Assembly (NCBI RefSeq): GCF_003671765.1
Contig: NZ_QPIB01000042.1
Coordinates: 62,001 to 126,000, forward strand
Source of the DNA: Xenophilus sp. E41
GTDB taxonomy: Bacteria; Pseudomonadota; Gammaproteobacteria; Burkholderiales; Burkholderiaceae_C
Direction: 5' to 3'
Length of the DNA stretch: 64,000 nucleotides
The position numbers and the translations under genes were made by a program. Position 1 is the first letter of the stretch. The number at the start of each line of letters is the position of its first letter. A model generated the notes under the pieces. That model made no database searches, was not told where the DNA came from, and worked only from the letters and a program-made list of their open reading frames with translations. Shown piece by piece: positions 1-64,000 of the stretch.

Positions 1-1593
<1,593 letters not shown>

Positions 1594-1612
1594 TCAGAAG
1601 GGAAAGTATAGC

Positions 1613-2011
1613 TTATTCTGCGTCGCTCTGCTCGTCGGCGGCGTCAGAAATTTCGGGGCGATCCACCAGTTCGACCAGGGCCATGGGCGCGTTGTCGCCG
1701 ACGCGGAAGCCCATCTTCAGAATGCGGGTGTAGCCGCCCGGACGCGTCTGGTAACGCGGGCCGAGTTCGTTGAAGAGCTTCACGACGCTGTCGCGGTCGC
1801 GCAGGCGGTCGAAGGCCAGGCGCTTGTTGGCGACGGTGGGGTTCTTGGCCAGCGTGATCATCGGTTCGACGACGCGGCGCAGTTCCTTGGCCTTGGGGAC
1901 CGTGGTCTTGATGGCCTCATGCTCGATGAGCGAGTTCATCATGTTGCGCAGCATCGCGAGGCGGTGCGAGCTGGTGCGGTTGAGTTTGCGGAGTCCGAGT
2001 CCGTGACGCAT
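1613..2011 (-). CDS. rplQ: 50S ribosomal protein L17
   Basis: This 132-residue protein matches L17 from the first residues ([17 protein letters not shown]) and has the usual C-terminal tail. It sits near the exit of the polypeptide tunnel in the large subunit. It is the last protein gene of the alpha operon, 57 nt after rpoA, as in most proteobacteria. The rpoA-rplQ spacer can form a GGGCAG/CTGCCC hairpin (2037-2060) without a U-tract. Downstream on the same strand comes tRNA-fMet. Confidence 0.98.
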
Positions 2012-2068
2012 GGTGGTTCCTTTGACTTTGTTGTCAGGGCAGCCGTATCAGGTACTGCCCCGTGCGGT

Positions 2069-3058
2069 TTAACGCTTGTCGAGGCCGGCCGGCGGCCAGC
2101 TTTCGAGCTTCATGCCCAAGGTCAGGCCGCGCGAGGCGAGCACTTCCTTGATTTCGTTGAGCGACTTGCGACCCAGGTTCGGGGTCTTGAGCAGCTCGTT
2201 CTCGGTGCGCTGGATCAGGTCACCGATGTAGTAGATGTTCTCGGCCTTCAGGCAGTTCGCCGAACGCACGGTGAGCTCGAGCTCGTCCACGGGGCGCAGC
2301 AGGATCGGGTCGAACTGCTGGGCGCTGCGCGGCGCGGGCGCATCGAACGCGGCGAGTTCGCCACCCTCGAGCTGCGCGAACACGGCGAGCTGTTCCACCA
2401 GGATCTTGGCCGACGCACGCACCGCGTCTTCGGCGGTGATGGCACCGTTGGTCTCGATCTCGACCAGCAGCTTGTCCAGGTCGGTGCGCTGTTCGACGCG
2501 GGCGCTCTCGACGGTGTAGCTCACGCGCTTGACGGGCGAGAACGAGGCGTCGAGGACGATGCGGCCGATCGACTTGGTCGGCTCGTCGGCGTAGCGACGC
2601 ATCGTGCCGGGCACGTAACCGCGGCCCTTCTCGACCTTGATCTGCATGTCGAGCTTGCCGCCTTGCGACAGGTGGGCGATGACATGCTCGGGGTTGATGA
2701 TCTCGACGTCGTGCGGCGTCTGGATGTCGGCGGCCGTGACCGGGCCTTCACCGTCCTTGCGCAGCGACAGCGTGACCTCGTCGCGGTTGTGCAGCTTGAA
2801 CACCACGCCCTTGAGGTTGAGCAGGATGTTGACGACGTCTTCCTGAACGCCGTCGATCGAGGAGTACTCATGGAGCACCCCGGCGATCGTCACTTCGGTC
2901 GCCGCATAGCCGACCATCGACGACAGCAGAACGCGGCGCAGCGCGTTGCCGAGCGTGTGGCCATAGCCGCGCTCGAAAGGTTCGAGCGTCACCTTGGCCT
3001 TGTTGGTGGCCAGTTGCTCGACCTGGATGGTCTTGGGTTTCAGCAGGGTGGTTTGCAT
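2069..3058 (-). CDS. rpoA: DNA-directed RNA polymerase subunit alpha
   Basis: At 329 residues this has the normal length for the alpha subunit. The N-terminal assembly domain (to about residue 235; it includes the [14 protein letters not shown] motif) nucleates RNA polymerase through alpha dimerisation. The C-terminal domain ([19 protein letters not shown], then the [14 protein letters not shown] helix) binds UP elements and activators. A 126-nt gap with a terminator-like hairpin separates it from rpsD, so its expression relative to S4 may be set there. Confidence 0.98.
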
Positions 3059-3145
3059 GCAGGCTTCCTCTCAATACCCCCGGCTCGTTACACCGGTAAG
3101 GCTGAATGCCCTCGTCGAATGCCTTCGACGGGGGCGCAAAACACT

Positions 3146-3182
3146 AGAGGACGAGGCTGCGCAGCAGCCTCGTGGATCCTCT
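3146..3182 (-). terminator. Terminator/attenuator-like hairpin between rpsD and rpoA
   Basis: A perfect 10-bp stem (ACGAGGCTGC at 3151-3160, GCAGCCTCGT at 3164-3173) with a 3-nt loop lies between rpsD and rpoA. It is extended by outer AGAGG/CCTCT pairing (3146-3150 with 3178-3182). On the transcribed minus strand a GTGTTTTG stretch follows the stem. The U-tract is short, so partial termination or an RNA-processing role is more likely than a full stop, given that rpoA needs read-through or its own promoter. Confidence 0.5.
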
Positions 3183-3184
3183 GT

Positions 3185-3808
3185 TTATCGCGAGTACAGC
3201 TCGACGATCAGCGATTCGTTGATGTCCGCGCCGAACTCGTCGCGGTCCGGCACCTTCTTGAAGGTGCCTTCGGCCTTGTCGATGTTGACCTCGACCCAGG
3301 CGGGGATGCCGACTTGCTGCGCCAGTTGCAGCGCTTCGACGATGCGGTTCTGCTTCTTCGACTTGTCGCGCACGGCCACCACGTCGCCGGTCTTGACCAT
3401 GTACGAGGGGATGTTCACCGACTGGCCGTTCACCGTGATCGCCTTGTGCGACACCAGCTGACGCGCTTCGGCACGGGTCGAGCCGAAGCCCATGCGGTAG
3501 ACGACGTTGTCCAGGCGCGATTCGAGGATGAACAGCAGGTTGGCGCCGGTGTTGCCGCGGCGGCGGTCGGCTTCCTCGAAGTAGCGGCGGAACTGCTTCT
3601 CGAGCACGCCGTACATGCGCTTGACCTTCTGCTTCTCGCGCAGCTGCAGGCCGAAATCGGAGGTGCGCTGGCCCGAAGTGCGGCCGTGCTGGCCGGGCTT
3701 CGAGTCGAACTTGGCCTTGTCCGCGATCGAGCGGCGGGCGCTCTTCAGGAACAGGTCGGTGCCTTCACGGCGGGAAAGTTTGGCCTTGGGGCCGAGGTAA
3801 CGTGCCAC
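3185..3808 (-). CDS. rpsD: 30S ribosomal protein S4
   Basis: This is a 207-residue S4. The N-terminal region lacks the cysteine cluster of zinc-binding S4 forms, and the S4 RNA-binding fold follows ([20 protein letters not shown] region). S4 is a primary 16S rRNA binder that starts assembly of the 5' domain. In enterobacteria it also represses its own alpha operon by binding the mRNA. Unusually for a tightly packed operon, both flanking spacers (131 nt to rpsK, 126 nt to rpoA) are long and carry strong hairpins. Confidence 0.98.
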
Positions 3809-3883
3809 GGTGTTTTCCTTGGTGTCATCTGCCGCAGTCGCCTGCGGGAGCCATCAGTCGTTCGGTCGATGGCGGTGGGCTTG

Positions 3884-3924
3884 GATAAAAGCAAAATGCG
3901 CAGCCGCCCGGAGGCGGACTGCGC
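3884..3924 (-). terminator. Terminator/attenuator-like hairpin between rpsK and rpsD
   Basis: Read on the minus strand, GCGCAG-T-CCGCC pairs with GGCGG-CTGCGC around a 4-nt loop (stem at 3898-3924: 11 bp with one bulged T). It is followed by ATTTTGCTTTTATC. This is the layout of a rho-independent terminator, 15 nt after the rpsK stop and about 75 nt before the rpsD start. In an operon that normally continues through S4, RNA polymerase alpha and L17, it more likely attenuates than ends transcription, or rpsD has its own promoter in the same gap. Confidence 0.6.
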
Positions 3925-3939
3925 CAGTCGCCGACGCCT

Positions 3940-4344
3940 TTAGATGCGGCGGCGCTTCTGCGGACGGCAGCCGTTGTGCGGCACGGGCGTCACGTCGGAG
4001 ATCGACGTGATGCGGATGCCCAGCGCGGCCAGCGCGCGCACCGACGACTCGCGACCCGGGCCGGGGCCCTTGATCTCGACGTCGAGGTTCTTGATGCCTT
4101 GTTCCACCGCGGCACGGCCGGCGACTTCCGACGCCACCTGGGCGGCGAAGGGGGTCGACTTGCGCGAGCCCTTGAAGCCCTGGCCGCCCGACGACGCCCA
4201 CGACAGGGCGTTGCCCTGGCGGTCGGTGATCGTGATGATGGTGTTATTGAACGAGGCGTGCACGTGCGCGATGCCGTCCGCAACGTTCTTGCGGACCTTC
4301 TTGCGAACGCGTTGTGCAGCGTTGTTGGCAGGAGCTTTGGCCAT
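3940..4344 (-). CDS. rpsK: 30S ribosomal protein S11
   Basis: This 134-residue protein carries the S11 signature ([19 protein letters not shown]-terminal [17 protein letters not shown]). It lies in the platform of the 30S subunit near the E-site mRNA. It starts 12 nt after rpsM ends, and the gene that follows (rpsD) is separated by a hairpin with a U-tract. Confidence 0.98.
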
Positions 4345-4356
4345 GCGGTTCTCTCT

Positions 4357-4722
4357 TTACTTCTTCAGGGCCTGAGCGGCCTTGCGCGGACCCTTGCGGG
4401 TGCGGGCGTTGGTGCGCGTGCGCTGGCCGCGCATCGGCAGGCCGCGGCGATGACGGAAGCCGCGGTAGCAGCCGATGTCCATCAGGCGCTTGATGTTCAT
4501 CGTCGTCTCGCGACGCAGGTCGCCTTCGATCGTGAACTGCGCGATCTGGTCGCGGATCTTCTCGAGGTCGGCGTCGGTCAGGTCCTTGACCTTCTTCGCG
4601 TAGTCGATGCCGCAGGCTTCGCAGATCTTGCGAGCGCGGGTGCGGCCGATGCCAAAGATCGCCGTCAGGCCGATCTCGGCGTGCTTGTGCGGCGGAATGT
4701 TGATGCCAGCGATACGTGCCAT
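4357..4722 (-). CDS. rpsM: 30S ribosomal protein S13
   Basis: This 121-residue S13 opens with [18 protein letters not shown] and ends in the basic [13 protein letters not shown] tail. It sits in the 30S head, forms intersubunit bridges with L5, and its tail contacts P-site tRNA. It follows rpmJ closely (22 nt) as in the standard alpha operon. Confidence 0.98.
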
Positions 4723-4744
4723 GTGCGTCCTCTAGAACTCTCGA

Positions 4745-4858
4745 TCAACCCTGGCGCTGCTTGTGGCGCGGGTCGGTGCAGATCACGCGCACAACACCCT
4801 TGCGGCGGATGATCTTGCAATTGCGGCAGATGGTTTTGACCGAAGCCGAAACTCTCAT
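4745..4858 (-). CDS. rpmJ: 50S ribosomal protein L36 (zinc-binding form)
   Basis: The 37-residue protein [15 protein letters not shown]... carries the zinc ligands C11, C14, C27 and H32. The open frame extends 29 codons further upstream, but L36 always starts at this Met and a purine-rich ribosome-binding site (AGGAGA) lies just before it. L36 helps stabilise domain structure in 23S rRNA. The zinc-containing form is often paired with a zinc-free paralogue elsewhere in the genome for zinc starvation. Confidence 0.95.
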
Positions 4859-4957
4859 TTGATTTCTCCTGAAACTCTCTCTTGGCGACCTACTTCGCCC
4901 GAAACACATGTTGCGCCCGGGCCGAACCGCAGGGCGTCGATTCAATGCTGACTTCTC

Positions 4958-4976
4958 GCTCCGCGGTCCGCGGAGC
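4958..4976 (-). other. Hairpin directly after the secY stop codon
   Basis: A GC-rich palindrome (GCTCCGCGG-A-CCGCGGAGC) begins at the base after the secY stop. It lacks a U-tract, so it is not a typical terminator. It could be a processing or mRNA-stability element between secY and rpmJ. The 118-nt spacer holds no infA gene, although infA stands at this place in some other betaproteobacteria. Confidence 0.35.
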
Positions 4977-6308
<1,332 letters not shown>

Positions 6309-6343
6309 GTTCAGGTGCTTCCTGTGAGGTTGCCGTCAGCCGC

Positions 6344-6775
6344 TCAGGCCACGCTGCCGCCGGCCGCCTCGATGGCAGCCTTGGCACCTGCGGTGGCACC
6401 GATGCCGGTGAGCTTGACCGACTTGGTCAGTTCGCCCGACTTCACGACCTTCACGACCTTGGCCAGCTGGCCCACCAGGCCGGCTTGCTTGAGCGCGAGC
6501 ACATCGACTTCGGCCAGGCCGAGCTTTTCCAGCGCGGCCAGCGTCACTTCGGCGTTGTACTTCAGCGATTGCGACTTGAAGCCACGCTTGGGCAGGCGCC
6601 GCTGCAGCGGCATCTGGCCGCCTTCGAAGCCCACCTTGTGGAAACCGCCGGCGCGCGACTTCTGGCCCTTGTGACCGCGACCCGCGGTCTTGCCCAGGCC
6701 GGAGCCGATGCCACGGCCGACGCGACGCTTGGCGTGCTTGGCGCCCGCTGCGGGCTTGATGCCATTGAGTTCCAT
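6344..6775 (-). CDS. rplO: 50S ribosomal protein L15
   Basis: A 143-residue L15 with the glycine/arginine-rich N-terminal extension ([23 protein letters not shown]), which penetrates the 23S rRNA core. It starts 1 nt after the rpmD stop, implying translational coupling. Confidence 0.98.
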
Positions 6776-6776
6776 G

Positions 6777-6962
6777 TCAGAGCACCTTCACCAGATAGGC
6801 GATCTTGTTGATCATGCCGCGCACGGCGGGCGTGTCCTGCAGCTCGCTCACGCTGTTGAGCTTGCGCAGGCCCAGGCCACGCACGGTGGCGCGGTGCGAC
6901 TGCTTCGTGCCGATCGGGCTGCGAACCAGTTGGACCTTGACGGTCTGTTGTTGGGTGGTCAT
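6777..6962 (-). CDS. rpmD: 50S ribosomal protein L30
   Basis: A 61-residue L30 ([29 protein letters not shown]) of normal bacterial length. It lies 14 nt after rpsE and is packed against rplO. Confidence 0.97.
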
Positions 6963-6976
6963 AGCGTTTCTCGCAA

Positions 6977-7495
6977 TCAGGCGAAGATTTCTTCGACCGT
7001 GAGACCGCGCTTGGCCGCCACTTCGGCGGGCGTGGTCGAGTTCTTGAGCGCGTCGAGCGTGGCGCGAACCATGTTGTACGGGTTCGACGAACCATGGCTC
7101 TTGGCCACGATGTCGGTGATGCCCATCACTTCGAACACGGCACGCATCGGGCCGCCGGCGATGATGCCGGTGCCCTTGGGGGCCGGCGACATCATCACGG
7201 TGGAGGCGCCGTGGTGGCCCGTCACCTGGTGGTGCAGGGTCCCATTCTTGATCGACACCTTCATGAGGTTGCGACGCGCTTCTTCCATGGCCTTCTGCAC
7301 GGCGGCGGGCACTTCCTTGGACTTGCCCTTGCCCATTCCGACGCGGCCATCGCCGTCACCGACCACGGTCAGTGCTGCGAAACCCAGGATCCGACCACCC
7401 TTCACCACCTTGGTGACGCGGTTGATCGAGATCATCTTCTCGCGCAGACCGTCCTCGGGACCTTCGTTCTGCGTTCTTGCCTGAATCTTTGCCAT
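6977..7495 (-). CDS. rpsE: 30S ribosomal protein S5
   Basis: This 172-residue S5 has the N-terminal double-stranded-RNA-binding domain ([19 protein letters not shown]) and the C-terminal domain ([24 protein letters not shown]). It lines the mRNA entry tunnel and affects decoding accuracy. Position between rplR and rpmD is standard. Confidence 0.98.
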
Positions 7496-7521
7496 CTTGA
7501 ATTCCTGAACTCAGCGTGCGC

Positions 7522-7890
7522 TTAGAACTGCAGACCGGCTTCGCGGGCCGCTTCGGCGAGGGCCTTCACGCGGCCGTGGTAGGCGAAGCCCGCACGGTCG
7601 AAAGCCACCTTCTCGACACCGGCCGCCTTGGCCTTCTCGGCGATGCGCTTGCCGATGATCTGCGCGGCAGCGGCATTGCCGCCCTTGCCGGCGCCACCGA
7701 GCGAGCTGCGCACTTCGGCTTCGGCGGTGGAGGCCGAAGCCAGCACCTTGGTGCCGTCGCCGGAGACGACTGCAGCGTAGATGTGCAGATTGGTGCGGTT
7801 CACCATCAGACGCGCGACGCCCTGCGTGGCAATGCGGATGCGGGTCTGGCGGGCACGGCGCAGGCGCTGTTCCTTCTTGGTCAACATCAT
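7522..7890 (-). CDS. rplR: 50S ribosomal protein L18
   Basis: A 122-residue L18 that binds 5S rRNA with L5 and L25 in the central protuberance. Two adjacent ATG codons (7890 and 7887) could start it; the shorter 121-residue form begins [16 protein letters not shown]. The C-terminal signature [24 protein letters not shown] is intact. Confidence 0.97.
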
Positions 7891-7898
7891 GCTGCCCC

Positions 7899-8432
7899 TT
7901 ACTTCTTCTTGGTCTCTTTGATCACGATCTTCTCGTCCGAATAACGGATCCCCTTGCCCTTGTAGGGCTCGGGCGGACGAATCGCTCGGATCTCGGCGGC
8001 CACCTGGCCGACGCGCTGGCGGTCGGCACCCTTGATGACGATTTCGGTCGGGGCCGGCGTGGCCACCGTGATGCCCGCAGGCATGTCCTTGTTGACCGGG
8101 TGCGAGAAGCCGACCGACAGGTTCAGCTTGGCGCCCTGGGCCTGGGCCTTGAAGCCCACGCCGACGAGGTTGAGCTTCTTCTCGAAACCCTTGCTCACGC
8201 CGACGACCATGTTGTTGACCAGCTGGCGCACCGTGCCGCTCATCGCGTTGGCTTCACGCGATTCATCGGCCGGCTCGAAGCTCAGCTTGCCATCCTTGTT
8301 CGACACCTTGACCAACGCGTTGGCAGGGATCGACAGCTGACCACCCGCGCCCTTGACGCTGATCTGGTCTTCCTTGATCGCCACATCCACGCCTTGCGGG
8401 ATGGCGACCGGCATTTTTCCGACTCGGGACAT
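7899..8432 (-). CDS. rplF: 50S ribosomal protein L6
   Basis: This 177-residue L6 has the usual two repeated domains and the C-terminal signature [15 protein letters not shown]. It sits near the GTPase-associated centre at the base of the L7/L12 stalk. It is packed between rpsH (17 nt) and rplR (8 nt). Confidence 0.98.
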
Positions 8433-8449
8433 TGTTCAGTTACCTCCGG

Positions 8450-8845
8450 TCAGGCGACGTAGCACAGCACTTCGCCGCCAACGCCATCGGCGCGCGCCTT
8501 GCGGTCGGTCATCACGCCCTTTGGGGTGGTGACGATCGCCACGCCCAGGCCGTTCTGGACCTGGGGGATCGCGCTCGAACCCTTGTAGACGCGCAGGCCG
8601 GGACGGCTCACGCGTTCGATGCGCTCGATCACCGGGCGGCCGGCGTAGTACTTCAGCGAGATCTCGAGGTTGCTCTTGCCGGCTTCGGTCTTGACCTGGA
8701 AGCCGTCGATGTAGCCCTCGTCCTTCAGCACCTGGGCGATCGCGACCTTCACCTTGGAAGACGGGACCGACACGGTGGGCTTCGCGACCATCTGCGCATT
8801 GCGGATGCGCGTCAGCAGGTCGGCGATGGGATCACTCATGCTCAT
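8450..8845 (-). CDS. rpsH: 30S ribosomal protein S8
   Basis: A 131-residue S8 ([16 protein letters not shown] start; [13 protein letters not shown]-type C-terminus seen as [25 protein letters not shown]). It is a primary 16S rRNA binder. In E. coli it also represses the spc operon by binding near the rplE start; no mimic of that site was identified by eye here. Confidence 0.98.
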
Positions 8846-8866
8846 GTTTCTTGCTCCTGCCTGCGC

Positions 8867-9172
8867 TTACCAGCTGGCCTTGGTGACACCGGGGATGTCA
8901 CCGGCGAAGGCCAGTTCACGGATCTTGGCGCGGGCCAGACCGAACTGACGGAAGGTGCCGCGCGGACGGCCGGTGATTTCGCAGCGGTTGCGCTGGCGGG
9001 TCGGGTTCGCGTTGCGCGGCAGCTTCTGCAGCGCCAGGCGTGCAGCGGCACGCTCTTCGTCGCTCTTCTTCGCGTCGCCGGCGATCGCCTTCAGCTCTTC
9101 GTGCTTCTTGGCGTACTTGGCGACCAGTTTTTCTCGCTTGAGCTCGCGCTCGATCAAAGCTACTTTAGCCAC
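8867..9172 (-). CDS. rpsN: 30S ribosomal protein S14 (zinc-independent long form)
   Basis: A 101-residue S14 ending [27 protein letters not shown]. It lacks the CxxC...CxxC zinc ribbon of the short S14 type, which is typical for proteobacteria. It lies 9 nt after rplE and 21 nt before rpsH. Confidence 0.98.
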
Positions 9173-9181
9173 AAGTCCACC

Positions 9182-9721
9182 TCAGTTCTTGAACGGGAAA
9201 CGGAAACCGGCGAGAAGCGCCTTGGCTTCTTCGTCCGACTTGGCCGTCGTCGTGATGCTGATATTGAGGCCGCGCAGGGCATCAACCTTGTCGTACTCGA
9301 TCTCGGGGAAGATGATCTGTTCCTTGACCCCGATGTTGTAGTTGCCACGGCCGTCGAACGCGCGACCGGAGATACCACGGAAGTCACGCACGCGCGGCAG
9401 GGCCACGGTGACGAAGCGGTCCAGGAATTCGTACATCTTCACGCCACGCAGCGTGACCATGCAGCCGATGGCCTGGCCTTCGCGGATCTTGAAGCCGGCG
9501 ATGGCCTTCTTGGCCTTCGTCACGACGGGCTTCTGGCCGGCGATCTTGGTCAGGTCGGCGACGGCGTTGTCCATCACCTTCTTGTCGGCCACGGCCTCGC
9601 TCACGCCCATGTTCAGCGTGATCTTGGTCAGGCGCGGGACCTGCATCGGCGACTTGTAGCCGAACTTTTCGGTCAGGTCCTTCGCGATCTTCTCGCGGTA
9701 GTGTTGTTGCAGTCGTGCCAT
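9182..9721 (-). CDS. rplE: 50S ribosomal protein L5
   Basis: L5 carries 5S rRNA into the large subunit and bridges to S13. The preferred start is the ATG at 9721 ([12 protein letters not shown], 179 residues), which matches the family N-terminus. An in-frame ATG two codons upstream (9727) overlaps the rplX stop in an ATGA arrangement and cannot be excluded. The signature [23 protein letters not shown] is present. Confidence 0.97.
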
Positions 9722-9723
9722 GG

Positions 9724-10041
9724 TCATGCCACCTTGATTTCTTCGCCGCTGGACTTGAAGACGCGCACGCGCTTGCCGTCCACGAGCTTGATGCCCACGC
9801 GGTCGGCCTTGCCGGTCGCCGCATTGAAGATCGCCACGTTGGATTGGTGGATCGGCATGGCCTTCTCGACGATGCCGCCGGTCGTGCCCTTCATCGGGTT
9901 CGGCTTGGTGTGCTTCTTGACCAGATTGATGCCGTCGATGACGACATGCGAGTCGTCGGCGCGCAGCGACACGGTGCCGCGCTTGCCCTTGTCGCGGCCG
10001 GCCAACACGATGACCTGGTCGCCCTTGCGAATCTTGTTCAT
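9724..10041 (-). CDS. rplX: 50S ribosomal protein L24
   Basis: A 105-residue L24 with the KOW motif ([20 protein letters not shown], residues about 5-24). It is an assembly initiator for the large subunit near the tunnel exit. It follows rplN by 10 nt and is coupled to rplE. Confidence 0.98.
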
Positions 10042-10051
10042 GGCGTTGTCC

Positions 10052-10420
10052 TTAGAGAACTTCGGGAGCCAGCGAGACGATCTTCATGAACTTCTCGGTA
10101 CGCAGTTCACGCGTCACGGGTCCGAAGATGCGGGTGCCGATCGGCTCCAGCTTGGCGTTGAGCAGCACGGCGGCATTGCCGTCGAACTTGACGAGCGAAC
10201 CGTCGCCACGACGGATGCCCTTGGCGGTGCGCACGACCACGGCGTTGTAGATCTCGCCCTTCTTGACGCGACCACGCGGTGCGGCTTCCTTGACGCTGAC
10301 CTTGATCACGTCGCCGACGCTGGCGTAGCGACGCTTGGAGCCACCGAGCACCTTGATGCACAGGACGGATTTCGCGCCCGTGTTGTCGGCCACTTCGAGC
10401 CGGGATTCAGTCTGGATCAT
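10052..10420 (-). CDS. rplN: 50S ribosomal protein L14
   Basis: A 122-residue L14 starting [17 protein letters not shown]. The open frame continues about 70 codons upstream, but the family start is this Met at 10420. L14 lies at the subunit interface. It is the first gene of the cluster here: rpsQ, rpmC, rplP and the rest of the S10 operon are not upstream. The next gene upstream runs the other way, so the spc operon stands alone with its own promoter. Confidence 0.97.
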
Positions 10421-10570
10421 TGCTAGTAGTTCCCAACTTGTACCGTTGCGCCCTGCAGAAACTGCGAAAGCGGCACCGGTCAGTCTTGGGCCCGTCGTCG
10501 GAGCGCCGAAACCACATCGGCACGCCTTCGTCTGGGCGGAAGTCCTCGCTTTTTGAAAGCGAAGCCCGCG

Positions 10571-10599
10571 ATTGTGGCATCCGGCGGGTCTGTTGTCAA
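10571..10599 (-). promoter_or_regulatory. Sigma-70 promoter for the rplN-led ribosomal operon
   Basis: On the minus strand a perfect -35 box TTGACA (10594-10599) is followed after 17 nt by CACAAT (10571-10576, 4 of 6 matches to TATAAT). Transcription would start near 10563, giving a leader of about 140 nt before rplN. The leader begins with a small hairpin, CGCTTTCAAAAAGCG (10547-10561). This is the only strong promoter visible for the 17-gene cluster. Confidence 0.7.
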
Positions 10600-10713
10600 A
10601 CACCTTCTGCCCAGTTTTTCGCCAGCGCAGCAAATCGGCGACGTGCGAGGCGGCCGCGCCGCCGATGCGCCGGCCAGCCGGCAGACCCGGTCAGCCCGCC
10701 TAGACTCCGCGCC

Positions 10714-11877
10714 ATGCGCCCCTCCGCAGCCCCGTCTCCCGATGCCACCCGCCGCGCCCTGCTGCAGGGCCTGGGCGCGCTCGCCCTCGTCGGATGCGGC
10801 CCGCGCCGTCCGGCGGCCGCACCGGGCGGCGGCGCTCTGGACCGTATTGCCGAGGCGCGCTGGGCGCACGGGCTGGACGTGGGCGGCACCCCGGCCGGCG
10901 GGCTCTCGGGCGTCGATTACGACAGCCGGCGGGGTGAATACCTGCTGCTGAGCGACGACCGCTCGGACAAGGCGCCGGCCCGCTATTACGCCGCACGCTG
11001 GGACCGCCCGGCGGACGGTTCGGCGCCAGTGCCGCTGCGCGCGCAGACGCTGCTGCAGGCCGACGGCCAGCCCTGGCCGCCGCGCGCGCGTGCGCTCGCC
11101 GGCGTGCCCGTGCCCGACCCCGAGGCGCTGCGCCTGCGGCCCGACACCGACACCCTGCTGTGGACCAGCGAGGGCGACGTGCCGCGCGGCTTCGGCCCCG
11201 CGCTGTATGAAAGCAGCCGCGACGGCCGCCTGCTGCGAGCCTTCCGGTTGCCGGCGATGTTCGACGCCGACGCGGCCGGGCGCCGCGGCCCGCGCGACAA
11301 CCTCAGCTTCGAGGGCCTGGCGCTCACGCCCGACGCCCGCCAGGCCTGGGTCGCGATGGAGAACGCCCTGATCGAGGACGGCCCCAGCCCCACGCTCGAG
11401 GCGCCCGGCGGCCCCTGCCGCTTCACCTGCGTCGACCTCGCCCGCGGCACCGCCGTGCGGCAGATCGCCTACGTGCCCGACGCCATCCCGCTGCGGCCGC
11501 TGGTGCCCGGCACCTATGCCGACAACGGGGTGAGCGAGATCCTCATGCTCGACGCCCATCGGATGCTGGTGCTCGAGCGAGCCTACGCGGCCGGCCGCGG
11601 CAACTCGCTGCGTCTGTACGCGATCGACACGCGCGAGGCGAGCGACACGCTGGCCGTCCCCGCGCTGCGCCTCGGCAACCACCGCCCCGCCCCCAAGACC
11701 CTGGTCGCCGACTTCGCCACGCTGGGTCTCGCGCGCCTGGACAACAGCGAGGGCATGTGCTGGGGCCCGTCCTTGCCTGACGGCCGCCGCCTGCTGGCGG
11801 TGGTGAGCGACGACAACTTCAATCCGCTGCAGATCACCCAGTTTGCCGCCTTTGCCTTCAAGGACCTGAGCACATGA
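10714..11877 (+). CDS. Esterase-like phytase-family lipoprotein
   Basis: A 387-residue protein with an Arg-Arg signal (TRRALLQGLGALALVGCG). The LVGC lipobox suggests export and lipid anchoring. The rest resembles the 'esterase-like activity of phytase' family: GLSGVDYD near the N-terminus, DPEALR, a DNLSFEGLALTPD motif, and NSEGMCWGP and SDDNF near the C-terminus, consistent with a beta-propeller of acidic, probably metal-binding loops. The substrate is unknown. The chosen ATG (10714) is the first one that gives a signal peptide. The stop overlaps the proC start (ATGA), so the two are probably co-translated although their roles appear unrelated. Confidence 0.75.
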   Translation: MRPSAAPSPDATRRALLQGLGALALVGCGPRRPAAAPGGGALDRIAEARWAHGLDVGGTPAGGLSGVDYDSRRGEYLLLSDDRSDKAPARYYAARWDRPADGSAPVPLRAQTLLQADGQPWPPRARALAGVPVPDPEALRLRPDTDTLLWTSEGDVPRGFGPALYESSRDGRLLRAFRLPAMFDADAAGRRGPRDNLSFEGLALTPDARQAWVAMENALIEDGPSPTLEAPGGPCRFTCVDLARGTAVRQIAYVPDAIPLRPLVPGTYADNGVSEILMLDAHRMLVLERAYAAGRGNSLRLYAIDTREASDTLAVPALRLGNHRPAPKTLVADFATLGLARLDNSEGMCWGPSLPDGRRLLAVVSDDNFNPLQITQFAAFAFKDLST

Positions 11878-12710
11878 CCGCTTCCTTCGACTCCCTCCCG
11901 CCCGTCGCCTTCGTTGGCGGCGGCAACATGGCCAGCGCCATCCTCGGCGGCCTGCGCAAGGCGGGCCTGCCGGCCGCGCACTTCGAGGTGGTCGAGCCCT
12001 GGGCCGAGGCCCGCGAGCGGCTGGCGCGCGACTTCGGCATCGCGGCCGCGGCCGAAGCCGGCCCGGCGCTGGCGCGCTGCGGGCTCGTCGTATGGGCGGT
12101 AAAGCCGCAGGCCTTCGCCGAGGCGACGGCGCCCGTGCGCCCCTTCACCGGCGAGGCGCTGCACCTGAGCGTGGCGGCCGGTATTCCCTCGCAGAGCATC
12201 GCCGCCTGGCTGGGCACCGAGCGTGTCGTGCGCGCCATGCCCAACACGCCGGCGCTGGTCGGCCAGGGCATGACGGGCCTGTTCGCGCGCGCCGCGGTCG
12301 ATGCGGCGGGCCGCGCCCAGGTGGAGCAGCTGCTCGCGCCCACCGGCCAGCTGCTGTGGGTGGAGCCCGAGAGCGCGCTCGACGCCGTGACGGCCCTGTC
12401 GGGATCGGGGCCGGCCTATGTGTTCTTCTTCCTCGAAGCGATGGCCGCGGCCGGCGTGGAGATGGGCCTGACGCCCGAGCAGGCCCACCGGCTGGCCGTG
12501 GGGACCTTCACCGGCGCCTCGGCGCTGGCGGCGGCCTCGACCGAGTCGCCGACCGTGCTGCGCGAACGCGTCACCTCCAAGGGCGGCACCACGCACGCGG
12601 CGATCACCTCGATGCAGGCGGCCGGCGTGCAGGACAGCATCCGCGCCGCGATCCACGCCGCGCAGCGCCGCGCGGGCGAGCTGGCGGCCGAATTCGGCCG
12701 CACGGCCTGA
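11874..12710 (+). CDS. proC: Pyrroline-5-carboxylate reductase
   Basis: This 278-residue enzyme catalyses the last step of proline synthesis (NAD(P)H-dependent reduction of pyrroline-5-carboxylate). The N-terminal Rossmann fold shows VAFVGGGNMASAILGGL (residues 10-26), then the VRAMPNTPALVGQG motif and the C-terminal signature ALSGSGPAYVFFFLEAM...TSKGGTTHAAI. Length is normal. It overlaps the preceding gene by 4 nt and converges on ubiA. Confidence 0.96.
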   Translation: MTASFDSLPPVAFVGGGNMASAILGGLRKAGLPAAHFEVVEPWAEARERLARDFGIAAAAEAGPALARCGLVVWAVKPQAFAEATAPVRPFTGEALHLSVAAGIPSQSIAAWLGTERVVRAMPNTPALVGQGMTGLFARAAVDAAGRAQVEQLLAPTGQLLWVEPESALDAVTALSGSGPAYVFFFLEAMAAAGVEMGLTPEQAHRLAVGTFTGASALAAASTESPTVLRERVTSKGGTTHAAITSMQAAGVQDSIRAAIHAAQRRAGELAAEFGRTA

Positions 12711-12740
12711 TCCGGTTTGCTCTCATTTCAGGAGCATCCA

Positions 12741-12759
12741 ACGCCCGCCGGACGGGCGT
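12741..12759. terminator. Possible terminator between convergent proC and ubiA
   Basis: A 7-bp stem, ACGCCCG/CGGGCGT, with a 5-nt loop lies 30 nt after the proC stop. On the plus strand the sequence CACAGGCACTTTTCTC follows, so the U-run is weak and displaced. It is plausible for the proC direction only. Confidence 0.35.
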
Positions 12760-12816
12760 CACAGGCACTTTTCTCTTGAGAATCGCCGAGCCTGGGGTTG
12801 GCAGATGGCGCGCGCC

Positions 12817-13704
12817 TCAACGCAGCAGCGCGTCGGCCACCACCCCTGCGAACACCGCAAAGCCCACCCAGTGGTTGAGCCGGAAGGCGGTGAAGCAGCC
12901 CTCGCGCGTGCGCCGGCGGATCAAGGTCCAGTGCCACAGCGCCTGCGCCGCCGCCGCCGCGAGCCCGGCGTAAAACAGCGGCCCGAGGCCCAGCCGCGCG
13001 CCCGCCCAGCCCCACATCGCGATGAACAGCGCGTAGCTCGTCATCACGGCGGCGACGTCGAAGCGGCCGAAGGTGATGGCCGAGGTCTTCATGCCGATCC
13101 TCAGGTCGTCGTCGCGGTCGACCATGGCGTACTCGGTGTCGTAGGCCAGGACCCAGAACAGGTTGCCGGCCAGCAGCCACCACGCCAGCCAGGGCACCTC
13201 GCCCGTCACGGCCGAGAAGGCCATCGGGATGCCGAAGCTGAAGGCCACGCCCAGCACCGCCTGCGGCACCGAGACGATGCGCTTGGCATAGGGATACACC
13301 AGGGCCACGGCCAGCGCCGCGAAGGACCACAGGATGGTCGGGCCGTTGGTCGTGAGCACCAGGCCGAAGGCGGCCAGCGCCAGCACGGCGCCGAGGGCCA
13401 GTGCCTCCTTCACCGACACCTCGCCGGTGGTCACGGGGCGCCTGGCCGTGCGCTTGACGTGGCGGTCGAAGTCGCGGTCGGCCACGTCGTTGACGCAGCA
13501 GCCCGCGCTGCGCATGAGGATGGTGCCCAGCACGAACACCACCACCAGATGCCAGCCCGGGAAGCCCCGGGCCGCGAACCACAGCGCACTCAGCGAGGGC
13601 CACAGCAGCAGCAGCCAGCCGGCGGGCCGGTTCCATCGGATCAGGTCCAGGTAGATGGCAAACCGCCCGCGCGGGGCGGGCGGCTGGAGCGCGTCGGTGC
13701 TCAC
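12817..13704 (-). CDS. ubiA: 4-hydroxybenzoate polyprenyltransferase
   Basis: UbiA attaches the polyprenyl chain to 4-hydroxybenzoate in ubiquinone synthesis at the inner membrane. The two Mg-diphosphate-binding motifs are visible ([19 protein letters not shown] and [12 protein letters not shown]), among about eight to nine hydrophobic helices. The GTG at 13704 is preferred (295 residues): it begins just after dps ends (7 nt). The upstream ATG at 13755 would add a Cys-rich segment and overlap dps by 44 nt. Confidence 0.95.
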
Positions 13705-13711
13705 CGGAGCG

Positions 13712-14317
13712 TCATTCCTCGAGCAGCGAGCGCAGCATCCAGGCGGTCTGGTCATGCACCGTGCAGCGCGCCGTCAGCATGTCGGCCGTCGGGTCGTCGC
13801 CGGCTTCCTCGGCCACCGGGATGAATTCGCGTGCGATGCGCGACACGGTCTCGTGGCCCTTGACCAGGATGCGCACCATCTCCATGGCCTTGGGCGGCTG
13901 CTGCGGCACGTCGGGCACGGTGGCGATCTTGCTGAACTCGGCGTACGAGCCCGGCGCGTAGTGGCCCAGGGCGCGGATGCGCTCGGCGATCACATCGGTC
14001 GCGTTCCACAGCTCGGTGTACTGCGCCATGAACATGGCGTGCAGCGAGTTGAAGTGCGGGCCGGTGACGTTCCAGTGGAAGTTGTGCGTGGTGAGATAAA
14101 GCGTGTACGTGTCGGCCAGCACGCGCGACAGGCCCTCGGCGATGGCGGCGCGGTCCTGGCGGTCGATGCCGATGTTGATGATCGGCGCGCTGCGGCTGCC
14201 CGATTCGGGCGCCACGCGCTCACCGCCCTTGGCGGGCACGGTGCCCTTGGCTGCGGCCGGCGCTTCGGCGATCGCGGCCTTGTTGTTCTTCTTGATGTCC
14301 TTGGGGTTCTTCGCCAT
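13712..14317 (-). CDS. dps: Dps-family ferritin-like DNA-binding protein
   Basis: A 201-residue Dps, which oxidises Fe(II) with peroxide, stores iron and compacts DNA. The first ~45 residues form a Lys/Ala-rich extension suited to DNA binding. The ferroxidase-site residues are H81, H93, D108 and E112 in [10 protein letters not shown]...[23 protein letters not shown]. The position equivalent to the E. coli acidic ligand D67 is Met97, though E102 is nearby. It lies between oxyR and ubiA on the same strand. Next to oxyR it is a natural member of the peroxide response. Confidence 0.94.
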
Positions 14318-14352
14318 GTCGGCTCCTCTTGCGGTTCGATCGGAAAGTCTTG

Positions 14353-14381
14353 ACTCTATGAGCGGGGCTGACGCTTCGCAA
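14353..14381 (-). promoter_or_regulatory. Putative dps promoter with GACTCTAT direct repeats
   Basis: On the minus strand TTGCGA (14376-14381) and TAGAGT (14353-14358) are 17 nt apart, and TSS-to-ATG spacing fits. The octamer GACTCTAT (plus strand) occurs twice, at 14352-14359 and 14388-14395, 36 bp apart; its ATAGAGT core resembles half of an OxyR ATAG site. Regulation by the neighbouring OxyR is inference. Confidence 0.42.
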
Positions 14382-14456
14382 CAGCCGGACTCTATCGCGG
14401 CGATGCGCCCTGCCGATGACGCGGCGCGTAGGTGCGTGCCGCAAGTTGGCAGCGCG

Positions 14457-15434
14457 TCATGACAGCCGCTTCACACCCGGCAGCTCGCAGGCATAGATCG
14501 CGTTGCGCAGCGCCGCGATCGCCTCGTAGCGGGTGAAGCTGCGGCGCCACGCCAGCACCACGCGGCGCGTGGGCGGCTCGCCGCCCTGGCCGTCGCGAAT
14601 GGGGATGTATCGCACGATGGGCTCGAGCTCCCTGGCGCGCCCCTTGCCCTTGCCCTCGCGCGGCTTGAGCGCATCGGCCGGCACCGACAGGCGCGGCACC
14701 AGCGTCACGCCCATGCCCGCGGCCACCATGTGCTTGATGGTCTCGAGCGACGAACCCTCGAAGCTCTTGCGGATGCCTTCGGCGTTGCTCGAGAAACGTG
14801 CGAACTCGGGGCACACCTCGAGCACGTGGTCGCGGAAGCAGTGGCCCGTGCCCAGCAGCAGCATGGTCTCGTTCTTGAGCTCGTCGGAGGTGAGCGATTC
14901 GCGCTCGGCCAGCGGGTGCGAGGCCGGCACCGCCGCTAAAAAGGGCTCGTCGTACAGCGCCGCGATCGCGAGGCCCGTGTCGGGGAAGGGCTCGGCCATG
15001 ATGGCGCAGTCGATCTCGCCCGAGCGCAGCATCTCCAGCAGGCGGGCGGTGAAGTTCTCCTGCAGCATCAGCGGCATCTGCGGCGTGCGCGCGATGTTCT
15101 GGCGCACCAGGTCGGGCAGCAGGTAGGGGCCGATGGTGTAGATCACGCCCAGATTCAGCGGGCCGGCCAGCGGATCCTTGCCGCGCTTGGCGATCTCCTT
15201 GATGCTGGCCGCCTGGTCGAGCACCGTCTGCGCCTGCTGCACGATCTGCTCGCCCAGCGGCGTGACGGCGACCTCGCCGGCGCTGCGCTCGAAGAGCTTG
15301 ACCTCCAGCTCGTCCTCGAGCTTCTTGATCGCCACCGACAGCGTGGGCTGAGAGACGTAGCAGGCCTCGGCCGCCTTGCCGAAATGGCGCTCGCGCGCGA
15401 CCGCCACGATGTATTTGAGTTCGGTCAGGGTCAT
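14457..15434 (-). CDS. oxyR: LysR-type peroxide sensor OxyR
   Basis: This 325-residue regulator has the LysR winged helix at residues 1-60 (TELKYIVAVARERHFGKAAEACYVSQPTLS region) and a periplasmic-binding-like sensor domain. The redox pair is present as C199 (GTGHCFRDH) and C208, the same numbers as in E. coli OxyR. Oxidation to a disulfide activates antioxidant genes. It starts 12 nt after the small membrane protein upstream, so it may be read through from the iron-uptake module. dps follows it. Confidence 0.96.
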   Translation of the reverse strand: MTLTELKYIVAVARERHFGKAAEACYVSQPTLSVAIKKLEDELEVKLFERSAGEVAVTPLGEQIVQQAQTVLDQAASIKEIAKRGKDPLAGPLNLGVIYTIGPYLLPDLVRQNIARTPQMPLMLQENFTARLLEMLRSGEIDCAIMAEPFPDTGLAIAALYDEPFLAAVPASHPLAERESLTSDELKNETMLLLGTGHCFRDHVLEVCPEFARFSSNAEGIRKSFEGSSLETIKHMVAAGMGVTLVPRLSVPADALKPREGKGKGRARELEPIVRYIPIRDGQGGEPPTRRVVLAWRRSFTRYEAIAALRNAIYACELPGVKRLS

Positions 15435-15446
15435 AGCTTGCGACTA

Positions 15447-15806
15447 TTATGCGCGCCATTCCCAGATCAACCGCTCGATCGCCACACTGCAGGCCGCCAG
15501 GGCCAGCGCGGCCCATCCGGTTCGCCACGCCCACCGCTGCGTGGCTTCCGGCCAGCCGTTGAGCGCGGCCACGTAGAGCCCGCCCAGCAGCATCCAGGCG
15601 CCGCCGACGAGCGCGAGGCCGCCGGCCCAGCCCAGGACCGACACGGCAAGTCCGCCTTGCAGGACGACCAGCCCAGCCACCCGGCCCCAGGCGCTGCGGC
15701 GCCCGAAACGCGGCACGCCCAGGGCGCGCGTGTCGCTGGCCCACGCCCAGCTCGCGCAGCCCGCCAGGCTGGCCCAGGCGATGAGCAGCGCCACCAGCCC
15801 ATTCAT
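15447..15806 (-). CDS. Small membrane protein, DUF3325-like, of the iron-uptake module
   Basis: A 119-residue hydrophobic protein with about four predicted membrane helices, opening MNGLVALLIAWASLAGCASW. Its ATG overlaps the PepSY gene stop (ATGA). A short membrane protein in this place, after a PepSY protein and a siderophore receptor, is typically DUF3325. The assignment rests on context and hydrophobic pattern rather than a clear motif. Function is unknown; a role in ferric-siderophore reduction or iron transfer is inferred. Confidence 0.6.
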   Translation of the reverse strand: MNGLVALLIAWASLAGCASWAWASDTRALGVPRFGRRSAWGRVAGLVVLQGGLAVSVLGWAGGLALVGGAWMLLGGLYVAALNGWPEATQRWAWRTGWAALALAACSVAIERLIWEWRA

Positions 15807-17683
15807 TGCCCAACGCCCCGTGCAGGCCGCCCACGCCAGGCGTGCACGCCCAACGCCACGGACAGCAGCATGCCGGCCAGGGGCAGTGCAGCGCCGCTGC
15901 GCAGGGCCAACCAACCCAGCAGGGCCGCGGCCACCGACGCCAGGCCGACCGAGGTGCGATGCAGCCAGGGCGCCAGCGTGGCGGCCGGCAGCAGCAGGAA
16001 GAAGGCCACCAGCATCCCCCACATGCCCAGGCCGCGCTGCGGCTCGCGTGCCAGCACGTGCGCGCAGTAGAACGAGACCAGCCAAAACACCCCGGTTGTC
16101 CAGAACGGCCAGGCGGCGCCGAAACGGCGCCAACCGTGCGACGGCACGCGCCTGGCCCCATCACCGCGCTGGCGCGGATGGGCGCGCACCCGGTGGGCAC
16201 CGACGTTCGCGGCCAGCCACAGGCAGGCCGCGGCCAGCGCACCCAGGGCCAGCGCGAACGCGATGCCCTGCGCCGTGCGCAAGGCCACGCCCGCCGCACC
16301 GGCCAGGCCACACGCGACCGCCGTGCCGCGCAATGCCGCCCGCCACAGGCCCATCCGCCGGTGCAGCCCGGCGATCAGCATCGACAGGCCCAGCCACACG
16401 GCGAGCGTCATCCAGGTCGACCAGGCGGGCCGCAGGGCCAGCGGCGCCAGCCCCGGCGGCGGCAGCAGGTGCACCACCCCCATGCACAGCAGCGTCGCCG
16501 GCAAGGCCGCGTGCAGGGCCAGCAGCAGGCGCTCGGCCGAAGATGCGGAGGTCTCAGGCGACATCGGCGTTTCGCCCGGTGCCGTGATGCGCGCGCCGGC
16601 TCCCGCACGCTGGCGCCGGCCGTCCAGCCAGATCAGCGTGCCCGACAGCGACAGGAAGGCGGGCGTGAGTCCCAGCAGGAAGTACAGCCACTTGAGCGGC
16701 AGGCCGCCGAAGTCGCCGAAGTGCAGGGGCTCCATCAAGGCGTCGATCTGCGTCAGCAGGCCGGCCCGGCGCGGATCGAGCGCCTGGCGCACCTGGCCGG
16801 TGGCCCCATCGAGCGTCACGCGCGCGGTGCTTGCCAGGTGCCCGGCCAGTTCGCCGCCGAAGATCACCTGCGCGTCGGCACGGCCCCAACGCTGCAGAGC
16901 CAGGCGTCGCGGCTCGAAGCCCGGCACTGCGGCGACCGCCGTGGCGCGCAACTCGTCCAGCGAACGCATCGTAGCCGCGCCGGCCGGCGCTTTCCTGGTG
17001 CCCTGGGCCGGCCGCGCCTGGATCGATTGCGCGGCCCGTTCGAACACCGGCGCCAGCCCCAGCCAGGCCCCCGTCGCCGCGATGAGGATGTGAAAGCCAA
17101 GCCCCCAGATCCCTGCCGCCTTGTGCAGGTCGGACATCACCACCCGCAGGCTGCGCCCCCAGCGCAGGGTGAAGAGTTCGGCCAGGATCTTCCGATGGAT
17201 GACGAAGCCGGTGGCGATCAGCACCAGCATGGCGACGCCGAGGAAGCCCACGATCCAGCGCGGCCCGACGAACAGGAACACGTGCAGCATGCGCAGGAAC
17301 TGTCCGAACTGGCTGTCGACGGGGCCGACCACGCGGCCGTCGTCCGAACGCACCGCCACCTTGAAGCGCTCCGGCGGCGCCCCTGCGGCGCCCGACTCGC
17401 GCAGGTAGACGAAGTGGCTGGGTGTGACCGCGTCGGGCAACGCGATGGCTTCCACCTGGGCGCGTGGGTACGCGTCCTGCACGGTGTGCAGCAGGGTGTC
17501 GAGCGACAGCGGCACCTGCGCGCGCGGCAACGCGGCCAGGCTGGGATTGGCCCAACGGTCGATCTCGTTCTTGAACACCACGACGGCGCCGGAGAAGCAC
17601 ACCACGAAGAGCAGCAGCCCCGTCACGACCCCTGCCCAGGAGTGGATGGTGAACAACATGTTCAGCGTGCGCTGCGAACTCAT
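15803..17683 (-). CDS. PepSY-associated membrane protein with extra C-terminal helices
   Basis: This 626-residue inner-membrane protein begins with the PepSY-TM pattern (MLFTIHSWAGVVTGLLLFVVCFSGA) and has the histidine-bearing helices FLRMLHVFLFVG and DLHKAAGIWGLGFHI, which could bind haem. Proteins of this family next to siderophore receptors are thought to reduce ferric siderophores. The last ~230 residues add seven or more hydrophobic helices, making it longer than the usual ~400-550. It lies 21 nt after the receptor gene and overlaps the small gene that follows. Confidence 0.82.
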   Translation of the reverse strand: MSSQRTLNMLFTIHSWAGVVTGLLLFVVCFSGAVVVFKNEIDRWANPSLAALPRAQVPLSLDTLLHTVQDAYPRAQVEAIALPDAVTPSHFVYLRESGAAGAPPERFKVAVRSDDGRVVGPVDSQFGQFLRMLHVFLFVGPRWIVGFLGVAMLVLIATGFVIHRKILAELFTLRWGRSLRVVMSDLHKAAGIWGLGFHILIAATGAWLGLAPVFERAAQSIQARPAQGTRKAPAGAATMRSLDELRATAVAAVPGFEPRRLALQRWGRADAQVIFGGELAGHLASTARVTLDGATGQVRQALDPRRAGLLTQIDALMEPLHFGDFGGLPLKWLYFLLGLTPAFLSLSGTLIWLDGRRQRAGAGARITAPGETPMSPETSASSAERLLLALHAALPATLLCMGVVHLLPPPGLAPLALRPAWSTWMTLAVWLGLSMLIAGLHRRMGLWRAALRGTAVACGLAGAAGVALRTAQGIAFALALGALAAACLWLAANVGAHRVRAHPRQRGDGARRVPSHGWRRFGAAWPFWTTGVFWLVSFYCAHVLAREPQRGLGMWGMLVAFFLLLPAATLAPWLHRTSVGLASVAAALLGWLALRSGAALPLAGMLLSVALGVHAWRGRPARGVGQ

Positions 17684-17704
17684 GGCCGTGCAGTCCCGCC
17701 CGCG

Positions 17705-19864
17705 TCAGAAGTAGTAGCTGGCACTGACCATGAAGTTGCGCGGCAGCGCCGGCGACACCACGTTCGCATTGACCGCGCCGTCGTAGTACTTCCTGTCGAA
17801 GATGTTCTTCACGCCCGCCGTCAGGCGCCAGCGGTCGGCCTGGTACGACACCGACGCGTCCATGACGGCGTACCCGGGCAGCGAGAAGGGCAGCGAGCCG
17901 ACCTGGCGGCTCACGAAGCGCCCGCCCACCCCCACCGTGACGCGCTTGTACGCAGGCAGACGCCAGGTGGCCCACAGCGAGGCCGTGTGCCGCGGCGTGA
18001 GGTTCAGCGCCTTGCCGACCAGGCTCTGGTCGTTGTCGCGCGTGACCTCGGTGTCGATGTAGGTGTAGGCCGCGGTGAGCTTGACGCCGCTGGACAGGTC
18101 CGCGGCGGCTTCCAGTTCCAGCCCGCGCGCACGCTGCTCGCCCGTCTGCACCGAGTAGCCGGCATTGACCGGGTCGGAGGTGGTGACGTTGCGGCGCTTG
18201 AGGTCGTACAGCGCCGCCGAGGCGGTGAGTCCGCCGCCGGGGCGCTCGTACTTGAGTCCCGCTTCCCACTGCTTGCCGGTCTCGGGCCTGAAGAGTTCGC
18301 CCGCAAAGGTCTGTCCGCTCACGGGCAGGAAGGACTCGCTGTAGCTGCCGTACGCCGCCCAGCCCGGGAGGAACTCGTACACCAGCCCGGCGGCACCGGT
18401 GGTGGCATCGTCCTTCTGCCGCGTACGCCGGTTGCGCACCTCGTCGTGGGTGTCAGTGCGCGAGTACTCGCGGCGCAGGCCGAGCAGGGCCGTCCAGCCG
18501 TTGCCGAACCTGACCTGGTCCTGCAGGTAGAGCCCGGCCACCGTCAGCTTGGTCGGTGCGAAGGTGGTCGGCCGAAGCGGGCAACTCACCGGCATGCCGT
18601 ACACCGGCGCGTACAGGTTCAGCGCGCCGATGCGGCAGGTGTAATTCGCCTGGCGCGCATTGCTGCGCCGCGCATCGACGCCGGCGACCAGGCGGTGCGA
18701 GACGCCCAGCGCGTCGAACTCGCTGAGCACCGAGGTGTCGGTCATCAGCGCTTCGTAGTCGAACTGCTGCAGCGTGGCCTGCCGGTTCTGCAGGCGCTGG
18801 TTGGCCTGCAAGGCCTGCAGCGAGACGATCCGGCCTTCACCCTCCTGCGACTCGTAGCGCAGGTTCTGCCGCAGCGTGAGCCTGGGGTTGAAGCGATGCT
18901 CGAAGGCATAGCCCACGGTGGTGTTGCTCACGTCGTAGGGGCCGAAGGTCGGGTCGCCCGTGAAGAGCGAGCGCCGCACCGGCCCGTTGCGATTGGGCAG
19001 CAGCGTGCCGTAGGGGCTGGTGCCCTGCATGCGGATCCAGCGCGCCTTGCCGTAGGTCGCGAACAGCACGAGGTCGGTGTCCGGGCCGAGGTCGAGCGAC
19101 AGCGAGGGCGCGATCCATTGCTGCTTGCGCCACACCTCGTCCACCGGGTCGTCGGTGTCGGACACCAGGGCATTCAGGCGCACGGCGCTGCGGCCGGTCT
19201 CGGACAGCGGCCGGCTGATGTCGATGGCCAGGCTCTTCATGCCGAAGCTGCCGGCGGCGGCATTGACTTCGCCGAAGGCATCCGCCCTCGGCCGCTTGCT
19301 GATGGCGTTGACCAGGCCGCCCGGCTGCACCTGGCCGTAGAGGATGGACGAGGCGCCCTTGAGCACCTCGAAGCGCTCGTAGCCCCAGGGCACCAGCCGC
19401 GTCCACATGCCGGGCGCCTGGACGAGCCCGTCGACCAGGATCGACTCCGTGGAGCGGAAGCCCCGGATGTTGATGTCGTCGAAGCCGCGCCGCCCGAAGT
19501 TCACCGGGCTCACGCCGGCCACCGTCTGCAGGGCCTGCTGCAAGTCCGTGATCTGGCGCGATTCCATCTGCTCGCGCGTGACCACGCTGACGGCCTGGGG
19601 AGTCTCCAGCAGGCGCATCGACGCCTTGCCCGCGCTCTGCGACGCGGCGGGCGCGAAGCCTGCGCCCGCATCGGCCTGAGCCTCGACGCGCACTTCGTTG
19701 AGCGTGTCTTGCGCGGGCGGCGACCCGGCCTTCTCGGCATCGTCCGCCCAGGCGGGCAGGCCGAAGGCCAGCGGCGCAGCGGCGATCAGGGGGAGGGTTC
19801 GACGGCGGGGGCGAGCGGTCGAGCGTGCAGCGCGAAGCGACTGCGCCAGCAGAGGAAGAGCCAT
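17705..19864 (-). CDS. TonB-dependent siderophore receptor
   Basis: A 719-residue outer-membrane receptor with a signal peptide (cleavage near the AWA of GLPAWADDAEK). The plug domain has SMRLLETPQAVSVVTREQM and the GYERFEVLKGASSILYGQVQPGGLVN signature, followed by the beta-barrel ending in aromatic ...SASYYF. The pattern is that of ferric hydroxamate/ferrichrome-type receptors. It probably imports a ferric siderophore using TonB energy. No convincing Fur box was found by eye in 19865-20064. It heads a three-gene minus-strand operon. Confidence 0.93.
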   Translation of the reverse strand: MALPLLAQSLRAARSTARPRRRTLPLIAAAPLAFGLPAWADDAEKAGSPPAQDTLNEVRVEAQADAGAGFAPAASQSAGKASMRLLETPQAVSVVTREQMESRQITDLQQALQTVAGVSPVNFGRRGFDDINIRGFRSTESILVDGLVQAPGMWTRLVPWGYERFEVLKGASSILYGQVQPGGLVNAISKRPRADAFGEVNAAAGSFGMKSLAIDISRPLSETGRSAVRLNALVSDTDDPVDEVWRKQQWIAPSLSLDLGPDTDLVLFATYGKARWIRMQGTSPYGTLLPNRNGPVRRSLFTGDPTFGPYDVSNTTVGYAFEHRFNPRLTLRQNLRYESQEGEGRIVSLQALQANQRLQNRQATLQQFDYEALMTDTSVLSEFDALGVSHRLVAGVDARRSNARQANYTCRIGALNLYAPVYGMPVSCPLRPTTFAPTKLTVAGLYLQDQVRFGNGWTALLGLRREYSRTDTHDEVRNRRTRQKDDATTGAAGLVYEFLPGWAAYGSYSESFLPVSGQTFAGELFRPETGKQWEAGLKYERPGGGLTASAALYDLKRRNVTTSDPVNAGYSVQTGEQRARGLELEAAADLSSGVKLTAAYTYIDTEVTRDNDQSLVGKALNLTPRHTASLWATWRLPAYKRVTVGVGGRFVSRQVGSLPFSLPGYAVMDASVSYQADRWRLTAGVKNIFDRKYYDGAVNANVVSPALPRNFMVSASYYF

Positions 19865-20064
19865 GGAACGGGGCGCCCGGTGGGCGGAACACGGTTGGAC
19901 AACTGCTGGCTGCTACCGCGCCCGTGGCTGGATTGGCTGGCGGCCGGGAGTGTACGCGGCCCTGCGCTTTCCCCGCGGCAGGCAGGGGTACCCCGCCAGC
20001 GATGCGTGGCGCCGGTGACTCGCGCCCGCCACAATCCGCAGGCCGCCGCACACACGAGACAGCC

Positions 20065-20697
20065 ATGACCCTCGCCGCCTACCTGCTCTTCCTGCCCGCC
20101 TGCTTCGCCATCAACATGGCCTTCGGGCCCAACAACCTGCTGTCGGTCACCAACGGCGCGCGCTACGGCATCGGCCCGGCCGTCGCCGCCGCGGGCGGGC
20201 GGCTGGTGGCCTTCGCGATCATGATCGTCATTGCCGGTGTCGGCATGGGCGCGCTGCTGGCCGCGTCGGCGCTGGCCTTCAGCGTCGTCAAGTGGGCCGG
20301 TGTGGCCTACCTGGTGTGGCTGGGCATCAAGCTGCTGCGTGCCCCGGCACCGCCGATGGCCGCCGACGAGGCGGGCGCCGCGCACGAAGTGCCCGCCCTG
20401 CGCACCCTCGCGCGGCAGGAGTTCGGCGTCGCCATCGGCAACCCGAAGGCGATCCTGGTGTTCACCGCCTTCTTCCCGCAGTTCGTGGTGGCCGAGGCCT
20501 ATGCCCTGAGCTACCTGCAGCTGGGCATCACCTTCCTCGTGCTGGAGGTCGTGGCCATCGCGCTCTACGCGTTGTTGGGTGCGCGCGTGCGGCGGCTGGC
20601 GCGCGGCGGGCCGGCGATGCGCTGGTTCAACCGCGCGAGCGGCGCCATGATGATCGGCTTCGGGCTGTTGCTGGCGACGGTGCGGCGCCCCAGCTGA
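20065..20697 (+). CDS. LysE/RhtB family amino-acid exporter
   Basis: A 210-residue inner-membrane protein with six predicted helices and the LysE/RhtB N-terminal motif (GPNNLLSVTNGARYGIGPAVAAAGGRL) plus the conserved IGNPKAILVFTAFFPQFV segment. It probably exports an amino acid or related solute; the substrate cannot be told. The start at 20065 is chosen because the family begins directly with this first helix. It is divergent from the siderophore receptor and converges on recG, with a repeat copy in between. Confidence 0.88.
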   Translation: MTLAAYLLFLPACFAINMAFGPNNLLSVTNGARYGIGPAVAAAGGRLVAFAIMIVIAGVGMGALLAASALAFSVVKWAGVAYLVWLGIKLLRAPAPPMAADEAGAAHEVPALRTLARQEFGVAIGNPKAILVFTAFFPQFVVAEAYALSYLQLGITFLVLEVVAIALYALLGARVRRLARGGPAMRWFNRASGAMMIGFGLLLATVRRPS

Positions 20698-20715
20698 GCC
20701 GCCGCTCCGACCGCG

Positions 20716-20771
20716 CTGCTATCGAATTCATAGCTGTACGCGCCCGACCGGCGGGCGCTGCGGGCCGATTC
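20716..20771 (+). repeat. Interspersed ~55-bp repeat, family A, copy 1
   Basis: An AT-rich palindrome, GCTATCGAATTCATAGC (20718-20734), is followed by a GC-rich imperfect hairpin (GCGCCCGACCGGCGGGCGC) and then GCGGGCCGATT. The same modular layout recurs at 28742, 35576, 43818, 47511 and 54496. This copy fills the space between the convergent lysE-like and recG genes. Confidence 0.8.
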
Positions 20772-20785
20772 GGCTTGGAGAGTCC

Positions 20786-22972
20786 TCAGGCCTTGAGGTA
20801 CTCGGCCTTCGTACCCAGCCAGCGGTCCACATGCTGGCGCGCGAGCTCGGGGTGCCGATCCAGCAGGCGCGGCGCGAGCTCGCGCGCCCAGTCGAGCAGC
20901 AGCAGGTCCGTGCTCAGGTCGGCAAAGCGCAGCAGCGGCGCGCCCGACTGCCGCGCGCCGAGGAACTCGCCCGGCCCGCGGATCTCCAGGTCGCGCCGCG
21001 CGATCTCGAAGCCGTCGCCCGTCTCCACCATCGCCTTGAGCCGCGCGCGCGCCGCCTCGCCCACGCGGCCGCTGTCGCCGGTGGCGTAGAGCAGCACGCA
21101 GGCCGAGGCCGCCGCGCCACGGCCCACGCGGCCGCGCAGCTGGTGCAACTGCGACAGGCCGAATCGCTCGGCGTGCTCGATCACCATGAGCGACGCATTG
21201 GGCACGTCGACGCCCACCTCGATCACGGTGGTGCTGACCAGCACGTGCAGCGTGCCGGCGGTGAAGTCGGCCATCACCGACTGCTTCTCGGCCGTCGGCA
21301 TTCGCGAGTGCAGCAGGCCGACGCGGACCGCGTCGCCCAGGTGCTCGGCGAGTTCGTCGCGCGTGGCGGTGGCATTGCGCAGATCGACCGCCTCGCTCTC
21401 CTCGATCAGCGGGCACACCCAGTACACCTGCCGCCCCTGCGCGAGCTGGCCGCGGATGCGCTCGATCACCTCGTCGCGCCGGTGCTCGGCCACCAGCTTG
21501 GTGACCACCGGCGTGCGGCCCGGCGGCAGCTCGTCGAGGGTGGAGACGTCGAGGTCGGCGTAGTAGCTCATCGCCAGGGTGCGCGGGATGGGGGTGGCGC
21601 TCATCATCAGCAGGTGCGGCTCGAGCGCCATGGACCCCCACGCTCCGCCGCTCTGCGGGTCGCTGCCCCCCGAGGGGGCTGCATCGCCTAGGGGCGGCCC
21701 GGCGGCGATGCCGCCCGCCTTGCCGCGCAGCGCGAGCCGCTGTGCGACGCCGAAGCGGTGCTGCTCGTCCACGATCGCCAGCGCGAGCCGCCTGAAGCGG
21801 ACCTTCTCCGAGATCACGGCATGCGTGCCGACGACCAGCGCCGCTTCGCCACTCTCGACGATGGCCTCCATCGCATCGCGCTCCTTCTTCTTCTGGCTGC
21901 CGGTGAGCCAGGCCACGCGCAGCCCGCGCGCGGCCAGCAGCGGATCGAGCCAGCCGACCAGCTTGCCGAAGTGCTGCGAGGCCAGGATCTCGGTCGGCGC
22001 CATGAGCGCGCACTGGAAGCCCGCGTCGATGCAGCGCGCCGCGGCCAGTGCCGCGACCAGCGTCTTGCCCGAACCCACGTCGCCCTGCAGCAGGCGATGC
22101 ATGGGCTGGATGCGCGCCAGGTCGAGGGCGATCTCGCGGTCGGCGCGCTGCTGGGCGCCCGTGGGCTGGAAGGGCAGCACGCCCAGCAACTGCGCGTGCA
22201 GCGAACCGGCGTCGACCGCGGCCTGCAGCGCCGGCGCCCGCTGCGCCGCCCGCTCGCGCCGCGCCTGCAGCTGCGACAGCTGCTGCGCCAGCAGCTCCTC
22301 GGCCTTGAGCCGCTGCCAGGCGGGGTGGCTGTGGTCCTCCAGCGTGGCGACCGCCACGTCGGGTGCCGGGTAGTGCAGAAAAGAGAGCGCCTCGCGCAGG
22401 CCCCATGCGCCTTCCGGCATCATCGGGTTCGGAACGATGGCGTGCAGCGGCGCCCGCGCCAGGCCCGCCTGCACGGCGCGGCGCAATACCGGTTGCGCAA
22501 GGCCTGCGATGGTCGAGTAGATCGGTGTCAGCGCCAACGGCAGGGGCGTGCCGGCAGCCTTCACCGTCGGGTGCATGATCGTCCGCCCCACGAATCCGCC
22601 CTTGATTTCGCCCCGCACGCGCACCCTGGCGCCGGGCGCGAGCTGCTTCTGCTGCGAGGGGTAGAAGTTGAAGAAGCGCAGCTGCACCGTGTCGCTGCCA
22701 TCGTCCAGCGTGGCGATGAGCTGTCGCCGTGGGCGGAACACGACCTCGCAGTCGGTGACGACGCCTTCAACCTGCACCGTCTCGCCGTCGCGGGTGTCGA
22801 CCAGGCGCACCACGCGCGTCTCGTCCTCGTAGCGCATGGGCAGGTACAGCGCGAAATCGATGTCTCGCACCAGCCCCAGTTTTTTCAGCGCGCGCTGCAC
22901 CTGGCTCTCGCCGCTGCCGGGCGCGCGCGGGGGCGCGTCGGCGGCAGGGGCAGCGGCGGGTTTGGCGGGCAT
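20786..22972 (-). CDS. recG: ATP-dependent DNA helicase RecG
   Basis: A 728-residue helicase that regresses stalled forks and processes branched DNA. The N-terminal wedge/OB domain is followed by motor domains: Walker A GDVGSGKT (about residues 296-303), DEQHR box (about 401), TATPIPR-type motif as [11 protein letters not shown], and the C-terminal QLRGRVGRG. Between LALRGKAGG and [14 protein letters not shown] lie about 25 extra residues (about 422-446) rich in Gly, Pro and Ser, encoded by an interspersed repeat. The reading frame is kept, so the protein should be functional. The start at 22972 is the first ATG before the family N-terminus; longer frames upstream overlap queA on the other strand. 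Confidence 0.95.
21632..21708 (-). repeat. Interspersed ~80-bp GC-rich repeat, family B, inside recG
   Basis: In the minus-strand sense this stretch reads GCCGGGCCGCCCC, then an imperfect hairpin centred on CCCCCTCGGGGGG, then GCGGCGGAGCGTGGGGG and TCCAT. The same order of blocks is found on the plus strand at 52780-52866. Here it lies wholly within recG and is translated in frame into a Gly/Pro/Ser-rich loop. Confidence 0.8.
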
Positions 22973-23066
22973 GGGAGAATTCTGCCCTTTGCTTCGGCGC
23001 CCCCGCCCGTGCGAGGCGGCGCGGCCACTCACCTCCTTGGAACGGGTCCGTCCGGCCCTCAAGCGC

Positions 23067-24106
23067 ATGCGCTCCTTCACGCTTTCCGACTTCGATTTCG
23101 AGCTGCCCCCCGAGCTGGTGGCGCAGCATCCCGCCGCCGAACGCAGCGCCTCGCGGCTGCTGGACGGTAGGGGAGACATTCCGACTGACCGCATTTTTCG
23201 AGACCTCCCCGGCTTGCTGCAGGCAGGTGATCTGCTGGTGTTCAACGACACGCAAGTGGTCAAGGCGCGCCTGTTCGGCGAGAAGCCGACCGGCGGCAAG
23301 CTCGAACTGCTGGTCGAGCGCGTGCTGCGAGGTGCCGAGGTCGTCGCCCACATGAAGGTGAGCAAGAAGCCGCCGGTCGGCACGGTGCTGCAGATGGCGG
23401 GCGGCTTCACCGCCACGCTGCTGGGCCGCTGGCCCGAGGAGAACGGCGCCCTCTTCCGCTTCGCCTTCGAGAGCCCGGCCGGTGAGGACCCCTACGCGCT
23501 GATGGCCCGCTGCGGCCACGTGCCGCTTCCTCCTTACATCGAGCATGGCGATTCGGAAGACGACGAGCGCCGCTACCAGACGGTGTTCGCCCGCGTGCCC
23601 GGCGCCGTGGCCGCGCCGACTGCCGCCCTGCACTTCGACGAGGCGCTGCTGGCCGCGCTCGACGCGCGCGGCGTGCGGCGCGCCAACGTCACGCTGCACG
23701 TGGGCGCCGGCACCTTCCAGCCCGTCAAGACCGAGAACATCGCCGAGCACACGATGCATGCCGAGCGCTACGACGTGCCGCCCGCCACGCAGCAGGCCAT
23801 TGCCGACTGCCATGCGCGCGGCGGCCGCGTCGTGGCCGTGGGGACGACCACCGTGCGCACGCTCGAATCCTGGGCCGCGAGCGGCCAGGCCCAGGGTGAC
23901 ACGCAGATCTTCATCACGCCGGGCTTCGAGTTCCGGCATGTCGACCTGCTCATCACCAACTTCCACCTGCCCAAGAGCACGCTGATGATGCTGGTCTCCG
24001 CCCTTGCCGGCTACGAACGCGTGATGGCGCTGTACGCCCACGCCATCCGCAAGCGCTACCGCTTCTTCAGCTATGGCGATGCGATGCTGCTGGAACGGGC
24101 TGCGTC

Positions 24107-24110
<4 letters not shown>
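23067..24110 (+). CDS. queA: S-adenosylmethionine:tRNA ribosyltransferase-isomerase
   Basis: This 347-residue enzyme transfers the ribose of S-adenosylmethionine to preQ1 in tRNA, making epoxyqueuosine. The family start is [22 protein letters not shown]. Conserved segments include [34 protein letters not shown] and [11 protein letters not shown]. It is followed, after one intervening gene, by tgt, the other queuosine enzyme. The stop overlaps the next start by 4 nt. Confidence 0.97.
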
Positions 24111-26550
<2,440 letters not shown>

Positions 26551-26576
26551 GCCCGGCGGCGCTCCTGGCGGCGCGC

Positions 26577-26945
26577 TCAGCGGGCGGTGCCTGGCGCCTT
26601 CACGGGCAGCGGCGTGCTGTACGGTTCGATGCGCAGCAGCTCGCTCTTGAAGACGGCCACCTGGCGCAGCGGCGCCTGCACCAGCGCACCGGTCACGTCC
26701 TTCTGCGAGGCGTATTGCCACAGCGTGAGCTGGCCCTTGTCGGCCAGCGCGGCCGCCAGGCGCTGCACGTCGGGCGTGCCGCCGCCGAGCTGGTCGGCAT
26801 CGACGCCGACAACGATCTCGTCGCGGGGAGAAACGATCTTGAAGAGCTTCACGCTGGGAACGCCCTGCGCCGGCGCCGCGAGCGCCCAGGCGCCGGCAGA
26901 CACCAGCAGCAGCTGCGACACGACTCGGCGGGAGAAGGCAGACAT
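26577..26945 (-). CDS. Hypothetical secreted protein
   Basis: The 122-residue protein has a signal peptide (MSAFSRRVVSQLLLVSAGAWALAAPAQG), so it is likely periplasmic. The mature ~95 residues are mixed alpha/beta (VKLFKIVSPRDEIVVGVDADQLGG...). No family was recognised. The start at 26945 gives a clean signal peptide; a longer frame to 27023 is unlikely. It converges on tgt. Confidence 0.6.
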   Translation of the reverse strand: MSAFSRRVVSQLLLVSAGAWALAAPAQGVPSVKLFKIVSPRDEIVVGVDADQLGGGTPDVQRLAAALADKGQLTLWQYASQKDVTGALVQAPLRQVAVFKSELLRIEPYSTPLPVKAPGTAR

Positions 26946-27052
26946 GGCGGAGGTCCTGTTCAAAGAGCGTCGAGCGTAGCCGGGGCGCGCCTGCTCGCCC
27001 AGAGGCCGGAAGTCATACGCCATGACGATCGGCCGACGTGCGGCACCGGGCG

Positions 27053-27094
27053 AAAGAAAAAGGCGCCGGCCTGCGCGATGCAGGGCCGGCGCCT
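27053..27094 (-). terminator. Rho-independent terminator of the DUF3597 gene
   Basis: On the minus strand a long GC-rich stem (AGGCGCCGGC pairing with GCCGGCGCCT, extended by GCAGG/CCTGC) is followed by TTTTTCTTTCG. It lies 20 nt after the DUF3597 stop. This is the clearest intrinsic terminator in the left half of the window. Confidence 0.85.
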
Positions 27095-27114
27095 CGGGCG
27101 CACGGTGCGGACGG

Positions 27115-27495
27115 TCAGTCGCGCAGTTCGGGGGGCAGGGTGCCGCCGTTGGCGGCGATGCGGCTCATCACCTGCTTGTGCAGGCCGATGTTCCATTCGG
27201 CCGAGCCCGGCTCGCCGTTGCTGTAGAGGATCTCGTTGGCCAGTTCCTTGCGCGCGGCGAGGCTGCTGTCCAGGCCCAGCAGCTTGAGCAGGTCGACGAT
27301 CGAGGTGCGCCAGTTCAGGCTGGCGGCGCCGGGCATGGCGTCCAGGATGGCGGGCACGTCACCCAGCGGAATGGAGGGCGGCGGCGCAGCGACGGCCGGG
27401 GCGCCCGCGGGTGCCGGCGCGGGCGGTGCGGCTTGCACCTCGGCGGCATTGGCCGACGGAAAAATCTTGGAAAAAATCTTGCCGAAAAAGCTCAT
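27115..27495 (-). CDS. DUF3597 family protein
   Basis: This 126-residue cytoplasmic protein starts MSFFGKIFSKIFPSANA, has an Ala/Pro-rich linker (about residues 18-42), then a compact helical domain (LNWRTSIVDLLKLLGLDSSLAARKELANEI...SAEWNIGLHKQVMSRIAANGG). This is the DUF3597 pattern, known in structure but not in function. It is followed by its own strong terminator. Confidence 0.85.
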   Translation of the reverse strand: MSFFGKIFSKIFPSANAAEVQAAPPAPAPAGAPAVAAPPPSIPLGDVPAILDAMPGAASLNWRTSIVDLLKLLGLDSSLAARKELANEILYSNGEPGSAEWNIGLHKQVMSRIAANGGTLPPELRD

Positions 27496-27670
27496 GGATG
27501 GATCCTCGACTGGGTTGGTTCTGCGGGGCCGGCCAAGACGTAAGTGATCGCCGGCTGCGCGCCGGATGCAGCGCAGACCGAGGTTCTAACACTTTGCGGC
27601 GACGCTTCGACCAAAGATCGGGGTCGAGCGTGCGGAATGCCCCGCACGACACGCAAAATGCGCTCGGCGC

Positions 27671-28726
27671 CTACGTGGCCGGCGTCATGCCCGCCTGCGC
27701 CGAGGTGCCGCAGCCGTGGCAGAAGCGCGAGAAGGCACTCTTGCGCGTCTCGCAGACGCGGCAGTGGTCGAACAGGCCGATGCCGCAGTGCGGGCAGAAG
27801 TCGATCGTCGTGTTTTTCAGGTCGACCGGCCGCTCGCAGCCCGGGCACACTCCCTTGGCCAGCCGTGCGAGCGCCGTGTCGTAGCTCAACTCCTCACGCC
27901 GCACCTGGTCGGGCTGGGCCTCGGCCAGCTTCTGCTTCGCGAGGTACCGGTTGAGCGCAACGATGGCGTAGCGCCCCACGAGCACGGTGACGACGATGCC
28001 CACCACGTAGCGCACGTAGCCGCCGTAGCTCGGCAGGTAGGGCACCAGCTCGACGAAGAAGGCGAAGAGTGCGAAGAAGATGAAGCCCCAGACGAAGGGC
28101 CACCAGGTGCTCCTGCGCTTCTTCGCGAAGAGCCAGCCCGCCACCAGCAGCAGCGGCAGCGTGAGGGCGAGGCGGTAGCCGAACACGCGCAGCTCCACGC
28201 GCCGCTGCTCGGCGACCAGGCTTTGCGTCGCAGCCTCCTCCAGCAGGTCCAGCTTGTGCTGCTCGCTCTCCTGCGCCTGCTGCGCATCGAGCAGCTGCTG
28301 ACGCTGCTGGCCCAGCGCTTTCTGAGCCGCGTCTTCGGCGGCCTTCAGGGCGTCGAGCTGGCGTGTGCGGGCGATGAGCTCGGTGTCCTGGTCGGGCGCC
28401 TGCGTGGCGCGCCGGGTGGCGACCCAGTTCGAGAAGGTCTCGCGCGCATTGCGGCTGGCCTGCTCGGCGGCGTCGAGCCGCAACTGTGCCTGCTCGAGCG
28501 CACGGCGGGCGGCGACCTCCTTGTCGCCCGCCTCGCGCACCGCAGCGCGAAGCGGCTCGGCACTGCCGGGCGGCATGAAGTCGTCGAGCTGCAGCGGGCG
28601 CTCGACACGCGGCAGGTCGCCGACCACCGTGCCGCCGAGGCCGATCAGGAAGCTCGCGAACACCACCGCCACCAGCCACAGGCCGCGACGGAACCATTTC
28701 TCGGACAGACGCAAAGATTTGCTCAT
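27671..28726 (-). CDS. Membrane protein with coiled coil and C-terminal zinc ribbons
   Basis: A 351-residue protein with one N-terminal membrane helix (WLVAVVFASFLIGLGG), a long periplasmic coiled-coil region (about residues 55-185), two to three further helices (LALTLPLLLVAGWLF; FIFFALFAFFVELV; YVVGIVVTVLVG), and a cytoplasmic tail with two double-Cys motifs (CPGC...CPHC and CRVC...CHGC), likely two zinc ribbons. Function unknown. The start MSKSLRLSEKW at 28726 is preferred to an upstream ATG at 28777 inside the repeat. Confidence 0.65.
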   Translation of the reverse strand: MSKSLRLSEKWFRRGLWLVAVVFASFLIGLGGTVVGDLPRVERPLQLDDFMPPGSAEPLRAAVREAGDKEVAARRALEQAQLRLDAAEQASRNARETFSNWVATRRATQAPDQDTELIARTRQLDALKAAEDAAQKALGQQRQQLLDAQQAQESEQHKLDLLEEAATQSLVAEQRRVELRVFGYRLALTLPLLLVAGWLFAKKRRSTWWPFVWGFIFFALFAFFVELVPYLPSYGGYVRYVVGIVVTVLVGRYAIVALNRYLAKQKLAEAQPDQVRREELSYDTALARLAKGVCPGCERPVDLKNTTIDFCPHCGIGLFDHCRVCETRKSAFSRFCHGCGTSAQAGMTPAT

Positions 28727-28741
28727 GGCGACCCACTCCTC

Positions 28742-28800
28742 GCTATTGCTGATTTTTCTATAGCAACTCGCGCCCACCTGGCGCGGGCTGCATGCCGATT
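28742..28800 (+). repeat. Interspersed repeat, family A, copy 2
   Basis: GCTGATTTTTCTATAGC is followed by GCGCCCACCTGGCGCGGGC and GCATGCCGATT, the same blocks as copy 1. It fills the spacer between the DUF2145 gene and the zinc-ribbon gene. Confidence 0.78.
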
Positions 28801-28804
28801 AAGT

Positions 28805-29704
28805 TCAGATCTTCAGGCGCACCGCCGGGGCGCCCAGGCCGGCACGCGGCAGCCATTCGAAGACCGAATCGACCGTCACGGTCTCGATGCGATCCGAGAA
28901 GCGCTTCTCGTTCGGGTGGTCGTCGAAGGCGACGTTGGCCGAGCCCACGCGGCCGCCCAGCCGCGTCAGCGGGCCCAGCCGCAGGGTGGTCGGCTCGTAG
29001 CCCTTGAACTGCAGCCAGGCCTGCGCCTGCGGGCGGGTGCGGATCGTCGCCGGCTCCATGGCGGCGGCCAGCGTCTCGATGGCCCACTGGTTCGACTGCT
29101 GGTACTTCTGGCCCCAGGCGTAGCTCACCAGGCTGTACGCGGGCGTGTGCAGCCGGACCAGTGCCTCGCCCAGGCGTGGCGCCGGTTCGGACAGCAAGGC
29201 TAGCAAGTGCTGCTGCACCTGCGGCGCAGGCACCTCCCACGCCGCCTCGTAGCGCCACAGGTCGTCGAGGAAGAACTCGCCCAACCCCTGCCGGTAGATG
29301 GCGGCCTCGGCCGTGCCGCAGCGGTTGAGCTTGTGGACCACGCGCCAGGGCCCCTCGGCGCTCTTGTAGGCCAGGCCCAGGTGCGAATAGCGCAGGCCGT
29401 ACTTGCTCAGGTCCTGCCCCGCGCGGGCCAGCACGACCACGCGGGCCCCACTAGCGTCCAGCGCCTGCGCGGTGCGTTCGGCCAGTTGCATGCCCCTGGT
29501 GATCACGGAGGGCGTCGGCTTCACGGACTCACAGGAGCGGCCGGCATGCGCATGCACGGGGAAGAGGAACAGCCCCGCCAGCACCACCAGCACGACGAGC
29601 ACGGCCGCCTGGAGCAGCCCGCGCACGAAGCGGTGCAGGCGCGGCTCGCTGGCTTGCGCTTCCTCGTCGTAGGGGCCGAAGTTGGTGCGGGGTTCGTCTT
29701 TCAC
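28805..29704 (-). CDS. DUF2145 family secreted or membrane-anchored protein
   Basis: A 299-residue protein with one N-terminal membrane helix (LLQAAVLVVLVVLAGLFLFPV) that may act as anchor or uncleaved signal. The rest shows the DUF2145 signature ARVVVLARAGQDLSKYGLRYSHLG and a later DDHPNEKRFSDRIETVTVDSVFEWL. An NlpC/P60-like fold is possible but the catalytic set was not identified. It starts at a GTG overlapping the stop of the preceding gene (GTGA). It is probably in one operon with the Ala-rich and YiaA/B genes. Confidence 0.78.
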   Translation of the reverse strand: MKDEPRTNFGPYDEEAQASEPRLHRFVRGLLQAAVLVVLVVLAGLFLFPVHAHAGRSCESVKPTPSVITRGMQLAERTAQALDASGARVVVLARAGQDLSKYGLRYSHLGLAYKSAEGPWRVVHKLNRCGTAEAAIYRQGLGEFFLDDLWRYEAAWEVPAPQVQQHLLALLSEPAPRLGEALVRLHTPAYSLVSYAWGQKYQQSNQWAIETLAAAMEPATIRTRPQAQAWLQFKGYEPTTLRLGPLTRLGGRVGSANVAFDDHPNEKRFSDRIETVTVDSVFEWLPRAGLGAPAVRLKI

Positions 29705-30168
29705 AGCACCCTCTCGTTGTATAGCAGCGCCTGGCCGATGGCGTTGGGAATGAAGGCCAGCACCTCGCCCGCCGCCGACAGCACGATGCCGCTGCCGATC
29801 ACGCCGACCTCGACCGAGCTGCCCACCGCCATCGAGGCGCGCCGGCTGCCGCGGTCCAGCACCTTGACGCTGGCACGGGCGCCGTCCGATGCGCGCTCGA
29901 GCAGGTAGACGGTGCCGTCGGCCAGCACCTCGACGGCCACCACGCTGAGTGCCGCGCCGCCGACGGAGAGCGCGGCGGGCACGGCCACCACGGCGGTGGA
30001 CGCCGCCCCCGCCACCGAGGCGGTGCCGACGACCGAGGCCACCGGCAGCAGCGACAGGGCCGCCGACGCCTCGCTCTGGGCACGGGCGGGCGTTGCGGCC
30101 CCGAGGCCGGCCAGTGCGGCGCAGGCCGCAAGGCCCAGGGCGGCGAAGGAAGAACGCAGGGATGTCAT
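29701..30168 (-). CDS. Ala/Val-rich exported protein, unknown function
   Basis: This 155-residue protein has a signal peptide (FAALGLAACAALAGLGAATPARA) and a low-complexity Ala/Val/Ser/Gly mature region, with short strands (GTVYLLERASDGARASVKVLDRG). No family was recognised. The start at 30168 gives the shortest frame with a signal peptide. Its stop overlaps the DUF2145 start, which suggests coupled function. Confidence 0.6.
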   Translation of the reverse strand: MTSLRSSFAALGLAACAALAGLGAATPARAQSEASAALSLLPVASVVGTASVAGAASTAVVAVPAALSVGGAALSVVAVEVLADGTVYLLERASDGARASVKVLDRGSRRASMAVGSSVEVGVIGSGIVLSAAGEVLAFIPNAIGQALLYNERVL

Positions 30169-30202
30169 GGTCGAGTCTCCTGAAGAAGGTGTCGGGTCGG
30201 CG

Positions 30203-30685
30203 TCACTCGGCGGCCGCAACGGCGTCGGCACGCGCTTCGCGTCGGCCTTGCAGCCGGGCCTCGGTCAGGTCGGCCTCGTGGCGGTCGCGCAGCGTCTTGG
30301 CCAGCGTGAAGGCCGAGCTGATCAGGAACAGCCAGCTCACACCCAGATAGGCCTTGTAGGCGTCGTTGATCTCCATGCGCACCAGGCCCCAGCCGGTCAG
30401 GCCCATGGCGGTGAAGAAGCCGCCCCAGACGACCAGCTTCCACATCGGGGTGTCGCCGGCCAGCGCCGGACGCTGGCTGTCGCGCACGAACTTGGCCAGC
30501 ACGAAGGCGGCGGACAGGCAGAACACGTACCCCATCACCATGAAGGCGCGCTCCAGGTTCTGGCCCGGCAGCCAGCTCAGGCCGGTGGCGCACAGGAACA
30601 CCGCGAGGCCGAAGGACACCCAGACCTGGACGGTCCAGGCCCGGGTGTCGCGCGGAATCGGGAAGTTCGAGGGAGTGGGATGCAT
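30203..30685 (-). CDS. YiaA/YiaB two-helix domain inner-membrane protein
   Basis: A 160-residue protein with four predicted helices in two YiaAB units (WVSFGLAVFLCATGLSWLPG...AFMVMGYVFCLSAAFVLAK and VVWGGFFTAMGLTGWGL...GVSWLFLISSAFTLAK). The charged tail is cytoplasmic. Function of the family is unknown. It is the first gene of the YiaA/B, Ala-rich, DUF2145 set. Confidence 0.82.
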   Translation of the reverse strand: MHPTPSNFPIPRDTRAWTVQVWVSFGLAVFLCATGLSWLPGQNLERAFMVMGYVFCLSAAFVLAKFVRDSQRPALAGDTPMWKLVVWGGFFTAMGLTGWGLVRMEINDAYKAYLGVSWLFLISSAFTLAKTLRDRHEADLTEARLQGRREARADAVAAAE

Positions 30686-30791
30686 GGTGTGCCTCGCGGC
30701 GGTAGTGAAGGTGCGCGGATCATGGATCGCGCTGCCGCCGCCCAGCCTCTGCAGACTGCACCGGTCTGCCGAATCGAGGCGCCGAGTATCT

Positions 30792-31451
30792 TCAGAAGAT
30801 ACTTTTTACGGCCCGCACGCGGGGTAGCGGGTGCGTTCCGGCGTGCAGGTCCACGCGGTTGTAGGGCCGCTCGAGCCCGGCGACGCGCGCCGCCGCGCGC
30901 TCCAGCAAGCCATGCGTGGGCGCACGGTGCCCGGGAGGCAGCAGCACCATGGGCACGGCGAGGCTGGCGGCGACCCACCACGCCGGCAAGAGCGGATGGG
31001 GCCGGCTGTGCTGCAGCTTCAGGAACACCCCGCTCGCGGCGACGCCGAGCAGGAAGCCGGCGACCACTTCCGACACGCTGTGCGCATCGATCGCCAGGCG
31101 CGAGACGCCGATGGCCGCGCCGAGCAGCCAGCCCGCGCACGCAGCAGCAACGCGCAGGCGATGGCCGCCGCGCGAGGTCAAGAGCCACAGCGCCACCGGC
31201 CAGAAGCAGGACGACAACGCGGTGTGGCCGCTGAAGCCGGTGAAGTCGAGCTGCCTGTCGCCCCAGCCCCAGCCCATGAAGGCGAGCTTGGACAGCGTGA
31301 CGATGCCGCCGCAGGCGCCGAAGCACAACGCCCACAGGCCGGCCGAGCACCAGGTGCGTCGCGAGGAGGCCAGCCAGAGAAAGACGAAGGCGGCAGCCGG
31401 CAGCAGCAGGCCGCTGTCGCCCAGCCAGGTGAAGGTGTGCCAGTCAAGCAT
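30792..31451 (-). CDS. PAP2-family membrane phosphatase
   Basis: A 219-residue integral membrane protein with the PAP2 motifs SGHTALS (phosphate binding and catalysis) and SRLAIDAHSVSEVVAG (catalytic His). The first KxxxxxxRP motif is not clear. Likely substrates are lipid phosphates or undecaprenyl diphosphate. It lies just upstream of the acyltransferase fusion on the other side of a 70-nt gap, so a lipid-related role is plausible. Confidence 0.82.
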   Translation of the reverse strand: MLDWHTFTWLGDSGLLLPAAAFVFLWLASSRRTWCSAGLWALCFGACGGIVTLSKLAFMGWGWGDRQLDFTGFSGHTALSSCFWPVALWLLTSRGGHRLRVAAACAGWLLGAAIGVSRLAIDAHSVSEVVAGFLLGVAASGVFLKLQHSRPHPLLPAWWVAASLAVPMVLLPPGHRAPTHGLLERAAARVAGLERPYNRVDLHAGTHPLPRVRAVKSIF

Positions 31452-31519
31452 GCGCGACGCTCCGGCGCTCCGGAGGGCGTGCGTGGCGGCAAGGACGAAG
31501 TCGAGGCGTCAAGGCGCGG

Positions 31520-33466
31520 TCAGGCGGCCAGCAGGCCACTCACGCGCTGGCGCAGGGCTTCGGGCTGCACCTCCACAGGCGGCACGGCCGCACCCACGTT
31601 GAGGCCGACCCGGCTGAACATGCCCCGGCGGAACGGACGCACCATGGCGACGCTCTCGCCGCGCCGCTGCTCGATGCGGCTGAAAAAGGAGCCCCAGAGG
31701 TTGGTCAGTGCCATCGGAATCACGGGCGCTTCGATGCCCTCGGCACGGGCGAGTTCCATGATCTTCATCACCCCGCCCTTGAAGGGCTGCAGCTGGCCGT
31801 CGCGGGTGATGGCGCCTTCGGGAAAGATGGCCAGCAGGTCGCCCTCGCGCAGCACCTTCACGGCCTCGGCGAAGGCGCGCTCGTAGGCGGCCGCGTCTTC
31901 CTTCTGCGGTGCGATGGGGATGGCCTTGGCGAGGCGGAACATCCAGCCCAGCACCGGCACCTTGAAGATGCGGTGGTCCATGATGAAGCGGATCGGGCGC
32001 GGGCTCGCGGCCATCAGCAGCACCGCGTCGATGAAGCTCACGTGGTTGCACACGAGCACTGCCGCGCCGTCGGTCGGAATGTGCTCGTCGCCCTTGATGT
32101 CGAAGCGGTAGACGAAGCGCGACAGCACCCAGGCCACGAAGCGCAGCAGGTACTCCGGCACCAGCATGAAGATGTAGAACGCCACCACCGCATTGGCGAT
32201 GCCGGTGAACAGGAAGATCTGCGGGATGCTGAAGCCCGCACCCAGCAGTGCGCCGGCGATGACCGAGCTGCCGATCATGAACAGCGCGTTGAGGATGTTG
32301 TTGGCCGCGATGATGCGTGCGCGGTGCGTGGGCTGGCTGCGCAGCTGGATCAGCGCGTACATCGGCACGCTGTACAGCCCGGCGAAGAGCGAGAGCAGCG
32401 CCAGGTCGGCCATCACGCGCCAGTGCGCGGGCTGCGAGATGAAGGCCGCGGCGCCCATCTCGACCGACGGCGGCAGGCCGCGCGAGGCGAAGTACAGGTC
32501 GATCGCGAACACGCTCATGCCGATGGCGCCCAGCGGCACCAGGCCGATCTCGACCTGCCGGCGCGACAGCGTCTCGCACAGCAGCGAGCCGACGCCGATG
32601 CCCACCGAGAACACCACCAGCAGCAGCGATGCCACCTGCTCGTTGCCGTGCAGCACCTCCTTGGCGAAGGCCGGGAAGTTGCTGAGGAACACGGCACCGA
32701 AGAACCACATCCACGAGATGCCCAGCAGCGAGCGGAAGACGACGATGTTGCCGTGCGCGAGCTTCAGGTTGCGCCAGGTCTCGCTGACGGGGTTCCAGTT
32801 GATCTTCAATGCCGGGTCGGTGGCGGCCGTGTCGGGAATCGCCTGCGCCACCGCGCGACCGACCAGTGCCAGCAGGACGCAACCGACCGCCACGGTGGCA
32901 TGCCCGACGCCCGGCAGCGCCACGAGCAGCCCGCCCGCCACCTGCCCGAGCAGGATGGCGACGAAGGTGCCCATCTCGACCATGCCGTTGCCGCCGGTGA
33001 GCTCGCGTGCATCGAGCACCTGCGGCAGGTAGGCGAACTTCACCGGGCCGAAGAGCGTGGAATGCAGCCCCATCAGGAACACGCAGGCCAGCAGCAAGGG
33101 GACGTTGGCAGCGACGAAGCCCCAGGCCGCGAGCGCCATGATCGCGATCTCCAGGTTCTTCACCAGCCGGATGATCTGCGTCTTGTTGTACTTGTCGGTC
33201 AGCTGCCCGGCCGTGGCCGAGAAGAGCAGGAAGGGCAGGATGAACAGGGCGCCGATCACCAGCCCCGCCATCGCGGGCTTCATCCAGGCCACCTGCAGCT
33301 GGTAGGTGACCATGACGGTGAACGCGAACTTGAAGAGGTTGTCGTTGGCGGCGCCCGCGAACTGCGTCCAGAAGAAGGGCGCGAAGCGGCGCTGGCCCAG
33401 CAGCGCGAACTGGTTGGCGTGCGCGTTCGCACCCGGATGCGTGGGGTTGCTGGCGGTGGTGCTCAT
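31520..33466 (-). CDS. MFS transporter (LplT-like) fused to a PlsC-type acyltransferase
   Basis: The 648-residue fusion has an N-terminal twelve-helix MFS domain (about residues 20-430) resembling lysophospholipid transporter LplT. A C-terminal 1-acylglycerol-3-phosphate acyltransferase domain follows, with the NHVSFIDA catalytic HxxxxD motif (about 474-480) and FPEGAIT (about 547). The layout resembles the bacterial Aas/LplT remodelling system without the acyl-ligase domain. It probably flips lysophospholipid inward and re-acylates it. Neighbours (PAP2 and a ceramidase-like protein) also point to lipids. Confidence 0.9.
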   Translation of the reverse strand: MSTTASNPTHPGANAHANQFALLGQRRFAPFFWTQFAGAANDNLFKFAFTVMVTYQLQVAWMKPAMAGLVIGALFILPFLLFSATAGQLTDKYNKTQIIRLVKNLEIAIMALAAWGFVAANVPLLLACVFLMGLHSTLFGPVKFAYLPQVLDARELTGGNGMVEMGTFVAILLGQVAGGLLVALPGVGHATVAVGCVLLALVGRAVAQAIPDTAATDPALKINWNPVSETWRNLKLAHGNIVVFRSLLGISWMWFFGAVFLSNFPAFAKEVLHGNEQVASLLLVVFSVGIGVGSLLCETLSRRQVEIGLVPLGAIGMSVFAIDLYFASRGLPPSVEMGAAAFISQPAHWRVMADLALLSLFAGLYSVPMYALIQLRSQPTHRARIIAANNILNALFMIGSSVIAGALLGAGFSIPQIFLFTGIANAVVAFYIFMLVPEYLLRFVAWVLSRFVYRFDIKGDEHIPTDGAAVLVCNHVSFIDAVLLMAASPRPIRFIMDHRIFKVPVLGWMFRLAKAIPIAPQKEDAAAYERAFAEAVKVLREGDLLAIFPEGAITRDGQLQPFKGGVMKIMELARAEGIEAPVIPMALTNLWGSFFSRIEQRRGESVAMVRPFRRGMFSRVGLNVGAAVPPVEVQPEALRQRVSGLLAA

Positions 33467-33529
33467 CGGTGGATCCCTCGGCGTCGACCGGCGGCACCTG
33501 CGTGCCGCGTCTTCTCTTCTTGGATGGCC

Positions 33530-34351
33530 TCAGGCAGTTGCCGCAGCCGCGCCCGGATTGTGCCGCAGCCCCCTCGCGCCGCCCTGCTGCAGCGCGGCCA
33601 GCACCGGCAGTGCCGCGAGCGCCGCCACGCCATGCTTGAGCGTGTGCCCGGACACCAGGTGGCCGGTGGCTTCGAACACCCACGCATCGCCGGCCTCGAG
33701 CAGCTTGGCCGCCGCGTAGAGGGCGATGACCCAGCCCAGGCGCAGGCCGATGGCGCCCTCCACCTTCGACGTGCAGGCCAGTGCCAGCACGACCGCCATG
33801 CCGCCGAACTGCACCGCGCCCCAGGGCAGCAGGTTGTCGGCCTCGGCCGCGCAGGCCACGGCCGCGAGGCCGCCCACCAGCGTGCACCAGGCGGCCACCC
33901 ACCCGGCACGCTGCGACACCCGTTCGCAGGCCGCCAGCCCGACCACGCCGGCGAAGGCCACGGTCATGCCGGCACGGTCCGCCGCGAGGCGCACCCCGTC
34001 GGGCTGCAGGTGATAGAAGGCCGAGCCCGCCGCGGTGACCAGCAGGCCGGCGAAGAACAGCCAGGCGCAGTCGAGCGTGCTGCCGGGCGGTTCGGTAGGC
34101 GCGCCGGAAGCGGCCGCGGCGTCGAAACGCCGCAGTTGCCACAGGCCCCAGAGCCCGAAGGCGGCGAAAGGCAGGTTGCTCAGCACGTCCATGGCATTGG
34201 CCACGCCCTGCCAGGGCCGCTGGTCGGCGAAGGCGCCGAGGGCCAGCGCCTGGGCGGGCAAGGTCGGCGCCGCCACGGCGATCAGCAGCAGCAGGAGCGC
34301 GGTCGCGAGCAGCAGGCATTCACGGCGGTTCGGGGGAGCGGAAGCGGTCAT
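33530..34351 (-). CDS. Ceramidase-like (CREST family) membrane protein
   Basis: This 273-residue protein has about eight predicted helices and the spaced motifs of alkaline ceramidase-like hydrolases: NAMDVLSNLPFAAFGLWGL, SAFYHLQPDGVRLAADRAGMTVAF and SGHTLKHGVAALAA, giving the His/Asp/Ser set expected for a zinc hydrolase in the membrane. The substrate in bacteria is not known. The ATG at 34351 is preferred; longer frames run into the divergent promoter region. It is divergent from the XRE regulator. Confidence 0.68.
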   Translation of the reverse strand: MTASAPPNRRECLLLATALLLLLIAVAAPTLPAQALALGAFADQRPWQGVANAMDVLSNLPFAAFGLWGLWQLRRFDAAAASGAPTEPPGSTLDCAWLFFAGLLVTAAGSAFYHLQPDGVRLAADRAGMTVAFAGVVGLAACERVSQRAGWVAAWCTLVGGLAAVACAAEADNLLPWGAVQFGGMAVVLALACTSKVEGAIGLRLGWVIALYAAAKLLEAGDAWVFEATGHLVSGHTLKHGVAALAALPVLAALQQGGARGLRHNPGAAAATA

Positions 34352-34429
34352 GGGCAGAACTCCGGAGGGCGAAACGAGGAGGGGGAGAAGGCTTCGGCCG
34401 CAATGTAGGTAGACCGGTCGCGATGCAGC

Positions 34430-34442
34430 ATCGAAAATCGAT
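34430..34442. promoter_or_regulatory. Operator-like palindrome in the divergent promoter region
   Basis: The perfect inverted repeat ATCGAAAATCGAT lies between the ceramidase-like gene and the XRE regulator. A related TATCGAATTC occurs 27 bp further on (34469-34478), close to the regulator start. Binding by the adjacent regulator is inferred from position only. Confidence 0.4.
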
Positions 34443-34490
34443 ACGGCAGCCGTTCGCGGCATTTTTGGTATCGAATTCCTGTACCCATCC

Positions 34491-35267
34491 ATGAGCACCA
34501 CCATCGACCTCGTCCAGGCCCTGAAGAACGAACTCAAGACCGCCCGCATGACCTACGCGGACCTGGCGCGTGCGCTGGGCATGGCGGAATCGAGCGTCAA
34601 GCGCATGCTGGCCAAGGGCGACATGCCGCTGTCGCGCGTGGATGCGATCTGCCGCGCCCTGAAGATCGACTTCGCCGAGCTCGCACGCCGCGTGGCCGAC
34701 GCGCAGCCGCTGCTCAAGGAGCTGTCGCACGAGCAGGAGAAGGCGGTCGTCAAGGACAAGAAGCTGCTGCTGGTGGCGATCAGCGTGCTGAGCCAGTGGA
34801 CGCTGGAGCAGATCGTCGGCGCCTACCGCATCAGCGAAGCCGAGTGCATCGGCTTCCTGGCCCAGCTCGACCGCATCGGCATCATCGAGTTGCGGCCGAT
34901 GAACCGCTACCGCCTCAAGCTCGCCAAGACTTTTCGCTGGCGCGCCAACGGGCCGGTGATGGAATTCTTCCGCGACCACGTGGTGCTCGACTACTACCGC
35001 GGCGGCTTCGACGGCCCGGCCGAAGGCCTGCTGCTGGTGCACGGCACGATCAGCAAGGCGCTGGCGCCGGCTTTCCTGGAGCGGCTGCAGCGGGTGGCGG
35101 CCGACTTCGCGCAGCAGCACCAGACGGACCAGAAGCTGCCGCCGGAGCACCTGGAGGGCTACACCCTGCTGCTGGGCATGCGCAACTGGGAGTTCGAGGC
35201 CTTCACGCAGTTGCGGCGTGGCGAGATCACGGCGCGCGGTTCGCGCACGCCAGTGCAGCCGCGCTGA
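34491..35267 (+). CDS. XRE-family helix-turn-helix regulator
   Basis: A 258-residue protein. The N-terminal Cro/C1-type HTH (about residues 8-65: MTYADLARALGMAESSVKRMLAKGDMPLSRVDAICRAL) is followed by a ~190-residue alpha-rich region of no recognised family, perhaps for ligand binding or oligomerisation. It is divergent from the ceramidase-like gene, which it may control. Confidence 0.85.
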   Translation: MSTTIDLVQALKNELKTARMTYADLARALGMAESSVKRMLAKGDMPLSRVDAICRALKIDFAELARRVADAQPLLKELSHEQEKAVVKDKKLLLVAISVLSQWTLEQIVGAYRISEAECIGFLAQLDRIGIIELRPMNRYRLKLAKTFRWRANGPVMEFFRDHVVLDYYRGGFDGPAEGLLLVHGTISKALAPAFLERLQRVAADFAQQHQTDQKLPPEHLEGYTLLLGMRNWEFEAFTQLRRGEITARGSRTPVQPR

Positions 35268-35298
35268 GACACGGCGTCGATTCGATCGCACGCCGGGC

Positions 35299-35327
35299 TT
35301 GGCGATCCGCAACGGCCTTCCTACAAT
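35299..35327 (+). promoter_or_regulatory. Sigma-70 promoter of the glycine riboswitch-dadA transcript
   Basis: TTGGCG (35299-35304) and TACAAT (35322-35327) are separated by exactly 17 nt. Transcription would start around 35334, right at the 5' edge of the riboswitch. Confidence 0.7.
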
Positions 35328-35337
35328 CGCGGCCTTG

Positions 35338-35553
35338 CAGGAGAACGGGCGACGCCACCGGCGGCGCCCTACCGAAGGCGCAAACTCCCATAAACGCTCA
35401 GGTCTGCCCGGCGCACGCGATGCACGGGCCCGTACTGCAAGCCATCGTCAGAGCCGTCTGGAGAGCCACCGCGCACTGCGGTGCACCGAAGGAGCAAGCC
35501 CGCTGCGGGTGCAGCGGGTGAATCTCTCAGGTACCGAGGACAGGGGGAGCGGC
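35338..35553 (+). ncRNA. Tandem glycine riboswitch (gcvT type)
   Basis: Two glycine aptamers lie in series. Aptamer 1 opens GGAGAACGGGC and has CCGAAGG (35372-35378) and CGCTCAGG (35395-35402). Aptamer 2 opens CTGGAGAG (35458-35465) and has CCGAAGG (35486-35492), GGGTGAATCTCTCAGG (ending 35531) and the closing GGACAGGGG. These are the conserved cores of the gcvT element. The tandem arrangement usually marks a glycine-activated switch. It lies in the leader of dadA, so a glycine-responsive oxidase or dehydrogenase is indicated. Confidence 0.93.
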
Positions 35554-35575
35554 AACTTGAACCGTCGGTTCGGGT

Positions 35576-35624
35576 TGCTATCTTTTCCATAGCTGCTCCC
35601 GCCCGCCGTTCAAGCGCTGCAACC
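35576..35624 (+). repeat. Interspersed repeat, family A, copy 3, between riboswitch and dadA
   Basis: GCTATCTTTTCCATAGC is followed by a degenerate GC-rich half (CCCGCCCGCCGTTCAAGCGC) and GCAACC. It occupies the region where the riboswitch expression platform should be. GGTTGC (35573-35578) before the palindrome can pair with GCAACC (35619-35624) after it. Confidence 0.65.
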
Positions 35625-35640
35625 TCAAAAGGTTCTTCAA

Positions 35641-36948
35641 ATGCGCGTGATCGTCCTTGGCGCCGGCCTGCTCGGCACCACCTCCGCCTTCTTCCTTTCC
35701 CAGCTCGGCCACGACGTGACCGTGGTCGACCGCCAGGCCACGCCGGGCGCCGAGACCAGCTTCGCCAACGGCGGGCAGATCTCGGTGAGCCATGCCGAGC
35801 CCTGGGCCAACCCGAGCGCGCCGCTGAAGGTGCTGCAGTGGCTGGGCAAGGAGGACGCGCCCCTGCTCTTTCGCCTGCGGCCCGACCTGCGCCAGTGGCT
35901 GTGGGGCCTGCAATTCCTGCGCGAATGCACGCCGGCGCGCACGCGCCACAACATCGAGCAGATCGTGCGCCTGGGCACCTACAGCCGCGACACGCTGCAG
36001 CAACTGCGCCGCGACACCGGCATCGACTACGACCAGCGCACGCAGGGCATCCTGCACTTCTACACGACGCAGAAGGAGTTCGACGCCGCACTCGCGCCCG
36101 CCGAGCAGATGCGCCAGCTCGGCTGCGAGCGGCGCGTGATCTCGGCCGATGAAGCCGTGGCGCTGGAGCCCGCCCTCGCGCACATCCGCCCGCAACTCGC
36201 CGGTGCGACCTACACCGCGGAAGACGAATCAGGCGACGCCAACCGCTTCACGCGCGAGTTGGCGAAGCGCGCCGAGGCCGCGGGCGTGCAGTTCCGGATG
36301 GGCCACACCATCACCGCGCTGCGCGAGGTAGGCGGCCGCATCGACCACGTGGAGGTGACCGACACCGAGGGCCGCTTCCAGCGTCTGTCGGCCGACGCCT
36401 TCGTGCTGGCGATGGGGTCGTTCAGCCCCATGCTCGCTGCGCCGCTGGGCGTGCGGCTGCCGATCTACCCGGCCAAGGGCTACTCGGTGACGATGCCGGT
36501 GAAGGACGCGTCGAAGGCGCACCAGGTCTCGCTGACCGACGACGAGTTCAAGCTGGTGTTCTCGCGCCTCACCGGGCCGAACGGTGACCGGCTTCGCATC
36601 GCAGGCACGGCCGAGCTCAACGGTTACGACCGCGACCTGAACGCAGTGCGTTGCGAGGCGATCGTGCGTCGCGTGGAGCAGCTCTTTCCCGGCGCAGGCG
36701 ACACCACGCAGGCGCAGTTCTGGACCGGCCTGCGTCCGGCGACGCCGAGCAACGTGCCGATCATCGGCCGCAGCAAGGTGCCGAACCTCTTCCTCAACAC
36801 GGGCCACGGCACGCTGGGCTGGACGCACGCCTGCGGTTCGGGCAAGTCGATCGCGCGCATCGTGACGGGGCTGGCACCGGAGGTGGATTTCGCGTTCCAC
36901 GGGGTGGACAAGGGGTCGTCAGGGGTCGTGCGGCCTGTGGCGGCCTGA
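35641..36948 (+). CDS. dadA: D-amino acid dehydrogenase family FAD oxidoreductase
   Basis: A 435-residue DadA-like enzyme. The FAD-binding GxGxxG (MRVIVLGAGLLG, G7-G9-G12) is followed by ETSFANGGQIS, and near the C-terminus the GLRPATPSNVPIIG and NTGHGTLGWTHACGSGK segments. DadA oxidises D-amino acids to keto acids at the membrane; relatives include glycine and sarcosine oxidases. The glycine riboswitch upstream suggests that glycine, or an amino acid metabolically tied to it, is a physiological substrate here. The Shine-Dalgarno AAAAGG (35627-35632) lies 8 nt before ATG and can be trapped in a small AACCT/AGGTT hairpin. Confidence 0.92.
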   Translation: MRVIVLGAGLLGTTSAFFLSQLGHDVTVVDRQATPGAETSFANGGQISVSHAEPWANPSAPLKVLQWLGKEDAPLLFRLRPDLRQWLWGLQFLRECTPARTRHNIEQIVRLGTYSRDTLQQLRRDTGIDYDQRTQGILHFYTTQKEFDAALAPAEQMRQLGCERRVISADEAVALEPALAHIRPQLAGATYTAEDESGDANRFTRELAKRAEAAGVQFRMGHTITALREVGGRIDHVEVTDTEGRFQRLSADAFVLAMGSFSPMLAAPLGVRLPIYPAKGYSVTMPVKDASKAHQVSLTDDEFKLVFSRLTGPNGDRLRIAGTAELNGYDRDLNAVRCEAIVRRVEQLFPGAGDTTQAQFWTGLRPATPSNVPIIGRSKVPNLFLNTGHGTLGWTHACGSGKSIARIVTGLAPEVDFAFHGVDKGSSGVVRPVAA

Positions 36949-36966
36949 TCGTCACGTTTGTGACGA
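36949..36966 (+). terminator. Hairpin at the dadA stop, possible terminator
   Basis: The perfect palindrome TCGTCACGTTTGTGACGA begins at the base after the dadA stop codon, followed only by ATTTGG. The U-run is too short for a confident intrinsic terminator. Confidence 0.4.
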
Positions 36967-37093
36967 ATTTGGCTCGAGCGGCCGGCTGGCTTGGGCTGGC
37001 GGGCGATTGCGCTTTGGCGTTTCTGGTTCTTTTGGTGCTTTGGTCCTGGGCGTTCGAGCGCTGTGGGCCTGAACCCGGCCGGCGGCGCCGGTG

Positions 37094-37207
37094 TGCGTTC
37101 TCCGGCTCAGGCTCGCGCTGACTGTCGTGCGGCACGACGGATGTGCTCGCCTGGAATCGACGCGCTTTCGGCACTGCACGGCGCCGCGAATGGCGCCTGC
37201 GCCCGCA
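37094..37207 (+). repeat. Left arm of a 114-bp imperfect inverted repeat
   Basis: This arm matches the reverse complement of 37373-37486 without gaps. The outer 29 bases (TGCGTTCTCCGG... to 37122) and the inner block (CGGCACTGCACGGCGCCGCG... to 37207) are nearly identical; the middle is diverged, giving roughly 80 per cent identity by eye. It lies in the 686-nt space between dadA and the flavin reductase, which holds no convincing gene. Open frames on both strands are low-complexity Arg/Ala/Pro-rich. Confidence 0.8.
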
Positions 37208-37270
37208 CACCGGCACCACCGGCCTGGGCGCTCGGGTGGATCGGCCCGCATTGGGCGGGTGCGTCCGGTT

Positions 37271-37314
37271 TTGCTCCTCTCCCCGCTGGGAAGAGGCAGG
37301 GTGAGGGGCACCCC
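37271..37314 (+). repeat. CTCTCCCC/GGTGAGGGG-type palindromic repeat in the loop
   Basis: The stretch CCTCTCCCCGCTGGGAAGAGG followed by CAGGGTGAGGGGCACC resembles a common short repeat of high-GC proteobacteria (CCCTCTCCC...GGGAGAGGG...GGGTGAGGG). It lies between the arms of the 114-bp inverted repeat. Only one copy was seen in this window. Confidence 0.6.
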
Positions 37315-37372
37315 GGCGTTGGATCAGGCACGCCCTCTCAGTCGCTGCAGTTCAGGGCGCTGGTCGTGGGCC

Positions 37373-37486
37373 TGCGGGCGCAGGGGCCATTCGCGGCGCC
37401 GTGCAGTGCCGCAAGCACGTCGATGGACAGCGAGCACACAGCACGCACGACAAGCCGGTCAGCGCGAGCCTGAGCCGGAGAACGCA
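37373..37486 (-). repeat. Right arm of the 114-bp imperfect inverted repeat
   Basis: Partner of 37094-37207, with a 165-nt loop between them. Transcribed as one RNA the two arms would form a long interrupted duplex. Both arms translate, in one frame each, into similar Arg-rich peptides (QCRK.VD and VSASLSRRT appear in both), which may only reflect shared DNA. Confidence 0.8.
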
Positions 37487-37634
37487 GGCCCGCGGCCGCC
37501 GCCAGCGCCCCAGGCCGTCGCGCCGGCCGATCAACAGCAGCGCCAAAATCAGCCCGCATTCAAAGCCCCAAAAAGCAGGCCCAGTCGCAAGCCCCTATCG
37601 TCGGCATGTCGCCCGCTCCATCCCTCCCGACACC

Positions 37635-38240
37635 ATGACGTCTCCCCGTGAACCCGTCGACCTCGCCAAGGCCTACCGCCTGCTCAACCACGGCCCCACC
37701 GTGCTGGTGAGCGCCTTCGCGAATGGCCGCCGCAATCTCATGGCCGCGGCCTGGGCGATGCCGCTGGACTTCGCGCCACCCAAGGTGGCCGTGGTGCTCG
37801 ACAAGGCCACCTACACGCGCCGCCTCATCGAGGCCAGCGGCGAGTTCGCGCTGCAGGTGCCGGTGCGCGCGCAGGTCGACCTGGTCGATGCCCTGGGCAA
37901 CGTCTCGGGCACCGATGAAGAAGCGCTGGGCGGGCGCGACAAGTTCGACGCCTTCGGCCTTTCGACCTTCTCCGGCAGCGCGACCGGCGCTCCGCTGCTC
38001 GAAGGCTGCGCCGCCTGGCTCGAATGCCGGCTGTTGCCGGAGCCGCCGATCCAGCAGCGCTACGACCTGTTCCTCGGCGAGGTGATCGCCGCGCAGGCCG
38101 ACCCGCGCGTCTTCAGCGCCGGGCGCTGGCACTTCGAGGGACACGACGAGCTGCGCACGCTGCACCACGTGGCGGGCGGGCACTTCATCGTCGACGGCGA
38201 GGCCATCGACGCCCGGCCGCTGGCGCCACGACCGCGCTGA
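37635..38240 (+). CDS. Flavin reductase-like FMN-binding protein
   Basis: This 201-residue protein has the flavin-reductase split-barrel pattern: TVLVSAFANGRRNLMAAAWAMPLDFAPPKVAVVLDKATYTRRLIEASGEFALQVP, then FDAFGLSTFSG and LFLGEV. It probably reduces flavin with NAD(P)H or uses bound FMN on a small substrate; the target is unknown. The start at 37635 follows the long non-coding repeat region. Confidence 0.86.
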   Translation: MTSPREPVDLAKAYRLLNHGPTVLVSAFANGRRNLMAAAWAMPLDFAPPKVAVVLDKATYTRRLIEASGEFALQVPVRAQVDLVDALGNVSGTDEEALGGRDKFDAFGLSTFSGSATGAPLLEGCAAWLECRLLPEPPIQQRYDLFLGEVIAAQADPRVFSAGRWHFEGHDELRTLHHVAGGHFIVDGEAIDARPLAPRPR

Positions 38241-38246
38241 CGCGCT

Positions 38247-38717
38247 TCAGGCTGCAGCCAGCTCGCCACTGCGGCGCCGCCACAGCGCCAGCACCATCAC
38301 GGCCACCACGGCCAGGTTGGCCACCAGCAGCACGGCATGCAGCGCATCGGCATGGCGCAGCAGGCCGGCCAGTTCGAAGGGCACGTAGATCGCGCCGCTG
38401 GCCGCGCTGAGCCATTCGGCCCACGCCCGGCTTCGCAACAGGCCATACGCCTCTACCAGCCGCAGGGCGCCGTAGGCGAAGGCGCCCAGCGCCAGCAGCC
38501 CGAGCCGCGAATCCTGCAGATGCTGCGCGAAGTCGAGGAACACGTGCGGGTAGTGCGCTGCGGGGTTCAGGTGCAGGTGATGCACCAGTCGCACGGCCAG
38601 GCCATGCAGGTCGCCGTGCAGCAGAGTCAGCAGGCCCGAGGCCGCCGCCAGAGCCAGTACGCCCTTGAAGGCCTCGAACAGGGCAACGGTGCGGAGGGCG
38701 GCGGTGGAGGTGCGCAT
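38247..38717 (-). CDS. DUF2127 family membrane protein
   Basis: This 156-residue protein has four predicted helices and the DUF2127 opening (LRTVALFEAFKGVLALAAASGLL) with a His-rich loop (HGDLHGLAVRLVHHLHLNP). Function unknown. The start at 38717 is the first Met close to the family N-terminus. It converges with the flavin reductase. Confidence 0.78.
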   Translation of the reverse strand: MRTSTAALRTVALFEAFKGVLALAAASGLLTLLHGDLHGLAVRLVHHLHLNPAAHYPHVFLDFAQHLQDSRLGLLALGAFAYGALRLVEAYGLLRSRAWAEWLSAASGAIYVPFELAGLLRHADALHAVLLVANLAVVAVMVLALWRRRSGELAAA

Positions 38718-38817
38718 GGGCGCGATCTTCGCAGGACGCGGCCGTCGCGCCGGCCGGCCATCGGCCACTGCGCGCGTCGGCGCGCTGGAGCATCGACCGT
38801 GACGCCCCCGAGGCGCT

Positions 38818-39441
38818 TCAAGCGTGCGGCCAGGCGGTGAACGCCGGCAGCGCCTCGGCCTGCGCCGAATGCGCGGCCTGCAGCGGGAAGTCGCCGGGCA
38901 CCACCACGCCCGGCAGCAGCACCTGCGTGAAGTGCCAGACCACGGCGATCGTCAGCCCGGCCTGGCCGATCGGCTGGCCGCCGGCAGCAGCGGGCAGCGC
39001 CGCGCGGCGCATCTCGGCCTCGATCGCCTCCCACGCGGCCAGCACCTGGCCGTGCACGCGCTCGGTCCAGGGCGCATGGCGCTTGTCGGCGGGGCGCAGT
39101 TCGCGCTCGTAGACGAGCTGCACCGCCTTCTCGCAGGCCGCGAGCGCCAGGCCGGTGAGCCGCAGCGCCCGCACCCGTTCGGCCGGCGCCGCCGGCCACA
39201 GGCTGCGCGCCGGCCCGGCGATCTCCTCGGCATGCTGCAGGATCAGGCTGGAATCCATCAGCGCCGTGCCGTCGTCCAGCATCAGCGTGGGCGCCTTGAC
39301 GACCGGGTTGAAGCGGCGGAATTCGTCGATCTGCCGAAAGACCGACACGGGCCGCGACGCGAAGTCCAGCCCCAGCAATTGCAGCGAGATCGCCGTGCGC
39401 CGCACGTAGGGCGAATCGAGCATGCCGATGAGTTGCATCAT
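38818..39441 (-). CDS. Glutathione S-transferase family protein
   Basis: A 207-residue GST with the thioredoxin-like N-terminal domain (MQLIGMLDSPYVRRTAISLQLLGLDF; NPVVKAPTLMLDDGTALMDSSLIL with the cis-Pro and ES/DSS glutathione site) and a helical C-terminal domain. Substrate unknown. Either of two adjacent ATGs (39441, 39438) could be the start. It is divergent from a LysR gene, with a GGGGCG...CGCCCC inverted repeat (39464-39485) in the 116-nt gap that may be an operator. Confidence 0.88.
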   Translation of the reverse strand: MMQLIGMLDSPYVRRTAISLQLLGLDFASRPVSVFRQIDEFRRFNPVVKAPTLMLDDGTALMDSSLILQHAEEIAGPARSLWPAAPAERVRALRLTGLALAACEKAVQLVYERELRPADKRHAPWTERVHGQVLAAWEAIEAEMRRAALPAAAGGQPIGQAGLTIAVVWHFTQVLLPGVVVPGDFPLQAAHSAQAEALPAFTAWPHA

Positions 39442-39557
39442 TTCAGTTCTTCTTTCATTTCATGGGGCGCTTCACGCCACGCCCCCCTGGAAATTTATCT
39501 GCCATGGGACGCGAGGACCATCGACATGTTCTGCACGGATGCGTTAGAAATCCTGAC

Positions 39558-40469
39558 ATGACATCGCCGCAGCCCGACGCCCTCACGCCTACCGACATGC
39601 CGCCCTTGCAGGCGCTGCGCTGCTTCGAGGCGGTGGCGCGGCTCGGCAGCGTCACGCGCGCCGCCGAGGCGCTGCACGTCACGCACTCCGCGGTCAGCCA
39701 GCAGGTGAGGCAACTGGAGGAACTGCTGGGCCTCTCGCTCTTCGAGCGCGCAGGGCGCGGGCTGCGCCTCTCGGAGAACGGGCGCCTCTACGCACTGCAG
39801 GTGCGCGCCGCGCTGCAGGGCATCGGCGAAGCCACGCGCGCGCTGCGCATACGCCCGCGCGCCGGGGAGCTGGTGGTCGCGGTCGTGCCCTCGTTCGGAC
39901 TGCACTGGCTGCTGCCGCGCCTGCCGCGCTTCCTCGCGCTGCACCCCGAACATCGTGTGCGCCTGCAGGCCAGCCTGGAGGTGCAGGACCTGCGCCAGGG
40001 CGCGGCGCACGTGGCCATCCGCATGGGCCAGGGCCCATGGGACGGGCTGGCGCAGCGACACCTCTTCGACGACGAGCTGCTCATGGTCGCGTCGCCGCAC
40101 CTGAATGGCGGCGCCCTGCCCCGCACGCCGGCCGAGGTGCTGGCGTGCACGCGCATCCGCTCGGCCGAACCGTGGGCCCCGTGGTGCCAGGCCGCGGAAC
40201 TGCCGGAGCCACCGCCCGCGGGCCGCCTGTGGATCAACGACTCCAACCTCTCGCTGGAGGCTGCGCGCCTCGGCCAGGGCGTGGCGCTGGAGCGGCGCAG
40301 CGTGGCCGATGCACTGCTGCGCCGCGGCGAGCTGGTGGCACTGACCGACATCCGCGTGCCCTACACCTACCCCTACTGGCTGGTGTGGCCCGAAAGCAGC
40401 GCTTCGGCGCAGCGCGAGGACTTCGCGCGCTGGCTGGAGGCCGAGGTCGCGGCGTACCAGCAGGCCTAA
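39558..40469 (+). CDS. LysR-family transcriptional regulator (GcvA-like)
   Basis: A 303-residue regulator. The N-terminal winged helix (MPPLQALRCFEAVARLGSVTRAAEALHVTHSAVSQQVRQLEELLG) and effector domain (VVPSFGLHWLLPRLPRFLALHPEHRVRL) resemble the GcvA/AmpR branch. The ATG at 39558 is chosen because the HTH begins about 17 residues later. It is divergent from the GST gene and may regulate it. Confidence 0.87.
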   Translation: MTSPQPDALTPTDMPPLQALRCFEAVARLGSVTRAAEALHVTHSAVSQQVRQLEELLGLSLFERAGRGLRLSENGRLYALQVRAALQGIGEATRALRIRPRAGELVVAVVPSFGLHWLLPRLPRFLALHPEHRVRLQASLEVQDLRQGAAHVAIRMGQGPWDGLAQRHLFDDELLMVASPHLNGGALPRTPAEVLACTRIRSAEPWAPWCQAAELPEPPPAGRLWINDSNLSLEAARLGQGVALERRSVADALLRRGELVALTDIRVPYTYPYWLVWPESSASAQREDFARWLEAEVAAYQQA

Positions 40470-41164
40470 CCGTCGTCGCCCAGGCGCACCTCGATGCGCA
40501 CCGGCGCCGCCGAGGAGGCGCCGAGCTGTTCGCGCATCCACTTGTGCGCGAACTCGCGGATCGTCTGCTCGGCCATCGGCGCCTGGGCACGCAGGTACTC
40601 GGTGCGCCCGGCGCGGCGTTCGAGCTCGGGGCCAAGGTTGCGCATCAGCAGCGCCTGGTTGGCGGCACCGTCGGGCGCCAGCAGGCCGCCCTTCTCGCTG
40701 CGGAATTCGGCCTTGGCGAGCTCGACGGCCGGTGGCAGCAGCGGCTGCGGCGCCGGCACGCTGAGCACATAGCCGCTGCCGTCCGGCCGCAGCGTCCAGG
40801 TGTCCGCCAGCGGGATGCGGTAGGTGTAGTGCACCGGTGCGCGGATCGTTCCGAGGCGCTCGCCCAGCAGCCAGCCACAGTCGCGCCACAGGCAGGTGCG
40901 CGAGGAGCGCCAGCCGAATTCCTCCACCTTCACCAGCGTCGACACCTCCAGGTGGCCGCCCGGCGTGCGCAGCACCAGCACCTGCGTGGGGTCGAGCACC
41001 GGCACGGCCTGCTCCGAGCGCCCGAGCGGCGCGCGCAGGGGACCGAGCCAGGCGAAGGCCGCAGCGACCAGCGCCAGCACCGCGAGCAGCGCCGCCGCGG
41101 CCCAGGCGGTGCGCGCGCCGGTCCGCGGAGCCGATGACGGCGACGGCGCTTCAGGCCCCGGCAT
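40466..41164 (-). CDS. Membrane-anchored protein of unknown function
   Basis: This 232-residue protein has one N-terminal membrane helix (AWAAAALLAVLALVAAAFAWLG) and a ~185-residue extracytoplasmic domain with LEVSTLVKVEEFGWR and a C-terminal helix (QTIREFAHKWMREQLG). The pattern faintly recalls DUF4230 but no firm family can be named. The stop overlaps the end of the convergent LysR gene by 4 nt. It follows the FIST gene by 18 nt on the same strand. Confidence 0.65.
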   Translation of the reverse strand: MPGPEAPSPSSAPRTGARTAWAAAALLAVLALVAAAFAWLGPLRAPLGRSEQAVPVLDPTQVLVLRTPGGHLEVSTLVKVEEFGWRSSRTCLWRDCGWLLGERLGTIRAPVHYTYRIPLADTWTLRPDGSGYVLSVPAPQPLLPPAVELAKAEFRSEKGGLLAPDGAANQALLMRNLGPELERRAGRTEYLRAQAPMAEQTIREFAHKWMREQLGASSAAPVRIEVRLGDDG

Positions 41165-41182
41165 GGCGTCGGCCCCGTGCGG

Positions 41183-42469
41183 TCAATCGGTGGTGAACAC
41201 CGTCAGCACGCCCGTATAGCCGTAGAGGTGATGCCGCGCGATCTCGCCGCCGGCGAAGAAGCCGGCCAGCGGCACGTCGCCCAGTGCGTGGCGCAGGATC
41301 TGCAACTCGGCGTGGGGCGCGCCGAAATGCGCGCCGCCGCGGCCCACGCAGCTGACGTACACGGCGCCGGCAATGCGCCGCGCGGGGTGCGGCGCGGCCT
41401 CGGCCTCGCCGGCGGCCACGGCCTGGGCCACGGCCAGGGTCTGCTCCTCGGGCTCGAGCTCCTCGCGGATCTCGGCACAGATGCGCATCAGGTCGGCGCG
41501 CGCCGCCACCGCATTGCGGCGGCACAGGCTCATGCGCATGCCGACCTCCACCTGGTCGGCGATGGCGATGCCGCGCCGGTTGGGGTCCAGGCCGATGATG
41601 TGGCGCACCAGCACGTCGGCGCCGAGGTCACCGGTGCGGCGGCGGCCGTCGGCCCCCGCAGCCACCAGGCCGACCAGCGTGGCGCGCACGGCGTCGATCG
41701 CCTCCTGCGGCTCCTCCAGCGACACCTTCAGCGTGTCGAGCAGCCAGTCCAGCGCCATCTGCTGGCCGACGCGCAGGATGAGGTTGCCGTCGGCCTCGGT
41801 GATCTCGCGCTCGGGCGAGATGGGCTGGCAGCCCTGCGTCACGCGCGACACCAGTCGCACCTGCGGCCCGAAGGCCACACCCGACAGGCCGCCGCGGAAC
41901 ACGCCGCTCGCCGCGCCCTGGCCGCGAATGGTGCCGTTGCCGCCGATGGCGAACTGCAGGCCCCCGCGGCGGCCCGAGGACAGGCCGCCGAAGAGGTAGC
42001 CGGTGTCGGTGCGGCCCGCCACCTCGGCGATCAGCTCGGGCAGCTCGGGCGTCTCGCCGTCGGCATGCACCAGCGCCGTGTGAGCGCGGAAGTGCTGGTT
42101 GGGGCCGTTGGCGCCGTCGCTGTCCGCCACCGCCAGCGGCGCCACGCCGGAGAACACGCGGTACTGGTCGGCCGGCAACGCGCACAGCAGCACGCTGATC
42201 GCCGGCTCGTCGACATACTCGACGTTGTTGGCGACGATGCCCAGGCCCACGGTGCCGGCCCAGTCGGTGACCTCGGGCAGTTCGGCACCGAAGTGCTCGA
42301 GGATGTCCTTGGCCTCGGCGGCGTAGTGATCGGTGATGTAGAGCAGGCCCAGCGTGGGCGCCGCCTCGTGGTCGGGCAGTGCCATCTGCGCGCGCAATTG
42401 CGCGAGCACCAGGCCGGCGGCCATGCGCCATTGCGGATGGGTGGCGTGGCCGGAGGGGAAGAGCTTCAT
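41183..42469 (-). CDS. FIST-domain sensory protein
   Basis: A 428-residue protein with FIST-N (about 20-240, including GYLFGGLSSGRRGGLQFAIGG) and FIST-C (to about 410; ends GFFAGGEIARHHLYGYTGVLTVF). FIST domains bind small ligands and are often tied to signal transduction, but this one has no kinase or cyclase partner. It follows phaM on the same strand. Confidence 0.85.
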   Translation of the reverse strand: MKLFPSGHATHPQWRMAAGLVLAQLRAQMALPDHEAAPTLGLLYITDHYAAEAKDILEHFGAELPEVTDWAGTVGLGIVANNVEYVDEPAISVLLCALPADQYRVFSGVAPLAVADSDGANGPNQHFRAHTALVHADGETPELPELIAEVAGRTDTGYLFGGLSSGRRGGLQFAIGGNGTIRGQGAASGVFRGGLSGVAFGPQVRLVSRVTQGCQPISPEREITEADGNLILRVGQQMALDWLLDTLKVSLEEPQEAIDAVRATLVGLVAAGADGRRRTGDLGADVLVRHIIGLDPNRRGIAIADQVEVGMRMSLCRRNAVAARADLMRICAEIREELEPEEQTLAVAQAVAAGEAEAAPHPARRIAGAVYVSCVGRGGAHFGAPHAELQILRHALGDVPLAGFFAGGEIARHHLYGYTGVLTVFTTD

Positions 42470-42518
42470 GCGGACTTTCTCGGGCCGGCGACGACCGTCG
42501 CCGGCGATCGTGTGAGGG

Positions 42519-43289
42519 CTAGCCGCGCGTTCGCGACGCGGGGCGCTTCGCGGCCGCGGCCTTCTTCGCCGGGGCCTTGCGGGCCGGCGCTTTGGCGGCA
42601 GCGGCCTTCTTCTTGGGCGCCGCCTTGCGGGCGGCGACCTTGGGCTTGCCGGTCGAGGGCACGGCAGGCATCTTCAACTGCGATGCATCCTGCAACGCAT
42701 TGCTCGCGATCTGCTGGAACTGCTGCGTGAGCGCGTTCCACCACTGCAGCGGATCGATCACGCCCGGCGCGTCGCCGGCGGGCTTGTCCGCAGCGGCACC
42801 GGCGGATTGGCCCTTGGGCGCGCGGGCGGCCGCGGGGGGCGGGCCGACCGGCGGCGCGTCCTCGTCCTCCACCGGCTCCTCGTCGACCTGCGGCTCGGGC
42901 GCCGGCGCCGGCGCGGCCGCCGGGGGCGCGCTGCCCGCCGCATCGCGCACCGCAGCGGCGGCGCTGGCGGTGGAACGGGTGAAGGCGTTGGCCAGGTCCT
43001 CCATGCGCACGTTCATGCCGCGCAGGGTCGACAGCGTCATCTTCTGCACCTCCAGCGCCTGGATGGTGGCCTTGAGCGCGTGCACGTTCTGCTCCAGCCA
43101 GTACTGCACGGTCTTGAGTTCGTTGATGCGCTTGTCGAGTTCTTCGACGCTCAGCGTGGGCGCGACCCAGTTCGACAGGCTCGGCAGTCCTGGCACCGTG
43201 CCGCTGGCCGCCGCGCCGGTGAGGCTCTTCAGGAAATCGAAACCCGGCACGAGCTGGCTGAAGGCGAAGGGTTTGGCGGCTTCGGTCAT
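42519..43289 (-). CDS. phaM: PhaM-type polyhydroxyalkanoate granule regulatory protein
   Basis: This 256-residue protein has the PhaM N-terminus (PTLSVEELDKRINELKTVQYWLEQNVHALKATIQALEVQKMTL, residues about 44-86, coiled coil). A Pro/Ala-rich linker and a histone-H1-like tail of AAKK/PAKK repeats follow (last ~45 residues). PhaM activates PHA synthase and ties granules to the nucleoid through that tail. This implies that the organism stores polyhydroxybutyrate. Confidence 0.9.
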   Translation of the reverse strand: MTEAAKPFAFSQLVPGFDFLKSLTGAAASGTVPGLPSLSNWVAPTLSVEELDKRINELKTVQYWLEQNVHALKATIQALEVQKMTLSTLRGMNVRMEDLANAFTRSTASAAAAVRDAAGSAPPAAAPAPAPEPQVDEEPVEDEDAPPVGPPPAAARAPKGQSAGAAADKPAGDAPGVIDPLQWWNALTQQFQQIASNALQDASQLKMPAVPSTGKPKVAARKAAPKKKAAAAKAPARKAPAKKAAAAKRPASRTRG

Positions 43290-43406
43290 CGGAGGTCTCC
43301 TGAGCTGTGGTTCTGGGGTCGGGACAGGTCTCGCCAGCTTAACCCGAGTGCGCGTGTCCCAGACCGTCCATCCTCGGCGTCCGCCCGCGAGGACGCGGGC
43401 ACTCGC

Positions 43407-43886
43407 TCAGTGTTTGTGCCCCGCCATCGCGCCCGGCGCGCCGGCCTGCACGGGCACCTGCAACGCCAGCGTGCTCTTCACGCCCTTGGCGTCCTCGAAG
43501 GTGAGGGTGAGCGGGACGCTCCCGCCGACGCGGATGGGCTGCTGCAGGTCCATCAGCATGACGTGGTAGCCGCCCGGCTTGAGCTCGACGGCTTGGCGTG
43601 CAGGCAGGTCGAGCGCGGGCACGCCGCGCATCTTCATGGTGTCGCCTTCCAGCTTCATCTCGTGCACCTCGGCCACGCCGGCCACGGGCGTGGCCACACC
43701 GACCAGCTTGAGCGGCGCCTGCGCCGTGAGCTTCATGAAGGCGCCGGTGCCGCTCTGGCCCGGCACGGCGGCACGCACCCAGGCGCCGCTGGTCTCGACG
43801 GGCGCTGCATTCTGGGCAAAAGCGGCCACGGCGCCCGCATACACGGCGCAGGCAGCTACGAATTTGGTAGCAAACGAAGGGGTCAT
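43407..43886 (-). CDS. PCuAC copper chaperone (periplasmic)
   Basis: A 159-residue chaperone with signal peptide and the Cu(I) motif H75-x-M77...M84-x-M86...H108-x-M110, plus a His-rich tail (AGHKH). PCuAC proteins carry copper to cytochrome oxidase Cu sites. The domain is nearly identical over ~110 residues to the second half of the YcnI fusion two genes upstream, so it is a recent duplicate. The signal peptide (KFVAACAVYAGAVAAF) is encoded by an interspersed repeat copy. Confidence 0.92.
   Translation of the reverse strand: MTPSFATKFVAACAVYAGAVAAFAQNAAPVETSGAWVRAAVPGQSGTGAFMKLTAQAPLKLVGVATPVAGVAEVHEMKLEGDTMKMRGVPALDLPARQAVELKPGGYHVMLMDLQQPIRVGGSVPLTLTFEDAKGVKSTLALQVPVQAGAPGAMAGHKH
43818..43873 (-). 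repeat. Interspersed repeat, family A, copy 4, inside a signal peptide
   Basis: On the minus strand GCTACCAAATTCGTAGC is followed by TGCCTGCGCC, a short loop and GCGGGCGCC, the family A layout. It lies within the first 24 codons of the PCuAC gene and is translated in frame. Confidence 0.7.
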
Positions 43887-43910
43887 GCGTGTTCCAGGGA
43901 AACAGAAGGA

Positions 43911-44180
43911 TCAATCCTTGGTCGGCGGCGGACGGCCGACGGCCACGCTGATGAGATAACTGCCGGTCTGCGTGCAGACCTCGACCCAGCGCGTGAGCGC
44001 GCGATCGGTGGAGCCGTCGGTCTCGGTCACGAAGCGCAGCGCCGCCAGGCCGAGCGCGGTGCCGACCACAGACACCACGGCGAGAACGGCGATGGCGCGC
44101 ACCGCACGCCACCGGCGCGGGCGCGGGCGCGAGCGCGAGCGCGCGCGGGGTGCGGGCGAGGCGTCGGGAGGCGGGCTCAT
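43911..44180 (-). CDS. Small single-helix membrane protein in the copper operon
   Basis: An 89-residue protein with a Pro/Arg-rich cytoplasmic N-terminus, one helix (AVRAIAVLAVVSVVGTALGLAAL) and a ~40-residue outer tail (VETDG region to GRPPPTKD). A start at 44195 (94 residues) is also possible. It lies between the two PCuAC genes. No family was recognised; a role in copper handling is suggested by position only. Confidence 0.6.
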   Translation of the reverse strand: MSPPPDASPAPRARSRSRPRPRRWRAVRAIAVLAVVSVVGTALGLAALRFVTETDGSTDRALTRWVEVCTQTGSYLISVAVGRPPPTKD

Positions 44181-44211
44181 TCGGCCACTGTCCATGCCAG
44201 CGCGGGGCACG

Positions 44212-45096
44212 TCAATGCTTATGGGCCCCGCCGGCTGCGGCGCCGGTCGGCGCGGCCTGCACCGGCGCCCGCACGAGCAGCGTGCTCTTCGCGCCCGTCG
44301 CATCCTCGAAGGTCAGCGTGAGCGGGATGACGTTGCCGGCGGCGATGGGCTGCTTGAGGTCCATCAGCATCAGGTGATAACCGCCCGGCTTGAGTTCCAC
44401 GATCTGCCGCGCGGGCAGCTCGAGCGCGGGGACGGCGCGCATCTTCATGGTGTCGCCCTCCATCTTCATCTCGTGCACTTCGGCCACACCGGCCGCGGGC
44501 GTGGCGACGCCGACGAGCTTGAGCGGCACGCCGGCGGCCAGCTTCATGAAGCCGCCGGTGCCACTCTGGCCCGGTACCGCGGCGCGCACCCAGGCGCCGC
44601 TGGCATCGACCGGCGCGCCGCCGGGCGCCACCACGTTCAGGCGCGCGGCCGGGAAGGACAAGGTCTCGCCCGCCACGCCGGTGGGCAGCTGCGCCCAGTC
44701 GGCGCTGCCCACGTCGCAGGTCTGCAGCACGGCGAAGTACAGCGGGCCGGGCGCGGCGGGCAGCGTGCCGCGCATCAGGAACTCGCTCTTCCGGTCGCCG
44801 GGCAGGGCCTGCGCGGGGCTGTCGGCAGTCCAGCGGACAGTGCCCGTGCCGCTGCGGTCGATGTCGACCTTCCAGCCGGCGCGGGCCGGCACGTCCTGCA
44901 GCACGAAGCCGCGCGGCAGGCGCACCGTGAGGCCGGTGGTGCTGCGCGCGTCCTTGCAGGCATGGCCGACCTTGAGGGCGGCGTCGTAGGTGCTGCCGGC
45001 CACGGCGGGGCCGGGCTGCAGGACCACATGAGCAAGAGAGGCTGCAGCGCCCGTCAGCATTGCGGAAGCAGCGATGGTTTTAAGCGCAAATTTCAT
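44212..45096 (-). CDS. YcnI (DUF1775)-PCuAC fusion copper protein
   Basis: This 294-residue protein has a signal peptide ending ASLAHVVLQ, which leaves the N-terminal histidine that copper-binding YcnI domains use. The YcnI domain (about 22-160) includes the conserved Trp (GWKVDIDRS). A PCuAC domain (about 165-294) has the HEM...MKM...HLM copper motif and a His-rich tail (GGAHKH). A fusion of these two is a known type in copper trafficking. It is 23 nt from the TonB receptor gene. Confidence 0.9.
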   Translation of the reverse strand: MKFALKTIAASAMLTGAAASLAHVVLQPGPAVAGSTYDAALKVGHACKDARSTTGLTVRLPRGFVLQDVPARAGWKVDIDRSGTGTVRWTADSPAQALPGDRKSEFLMRGTLPAAPGPLYFAVLQTCDVGSADWAQLPTGVAGETLSFPAARLNVVAPGGAPVDASGAWVRAAVPGQSGTGGFMKLAAGVPLKLVGVATPAAGVAEVHEMKMEGDTMKMRAVPALELPARQIVELKPGGYHLMLMDLKQPIAAGNVIPLTLTFEDATGAKSTLLVRAPVQAAPTGAAAGGAHKH

Positions 45097-45119
45097 TGCG
45101 GTGGCTCCTGAGGTTCGGG

Positions 45120-47462
45120 TCAGAGGTCCCATTTCAGCGAGGCGGTGTACGTCCGCTGCGGATAGGGATGGAAGTTCCAGTACTGGTCGTTGTTGGCGTT
45201 GTCGATGCCGAAGGACGCCGACCACTGGCGGGTGATCTGGTAGCGCACGCGCAGGTCGACGGTGAAGTACTTGCTGGCGCCGAAGTAGGCGTCGGCGTTG
45301 ACGTCGCTGTTGTCCAGGTTGGAGTACTGCCGGCCGCTGTAGCGCGCCGCCACGGTGAAGGCCCAGCGATCGTCGGGCTTGTAGGTGGCGTAGACGGTGG
45401 AGCGCCAGCGCGGCACGCGCGGCTGCCACTTGCCGACGCTGGCCGGGTTGTTGGCGTTGGCCACGGTCTTCGAATCGGCATACGTGAGGCTCGCGCCCAG
45501 GTCCACGCCCTTGAAGCCCCAGGCCGCGAACACATCCGTGCCGGTGTAGGCCAGTTCGACGCCGGTGGTGCGCACCTTGTCGACGTTCTGCACGCGCGAG
45601 ACCGTGCTGTTGGGGATCAGCTGGCTGTAGAGCGCGTCCTTCGTCGTCTCGTGGAAGAGCGTGGCGCGGGCCAGGCCATTGCCGACATCCTTCTCCAGGC
45701 TGAGCTCGCCCGTCCACGACTTCTCGGGCTTGAGCGTCGGGTCGTTGATGAAGGACAGCGCGCCGCCCGAGGTGGCGCCGTAGAGCTCGCCCACGGTGGG
45801 GAAGCGCACCGCGCGGCCGACCGAGGCCTTGAGCACCGTATCGGCGGCCAACTGCCAGGCCAGTGCGGCCTTGGGCGAGAGATGCGACTCGCTGCGCTCG
45901 CCGTAGCGCTGCAGGCTGCTGGCCGTGGCGGTGAAACCGCTCGAGGCCTTCCAGTCTTCCCAGCGCAGGCCGAGCACGGCCTTCCAGTCCGGGGCGAAGC
46001 GCCAGGCGTCCTGCACCCAGGCACTGGTGGTCTGCGTGCGGCCACCCACGTCGCTCACGACCGACAACGGGTTGGCCGGCCCGGTGCGCCAGCTGCCGAC
46101 CACGTTGTTCTTGTCGATCGCGAGCTTGTAGCTGTCGCGCCCAATGCCGAAGTCGACGATGTGCGCGCCCTGCGGGCCGCCCGGCCGCCAGGTGCCCTTG
46201 AGTGCCAGCGTGTTCCAGCCGGTGCCGTTCTGGTCCTGCAGCGTGCCGGCACCGCCGAAGGCCGCGAGCGGCAGCGCCACGGTGGGTGCGCGCTGCTGGT
46301 CCTTGTGGAAGTCGTAGAGGCTGGCGGCGACTTCCCAGTCGAACACGCCATTCGTGCGGCTCTTCACCGACAGACCATGCATCACGTGCGTCTGGTCGTC
46401 GTTGGTGAGCGGGAAGGCCGTGGGCGCCAGCTGGTAGCTGCGCCCGAGGATGTTGACGTTGCCGCTGTAGACCGGCAGGCCGTTGGCGGCCGTGAGGTAG
46501 CTCGCAGGACGGCCCTCGCCGGTGTTCTGCCACCAGCCGAGCGTGTAGGTCGCGCGCACGGTGGGCGAGATGTCGTAGGCCAGCTTGAGCTTGGCCTGGT
46601 CCTGCACCGTGTGGTACTGCGTGCCGGTGCCCAGGATGTACCAGGGCGTGTTGGTGGTGTTGAGCCCGCCCACGTAGCCCGCCACCGGCGTGCCGGCCGA
46701 GCCCACGCGGCCCGAGGCGGCCGTCGCGGTGGCGAAGGTCAGCGGCTGGCCCTCGCTGTCGGTGCGCGAAAGGTGCAGCCACCACGACCAGTCGCCGACC
46801 TTGCTGCCCAGCGAGGCGCTGGTCTGCCAGCTGTTGAAGGTCTGGCGGGTGTTGTACAGGTCGTTGGGCTGCGAGGAATAGCCGGCGCTCACGTGCGCCT
46901 CGAACTGCGTCGGCATGCGCGTCACGTAGTCGACCACCGCGCCCGCCGAGTTGCCGGGGTAGGCGGCCGAGAAGGGGCCGTACATCACGTCGACGCGCTC
47001 GATCTCCTCGGGCGACACCAGCCCCCAGCGCGGCGCGTAGTTGGTGCCGTTGGCGATGCCGTTGCCCAGGTAGTTGGACAGCAGGATGCCGTCGGCATAC
47101 ACGGCCGAGCGCGCGCTGTTGCCGGTGCCCGAGGCGCGCGTGGACAGGATGGCGTGGTTGTAGTCGCCGATGTAGCGCTTGCGCACCAGGAGGCTGGGCA
47201 GGTACTTGAGCGCGTCCTCGCTGTCGGTGGCGTTGATGCGCGTGTCGATCTCCTCGCGCGTCACGCCTTCGATGGTGGTGGGGATCTGCGTCGGCAGCGA
47301 GGTCGGCTGGCCGCCGGTGACGGTGACGATGCCCAGCGACTTGGTGCGCTCGGGCGCGTCGTCGGCGGGCGCGGCCTGCTGGGCGATGGCTGCGCTCCAG
47401 CCGCAGGCGACGATGGGAACTGCAGCAGCGCCAATGGCGCGCGACAGCACGGATCTCTTCAT
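45120..47462 (-). CDS. TonB-dependent outer-membrane receptor, probably for copper
   Basis: A 780-residue receptor with a signal peptide (AIGAAAVPIVACGWSAAIAQ), a TonB-box-like segment (LGIVTVTGG), a plug domain (DALKYLPSLLVRKRYIG; EIERVDVMYGPFSAAYPGNSAGAVVDYVTRMP) and a barrel ending ...YTASLKWDL. The operon with YcnI-PCuAC, PCuAC and DUF2946 suggests copper or a copper complex as cargo rather than a siderophore. The start MKRSVLSRA (47462) is preferred to an ATG nine codons upstream. Confidence 0.88.
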   Translation of the reverse strand: MKRSVLSRAIGAAAVPIVACGWSAAIAQQAAPADDAPERTKSLGIVTVTGGQPTSLPTQIPTTIEGVTREEIDTRINATDSEDALKYLPSLLVRKRYIGDYNHAILSTRASGTGNSARSAVYADGILLSNYLGNGIANGTNYAPRWGLVSPEEIERVDVMYGPFSAAYPGNSAGAVVDYVTRMPTQFEAHVSAGYSSQPNDLYNTRQTFNSWQTSASLGSKVGDWSWWLHLSRTDSEGQPLTFATATAASGRVGSAGTPVAGYVGGLNTTNTPWYILGTGTQYHTVQDQAKLKLAYDISPTVRATYTLGWWQNTGEGRPASYLTAANGLPVYSGNVNILGRSYQLAPTAFPLTNDDQTHVMHGLSVKSRTNGVFDWEVAASLYDFHKDQQRAPTVALPLAAFGGAGTLQDQNGTGWNTLALKGTWRPGGPQGAHIVDFGIGRDSYKLAIDKNNVVGSWRTGPANPLSVVSDVGGRTQTTSAWVQDAWRFAPDWKAVLGLRWEDWKASSGFTATASSLQRYGERSESHLSPKAALAWQLAADTVLKASVGRAVRFPTVGELYGATSGGALSFINDPTLKPEKSWTGELSLEKDVGNGLARATLFHETTKDALYSQLIPNSTVSRVQNVDKVRTTGVELAYTGTDVFAAWGFKGVDLGASLTYADSKTVANANNPASVGKWQPRVPRWRSTVYATYKPDDRWAFTVAARYSGRQYSNLDNSDVNADAYFGASKYFTVDLRVRYQITRQWSASFGIDNANNDQYWNFHPYPQRTYTASLKWDL

Positions 47463-47510
47463 GGATGAACCCTCTGCGGCCCGAAGCATGCGGGGCCGCG
47501 CTTGCGAATG

Positions 47511-47565
47511 AAATCGCGCCGCAGCGCCCGTGGGACGGGCGCAGGACGCTACGAAATCAATAGCA
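47511..47565 (-). repeat. Interspersed repeat, family A, copy 5
   Basis: On the minus strand GCTATTGATTTCGTAGC is followed by GCGCCCGTCCCACGGGCGC and TGCGGCGCGATTT, the most complete match to the family layout. It begins 3 nt after the DUF2946 stop and ends about 50 nt before the TonB receptor start. Confidence 0.8.
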
Positions 47566-47567
47566 AA

Positions 47568-47939
47568 TCAGAGGACCGGAGGCCCGCGCGCCGGCAGCGG
47601 CGCGGCTGTGGCCGCCGCGATGCGCGCGGCGGGGATGGACTGCAGCGCATGCCCGAGCGGCTGCGGCTGGGGCAGTTGCACAACGGGCGGTGCCGGCGGC
47701 GGCGCGCCGGTCAACACGCACAGCGGGCAGTCGAGGTGCGAGGCGCCCATCTCCTGCGCGCCGTCGTCGGTCTTGACGACCACCTTCACCGCGCCGGCGC
47801 TGGAGCACACCACTTCCATCGCCTGCGGGTTGATCACCGGCGAGGCGATCGCGGCACCCAGCGACAGCACGAACCACAGCAGCACGAGGCGGCCGAGCAG
47901 GCGGACGCTGTGCAGACGGAAGCGGTGGTTCGGGGACAT
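47568..47939 (-). CDS. DUF2946 family protein (copper-associated)
   Basis: A 123-residue protein with an N-terminal membrane helix or signal (LLGRLVLLWFVLSLGAAIASP), a CPLC motif (HLDCPLC) typical of DUF2946, and a Pro-rich tail. DUF2946 genes often stand next to copper TonB receptors and PCuAC proteins. A metal-binding role through the Cys pair is inferred. It is the first gene of the operon. The same reading frame is open well beyond the chosen ATG (47939). Confidence 0.8.
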   Translation of the reverse strand: MSPNHRFRLHSVRLLGRLVLLWFVLSLGAAIASPVINPQAMEVVCSSAGAVKVVVKTDDGAQEMGASHLDCPLCVLTGAPPPAPPVVQLPQPQPLGHALQSIPAARIAAATAAPLPARGPPVL

Positions 47940-48058
47940 GGGCAGCGCGATTATGAGGGCGTGAAGGGCTGGGCCGTGCGCCGCCCCCGGCGGAACGCGA
48001 TGACGCGCCGGCCGATCGGCCGGCAGAATCGCCTCCCACCCACAGCAGCGCCCTGCCC

Positions 48059-48373
48059 ATGACGCTTTCCTGCCCCATCCCCACGCGCGGTGCTGCCTGC
48101 CTCCTGGGAGCTGCCCTGCTGCTGGCGGGCTGCGACAACAGCAGCAGCTGGTCAAGATCCTTCAACAGCTCCTTCCGCGAGAAGTACATCGAGACCTGCG
48201 TGGCCGAGGCCAGCCAGCGCGGCAAGGCGCGCGGGCTGCAAACGACGGACTGGACCGGGGTGTGCACCTGCATGGCGGACCAGATGCTGGCCGCCTCGCC
48301 CAACCCGGTGCGGCTGCTGCTCAACGCCAACGACGACGCGCAGATCGACGCGGCGGCGAAGAAGTGCGTGTGA
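48059..48373 (+). CDS. Small lipoprotein
   Basis: A 104-residue protein with a type II signal peptide (AACLLGAALLLAGC; lipobox LAGC). Four Cys in the mature part (ETCVAEA, GVCTCMA, KKCV) suggest disulfides. No family was recognised. It lies divergent from the DUF2946 gene and converges on the GNAT gene. Confidence 0.72.
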   Translation: MTLSCPIPTRGAACLLGAALLLAGCDNSSSWSRSFNSSFREKYIETCVAEASQRGKARGLQTTDWTGVCTCMADQMLAASPNPVRLLLNANDDAQIDAAAKKCV

Positions 48374-48391
48374 GGCGGGGCGGCGGCGCTT

Positions 48392-48847
48392 TCAGCCGAC
48401 CGGGGCCCCGCCGTGGCGCATGTCCCAGCTGACCGCGTCCTCGCCCGTCACGACGAAACCGAGCCGGTCGTAGAGGCGGCGCGCCGGGTTCGTCTTGATG
48501 ACCTTGAGCGTCAGGGCCTTGCCCTCGCCCCGGGCCCGCGCGAGCAGGCCGGCGATCAGCTGGCTGCCCAGGCCTCGGCGCTGGAACGCGGGGCGCAACA
48601 GCAGCAGGTGCAGGTGGTGGGCGGTGGCGTCCTGCGCGACGTGCAGGGCCCCGGCGTCGTGGCCGGACAGCAGCACGATGCGCCAGCCTGCCAGCGGCAG
48701 GGCGGCGGCCATGTTGCGCCGCTGCCATTCCTCGTCCCAGCCCCAGGCCCATTCGACGTGCGCGCGCAGGGTGTCAGCGTAGAGATCGAAGAGGAAGGAC
48801 CGGTCGGCATCGCGGGCCGGGCGCAGCGTGAAAGCAAGCTCCGTCAT
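48392..48847 (-). CDS. GNAT-family N-acetyltransferase
   Basis: A 151-residue acetyltransferase with the acetyl-CoA loop FQRRGLGSQLIAGLL (about residues 87-101) and the NPARRLYDRLGFV C-terminal motif. Substrate unknown. The N-terminal RPARDADRSFLFDLYADTL is the usual first strand and helix. Confidence 0.87.
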   Translation of the reverse strand: MTELAFTLRPARDADRSFLFDLYADTLRAHVEWAWGWDEEWQRRNMAAALPLAGWRIVLLSGHDAGALHVAQDATAHHLHLLLLRPAFQRRGLGSQLIAGLLARARGEGKALTLKVIKTNPARRLYDRLGFVVTGEDAVSWDMRHGGAPVG

Positions 48848-48935
48848 GCCGATCCGCTGCCCGGTCCGTCACTCGGAGCCCGCTCAGTGGCTCGAAGGGA
48901 TCGCGCAGCCGCCTTTGGAGACACTGAACAGGCCC

Positions 48936-49940
48936 TCATCGTGCGGGCGGTACTACTCGCGTGACCGTGAAGCCGCGCTGCGTCAGCAAGGTGACCAGCC
49001 CGGCCGGCCCGACCATGTGCAACGCGCCCACGGCGGCGAAGACGCGCTGGCCGCGCTCGTGAAGGACCGCGATGCCGTCGGCCAGGTGCGGGTTGCGGTC
49101 GTCGAGCAGCCTTTTCATCATCGCGCGCTCGGCCGGGGTCTGCATGCATTCGCACCAGCGTTCGTAATCCGCCAGGCGCGGCAGGTCGCCGCGCGACCAC
49201 ATGTCGGCCAGCTCGAGCATGCGCTGGCGCAGCTTGCCGTTCTCGAGTTCGGCGAGCGCGTCGTCGACCTGCTCGGCTTCTTCGCGGGCGCTGTCGGCGG
49301 TGAAGAGCGCAAGCTGCGCCTGGACGCTTTCGAGCGCCACCAGCGGCAGCTTCGCGCGGCGCGCGTAGCCGGCCAGCACGGTGTCGATGGCGAAGTCGGT
49401 GTAGAGGCCGTCGGCGCGCGCCACGTAGCCCGCCAGGGCGGTGGTCTGCAGGATGGGCTGGAGCGTCAGGTGCGGGTCGCCGGGCTCGCGCGCGCAAGCG
49501 GCGGCCCACTGGCGGTTGAGGCGTTCGACGCGTGCCGGCGTCATCACCTCGGCGCGCCGCACCGGGTCGCCGGGCGCGAAGAGGGGCTGCATGGCGTCGG
49601 TATCCAGCGGGTCGAGCTCGAGCGCGACGGCGTCGCTCTGCCTAAGCGCCTGCGCGATGCGCGGCCCCGGCACCACCCAGGCGGCGCGGCCCAGGTGCAG
49701 CGTGCCGTAGAGCCAGGACGTGCGTCCATCCTTCACGATGCGCCACAGGTAGCCGCGGTCGACCGGCCGGCGGCGCGCCTGCTCGAGCAGCTGCGGCGTG
49801 AGGCGCGCTTCGGCCGTGGGCGGGCAGGCCGGCGCGGCGGGCTGCGCTGCGGCCGCGGTGCCGGCGAGGGCTAGCCCGCAAAAGGCTGCGCACACGGCGC
49901 GTGCAGCGAAGGTCCTCAGGATCGACAAGGGGAGCGGCAT
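48936..49940 (-). CDS. TraB/GumN family protein
   Basis: A 334-residue exported protein with a signal peptide (AVCAAFCGLALAGTAAAA), the first TraB/GumN motif TSWLYGTLHLGR and the final VGALHMVGPAGLVTLL motif, probably a metal-dependent peptidase-like fold. Bacterial members have no firm role. It stands alone, divergent from the VOC gene. Confidence 0.85.
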   Translation of the reverse strand: MPLPLSILRTFAARAVCAAFCGLALAGTAAAAQPAAPACPPTAEARLTPQLLEQARRRPVDRGYLWRIVKDGRTSWLYGTLHLGRAAWVVPGPRIAQALRQSDAVALELDPLDTDAMQPLFAPGDPVRRAEVMTPARVERLNRQWAAACAREPGDPHLTLQPILQTTALAGYVARADGLYTDFAIDTVLAGYARRAKLPLVALESVQAQLALFTADSAREEAEQVDDALAELENGKLRQRMLELADMWSRGDLPRLADYERWCECMQTPAERAMMKRLLDDRNPHLADGIAVLHERGQRVFAAVGALHMVGPAGLVTLLTQRGFTVTRVVPPAR

Positions 49941-50011
49941 GGGTCGGGGTGGCGCGCGAGAGGCGGGGTGCCGCGATTCTCCTGCGGCGAGGCGCTGCCT
50001 ATGATCGCGCC

Positions 50012-50425
50012 ATGCACAGCATCTTCCACCTGGCCTTCAATGTGCGCGACCTCGACGCGGCGCGCCGCTTCTACGGCGACGTGCTCGGCTGCGCCGAGGG
50101 GCGCAGCACCGACACATGGGTCGACTTCGACTTCTTCGGCCACCAGATCTCGCTGCACCTGGGCGAGCCTTTCGCCACCGCGCGCACCGGCCACGTGGGC
50201 GACGTGCTGGTGCCGATGCCGCACTTCGGCCTGATCCTGCAGTTGGACGACTGGCAGGCGCTGGCGCAGCGGCTGGAGGCCGCCGGCACCGACTTCGTGC
50301 TGAAGCCGCAGGTGCGCTTCGAGGGACAGCCGGGGGAGCAATGGACGATGTTCTTCTGCGACCCCTTCGGCAATCCGATTGAGGTCAAGGGTTTTCGCTC
50401 GCTGGCGACGGTCTACGACAAATGA
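50012..50425 (+). CDS. VOC-superfamily (glyoxalase-like) protein
   Basis: A 137-residue protein with two beta-alpha-beta-beta-beta modules. It opens IFHLAFNVRDLDAARRFYGDVLGC and has the metal-ligand residues H (FHLAFNV), H (HISLHLG region) and E (IEVKGF). A dioxygenase or lyase on a small molecule is likely; substrate unknown. Its stop overlaps the next start (ATGA). Confidence 0.85.
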   Translation: MHSIFHLAFNVRDLDAARRFYGDVLGCAEGRSTDTWVDFDFFGHQISLHLGEPFATARTGHVGDVLVPMPHFGLILQLDDWQALAQRLEAAGTDFVLKPQVRFEGQPGEQWTMFFCDPFGNPIEVKGFRSLATVYDK

Positions 50426-51597
50426 AGACCCGCGTCGGCTTGCGCTCTCGCCTCGGGTCGGCGATCGCTGTGCTGTGCCTTGCAGCGGGCACTGCCCACG
50501 CGGTACAGGACTGCGAGCTCAACGGCCAGAGCGTGAACCCCGCCAACGGCAACACCACGGCCGGCAAGACCGGTCTGATGCGCTGCAAGGACCGCGACAG
50601 CGCCGTGATTCAGCGCGAGCAGGAGCTCAGGAACGGCGTCTTCATGGGGCTGGTGCGCTTCTACGAGCAGGGCAAGCTCGCCAAGGAGCACAGCGTCAAC
50701 GCCAAGGGGAACATGGACGGCCGCGCGCGGGAGTTCGCGCCGTCGGGGCAGGTCGTGCGCGAGGCGAGCTACGACGACGGGCACGCCGTCGGGCTCGTGC
50801 GCAGCTTCTACCCGTCCGGGCCGTTGCGGCGCGCGTCCTTCCACGAGGAGCCCGGCGGTGAGCGCGCATCGGCCGAGTTCACCGAGCGCGGCCAGCTGTC
50901 CGCATTGCGCTGCGCCGACAAGCCGCTGCTGGCACCTGCCTTCGACGACGCGCGGCCCTGCGGCCATGCGGGCCCCACGCCGTCGACGGTCGAACTCTTC
51001 GACGGCAAGGGCATGCTGCGCTCGCGCCTGGGCTTCACGGCCGGCAAGCGCGTGCGGGCCGAGGAGTTCTACGACAACGGGCAACCGTCGGCGCAGATGG
51101 AGCAGTCGGGCAACCAGCGCATCGAGCGCCGCTTCTCGAGCGAGGGCGTGAAGCGCCGCGAGGTGGTGTCGCTGCTGGTGGAGCGCGGCGCCGTGCGCCA
51201 GCGCGAGGCGGAGTTCTCCGAGCGCGGCACGCTGGTGCGCGAGCAGCGCTGGACGCCCGAAGGCGAAGCGGTGGGCGACGACAGCTACTACCTGAACGGC
51301 CAGCCGCGCAGCAAGGCCGTCTACAGCGGCAGCGGCGACACGCGCGTGCGCGAGGTGACGGAGTACTTCGACAACGGCCAGCGCGCCGCGCAGGGCCGCT
51401 ACACCGCCGCGGGCCGCGGCCGGCAGTTGCCCACCGGCACGCACCAGCGCTTCAACGAACAGGGCCGGCTCGTGGCGGAATCGACTTTCGATGCCAGGGG
51501 GCGCGTGACGCGCGAGCGCACCTGGGGCGACGACGGGCAGTTGCAGCGCGACGACGAGGTGTTCGAGGACGGGTCGCGCAAGGCGTACGCGAGGTAG
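50422..51597 (+). CDS. YwqK/MORN-variant repeat exported protein
   Basis: This 391-residue protein has a signal peptide (AIAVLCLAAGTAHA) and about ten repeats of the YwqK type (e.g. GLVRFYEQGKLAKE, GLVRSFYPSGPLRRA, AEEFYDNGQPSAQ, VTEYFDNGQRAAQGRY), which form a beta-meander. In some genomes similar repeats belong to toxin-antidote modules, but no toxin is adjacent. It is translated with the VOC gene. Function unknown. Confidence 0.78.
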   Translation: MKTRVGLRSRLGSAIAVLCLAAGTAHAVQDCELNGQSVNPANGNTTAGKTGLMRCKDRDSAVIQREQELRNGVFMGLVRFYEQGKLAKEHSVNAKGNMDGRAREFAPSGQVVREASYDDGHAVGLVRSFYPSGPLRRASFHEEPGGERASAEFTERGQLSALRCADKPLLAPAFDDARPCGHAGPTPSTVELFDGKGMLRSRLGFTAGKRVRAEEFYDNGQPSAQMEQSGNQRIERRFSSEGVKRREVVSLLVERGAVRQREAEFSERGTLVREQRWTPEGEAVGDDSYYLNGQPRSKAVYSGSGDTRVREVTEYFDNGQRAAQGRYTAAGRGRQLPTGTHQRFNEQGRLVAESTFDARGRVTRERTWGDDGQLQRDDEVFEDGSRKAYAR

Positions 51598-51604
51598 GCC
51601 CTCG

Positions 51605-52741
51605 TCAAACGATCGCCATGTGCTCGGTGCCGGCCGCCAGGTCGGTCGAGCGCGCACGCTGGCTGCCCAGCTTGATCTGCAGACGCAGGTCGTTCGCCGA
51701 GTCGGCGTTGCGCAGCGCGTCCTCGAAGGAGATGGTGTGCTGCTCGAACAGGTCGAACAGCGCCTGGTCGAAGGTCTGCATGCCGAGGTTGCGGCTCTTC
51801 TTCATGATCTCCTTGATCTCGCCCACCTCGCCCTTGAAGATGAGGTCGGAGATCAGCGGCGTGTTCAGCAGGATCTCGACCGCGGCGGCACGGCCACGGC
51901 CGTCCTCGGTCGGCACCAGGCGCTGCGAGATCAGGCTGCGCAGGTTGAGCGACAGGTCCATCAGCAACTGGGCGCGGCGCTCTTCGGGGAAGAAGTTGAT
52001 GATGCGGTCCAGCGCCTGGTTGGCGCTGTTGGCGTGCAAGGTGGCCATGCACAGGTGGCCGGTCTCGGCGAAGGCGACGGCGTGCTCCATCGTCTCGCGG
52101 TCGCGGATCTCGCCCATCAGGATCACGTCGGGCGCTTGGCGCAGCGTGTTCTTCAGCGCCGCTTCCCACGAATCGGTGTCGATGCCTACTTCGCGTTGCG
52201 TCACCACGCAGTTCTTGTGCGGGTGCACGAATTCCACCGGGTCTTCCACGGTGACGATGTGGCCCTGCGAGTTCTCGTTGCGCCAATCGATCATGGCGGC
52301 CAGCGTGGTCGACTTGCCCGAGCCCGTGGCGCCCACCAGGATCACCAGTCCACGCTTGGTCATGGCCACGTCTTTCAGCACCTGCGGCATGTTCAGGCCG
52401 TCGATGGTCGGCAGCTTGGCCGGAATGGTCCGCAGCACCATGCCCACCTTGCCCTGCTGCACGAAGGCGTTGACCCGGAAGCGACCCACGCCCGAGGGCG
52501 AGATGGCGAAGTTGCATTCCTTGGTGCGCTCGAACTCGGCCGTCTGCCGGTCATTCATCACCGAGCGCGTGAGCGCCAGCGTATGCTGGCCCGACAACGC
52601 CTGCTGCGACACCTTGGTCACCTTGCCGTCGATCTTGATGGCAGGCGGGAAGTCGGCCGTGATGAACAGGTCGGACCCGTTGCGGCTGACCATGAGCTTG
52701 AGCAGGTCGGTGATGAACTGGCTGGCTTGATCGCGTTCCAT
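51605..52741 (-). CDS. pilU: Type IV pilus retraction ATPase-like protein PilU
   Basis: A 378-residue PilT-family ATPase with Walker A GATGSGKST (137-145), the Asp and His boxes (ITVEDPVEFVH-type; GHLCMATLHANSANQ) and the PilU C-terminus. PilU assists PilT in pilus retraction. The start MERDQASQF (52741) is preferred to a frame start 9 codons upstream. A family B repeat separates it from pilT. Confidence 0.95.
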   Translation of the reverse strand: MERDQASQFITDLLKLMVSRNGSDLFITADFPPAIKIDGKVTKVSQQALSGQHTLALTRSVMNDRQTAEFERTKECNFAISPSGVGRFRVNAFVQQGKVGMVLRTIPAKLPTIDGLNMPQVLKDVAMTKRGLVILVGATGSGKSTTLAAMIDWRNENSQGHIVTVEDPVEFVHPHKNCVVTQREVGIDTDSWEAALKNTLRQAPDVILMGEIRDRETMEHAVAFAETGHLCMATLHANSANQALDRIINFFPEERRAQLLMDLSLNLRSLISQRLVPTEDGRGRAAAVEILLNTPLISDLIFKGEVGEIKEIMKKSRNLGMQTFDQALFDLFEQHTISFEDALRNADSANDLRLQIKLGSQRARSTDLAAGTEHMAIV

Positions 52742-52779
52742 GGAAGCTCCGATATTCAAATAAGACAAGGCGGCCGAGC

Positions 52780-52866
52780 GCCGGGCCGCCCCAAGCCGGC
52801 CGCGCCTCCCCCTCGGGGGGTGGAGTTACACGAAGCGCAGCGGAGTGAAAAGCCGGGGGGCTTCAT
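52780..52866 (+). repeat. Interspersed GC-rich repeat, family B, between pilT and pilU
   Basis: Blocks GCCGGGCCGCCCC, CTCCCCCTCGGGGGG, GAAGCGCAGCGGAGTG and GGGGGGCTTCAT follow in the same order as in the recG copy (there on the minus strand). The copy starts about 40 nt after the pilU start codon region and ends at the pilT stop. It may act as a hairpin in the pilT-pilU mRNA. Confidence 0.78.
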
Positions 52867-52868
52867 GA

Positions 52869-53912
52869 CTAGCCGGGGAAGTTTTCGGGGATCTTGGCTT
52901 TGCCGCGGGCTTCGGCGGCGGAAATCACGCCACGGCGAACCAGGTCCGTCAAGTTCTGGTCCAACGTCTGCATGCCGGCGCCCTGCCCCGTCTGGATGGA
53001 CGAGTACATCTGCGCCACCTTGGCCTCGCGAATCAGGTTCCGGATCGCGGGGGTGCCCAACATGATCTCGTGCGCCGCCACGCGGCCCGAGCCGTCCTTG
53101 GTCTTGCACAGCGTCTGCGAGATCACGGCCTGCAGCGACTCGGACAGCATGGCGCGGATCATTTCTTTCTCTTCACCCGGGAACACGTCGATGATCCGGT
53201 CGATGGTCTTGGCGGCTGAAGAAGTGTGCAGCGTGCCGAAGACCAGGTGGCCCGTCTCGGCGGCGGTCATCGCCAGGCGGATGGTTTCGAGGTCGCGCAT
53301 TTCGCCCACCAGGATCGCGTCCGGATCCTCGCGCAGCGCCGAACGCAGCGCGTTGGCGAAGGACAACGTCATCGGTCCCACCTCGCGCTGGTTGATCAGG
53401 CACTTCTTCGACTCGTGCACGAACTCGATCGGGTCTTCCACCGTGAGGATGTGGCCGTATTCCGTCTCGTTGAGGTAGTTGATCATCGCGGCCAGCGTGG
53501 TCGACTTGCCCGAGCCCGTGGGGCCCGTGACCAGCACCAGCCCGCGCGGCTTGAGCGCCAGTTCGCCGAAAATCTTGGGCGCGTTGAGCTGCTCCAGCGT
53601 GAGGATCTTGGACGGGATGGTCCGGAACACGGCCGCCGCGCCGCGGTTCTGGTTGAAGGCGTTGACGCGGAAGCGCGCGAGGCCCTCGATCTCGAAGGAG
53701 AAGTCGACCTCCAGGAACTCTTCGTAGTGCTTGCGCTGGCCGTCGCTCATGATGTCGTACACCATGGCGTGCACCGCCTTGTGGTCGAGTGCGTCGACGT
53801 TGATGCGCCGCACGTCGCCGTGCACCCGGATCATGGGCGGCAGGCCTGCAGACAGGTGCAAGTCCGACGCCTTGTTCTTGACGCTGAAGGCCAGCAGTTG
53901 GGTGATGTCCAC
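52869..53912 (-). CDS. pilT: Type IV pilus retraction ATPase PilT
   Basis: A 347-residue hexameric ATPase that disassembles the pilus during twitching. Walker A GPTGSGKST (130-138), Asp box VEDPIEFVHE, His box TGHLVFGTLHTSSA and the PilT signature AIRNLIRE are all intact. It is divergent from yggS, the usual neighbour in proteobacteria. Confidence 0.97.
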   Translation of the reverse strand: MDITQLLAFSVKNKASDLHLSAGLPPMIRVHGDVRRINVDALDHKAVHAMVYDIMSDGQRKHYEEFLEVDFSFEIEGLARFRVNAFNQNRGAAAVFRTIPSKILTLEQLNAPKIFGELALKPRGLVLVTGPTGSGKSTTLAAMINYLNETEYGHILTVEDPIEFVHESKKCLINQREVGPMTLSFANALRSALREDPDAILVGEMRDLETIRLAMTAAETGHLVFGTLHTSSAAKTIDRIIDVFPGEEKEMIRAMLSESLQAVISQTLCKTKDGSGRVAAHEIMLGTPAIRNLIREAKVAQMYSSIQTGQGAGMQTLDQNLTDLVRRGVISAAEARGKAKIPENFPG

Positions 53913-53991
53913 GCGCGGTTCCTCGGTTGGCTAGACGTCCGAATCGGCTGAAATCCAGCTTCGTGACGTTTTGATACGCTTTTGAAAGATT

Positions 53992-54702
53992 ATGACGACG
54001 ATCCGCGACAACCTCCAACAAGTACGTGCTCGCGTCGTGAAAGCGTGCACAGCCGCGGGCCGGGATGCAGCCGGCGTGCAACTGTTGGCCGTTTCCAAGA
54101 CCTTCGGCCCCGAGGCCGTCCGCGAAGCCCGCGCCGCCGGCCAGCGCGCCTTCGGCGAGAACTACGTGCAGGAAGGGCTCAGCAAGATCGAGGCCCTGGC
54201 CGACCTGCGCGCCGAACTGGAATGGCATTGCATCGGCCCCCTGCAGAGCAACAAGACGCGCTCGGTGGCCGAGCACTTCGACTGGGTGCACAGCGTGGAC
54301 CGGCTCAAGATCGCGCAGCGCCTGTCGGAGCAGCGCCCGGCCGGGCTGCCGCCGCTGCAGGTGTGCCTGCAGGTGAATGTCGACGGCGGCGCCAACAAGT
54401 CTGGTGTGCCGCCCGAGGAGGCCCTGGCGCTGGCCCGCGTGGTGGCCGAGCTGCCCCGTTTGCGGCTGCGCGGGATCATGGCGATTCCCGAGCCTGCTCC
54501 TGATTTCGTAGCGCAGCGCGCCCTGTTCATGCGCGCTGCAGCCGTTTTCGACCAGATTCGCGAGGCGGGTGTCCCGCTCGACACCCTCTCCCTGGGCATG
54601 AGCGCCGACCTGGAGGCAGCGATCGCCGCGGGCAGCACGATGGTGCGGGTAGGAACGGCGATCTTTGGCGGGCGGCCCCAGCCCATCACCCGTTCGGGCT
54701 GA
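53992..54702 (+). CDS. YggS/PLPBP pyridoxal phosphate homeostasis protein
   Basis: A 236-residue PLP-binding protein of the alanine-racemase fold; the PLP lysine lies in AVSKT (residues about 31-35), followed by FGENYVQEGL, WHCIGPLQSNKTR, LSLGMSADLEAAIAAGSTMVRVGTAIFG. It controls vitamin B6 pools and amino/keto acid balance. One family A repeat is contained in the coding frame (DFVAQRALFMRAAAVFD) and a second repeat type supplies the last codons and stop (RSG-stop). Confidence 0.94.
   Translation: MTTIRDNLQQVRARVVKACTAAGRDAAGVQLLAVSKTFGPEAVREARAAGQRAFGENYVQEGLSKIEALADLRAELEWHCIGPLQSNKTRSVAEHFDWVHSVDRLKIAQRLSEQRPAGLPPLQVCLQVNVDGGANKSGVPPEEALALARVVAELPRLRLRGIMAIPEPAPDFVAQRALFMRAAAVFDQIREAGVPLDTLSLGMSADLEAAIAAGSTMVRVGTAIFGGRPQPITRSG
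54496..54550 (+). repeat. Interspersed repeat, family A, copy 6, inside the yggS gene
   Basis: GCTCCTGATTTCGTAGC, then CGCGCCC, a short loop, GCGCGCTGCAGCCGTTTTCG. These blocks match copies 1, 2 and 5 in order and spacing, but the stretch is coding. Similarity by chance with a coding constraint cannot be ruled out for this copy. Confidence 0.55.
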
Positions 54703-54716
54703 GCCTGTCGAAGCCC
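54691..54716 (+). repeat. GTTCGGGCTGAGCCTGTCGAAG-type palindromic repeat
   Basis: The imperfect palindrome CGTTCGGGCTGAG followed by CCTGTCGAAGCCC belongs to a short repeat common at gene ends in Burkholderiales and other proteobacteria. It overlaps the yggS stop (54700-54702) and may serve as a bidirectional terminator or mRNA end between yggS and the convergent Sel1 gene. Confidence 0.7.
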
Positions 54717-54726
54717 GCCCCGATAG

Positions 54727-55194
54727 TCACGCCGCCCGCAATCCCCCCAGCTGCTCCCGCGCAATCGCGTGCCCCAACTGCGCCGCCCGCCGCAGCCAGC
54801 GCAGGCTCTCCCCATCATCCTTGGCGATGCCGACGCCCCGGGCTGACAACACCGCCAGCCACTGCATCGCGTCCGCACTTCCCCGCTCGGCCGCCTGCTG
54901 CAGCCAATACGCCCCCAGATCGTTGCGGTCGGCCAAGCAGAACATCTGGCCCAACTCCGCCTGCGCCTCGGCGTGGCCCATGCTGGCCTGCATCAGGAGC
55001 GGCTCCATGTCCGACGTGAAAGCAATGGCCGCAGCGGGCAGTACATCTTGCAGCACCAGCCGCGTCTGCAACCCGGCGTCCGGCCCTACCTGCCGCACCG
55101 CGCCTTCTTCCAGCCGGCGCATCCACGTGCGCTTGCTCCGCCGGTCCGTGATGGCCATGGCTGTTTCGATGGTGATGGTGGGGAGTTCTGTCAT
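54727..55194 (-). CDS. Sel1-like repeat protein
   Basis: A 155-residue cytoplasmic protein whose second half carries two Sel1/TPR-like repeats (GHAEAQAELGQMFCLADRNDLGAYWLQQAAERGSADAMQWLAVLSARGVGIAKDDGESLRWLRRAAQLGHAIAREQL). Such repeats mediate protein contacts. The N-terminal half is of no known family. It converges on yggS and is divergent from pilA. Confidence 0.75.
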   Translation of the reverse strand: MTELPTITIETAMAITDRRSKRTWMRRLEEGAVRQVGPDAGLQTRLVLQDVLPAAAIAFTSDMEPLLMQASMGHAEAQAELGQMFCLADRNDLGAYWLQQAAERGSADAMQWLAVLSARGVGIAKDDGESLRWLRRAAQLGHAIAREQLGGLRAA

Positions 55195-55232
55195 GCGCGC
55201 TGGACGTCGAATGACGCGATTCTGGCACGCGC

Positions 55233-55251
55233 TGTCACGCCAAACGTGACA
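55233..55251. promoter_or_regulatory. TGTCAC...GTGACA palindrome upstream of the pilA promoter
   Basis: A perfect inverted repeat, TGTCACG-CCAAA-CGTGACA, is centred about 95-100 bp upstream of the sigma-54 -12 element. NtrC-type activators bind at such distances, and PilR in Pseudomonas recognises TGTC-containing sites, so this may be the PilR enhancer. Confidence 0.5.
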
Positions 55252-55323
55252 CGCTGGCGCGGCAAAGGCGCCATCGCCGTTACAGATGAATACAAAATCA
55301 CACTTTCACCGGCGCATTGCGGC

Positions 55324-55339
55324 TGGCACGCGGACTGCA
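55324..55339 (+). promoter_or_regulatory. Sigma-54 promoter of pilA
   Basis: TGGCAC-GCGGA-CTGCA matches the sigma-54 consensus (TGGCAC-N5-TTGCA) at every conserved position but one. The predicted start near 55350 leaves a leader of about 70 nt to the pilA ATG. Sigma-54 with PilR is the known control of pilA in Pseudomonas and relatives. Confidence 0.8.
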
Positions 55340-55418
55340 AAGAGATGGCACCGAGGCGGTGACCCGTCACGGATCACCCACCCCAAGGGCTTGTCGTTTC
55401 TTCAAGGAGTTAGTTCAA

Positions 55419-55862
55419 ATGAACCGTCGTTCCATCGCACGTAATGTGCAAAAGGGTTTCACCCTGATTGAATTGATGATCGTTGTGGCGATCATCGGTA
55501 TTTTGGCTGCCGTTGCGCTGCCAGCCTATCAAGACTACACAACGCGCGCCAAGGTTAGCGAAGTCGTTGCAATGTCGGCTCCTGCGAAGCTCGCGGTTGC
55601 GGAAACCGCTTCTTCGTTCGGTGCATTGGCATCGGTGACCGCCGCCAATTCCGGGTACTCCTTCCCTGGCGCCACTAAGTATGTCAGCAATGTGGCGATC
55701 ACCAACGCAACCGGTGTTGTCACTGTCACCTCTACCGTTCCCGGCGCGACTGGCAACATCGTTCTGACGCCGACCGTTGTTGGCACCTCGGGTCAGTTGA
55801 CTTGGGTCTGCACCACAACCATCGCCAAGAAGTCGCTAGTCCCCGCCGAGTGCCGCGGCTGA
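55419..55862 (+). CDS. pilA: Type IV major pilin PilA
   Basis: A 147-residue prepilin. The leader [13 protein letters not shown] is cut before F14 ([27 protein letters not shown]), with E at mature position 5. The C-terminal D-region disulfide pair is C131-C145. The ribosome site AAGGAG (55404-55409) is strong and selects this ATG. It is the main subunit of the pilus worked by PilT and PilU a few kb away, and a glycosyltransferase-like gene follows. Composition is less GC-rich than the genes before it. Confidence 0.96.
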
Positions 55863-55900
55863 TGCAAATAAATTAAAGGCGAAAACGGACCCATATTTTC

Positions 55901-55924
55901 AAGGCGGCCATCTGGCCGCCTTTT
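55901..55924 (+). terminator. Rho-independent terminator of pilA
   Basis: A perfect 9-bp stem, AAGGCGGCC/GGCCGCCTT, with a 4-nt ATCT loop ends in TTTT. It lies 38 nt after the pilA stop and just before the next gene, so pilA is probably a single-gene transcript. Confidence 0.88.
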
Positions 55925-55952
55925 GCGTCCAAAGTAAGAAAGTCCTAGAAGC

Positions 55953-57992
55953 ATGACTGCTGAACGCGGCGCTATGATTCAGCGGAATAGCTTTTATACG
56001 CTAAGTCTTATTGCCGTATTTGCGTGGGTTTGGTTTGCTGGCAAGGATCTGCCATGGGATACGGTGCACTATCACCTTTATGCTGGCTATAGCGTATTCA
56101 ATGATCGCTTAGGCGTTGACTATTTCGCCGCCGGCGGCCAAGCGTATCTCACTCCCTACTCATATGTGCCTCTATATTTGATGGCGCAAGCAGCTTGGCC
56201 ATCTCTTGCTGTAGCTGCAGTATTCGCATGCATGCATGTCGTCATCCTGTGGATGACGTGGGAGCTAGCCCGTGCAGTGAGCCGTCGATCCGACGGGAGC
56301 ACTTCTGCGCTTGCGGCTTGGGGAGCCGCAGCATTCGCCTTTGCGAACCCTGTCTTGTTGCAAGAGCTCGGATCCTCATTCAACGACGTGACCACGGGAG
56401 CGTTGGCCATGGGAGGATATGTTGCATTGGCCAGCGCGTTTTTCGGACAGGCGCCATGGAAGGTGGCTGCAGCAGGCTGCCTTCTCGGTGCAGCTGCCGC
56501 ACTCAAGCTGACCAACCTCATTTTCGCGCTTGTCCCGGCCCTTCCTATGGTGGTCGGCTGCGTGGCCGGTGTGCGTAACCGCGCAAAAATTCTGTTGATT
56601 TTCGCGACATCGGTTATCGCAGCCATGTTGTTGATTGGGGGTCCATGGGCGTGGGCCCTTTGGAAGGAGTTTAGAAACCCGTTTTTCCCTATGTTCGACG
56701 GATTTTTTAACCCGCAACCAAACCTTGGCGCTGCCGCGACCGCTCAGCGGGATATGTCTTTTGCTGCCAGACTCATAAACACCCTCAACTCGATACGTGA
56801 CCCCAGGTTTCTTCCCTCATCTCTTACTGAAGCGCTGCTCAAGCCTGTCGACATCGCCACTGCCGGCCGCAAAATCCATACGGAAACAATGGCCGCCGAC
56901 GCCCGTTATTTGGCAATTCTTATAGTTCCATTCTTATGCCTGATCCACGCATTGAGATCGCGTAAGTACCCGATCCCACAGCCTCAGAATTCAAACACGA
57001 GCGTGAGAGCTCTGACCTATTTGGCGCTTTCACTATCGGTGTCGTGGACCTTATGGATTTGGATCAGCGGTAACAGCCGGTACGCCTTGCCCCTAGCGTG
57101 CATAACCTCGGTCGTGTTTGCCGCCGGCGTGCAGTTTTCACTTTCCTTCAAGCCTATTGCAGTCAGGTGGGTGCTGGGCGCCGCACTTGCAGTTCAAGTG
57201 CTATTTTTGGCGACCGCCGCGGACTTTAGGTGGGGCGCTCAGCCCTGGGATGGCCCATGGATTCAAACGAAAGTTCCGATCGAGCTACAGAAAAAGCCAT
57301 TTCTTTATTTATTATTAGATTCACAGTCGCAATCCCTTTTGTTTCCTCATCTTGCGGCAGGATCGGCATTTGCCGGGCTAGCTCCCGACGTCGACCCTAA
57401 AAGTCAGTACGGACAACGTCTAAGCCACTTGATTGCCGAACACTCCCCCAATGTGCGCATGTTGACGCTGGTAAAAGCATTGGCGCCCGATGGACAGCCT
57501 GTTGCTCCAGCAGTATCCACTTTCGACTTCCCATTAAGGCGATTCGGCTTGCAAGTGGACACAAGCGATTGTGCCTATTTGCAATATCGAGGTGACCCCG
57601 GCGTCATCAACTACTCGAAGTCTCAGGACGGCGCCCGAGATCAAGTACACGTCTACACTTGCCGGGTCATACGCGGGAGCGGTATTGATGGCGGCGAACT
57701 TGCTGGCAAGCGTTTGGCCGACGAGGTCCTAAATCGCGTCGAAGACGCCTGTGACGGGCTACTGCCTTCTCAATCAAATTCGAGCGTGCGCAGCGGTTCC
57801 ATATGGCGCCGCAACTACGCGGACACCGCGGCGTGGGTCAACGACGACGGGTGGGTGCGTTTCACCGATTTGTTCCGGGGCGGAGGTGATATCGCCGGGC
57901 TGGGCAGTGCCGAGGAATGGTTGACTTCGCCGCCCAAACTGAGGTGTTGGCGATCGAAAGGGCGCTACTATGTGGAAAGAGTGGACCACTAA
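55953..57992 (+). CDS. Polytopic membrane protein, GT-C glycosyltransferase-like
   Basis: A 679-residue protein with about ten membrane helices in the first 400 residues and a ~250-residue soluble C-terminal part. The first outer loop (DLPWDTVHYHLYAGYSVFNDRLGVDYF, residues about 32-58) has the acidic and His residues where GT-C enzymes keep their catalytic Asp. GT-C enzymes use polyprenyl-linked sugars in the periplasm. Position right after pilA recalls the pilin-glycosylating TfpW and TfpO of Pseudomonas, but an O-antigen or lipid A role is equally possible. Codon usage is less GC-rich than in the core genes. Confidence 0.6.
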   Translation: MTAERGAMIQRNSFYTLSLIAVFAWVWFAGKDLPWDTVHYHLYAGYSVFNDRLGVDYFAAGGQAYLTPYSYVPLYLMAQAAWPSLAVAAVFACMHVVILWMTWELARAVSRRSDGSTSALAAWGAAAFAFANPVLLQELGSSFNDVTTGALAMGGYVALASAFFGQAPWKVAAAGCLLGAAAALKLTNLIFALVPALPMVVGCVAGVRNRAKILLIFATSVIAAMLLIGGPWAWALWKEFRNPFFPMFDGFFNPQPNLGAAATAQRDMSFAARLINTLNSIRDPRFLPSSLTEALLKPVDIATAGRKIHTETMAADARYLAILIVPFLCLIHALRSRKYPIPQPQNSNTSVRALTYLALSLSVSWTLWIWISGNSRYALPLACITSVVFAAGVQFSLSFKPIAVRWVLGAALAVQVLFLATAADFRWGAQPWDGPWIQTKVPIELQKKPFLYLLLDSQSQSLLFPHLAAGSAFAGLAPDVDPKSQYGQRLSHLIAEHSPNVRMLTLVKALAPDGQPVAPAVSTFDFPLRRFGLQVDTSDCAYLQYRGDPGVINYSKSQDGARDQVHVYTCRVIRGSGIDGGELAGKRLADEVLNRVEDACDGLLPSQSNSSVRSGSIWRRNYADTAAWVNDDGWVRFTDLFRGGGDIAGLGSAEEWLTSPPKLRCWRSKGRYYVERVDH

Positions 57993-59184
57993 TCCTAGAA
58001 GCTTGATGAATTCGGAGTCTGCCGAAATCGAGTTGACCATCCTGATGCCCTGCCTCAACGAGGTGCGGACTCTACCGTCATGTATTGCGAAAGCGCGGGA
58101 ATTTCTCGTGCAAAACCATATATGCGGCGAAATACTGATAGCTGATAATGGTTCGGTTGACGGATCGCGGTCAGTTGCGTTTGCTCAAGGCGCTCGAGTT
58201 ATCGATGTGGCCGTCCGCGGCTACGGCGCCGCACTCATGGCAGGGATAGCCGAGGCGCGAGGCCGCTACATCGTCATGGGTGATGCCGATAGCAGCTACG
58301 ACTTCAGCGCGCTTTCAACGTTCGTTACCGAGTTGCGCTGCGGACACCACCTTGTAATGGGTAATCGCTTTCGCGGAGGCATCAAGCCTGGTGCAATGCC
58401 ACCTCTGCATCGCTATCTGGGCAACCCTGTACTCAGCTTTCTTGGGCGCCTATTCTTCAAGTCTCGTATTCGCGACTTTCATTGCGGGCTGCGAGGCTTT
58501 GATCGGCAAGCGATCCTTAACTTGAGGCTTCAATGCGAGGGGATGGAGTTCGCTAGCGAAATGGTAGTGAAGGCAGCCTTGAGTGAATTGCGTGTCACCG
58601 AGGTACCTACAACCCTTTCGCCGGACGGTCGTGATCGCCCGCCCCATTTGCGCACTTGGAGGGACGGCTGGCGACATCTCCGGTTTCTACTTCTGTTTAC
58701 GCCGCGCTGGCTGTTTTTATACCCAGGCGCGGCATTGGCGCTCCTTGGTGTGATGCAACTCGCGCTTGCCCAGCTTCACCCGAGCACTTGGGGCCGATGG
58801 CCCATAGGCATCCACACGCAGTTGTTTGCTGCCGCCGGCATGGTGCTAGGCTATCAAACGATGCTGTTCTCCATGGGCGCAGTGCTTGCCCGCCAATTCG
58901 CGCAACTCAACACCCCACATCCGCGCGAGCGATGGGCCCTGCGCGTGGCTCGGAGCGCTTGGCTGCCGTTAGGAGGAGCGGTGGCAGCGCTCATCGGATT
59001 CGCGCTGTGCGCCAGCCTCACTTGGCAATGGGGCTACTCGGGCTTCGGAGCACTCGACCCTGAAACCGCGATGCGACAGATCATCCCCGGCGTGGCGCTA
59101 CTACTGATCGGCACCCAATCAGTGTTGGCTTCGGTGTTTTTCGCGGCGTTGCGTGGCGCCTTTGAATCGCGCCCGCGCTCTTAG
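57970..59184 (+). CDS. Family 2 glycosyltransferase with C-terminal membrane helices
   Basis: A 404-residue enzyme similar to dolichyl-phosphate-sugar synthases: ILMPCLNE, IADNGSVDGS (about 57-66), DADSSYDF (D105-D107, metal binding), HCGLRGF, and two to three membrane helices in the last 170 residues. It probably moves a sugar from a nucleotide donor to undecaprenyl phosphate, which would supply the GT-C protein upstream. The ATG at 57970 overlaps the previous gene by 23 nt and has an AAAGGG site; a second start at 58006 has no clear site. Confidence 0.85.
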   Translation: MWKEWTTNPRSLMNSESAEIELTILMPCLNEVRTLPSCIAKAREFLVQNHICGEILIADNGSVDGSRSVAFAQGARVIDVAVRGYGAALMAGIAEARGRYIVMGDADSSYDFSALSTFVTELRCGHHLVMGNRFRGGIKPGAMPPLHRYLGNPVLSFLGRLFFKSRIRDFHCGLRGFDRQAILNLRLQCEGMEFASEMVVKAALSELRVTEVPTTLSPDGRDRPPHLRTWRDGWRHLRFLLLFTPRWLFLYPGAALALLGVMQLALAQLHPSTWGRWPIGIHTQLFAAAGMVLGYQTMLFSMGAVLARQFAQLNTPHPRERWALRVARSAWLPLGGAVAALIGFALCASLTWQWGYSGFGALDPETAMRQIIPGVALLLIGTQSVLASVFFAALRGAFESRPRS

Positions 59185-59198
59185 CGCCTCTCCACCAT

Positions 59199-60173
59199 AT
59201 GAAAGGCGAGAGCGCAGTGCGAAGCGAGGGTGCTACGCCCCAAGTCGTCGTCCTGATGTCGACCTACCAGGGCGAACGTTATGTGCGCCAACAACTCGAG
59301 TCCATCCTCGCACAATTGCCCCAGGCTGGCCGAATCATCGTCCGTGACGACGGGTCGCACGATCGGACCGCAGATGAAGTGGCCGCAGTCGAAGACCACC
59401 GCGTTACTTTGCATCGCGGAAGCAATCTCGGTTTTGGGCCGAGCTTCCTGACATTGCTGATGCTCGTCCCTCCACACACTGACATGGTGATGTTTTCGGA
59501 CCAGGACGACGTCTGGCTACCCGGCAAGATCGAACGAGCCTGGCTCCATTTGAGAAACCTCAGGGATCGGGCAGCCCTCTATGCCAGCGCCCAGATGCTG
59601 GCAGACGCAGATTTGCGACCGCTGCACCCAACACCGCCGTGGCCGCGCCCTCCAACGCTCGCCAACGCGCTGATGGAAAACATCGTCACGGGTTGTACAG
59701 CAGCAATCAACCGACCCGCGATTGACCTATTGCAGCAAGCGGGCGTCCCGGCCGGGGTGCACTTTCACGATTGGTGGATGTATCTTGTTCTGAGCGCGTT
59801 TGGGACGGTGGTGTACGACGACAAGCCGACGCTGTTATATCGGCAACATAGCGGCAACGTCATTGGACATGGCGCCGGGTGGATCGGCCGGCAATTGCGC
59901 ATGGCGTCATTTCTGCTGCGCCATGACTGGATTGGCATTCTTCTTGGCCAAGTGCAGGCACTACTGCGGTGTTACGAAGAGTCGCTGCCCACGTCCACAC
60001 GCGATGTCGTGCTTGCACAGTTTGGCATCGAAAACCGAGGGGTCACTCCACGTTGGCGCGTGATCTTCAGCATACGGCGCTCGCGGCAAAAGGTGGTACA
60101 CGAGCTGCCTCTGCGCCTGCTGCTCACACTGCACAAACTTGGGGTGCGGCGGCAGAGCGGCCGCACGCTCTGA
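59199..60173 (+). CDS. Family 2 glycosyltransferase (rhamnosyltransferase-like)
   Basis: A 324-residue GT-A enzyme: VVLMSTYQGERYVRQQLESIL, RDDGSHDRT (50-56) and MFSDQDDVWLPGKIERA (101-106 acidic motif), followed by HFHDWWMYLVLSAFG. It resembles O-antigen rhamnosyl- and related transferases acting in the cytoplasm. It lies 14 nt after the preceding transferase, in one transcript. Confidence 0.87.
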   Translation: MKGESAVRSEGATPQVVVLMSTYQGERYVRQQLESILAQLPQAGRIIVRDDGSHDRTADEVAAVEDHRVTLHRGSNLGFGPSFLTLLMLVPPHTDMVMFSDQDDVWLPGKIERAWLHLRNLRDRAALYASAQMLADADLRPLHPTPPWPRPPTLANALMENIVTGCTAAINRPAIDLLQQAGVPAGVHFHDWWMYLVLSAFGTVVYDDKPTLLYRQHSGNVIGHGAGWIGRQLRMASFLLRHDWIGILLGQVQALLRCYEESLPTSTRDVVLAQFGIENRGVTPRWRVIFSIRRSRQKVVHELPLRLLLTLHKLGVRRQSGRTL

Positions 60174-60220
60174 AAAAGCATGATGGATCCGCATGCGATT
60201 GATGCCACTTCTGCTGCCGG

Positions 60221-60961
60221 TTACCGATGCACCCGCCGCCATGCAAGAAATGCTCGATACCGAGCCCAAGCCACCCACCCAGCCCAAGCGCCCCCGTGGC
60301 GTTGCGCCACACGTCTAACCTCGTCAAGATCAGGGCGCGCACTGACGCCATCAGGTTCAGCAAACGATCGAAATCTCTCGACCCGCTTGGCCCGCATCCC
60401 CGCGTGGAGCAGCCGCAGATTAAAGTCCCAGTCGGCGAATATTTTCAAAGTTTCGTCGAATGGCGGATACCGGTATGACGACTTATGGATCAACAGTGAT
60501 TGATGGTGTGCCGTATTGCGAAAGCGCATACCTGAGTCCCACCGCGAAACAAATAATTTGTTGCCCACCATGCAATCACCGATGATGACGGGTATGGGGC
60601 GGCCGCGATTATCAATCATATCAGCTGTCGTGGGAAGTGAGAGAACCCTGTCGCCAGCACCCAAAAAAAGGATGTATGAATTCTCTGGAGCTGCTTGCCA
60701 CCCCTTGTTCATTGCATCGTATATGCCTTTGTCTGGCTCACTGGCGCAGTGAAATAGCGCATCGCGCCAGCAATCAAGCACCATAAAAGTACCGTCGCTA
60801 GAGTCTCCATCAATGACAATTATCTGAACACGGGGATCACCGAGCGCTTGAATGTCTGACAACGTCCTCTCAAGAAGAGTGCGCGCATTTCGACAGACAA
60901 TCACAATCATGATTGTGCAGCAATACTGTTCGTCGTCGTCATTGCCATCAAGTGTGAGCAT
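60221..60961 (-). CDS. Family 2 glycosyltransferase (minus strand)
   Basis: A 246-residue transferase: MIVIVCRNARTLLERTLSDI, VIDGDSSDGT, EPDKGIYDAMNKG and FLGAGDRVLS give the GT-A pattern of colanic-acid/LPS transferases (WcaA/WcaE-like). It is the only minus-strand gene in the glycan cluster, converging on the gene before it. The start may be the ATG at 60910 rather than 60961, since the core motif begins there. Confidence 0.82.
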   Translation of the reverse strand: MLTLDGNDDDEQYCCTIMIVIVCRNARTLLERTLSDIQALGDPRVQIIVIDGDSSDGTFMVLDCWRDALFHCASEPDKGIYDAMNKGWQAAPENSYILFLGAGDRVLSLPTTADMIDNRGRPIPVIIGDCMVGNKLFVSRWDSGMRFRNTAHHQSLLIHKSSYRYPPFDETLKIFADWDFNLRLLHAGMRAKRVERFRSFAEPDGVSARPDLDEVRRVAQRHGGAWAGWVAWARYRAFLAWRRVHR

Positions 60962-61099
60962 ATATCAAATCGCTATTTTTAACTTCGATTATCTACGAAT
61001 TTCTACAGGCACGTCAAAAGTGCAATATAAAAGGTGTCCGCTTCGCAATGAGCCAAGGGCTTGGGGATCTGCGCTATCTTATTTAACCGGAACATAGGC

Positions 61100-61831
61100 A
61101 TGGGAATGTTGAGAGCTATCCAATCAATGACGCGGCGATTCGGCGTCGACGTCGTTCCATATAATGCTGGCGAACATCCGGTAGCACGTCGGCAACGCCT
61201 AATGGAGATCAGTTCTATTGATACAGTTTTAGACATCGGCGCAAATAGGGGGCAGTTCGGTGTCGAACTCCGCCGGATGTTTGGATACCGCGGCCGGATC
61301 ATCTCGTTTGAGCCACTAAGTACAGCATTTCGGCAATTAGAAATAACATCTCGGCACGATCAAAATTGGAAAATCTTTAATTGGGCGCTTGGCGAGCAGC
61401 GCGGCATCCATAGGATTAATATTGCATCAAATTCGGAGAGTAGCTCACTCTTGGAGATGCTGGGTTCACACTTGGAAGCCGCACCACAATCCAAGTATAT
61501 TGGATCAGAGACGGTTCACGTAGAAACATTGGACGACATTTTTGAACAGCTATGCGTGGAAGCACAAAGCATATATATGAAAATAGATACTCAAGGGTAC
61601 GAAACCCAAGTATTGCGCGGCGCCAAAAAAAGCCTGAGCCTGATTGACACAATCCAATTGGAGATGTCATTGACCCCTCTATATAACGGACAACCATTAT
61701 TCAATGAAATATGCACAAACCTTATTGAACAAGGATACTGTTTGGTCGGTTTGGAGAACAATTTTGGCAATGCTCAAACCGGCAGGTTACTACAGGTCGA
61801 CGGAATATTCCGCCGCTACCCGCCCTCTTAG
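61100..61831 (+). CDS. FkbM-family methyltransferase
   Basis: A 243-residue SAM-dependent methyltransferase: VLDIGANRGQFGVELRRMFG (about 43-62, SAM binding), SFEPLSTAFRQL, YMKIDTQGYETQVLRGA and IQLEMSLTPLYNG. Methylation of a sugar hydroxyl is typical in glycan clusters. The ATG at 61100 is preferred; an in-frame TTG at 61061 would add 13 residues. This gene and its flanks are among the most AT-rich parts of the window, with many ATA and TTA codons, a sign of transfer. Confidence 0.88.
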   Translation: MGMLRAIQSMTRRFGVDVVPYNAGEHPVARRQRLMEISSIDTVLDIGANRGQFGVELRRMFGYRGRIISFEPLSTAFRQLEITSRHDQNWKIFNWALGEQRGIHRINIASNSESSSLLEMLGSHLEAAPQSKYIGSETVHVETLDDIFEQLCVEAQSIYMKIDTQGYETQVLRGAKKSLSLIDTIQLEMSLTPLYNGQPLFNEICTNLIEQGYCLVGLENNFGNAQTGRLLQVDGIFRRYPPS

Positions 61832-61963
61832 ATGGCAGAGCCACACCGGTGTCTATCTTTCGTTGGCGAGAGTTGTGATTACATTGAATCGCTTTAATTA
61901 TGCTGCGCGCTTGCCGCCGTCCATTCGTACGAGTCCGGCGCGGACTACTTTGGCTTCGTGTGA

Positions 61964-63265
61964 ATGAGTGTCTTGGCGGATCGGGTGTTTCGGATGAGCC
62001 CACACTTTCACCGCGCACTTTGGTCAGTTCTGGAACTGATCTGCACAATCGGCGGCCAAGCCGCAATCACTCCCTTACTGTTAAGGCGTTTGGACCCTCA
62101 AGAGTTCAGCTTATGGGTGATCGCGCAGACCGCATTGGTTGCTTCGGCAGCGATGTCGTGGGGTATGGGCCAAGCGCTGTTTCCTGTGCTAGCTAGAGCT
62201 GAGGCCGCCGGCGAACGTAGCGCCACGAGGAAAGCCCTGTTACTGTTTGTAAGACAGACAATCTTGACCATCACTTGCCTAATACCCGTGGCTCTCGCGG
62301 CCATAGCTTCAGGTTGGAGACCTCATTCGTTAGACAACGAACTTCCGCTTGATCTGTTTACGGTCGCGATCGCAATGTTCATTTGGTCTGGTGTGACCGA
62401 AATCGACAATGGATTATCTTTAGCGCTAAAGGCTAGAGGCCGCTTTGACCTGCCCGCGTTGCTCGAGGGATCGACTCGAGCTGCCTTCTTTGGGCTAACG
62501 TATGCGGTCGTCCCTGCGGGCGGCGCTGCTGCATTGCCTATCGCTTTGGCGATTTCAATGACGCTTGCGAAAGGCGTTTTCAAATGGATTGCATTGAATC
62601 CGTCTGGTCATTCTAAACCCATTGATTCCGCGCATACAACCGCAATCGCTGACAGGGTTCGCGGAGAATTACGAACGTCAGGGCATTGGATTTGGCTAAG
62701 CCTTGTCGGCGCACTAATGTTCAATGCAATTGACCGGTGGCTGGTGGGCGCTTATCTTGGAGCGCAATTATTGGTGGTTTACGCGACTTGCCTGCAAATT
62801 GCGCAAGCGCCTCACTCAATCGTGGCGGCTATAGGACAGCCATTGATAGGGTGGGCCGCTGCATTCAGGGAAAAGGGTCAGGATCTCACGCTGTGGGCGC
62901 CACTTGGGATCGCGACACTACTAGCCGGGATTCCTTCAGCAATATTGCTGATCTTCTTGGAGCCTTTAATGGCGGCGTGGATTTCCAGCGACTTTGCGAC
63001 AAATAACCTGAGCACCGCACGGTACCTAACACTTGCATTTCTTGTGTTGTCGATGAATGTGCCTGCTTATTACTGCCTTCTGGGACTCGGCCGCACGCGC
63101 ACTGCCACATTGCCCATTCTTTTCGCTAGTGCCGTCTATACCGCCGGGTGCGTAGCGCTCCCACCGACCTTGATAATGTTTATCGGAATGAAGTTTGTGT
63201 ATCCAGTCATTACGCTAGGCCTTATACTCAGCTTAATGAACGTTGTGAAAGACACCAAAAGGTGA
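61964..63265 (+). CDS. Polysaccharide flippase (Wzx/MATE-like)
   Basis: A 433-residue membrane protein with about twelve to thirteen predicted helices (ELICTIGGQAAITPLLLRRLDPQEFSLWVIAQTALV at the start). The opening segment, in which a flippase distinguishes lineages by LDPxEFG-like motifs, fits the MOP exporter superfamily. It would carry lipid-linked glycan across the inner membrane. The stop overlaps the start of the next gene (GTGA). Confidence 0.8.
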   Translation: MSVLADRVFRMSPHFHRALWSVLELICTIGGQAAITPLLLRRLDPQEFSLWVIAQTALVASAAMSWGMGQALFPVLARAEAAGERSATRKALLLFVRQTILTITCLIPVALAAIASGWRPHSLDNELPLDLFTVAIAMFIWSGVTEIDNGLSLALKARGRFDLPALLEGSTRAAFFGLTYAVVPAGGAAALPIALAISMTLAKGVFKWIALNPSGHSKPIDSAHTTAIADRVRGELRTSGHWIWLSLVGALMFNAIDRWLVGAYLGAQLLVVYATCLQIAQAPHSIVAAIGQPLIGWAAAFREKGQDLTLWAPLGIATLLAGIPSAILLIFLEPLMAAWISSDFATNNLSTARYLTLAFLVLSMNVPAYYCLLGLGRTRTATLPILFASAVYTAGCVALPPTLIMFIGMKFVYPVITLGLILSLMNVVKDTKR

Positions 63266-64000
63266 CTTCCGAAAGTCCGTGTTGCCGGGCATGCGGCGAA
63301 GTGCGCGCATGTAATCTCGGACGCTTGCCGGATGGCGCAGTATTCGCCGGCGTCAAATTGGACCACCCTTTGCCCGGAGGCGAATTATATAGATGTAGCA
63401 ATTGCGGACTATTGTTTCGTCACCCAATTCTATCTGACGACAAATATGCCACCATGTATGCCGCGGGACGTGCCGATGCGTGGGATTCGCAGGCGGCGCG
63501 TACCGATTTTAAATTGATCAAGCAGCGGATTCATGGTGATTCACTCGATGTGCTGGACGTAGGTTGTTATTCCGGCGAATTGCTTTCGTTGCTGCCTGCA
63601 CCGTGCCGTCTATATGGCGTCGAACCGAACGAAACCGCTGCGTCAAAGGCGCGTGCCAGAGGCGTCCAAATAGTTGCATCGCACTGGGGTGACCTTGATG
63701 TCACCCGCCAGTATGACGTTGTAATTACTTGCGACGTAATCGAGCACGTCGACGATCCACTACGTTTTCTATTGATACTTGCCGCCGCCCTCAAGCCGAG
63801 AGGCCGTTTAATTATCACCACTGGCAATGCTGACGCATGGCTCTGGAAAAAAATGCGATCCAATTTCTGGTATTGCCAGTACCCGGAGCACATCAGCTTT
63901 ATCGGCCCAAAATGGTTAGCTATGATGGCTCCTCGATGTGGCCTCGGCATTGCGAGAGTAACGCGATTTCGGCACACTGCCTCCCCGGTAATCCCGCAGA
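63262..64000 (+). CDS. SAM-dependent methyltransferase with N-terminal zinc ribbon, 3'-truncated
   Basis: From the GTG at 63262 (overlapping the flippase stop) the frame stays open to the end of the window, at least 246 residues. The N-terminus has two Cys pairs (CCRACGE and YRCSNCGL) for a zinc ribbon. Then comes LDVLDVGCYSGELLSLLP (motif I), VEPNETAASKA, VVITCDVIEHVDDPLRFL (motif II) and LKPRGRLIITTGN. This is a common class I methyltransferase type in O-antigen and capsule loci. The end is outside the window. Confidence 0.88.
   Translation, partial: MTSESPCCRACGEVRACNLGRLPDGAVFAGVKLDHPLPGGELYRCSNCGLLFRHPILSDDKYATMYAAGRADAWDSQAARTDFKLIKQRIHGDSLDVLDVGCYSGELLSLLPAPCRLYGVEPNETAASKARARGVQIVASHWGDLDVTRQYDVVITCDVIEHVDDPLRFLLILAAALKPRGRLIITTGNADAWLWKKMRSNFWYCQYPEHISFIGPKWLAMMAPRCGLGIARVTRFRHTASPVIPQ

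Follow-up and report, generated by a model that had tools for sequence, protein, structure and literature searches.

The window, a stretch of 64,000 nucleotides of contig NZ_QPIB01000042.1 of Xenophilus sp. E41, carries on its forward strand a promoter, a tandem glycine riboswitch and a gene for a DadA-type flavoenzyme, with the following features:

35299 to 35327, + strand: sigma-70-type promoter, TTGGCG-N17-TACAAT (consensus scan, 9 of 12 matches)
35334 to 35441, + strand: glycine aptamer 1 (RF00504, 31.0 bits at 35328-35416; P1 closing pair from the fold)
35448 to 35553, + strand: glycine aptamer 2 (RF00504, 54.1 bits, above the gathering score of 32)
35551 to 35579, + strand: hairpin I, terminator-like, followed by ATCTTTTCCA (terminator-type scan; conserved pairing in 26 leaders)
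35556 to 35614, + strand: helix II, 35556-35562 with 35608-35614 (covariation and RNAalifold consensus)
35627 to 35632, + strand: Shine-Dalgarno-like AAAAGG (sequence; directly 3′ of the extended helix II)
35641 to 36948, + strand: DadA-type FAD-dependent amino-acid dehydrogenase, a probable glycine dehydrogenase, 435 amino acids (ORF, profiles and tree)

The RF00504 covariance model places the riboswitch at 35334-35553 (+), 5′ of the DadA-type gene, and the element has the tandem aptamers, the short linker and the one following gene (start at 35641) of this class. This confirms what the first-pass annotation had read from the letters, namely a tandem glycine riboswitch in front of such a gene, and the good promoter that it had placed directly upstream was recovered as well: the scan found one site against a shuffled mean of 0.0, and the −10 box keeps its T, A, A and T in all 17 aligned leaders. 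Of the limits given there (35338 to 36948), the end is correct and the start lies a few bases late. The gene plausibly forms a unit by itself, as the next + strand ORF of some size that does not overlap it begins near 37000-37400. Clustering of neighbours gave no clear conserved same-strand partner gene, a weak negative given the messy ORF calling in this high-G+C DNA.

Aptamer 2 faces the gene and scores well above the RF00504 cut-off. Its P1 strands are GCCGTCTG and CAGGGGGAGCGGC, and GCCGnCTG is unchanged in 57 of the 61 leader variants listed, the exceptions being L053, L054, L055 and L057. Aptamer 1 reaches 31.0 bits (E = 0.0002 in a 451-base search); its Rfam alignment ends early and stays 1 bit below the gathering score owing to an additional hairpin within J3b/1, at about 35406-35430. 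Its P1 (CTTGCAG/CTGCAAG, 35334-35340 with 35435-35441) is present in the unconstrained minimum-energy fold. Further, the core of aptamer 1 has GUAC (about 35431-35435, in J3b/1) in place of the usual GGAC, so that the earlier description of both aptamer cores as intact holds for aptamer 2 and was slightly overstated for aptamer 1. Among 95 distinct dadA-linked leaders this word is GUAC in 80, GGAC in 8 and GAAC in 3, and the pattern is absent in 4, whereas 29 of 30 gcv-linked leaders have GGAC and the remaining one GAAC. According to the available part of a review, glycine-riboswitch variants with altered cores reject glycine (PMC9481103), and the GUAC aptamer 1 could belong among such variants. 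The dadA leader shares the tandem aptamer class with the RF00504 riboswitches known in front of gcvT or gcvTHP, and one of the latter, also tandem, precedes gcvTHP in the own genome. Compared with these gcv riboswitches, the dadA leader has a flavoenzyme gene as its target and P1 strands of almost invariant ("frozen") sequence; its aptamer 1 is mostly GUAC, some leaders have the extra J3b/1 stretch, and the expression platform is another one. The DadA-type gene is a new target of a known riboswitch class, the RNA itself being of a familiar kind.

Downstream of the aptamers, two structures compete for the same sequence. The terminator-type scan that gave hairpin I found 1 against 0.5 expected, which is weak taken alone; across 26 leaders, 96.2% of its cells are paired, with 4 compensatory cells, all in one pair. 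Helix II links bases just 3′ of the P1 3′ strand to bases just 5′ of the Shine-Dalgarno sequence, and in 26 related leaders 96.2% of its cells are likewise paired, with a covariation of 0.200 vs. 0.153 in shuffles (reached in 0 of 500) and a score above that of its slid versions. The RNAalifold consensus lengthens helix II by 35549-35553 with 35616-35620 and by 35543-35546 with 35623-35626, thereby occupying the P1 3′ strand; a search for compensatory changes in the 35549-35553 arm of this extension found none. The sequences of the helix II arms differ widely between lineages, and in 52 distinct long-type leaders cognate arms pair at a mean of −16.9 kcal/mol vs. −11.9 kcal/mol for swapped arms, with 25 of the 52 beating 90% of swaps, the window's own leader not among them (0.275). 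For 23 short-type leaders the corresponding values are −13.1 and −9.9 kcal/mol, and 8 beat 90% of swaps. Since hairpin I and helix II use the same 5′ arm, they are mutually exclusive.

Two further approaches to the switch were discarded. A Shine-Dalgarno hairpin, AACCT/AGGTT, has 69.4% of its cells paired and a covariation not above shuffles, and it was rejected as the switch. Duplex z-scores between the P1 3′ strand and the Shine-Dalgarno sequence (means of 0.15 for gcv, n = 30; −1.26 for short dadA, n = 32; −0.76 for long dadA, n = 67; −0.73 for DadA6, n = 8) were dropped, as they do not discriminate because the P1 3′ strand is G-rich. The leader also contains the palindrome GCTAT-N7-ATAGC, found twice in the window (35577-35593, + strand, and 20718-20734, − strand) with 0 expected. 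The same word occurs 32 times in 822 kb of named loci, vs. 1 for a control word; 24 of the 32 are in dadA leaders and 8 elsewhere. It may be a small repeat that entered the expression platform.

For the direction of the switch, we infer that glycine turns the gene on, because of the expected role of the gene and because of precedent (PMC6944388 and PMC2258182, in their available parts). In this mechanism, one of two structures would form without glycine: the long helix II beside the Shine-Dalgarno sequence, with the P1 3′ strand taken into it, or hairpin I, which is terminator-like. With glycine bound, the P1 3′ strand would be kept in the aptamer and the gene released. The folding of bound and free states, under partial constraints, did not favour this direction, which is the one implied by the earlier proposal that the enzyme serves when glycine is in excess. 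Among the 63 long leaders, the bound state made the Shine-Dalgarno sequence less accessible in 22 and more accessible in 10; among the 28 short ones, the counts were 13 and 6.

The opposite direction, in which glycine-bound P1 permits hairpin I to terminate and a glycine-free helix II keeps the Shine-Dalgarno sequence open, is doubtful. It would agree with the consensus helix II, which stops directly before AAAAGG and leaves it uncovered, with the terminator-like and conserved nature of hairpin I, and with the lean of the crude folding just described. However, the same folding puts the gcv leaders, for which ON is expected, on the OFF side as well (6 of 13 less open when bound, 1 more open), the same trend as in the dadA leaders, so that the folding failed its control and does not inform on the direction. 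Further, two or three bases of hairpin I also belong to GCGGC, with which the P1 3′ strand ends, and therefore a stable P1 should weaken this hairpin; and in the available text of PMC6944388 glycine is expected to raise the expression of glycine-degrading genes.

The product of the gene was recognized as a D-amino-acid dehydrogenase-like flavoenzyme from the beginning, and profile searches agree: it matches Pfam DAO with 248.6 bits and the DadA subfamily PRK00711 with 502 bits, above the cut-off of 383, whereas PRK12409 is matched with 347 bits, below its equivalog cut-off of 494. The own genome holds a second, canonical DadA (62.8% identity to E. coli DadA; PRK00711, 685 bits), at which a riboswitch is absent, and the window enzyme is therefore a paralog separate from it. 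E. coli DadA (dadAX) belongs to the same family, with 39% identity to the window enzyme and the conserved residues in common, yet it lies in another subclade, its upstream region is without the riboswitch core words, and its gene adjoins the alanine racemase gene dadX. In an 89-row tree, E. coli DadA clusters with the own paralog (L191) and with L203, L204 and L210, whereas the window protein sits in a separate clade. Most riboswitch-bearing rows belong to one of two lineages, namely the window clade together with deeper kin, or a second, tight clade (100/100), in which 10 of 10 rows are riboswitch-linked; one riboswitch-bearing row (L034) has a very long branch and no placement. The riboswitch label changes 6 times on the tree vs. 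26.9 times in shuffles, a contrast inflated by near-copies. Profiles and tree place the window enzyme in the DadA family, though not as the ortholog of DadA.

Residues were compared between 49 proteins of the window clade (4 of them without a riboswitch), 10 of the second, DadA6-containing clade and 14 canonical DadAs. The first two groups have 24 positions in common that are unlike the consensus of the canonical proteins, including 44, 50, 52, 72, 137, 139, 141, 192 and the block 296-308; at five of the 24 (52, 131, 266, 315 and 323) the shared residue also occurs in some of the canonical sequences. Residues 44-52 map to an N-terminal conserved stretch in the HMMER alignment to the glycine oxidase 4ysh, and this stretch adjoins what we take to be the flavin-binding motif. 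Ten riboswitch-free relatives carry most of the 24 residues too, so that these residues may be ancestral, and they seem to mark a subfamily and not riboswitch linkage per se.

It is conceivable, though unlikely, that the window enzyme is a broad D-amino-acid dehydrogenase (for D-alanine and others) merely induced by glycine, for example against the peptidoglycan damage that results when glycine replaces alanine. Both the PRK00711 score and the presence of the residues conserved in all three compared groups are consistent with such a role. However, the genome already has a true DadA free of a riboswitch, the 24 residues set the riboswitch-linked groups apart from the canonical consensus, and a racemase like E. 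coli DadX was found in 0 of 80 named dadA loci, this last absence being a weak argument because a DadX-like racemase was found in only 3 of the 13 canonical loci searched.

The pairing of riboswitch and gene is conserved, as a survey of riboswitch-dadA pairs, the check proposed in the first-pass annotation, has established. In 76 of 80 loci, the best 80 of 582 relatives and therefore a sample of close kin (81-98% identical), the core words of both aptamers lie within 450 bases upstream of the gene, by a test cruder than the covariance model. The closest DadA matches among these are from two MAGs (98 and 97%), followed by Xenophilus aerolatus (96%). Among 60 genomes, own included, the riboswitch is directly upstream of 19 of 19 DadA matches of at least 79% identity, and of 4 of 5 at 63-68% (G044 being unlinked); among the matches listed at 62% or less (E to 1e-60), all are unlinked except three paralogs at 39-40% (G031:C2, G032:C38 and G012:C260). 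A larger sample, 200 genomes of the order screened under stricter filters, gave among the matches listed at 76% or more 5 linked genes (G000, G160, G033, G232 and G168) and 2 unlinked ones (G214, and G204 with its gene in two pieces), with 3 left unjudged (G087 and G166 at contig edges; G209, place unlisted). At 63-68%, again among the matches listed, 9 are linked (G038, G081, G172, G052, G095, G047, G139, G179 and G125) and 7 unlinked (G132, G137, G176, G213, G044, G136 and G064). Riboswitch linkage is thus patchy at 63-68% identity. The relatives obtained from a plasmid collection (331 records) are all below 60% identity.

A search of the flanks of the four core-word-negative loci among the 80 (L116, L126, L134 and L135) gave no RF00504 match above the gathering score. 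A TIGR01891 amidohydrolase gene directly adjoins dadA in L126; L116 and L134 have such a gene upstream as well, separated from dadA by a LysR-like gene on the opposite strand. A LysR-like gene is also seen in L135, together with one for a Bug-type binding protein; the LysR and Bug assignments are sequence readings. At the three loci with the amidohydrolase gene it looks as if glycine or a D-amino acid were released from an amide, and an amide of glycine would fit a glycine-oxidizing enzyme.

Across the 60 genomes, 69 glycine-riboswitch sites were found: 41 before gcv genes (gcvT or gcvH/P), 23 before window-type dadA, 2 before a DadA6-type gene, 2 before a dadA paralog (one of them decayed) and 1 before a LivK-like gene. 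The last is a two-match riboswitch (L005:1501-1762, G020) before an ABC-type binding-protein gene, LivK-like by sequence reading. The decayed site (L036:515-937) consists of a lone glycine aptamer and a DadA-like gene fragment upstream of an intact riboswitch-dadA pair, and is apparently a decayed copy of a paralog module.

DadA6 of Cupriavidus necator was reportedly introduced by Claassens et al. in 2020 (Metab. Eng.). In the available part of a 2025 paper, C. necator dadA6 is named a glycine oxidase and was deleted, the deletion giving the engineered strain no better growth rate or yield (PMC11879842); according to PMC12421819, as far as its text was available, the glycine oxidase native to C. 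necator makes a contribution in the engineered organism. Sites for the published dadA6-rev primer, each with 1-2 mismatches, are present in 27 of 60 genomes of a single genus, taken to be Cupriavidus, and in 6 of the 10 loci listed a DadA-type gene lies about 1.2 kb past the site. All 6 of these loci, when scanned, have RF00504 matches above the cut-off between primer and gene (a pair of aptamers at five loci, a single one at L181), and 8 of 8 longer loci contain a DadA6-type gene whose product is 38-40% identical to the window enzyme. The second primer (dadA6-for) was not found in stretches of up to 6 kb of 8 relatives, and its matches elsewhere, 4 scattered ones with 2 mismatches in 399 genomes and a sole exact one (G627) in an unrelated gene, were discarded; orthology with DadA6 is therefore probable, not proven. 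Thus, the second riboswitch-linked DadA lineage, which resembles the window enzyme in being DadA-type, probably contains the ortholog of C. necator DadA6 (PMC11879842). It differs from the window enzyme in profile, as the probable ortholog L184 belongs to PRK12409 (752 bits) and is below the PRK00711 cut-off. The same genus also has an ortholog of the window enzyme itself, at 64-66% identity, in 5 of 200 genomes of the family, each with an RF00504 match upstream.

Taken together, we consider it fairly probable, judging from sequence comparisons, that the riboswitch turns on a DadA-family glycine dehydrogenase, respiratory and yielding glyoxylate and ammonia, as an overflow beside glycine cleavage. 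A glycine riboswitch before a "D-amino-acid dehydrogenase" in most close relatives examined suggests that the enzyme burns surplus glycine. Glycine would be its main substrate, oxidized to glyoxylate and ammonia, and the electrons would pass into the respiratory chain as the presumed acceptor, so that the enzyme would take up the overflow next to the glycine cleavage operon, which is under a riboswitch of its own. The own genome has two sinks for glyoxylate, a glyoxylate carboligase (1157 bits) and malate synthase G (1198 bits). Of the two substrates first proposed, glycine is the better supported, in view of the conserved linkage, the separate DadA, the DadA6 lineage and the glyoxylate sinks, the less likely one being a D-amino acid linked to glycine.

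It is rather improbable that the enzyme is instead a dehydrogenase of a glycine derivative such as sarcosine, with glycine as product or signal. Sarcosine oxidase beta subunits and dimethylglycine oxidase are among the weak PDB matches, and the amidohydrolase genes near dadA in three riboswitch-free relatives could be read in this way; yet the soxB family is matched with 59.9 bits vs. a cut-off of 529, and control by a product would be unusual. Finally, the thiamine-pathway glycine oxidase ThiO, to which a profile match of 127.5 bits and glycine oxidases as the best PDB sequence matches might point, is a highly improbable identity and was rejected, since the enzyme is below the TIGR02352 equivalog cut-off of 250.8, a better ThiO-like candidate is encoded at C22:789723 (232.7 bits, just below the cut-off, vs. 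99.9 for the window gene in the same search), and the leader fits a glycine riboswitch, a TPP riboswitch being absent from the window at gathering scores.

We found no published report of a glycine riboswitch on a DadA-type gene. A DadA target is absent from the available parts of PMC3766115, PMC6944388, PMC2258182, PMC12452182, PMC2211319, PMC2704228, PMC12421819, PMC11879842, PMC4710047, PMC12827605, PMC12593503, PMC9481103, PMC12060979 and PMC12452685; the first of these, a 2013 regulon paper, places the target genes of glycine metabolism in its supplement, which may list it. Text matches to "dadA" in the glycine-riboswitch literature, as far as available, were set aside, as they refer to Dickeya dadantii or Dadabacteria. 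Besides C. necator DadA6, the closest analogy is the glcB (malate synthase) riboswitch of SAR11, which likewise has a non-gcv target that fits a glycine-to-glyoxylate route (available parts of PMC2211319 and PMC2704228), with the difference that a glyoxylate consumer is controlled there and a putative glyoxylate producer here.

If the glycine dehydrogenase reading is true, many Burkholderiales proteins annotated as D-amino acid dehydrogenases would be misnamed, the riboswitch naming their substrate, and these bacteria would have a second, folate-independent route for glycine. It would also account for the way in which glycine can supply pools of glyoxylate in relatives of C. necator, a host used in biotechnology, and the glycine regulon would gain a gene class.

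In 9 of the 80 named loci (L066, L071, L073, L079, L084, L091, L099, L115 and L132), a second DadA-like gene with 38-44% identity lies directly before dadA (ORF at about 3400-4690), with its own glycine-riboswitch core words 5′ of it. The upstream paralog has an open frame of 409-417 amino acids and is without signature residues such as R365, H389 and W361. Its median dN/dS is 0.38, vs. 0.14 for dadA of the same genomes, and it appears to be a selected pseudoenzyme.

More speculatively, these elements may be joined in one scenario, which we regard as tentative and, taken as a whole, not likely. Comamonadaceae and their kin would run a two-step programme, in which gcvTHP recovers one-carbon units and the GUAC/frozen-P1 switch opens the overflow through the respiratory glycine dehydrogenase. 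Aptamer 1 would perhaps respond at a different threshold, or even to a different ligand, and the catalytically dead, selected, riboswitch-linked paralog of Variovorax would be a partner or regulator subunit.

Elsewhere in the window, the − strand at 32651-32772 matches the Burkholderia sRNA Bcj11 (RF02835, 89.4 bits), within a same-strand ORF of 648 amino acids.
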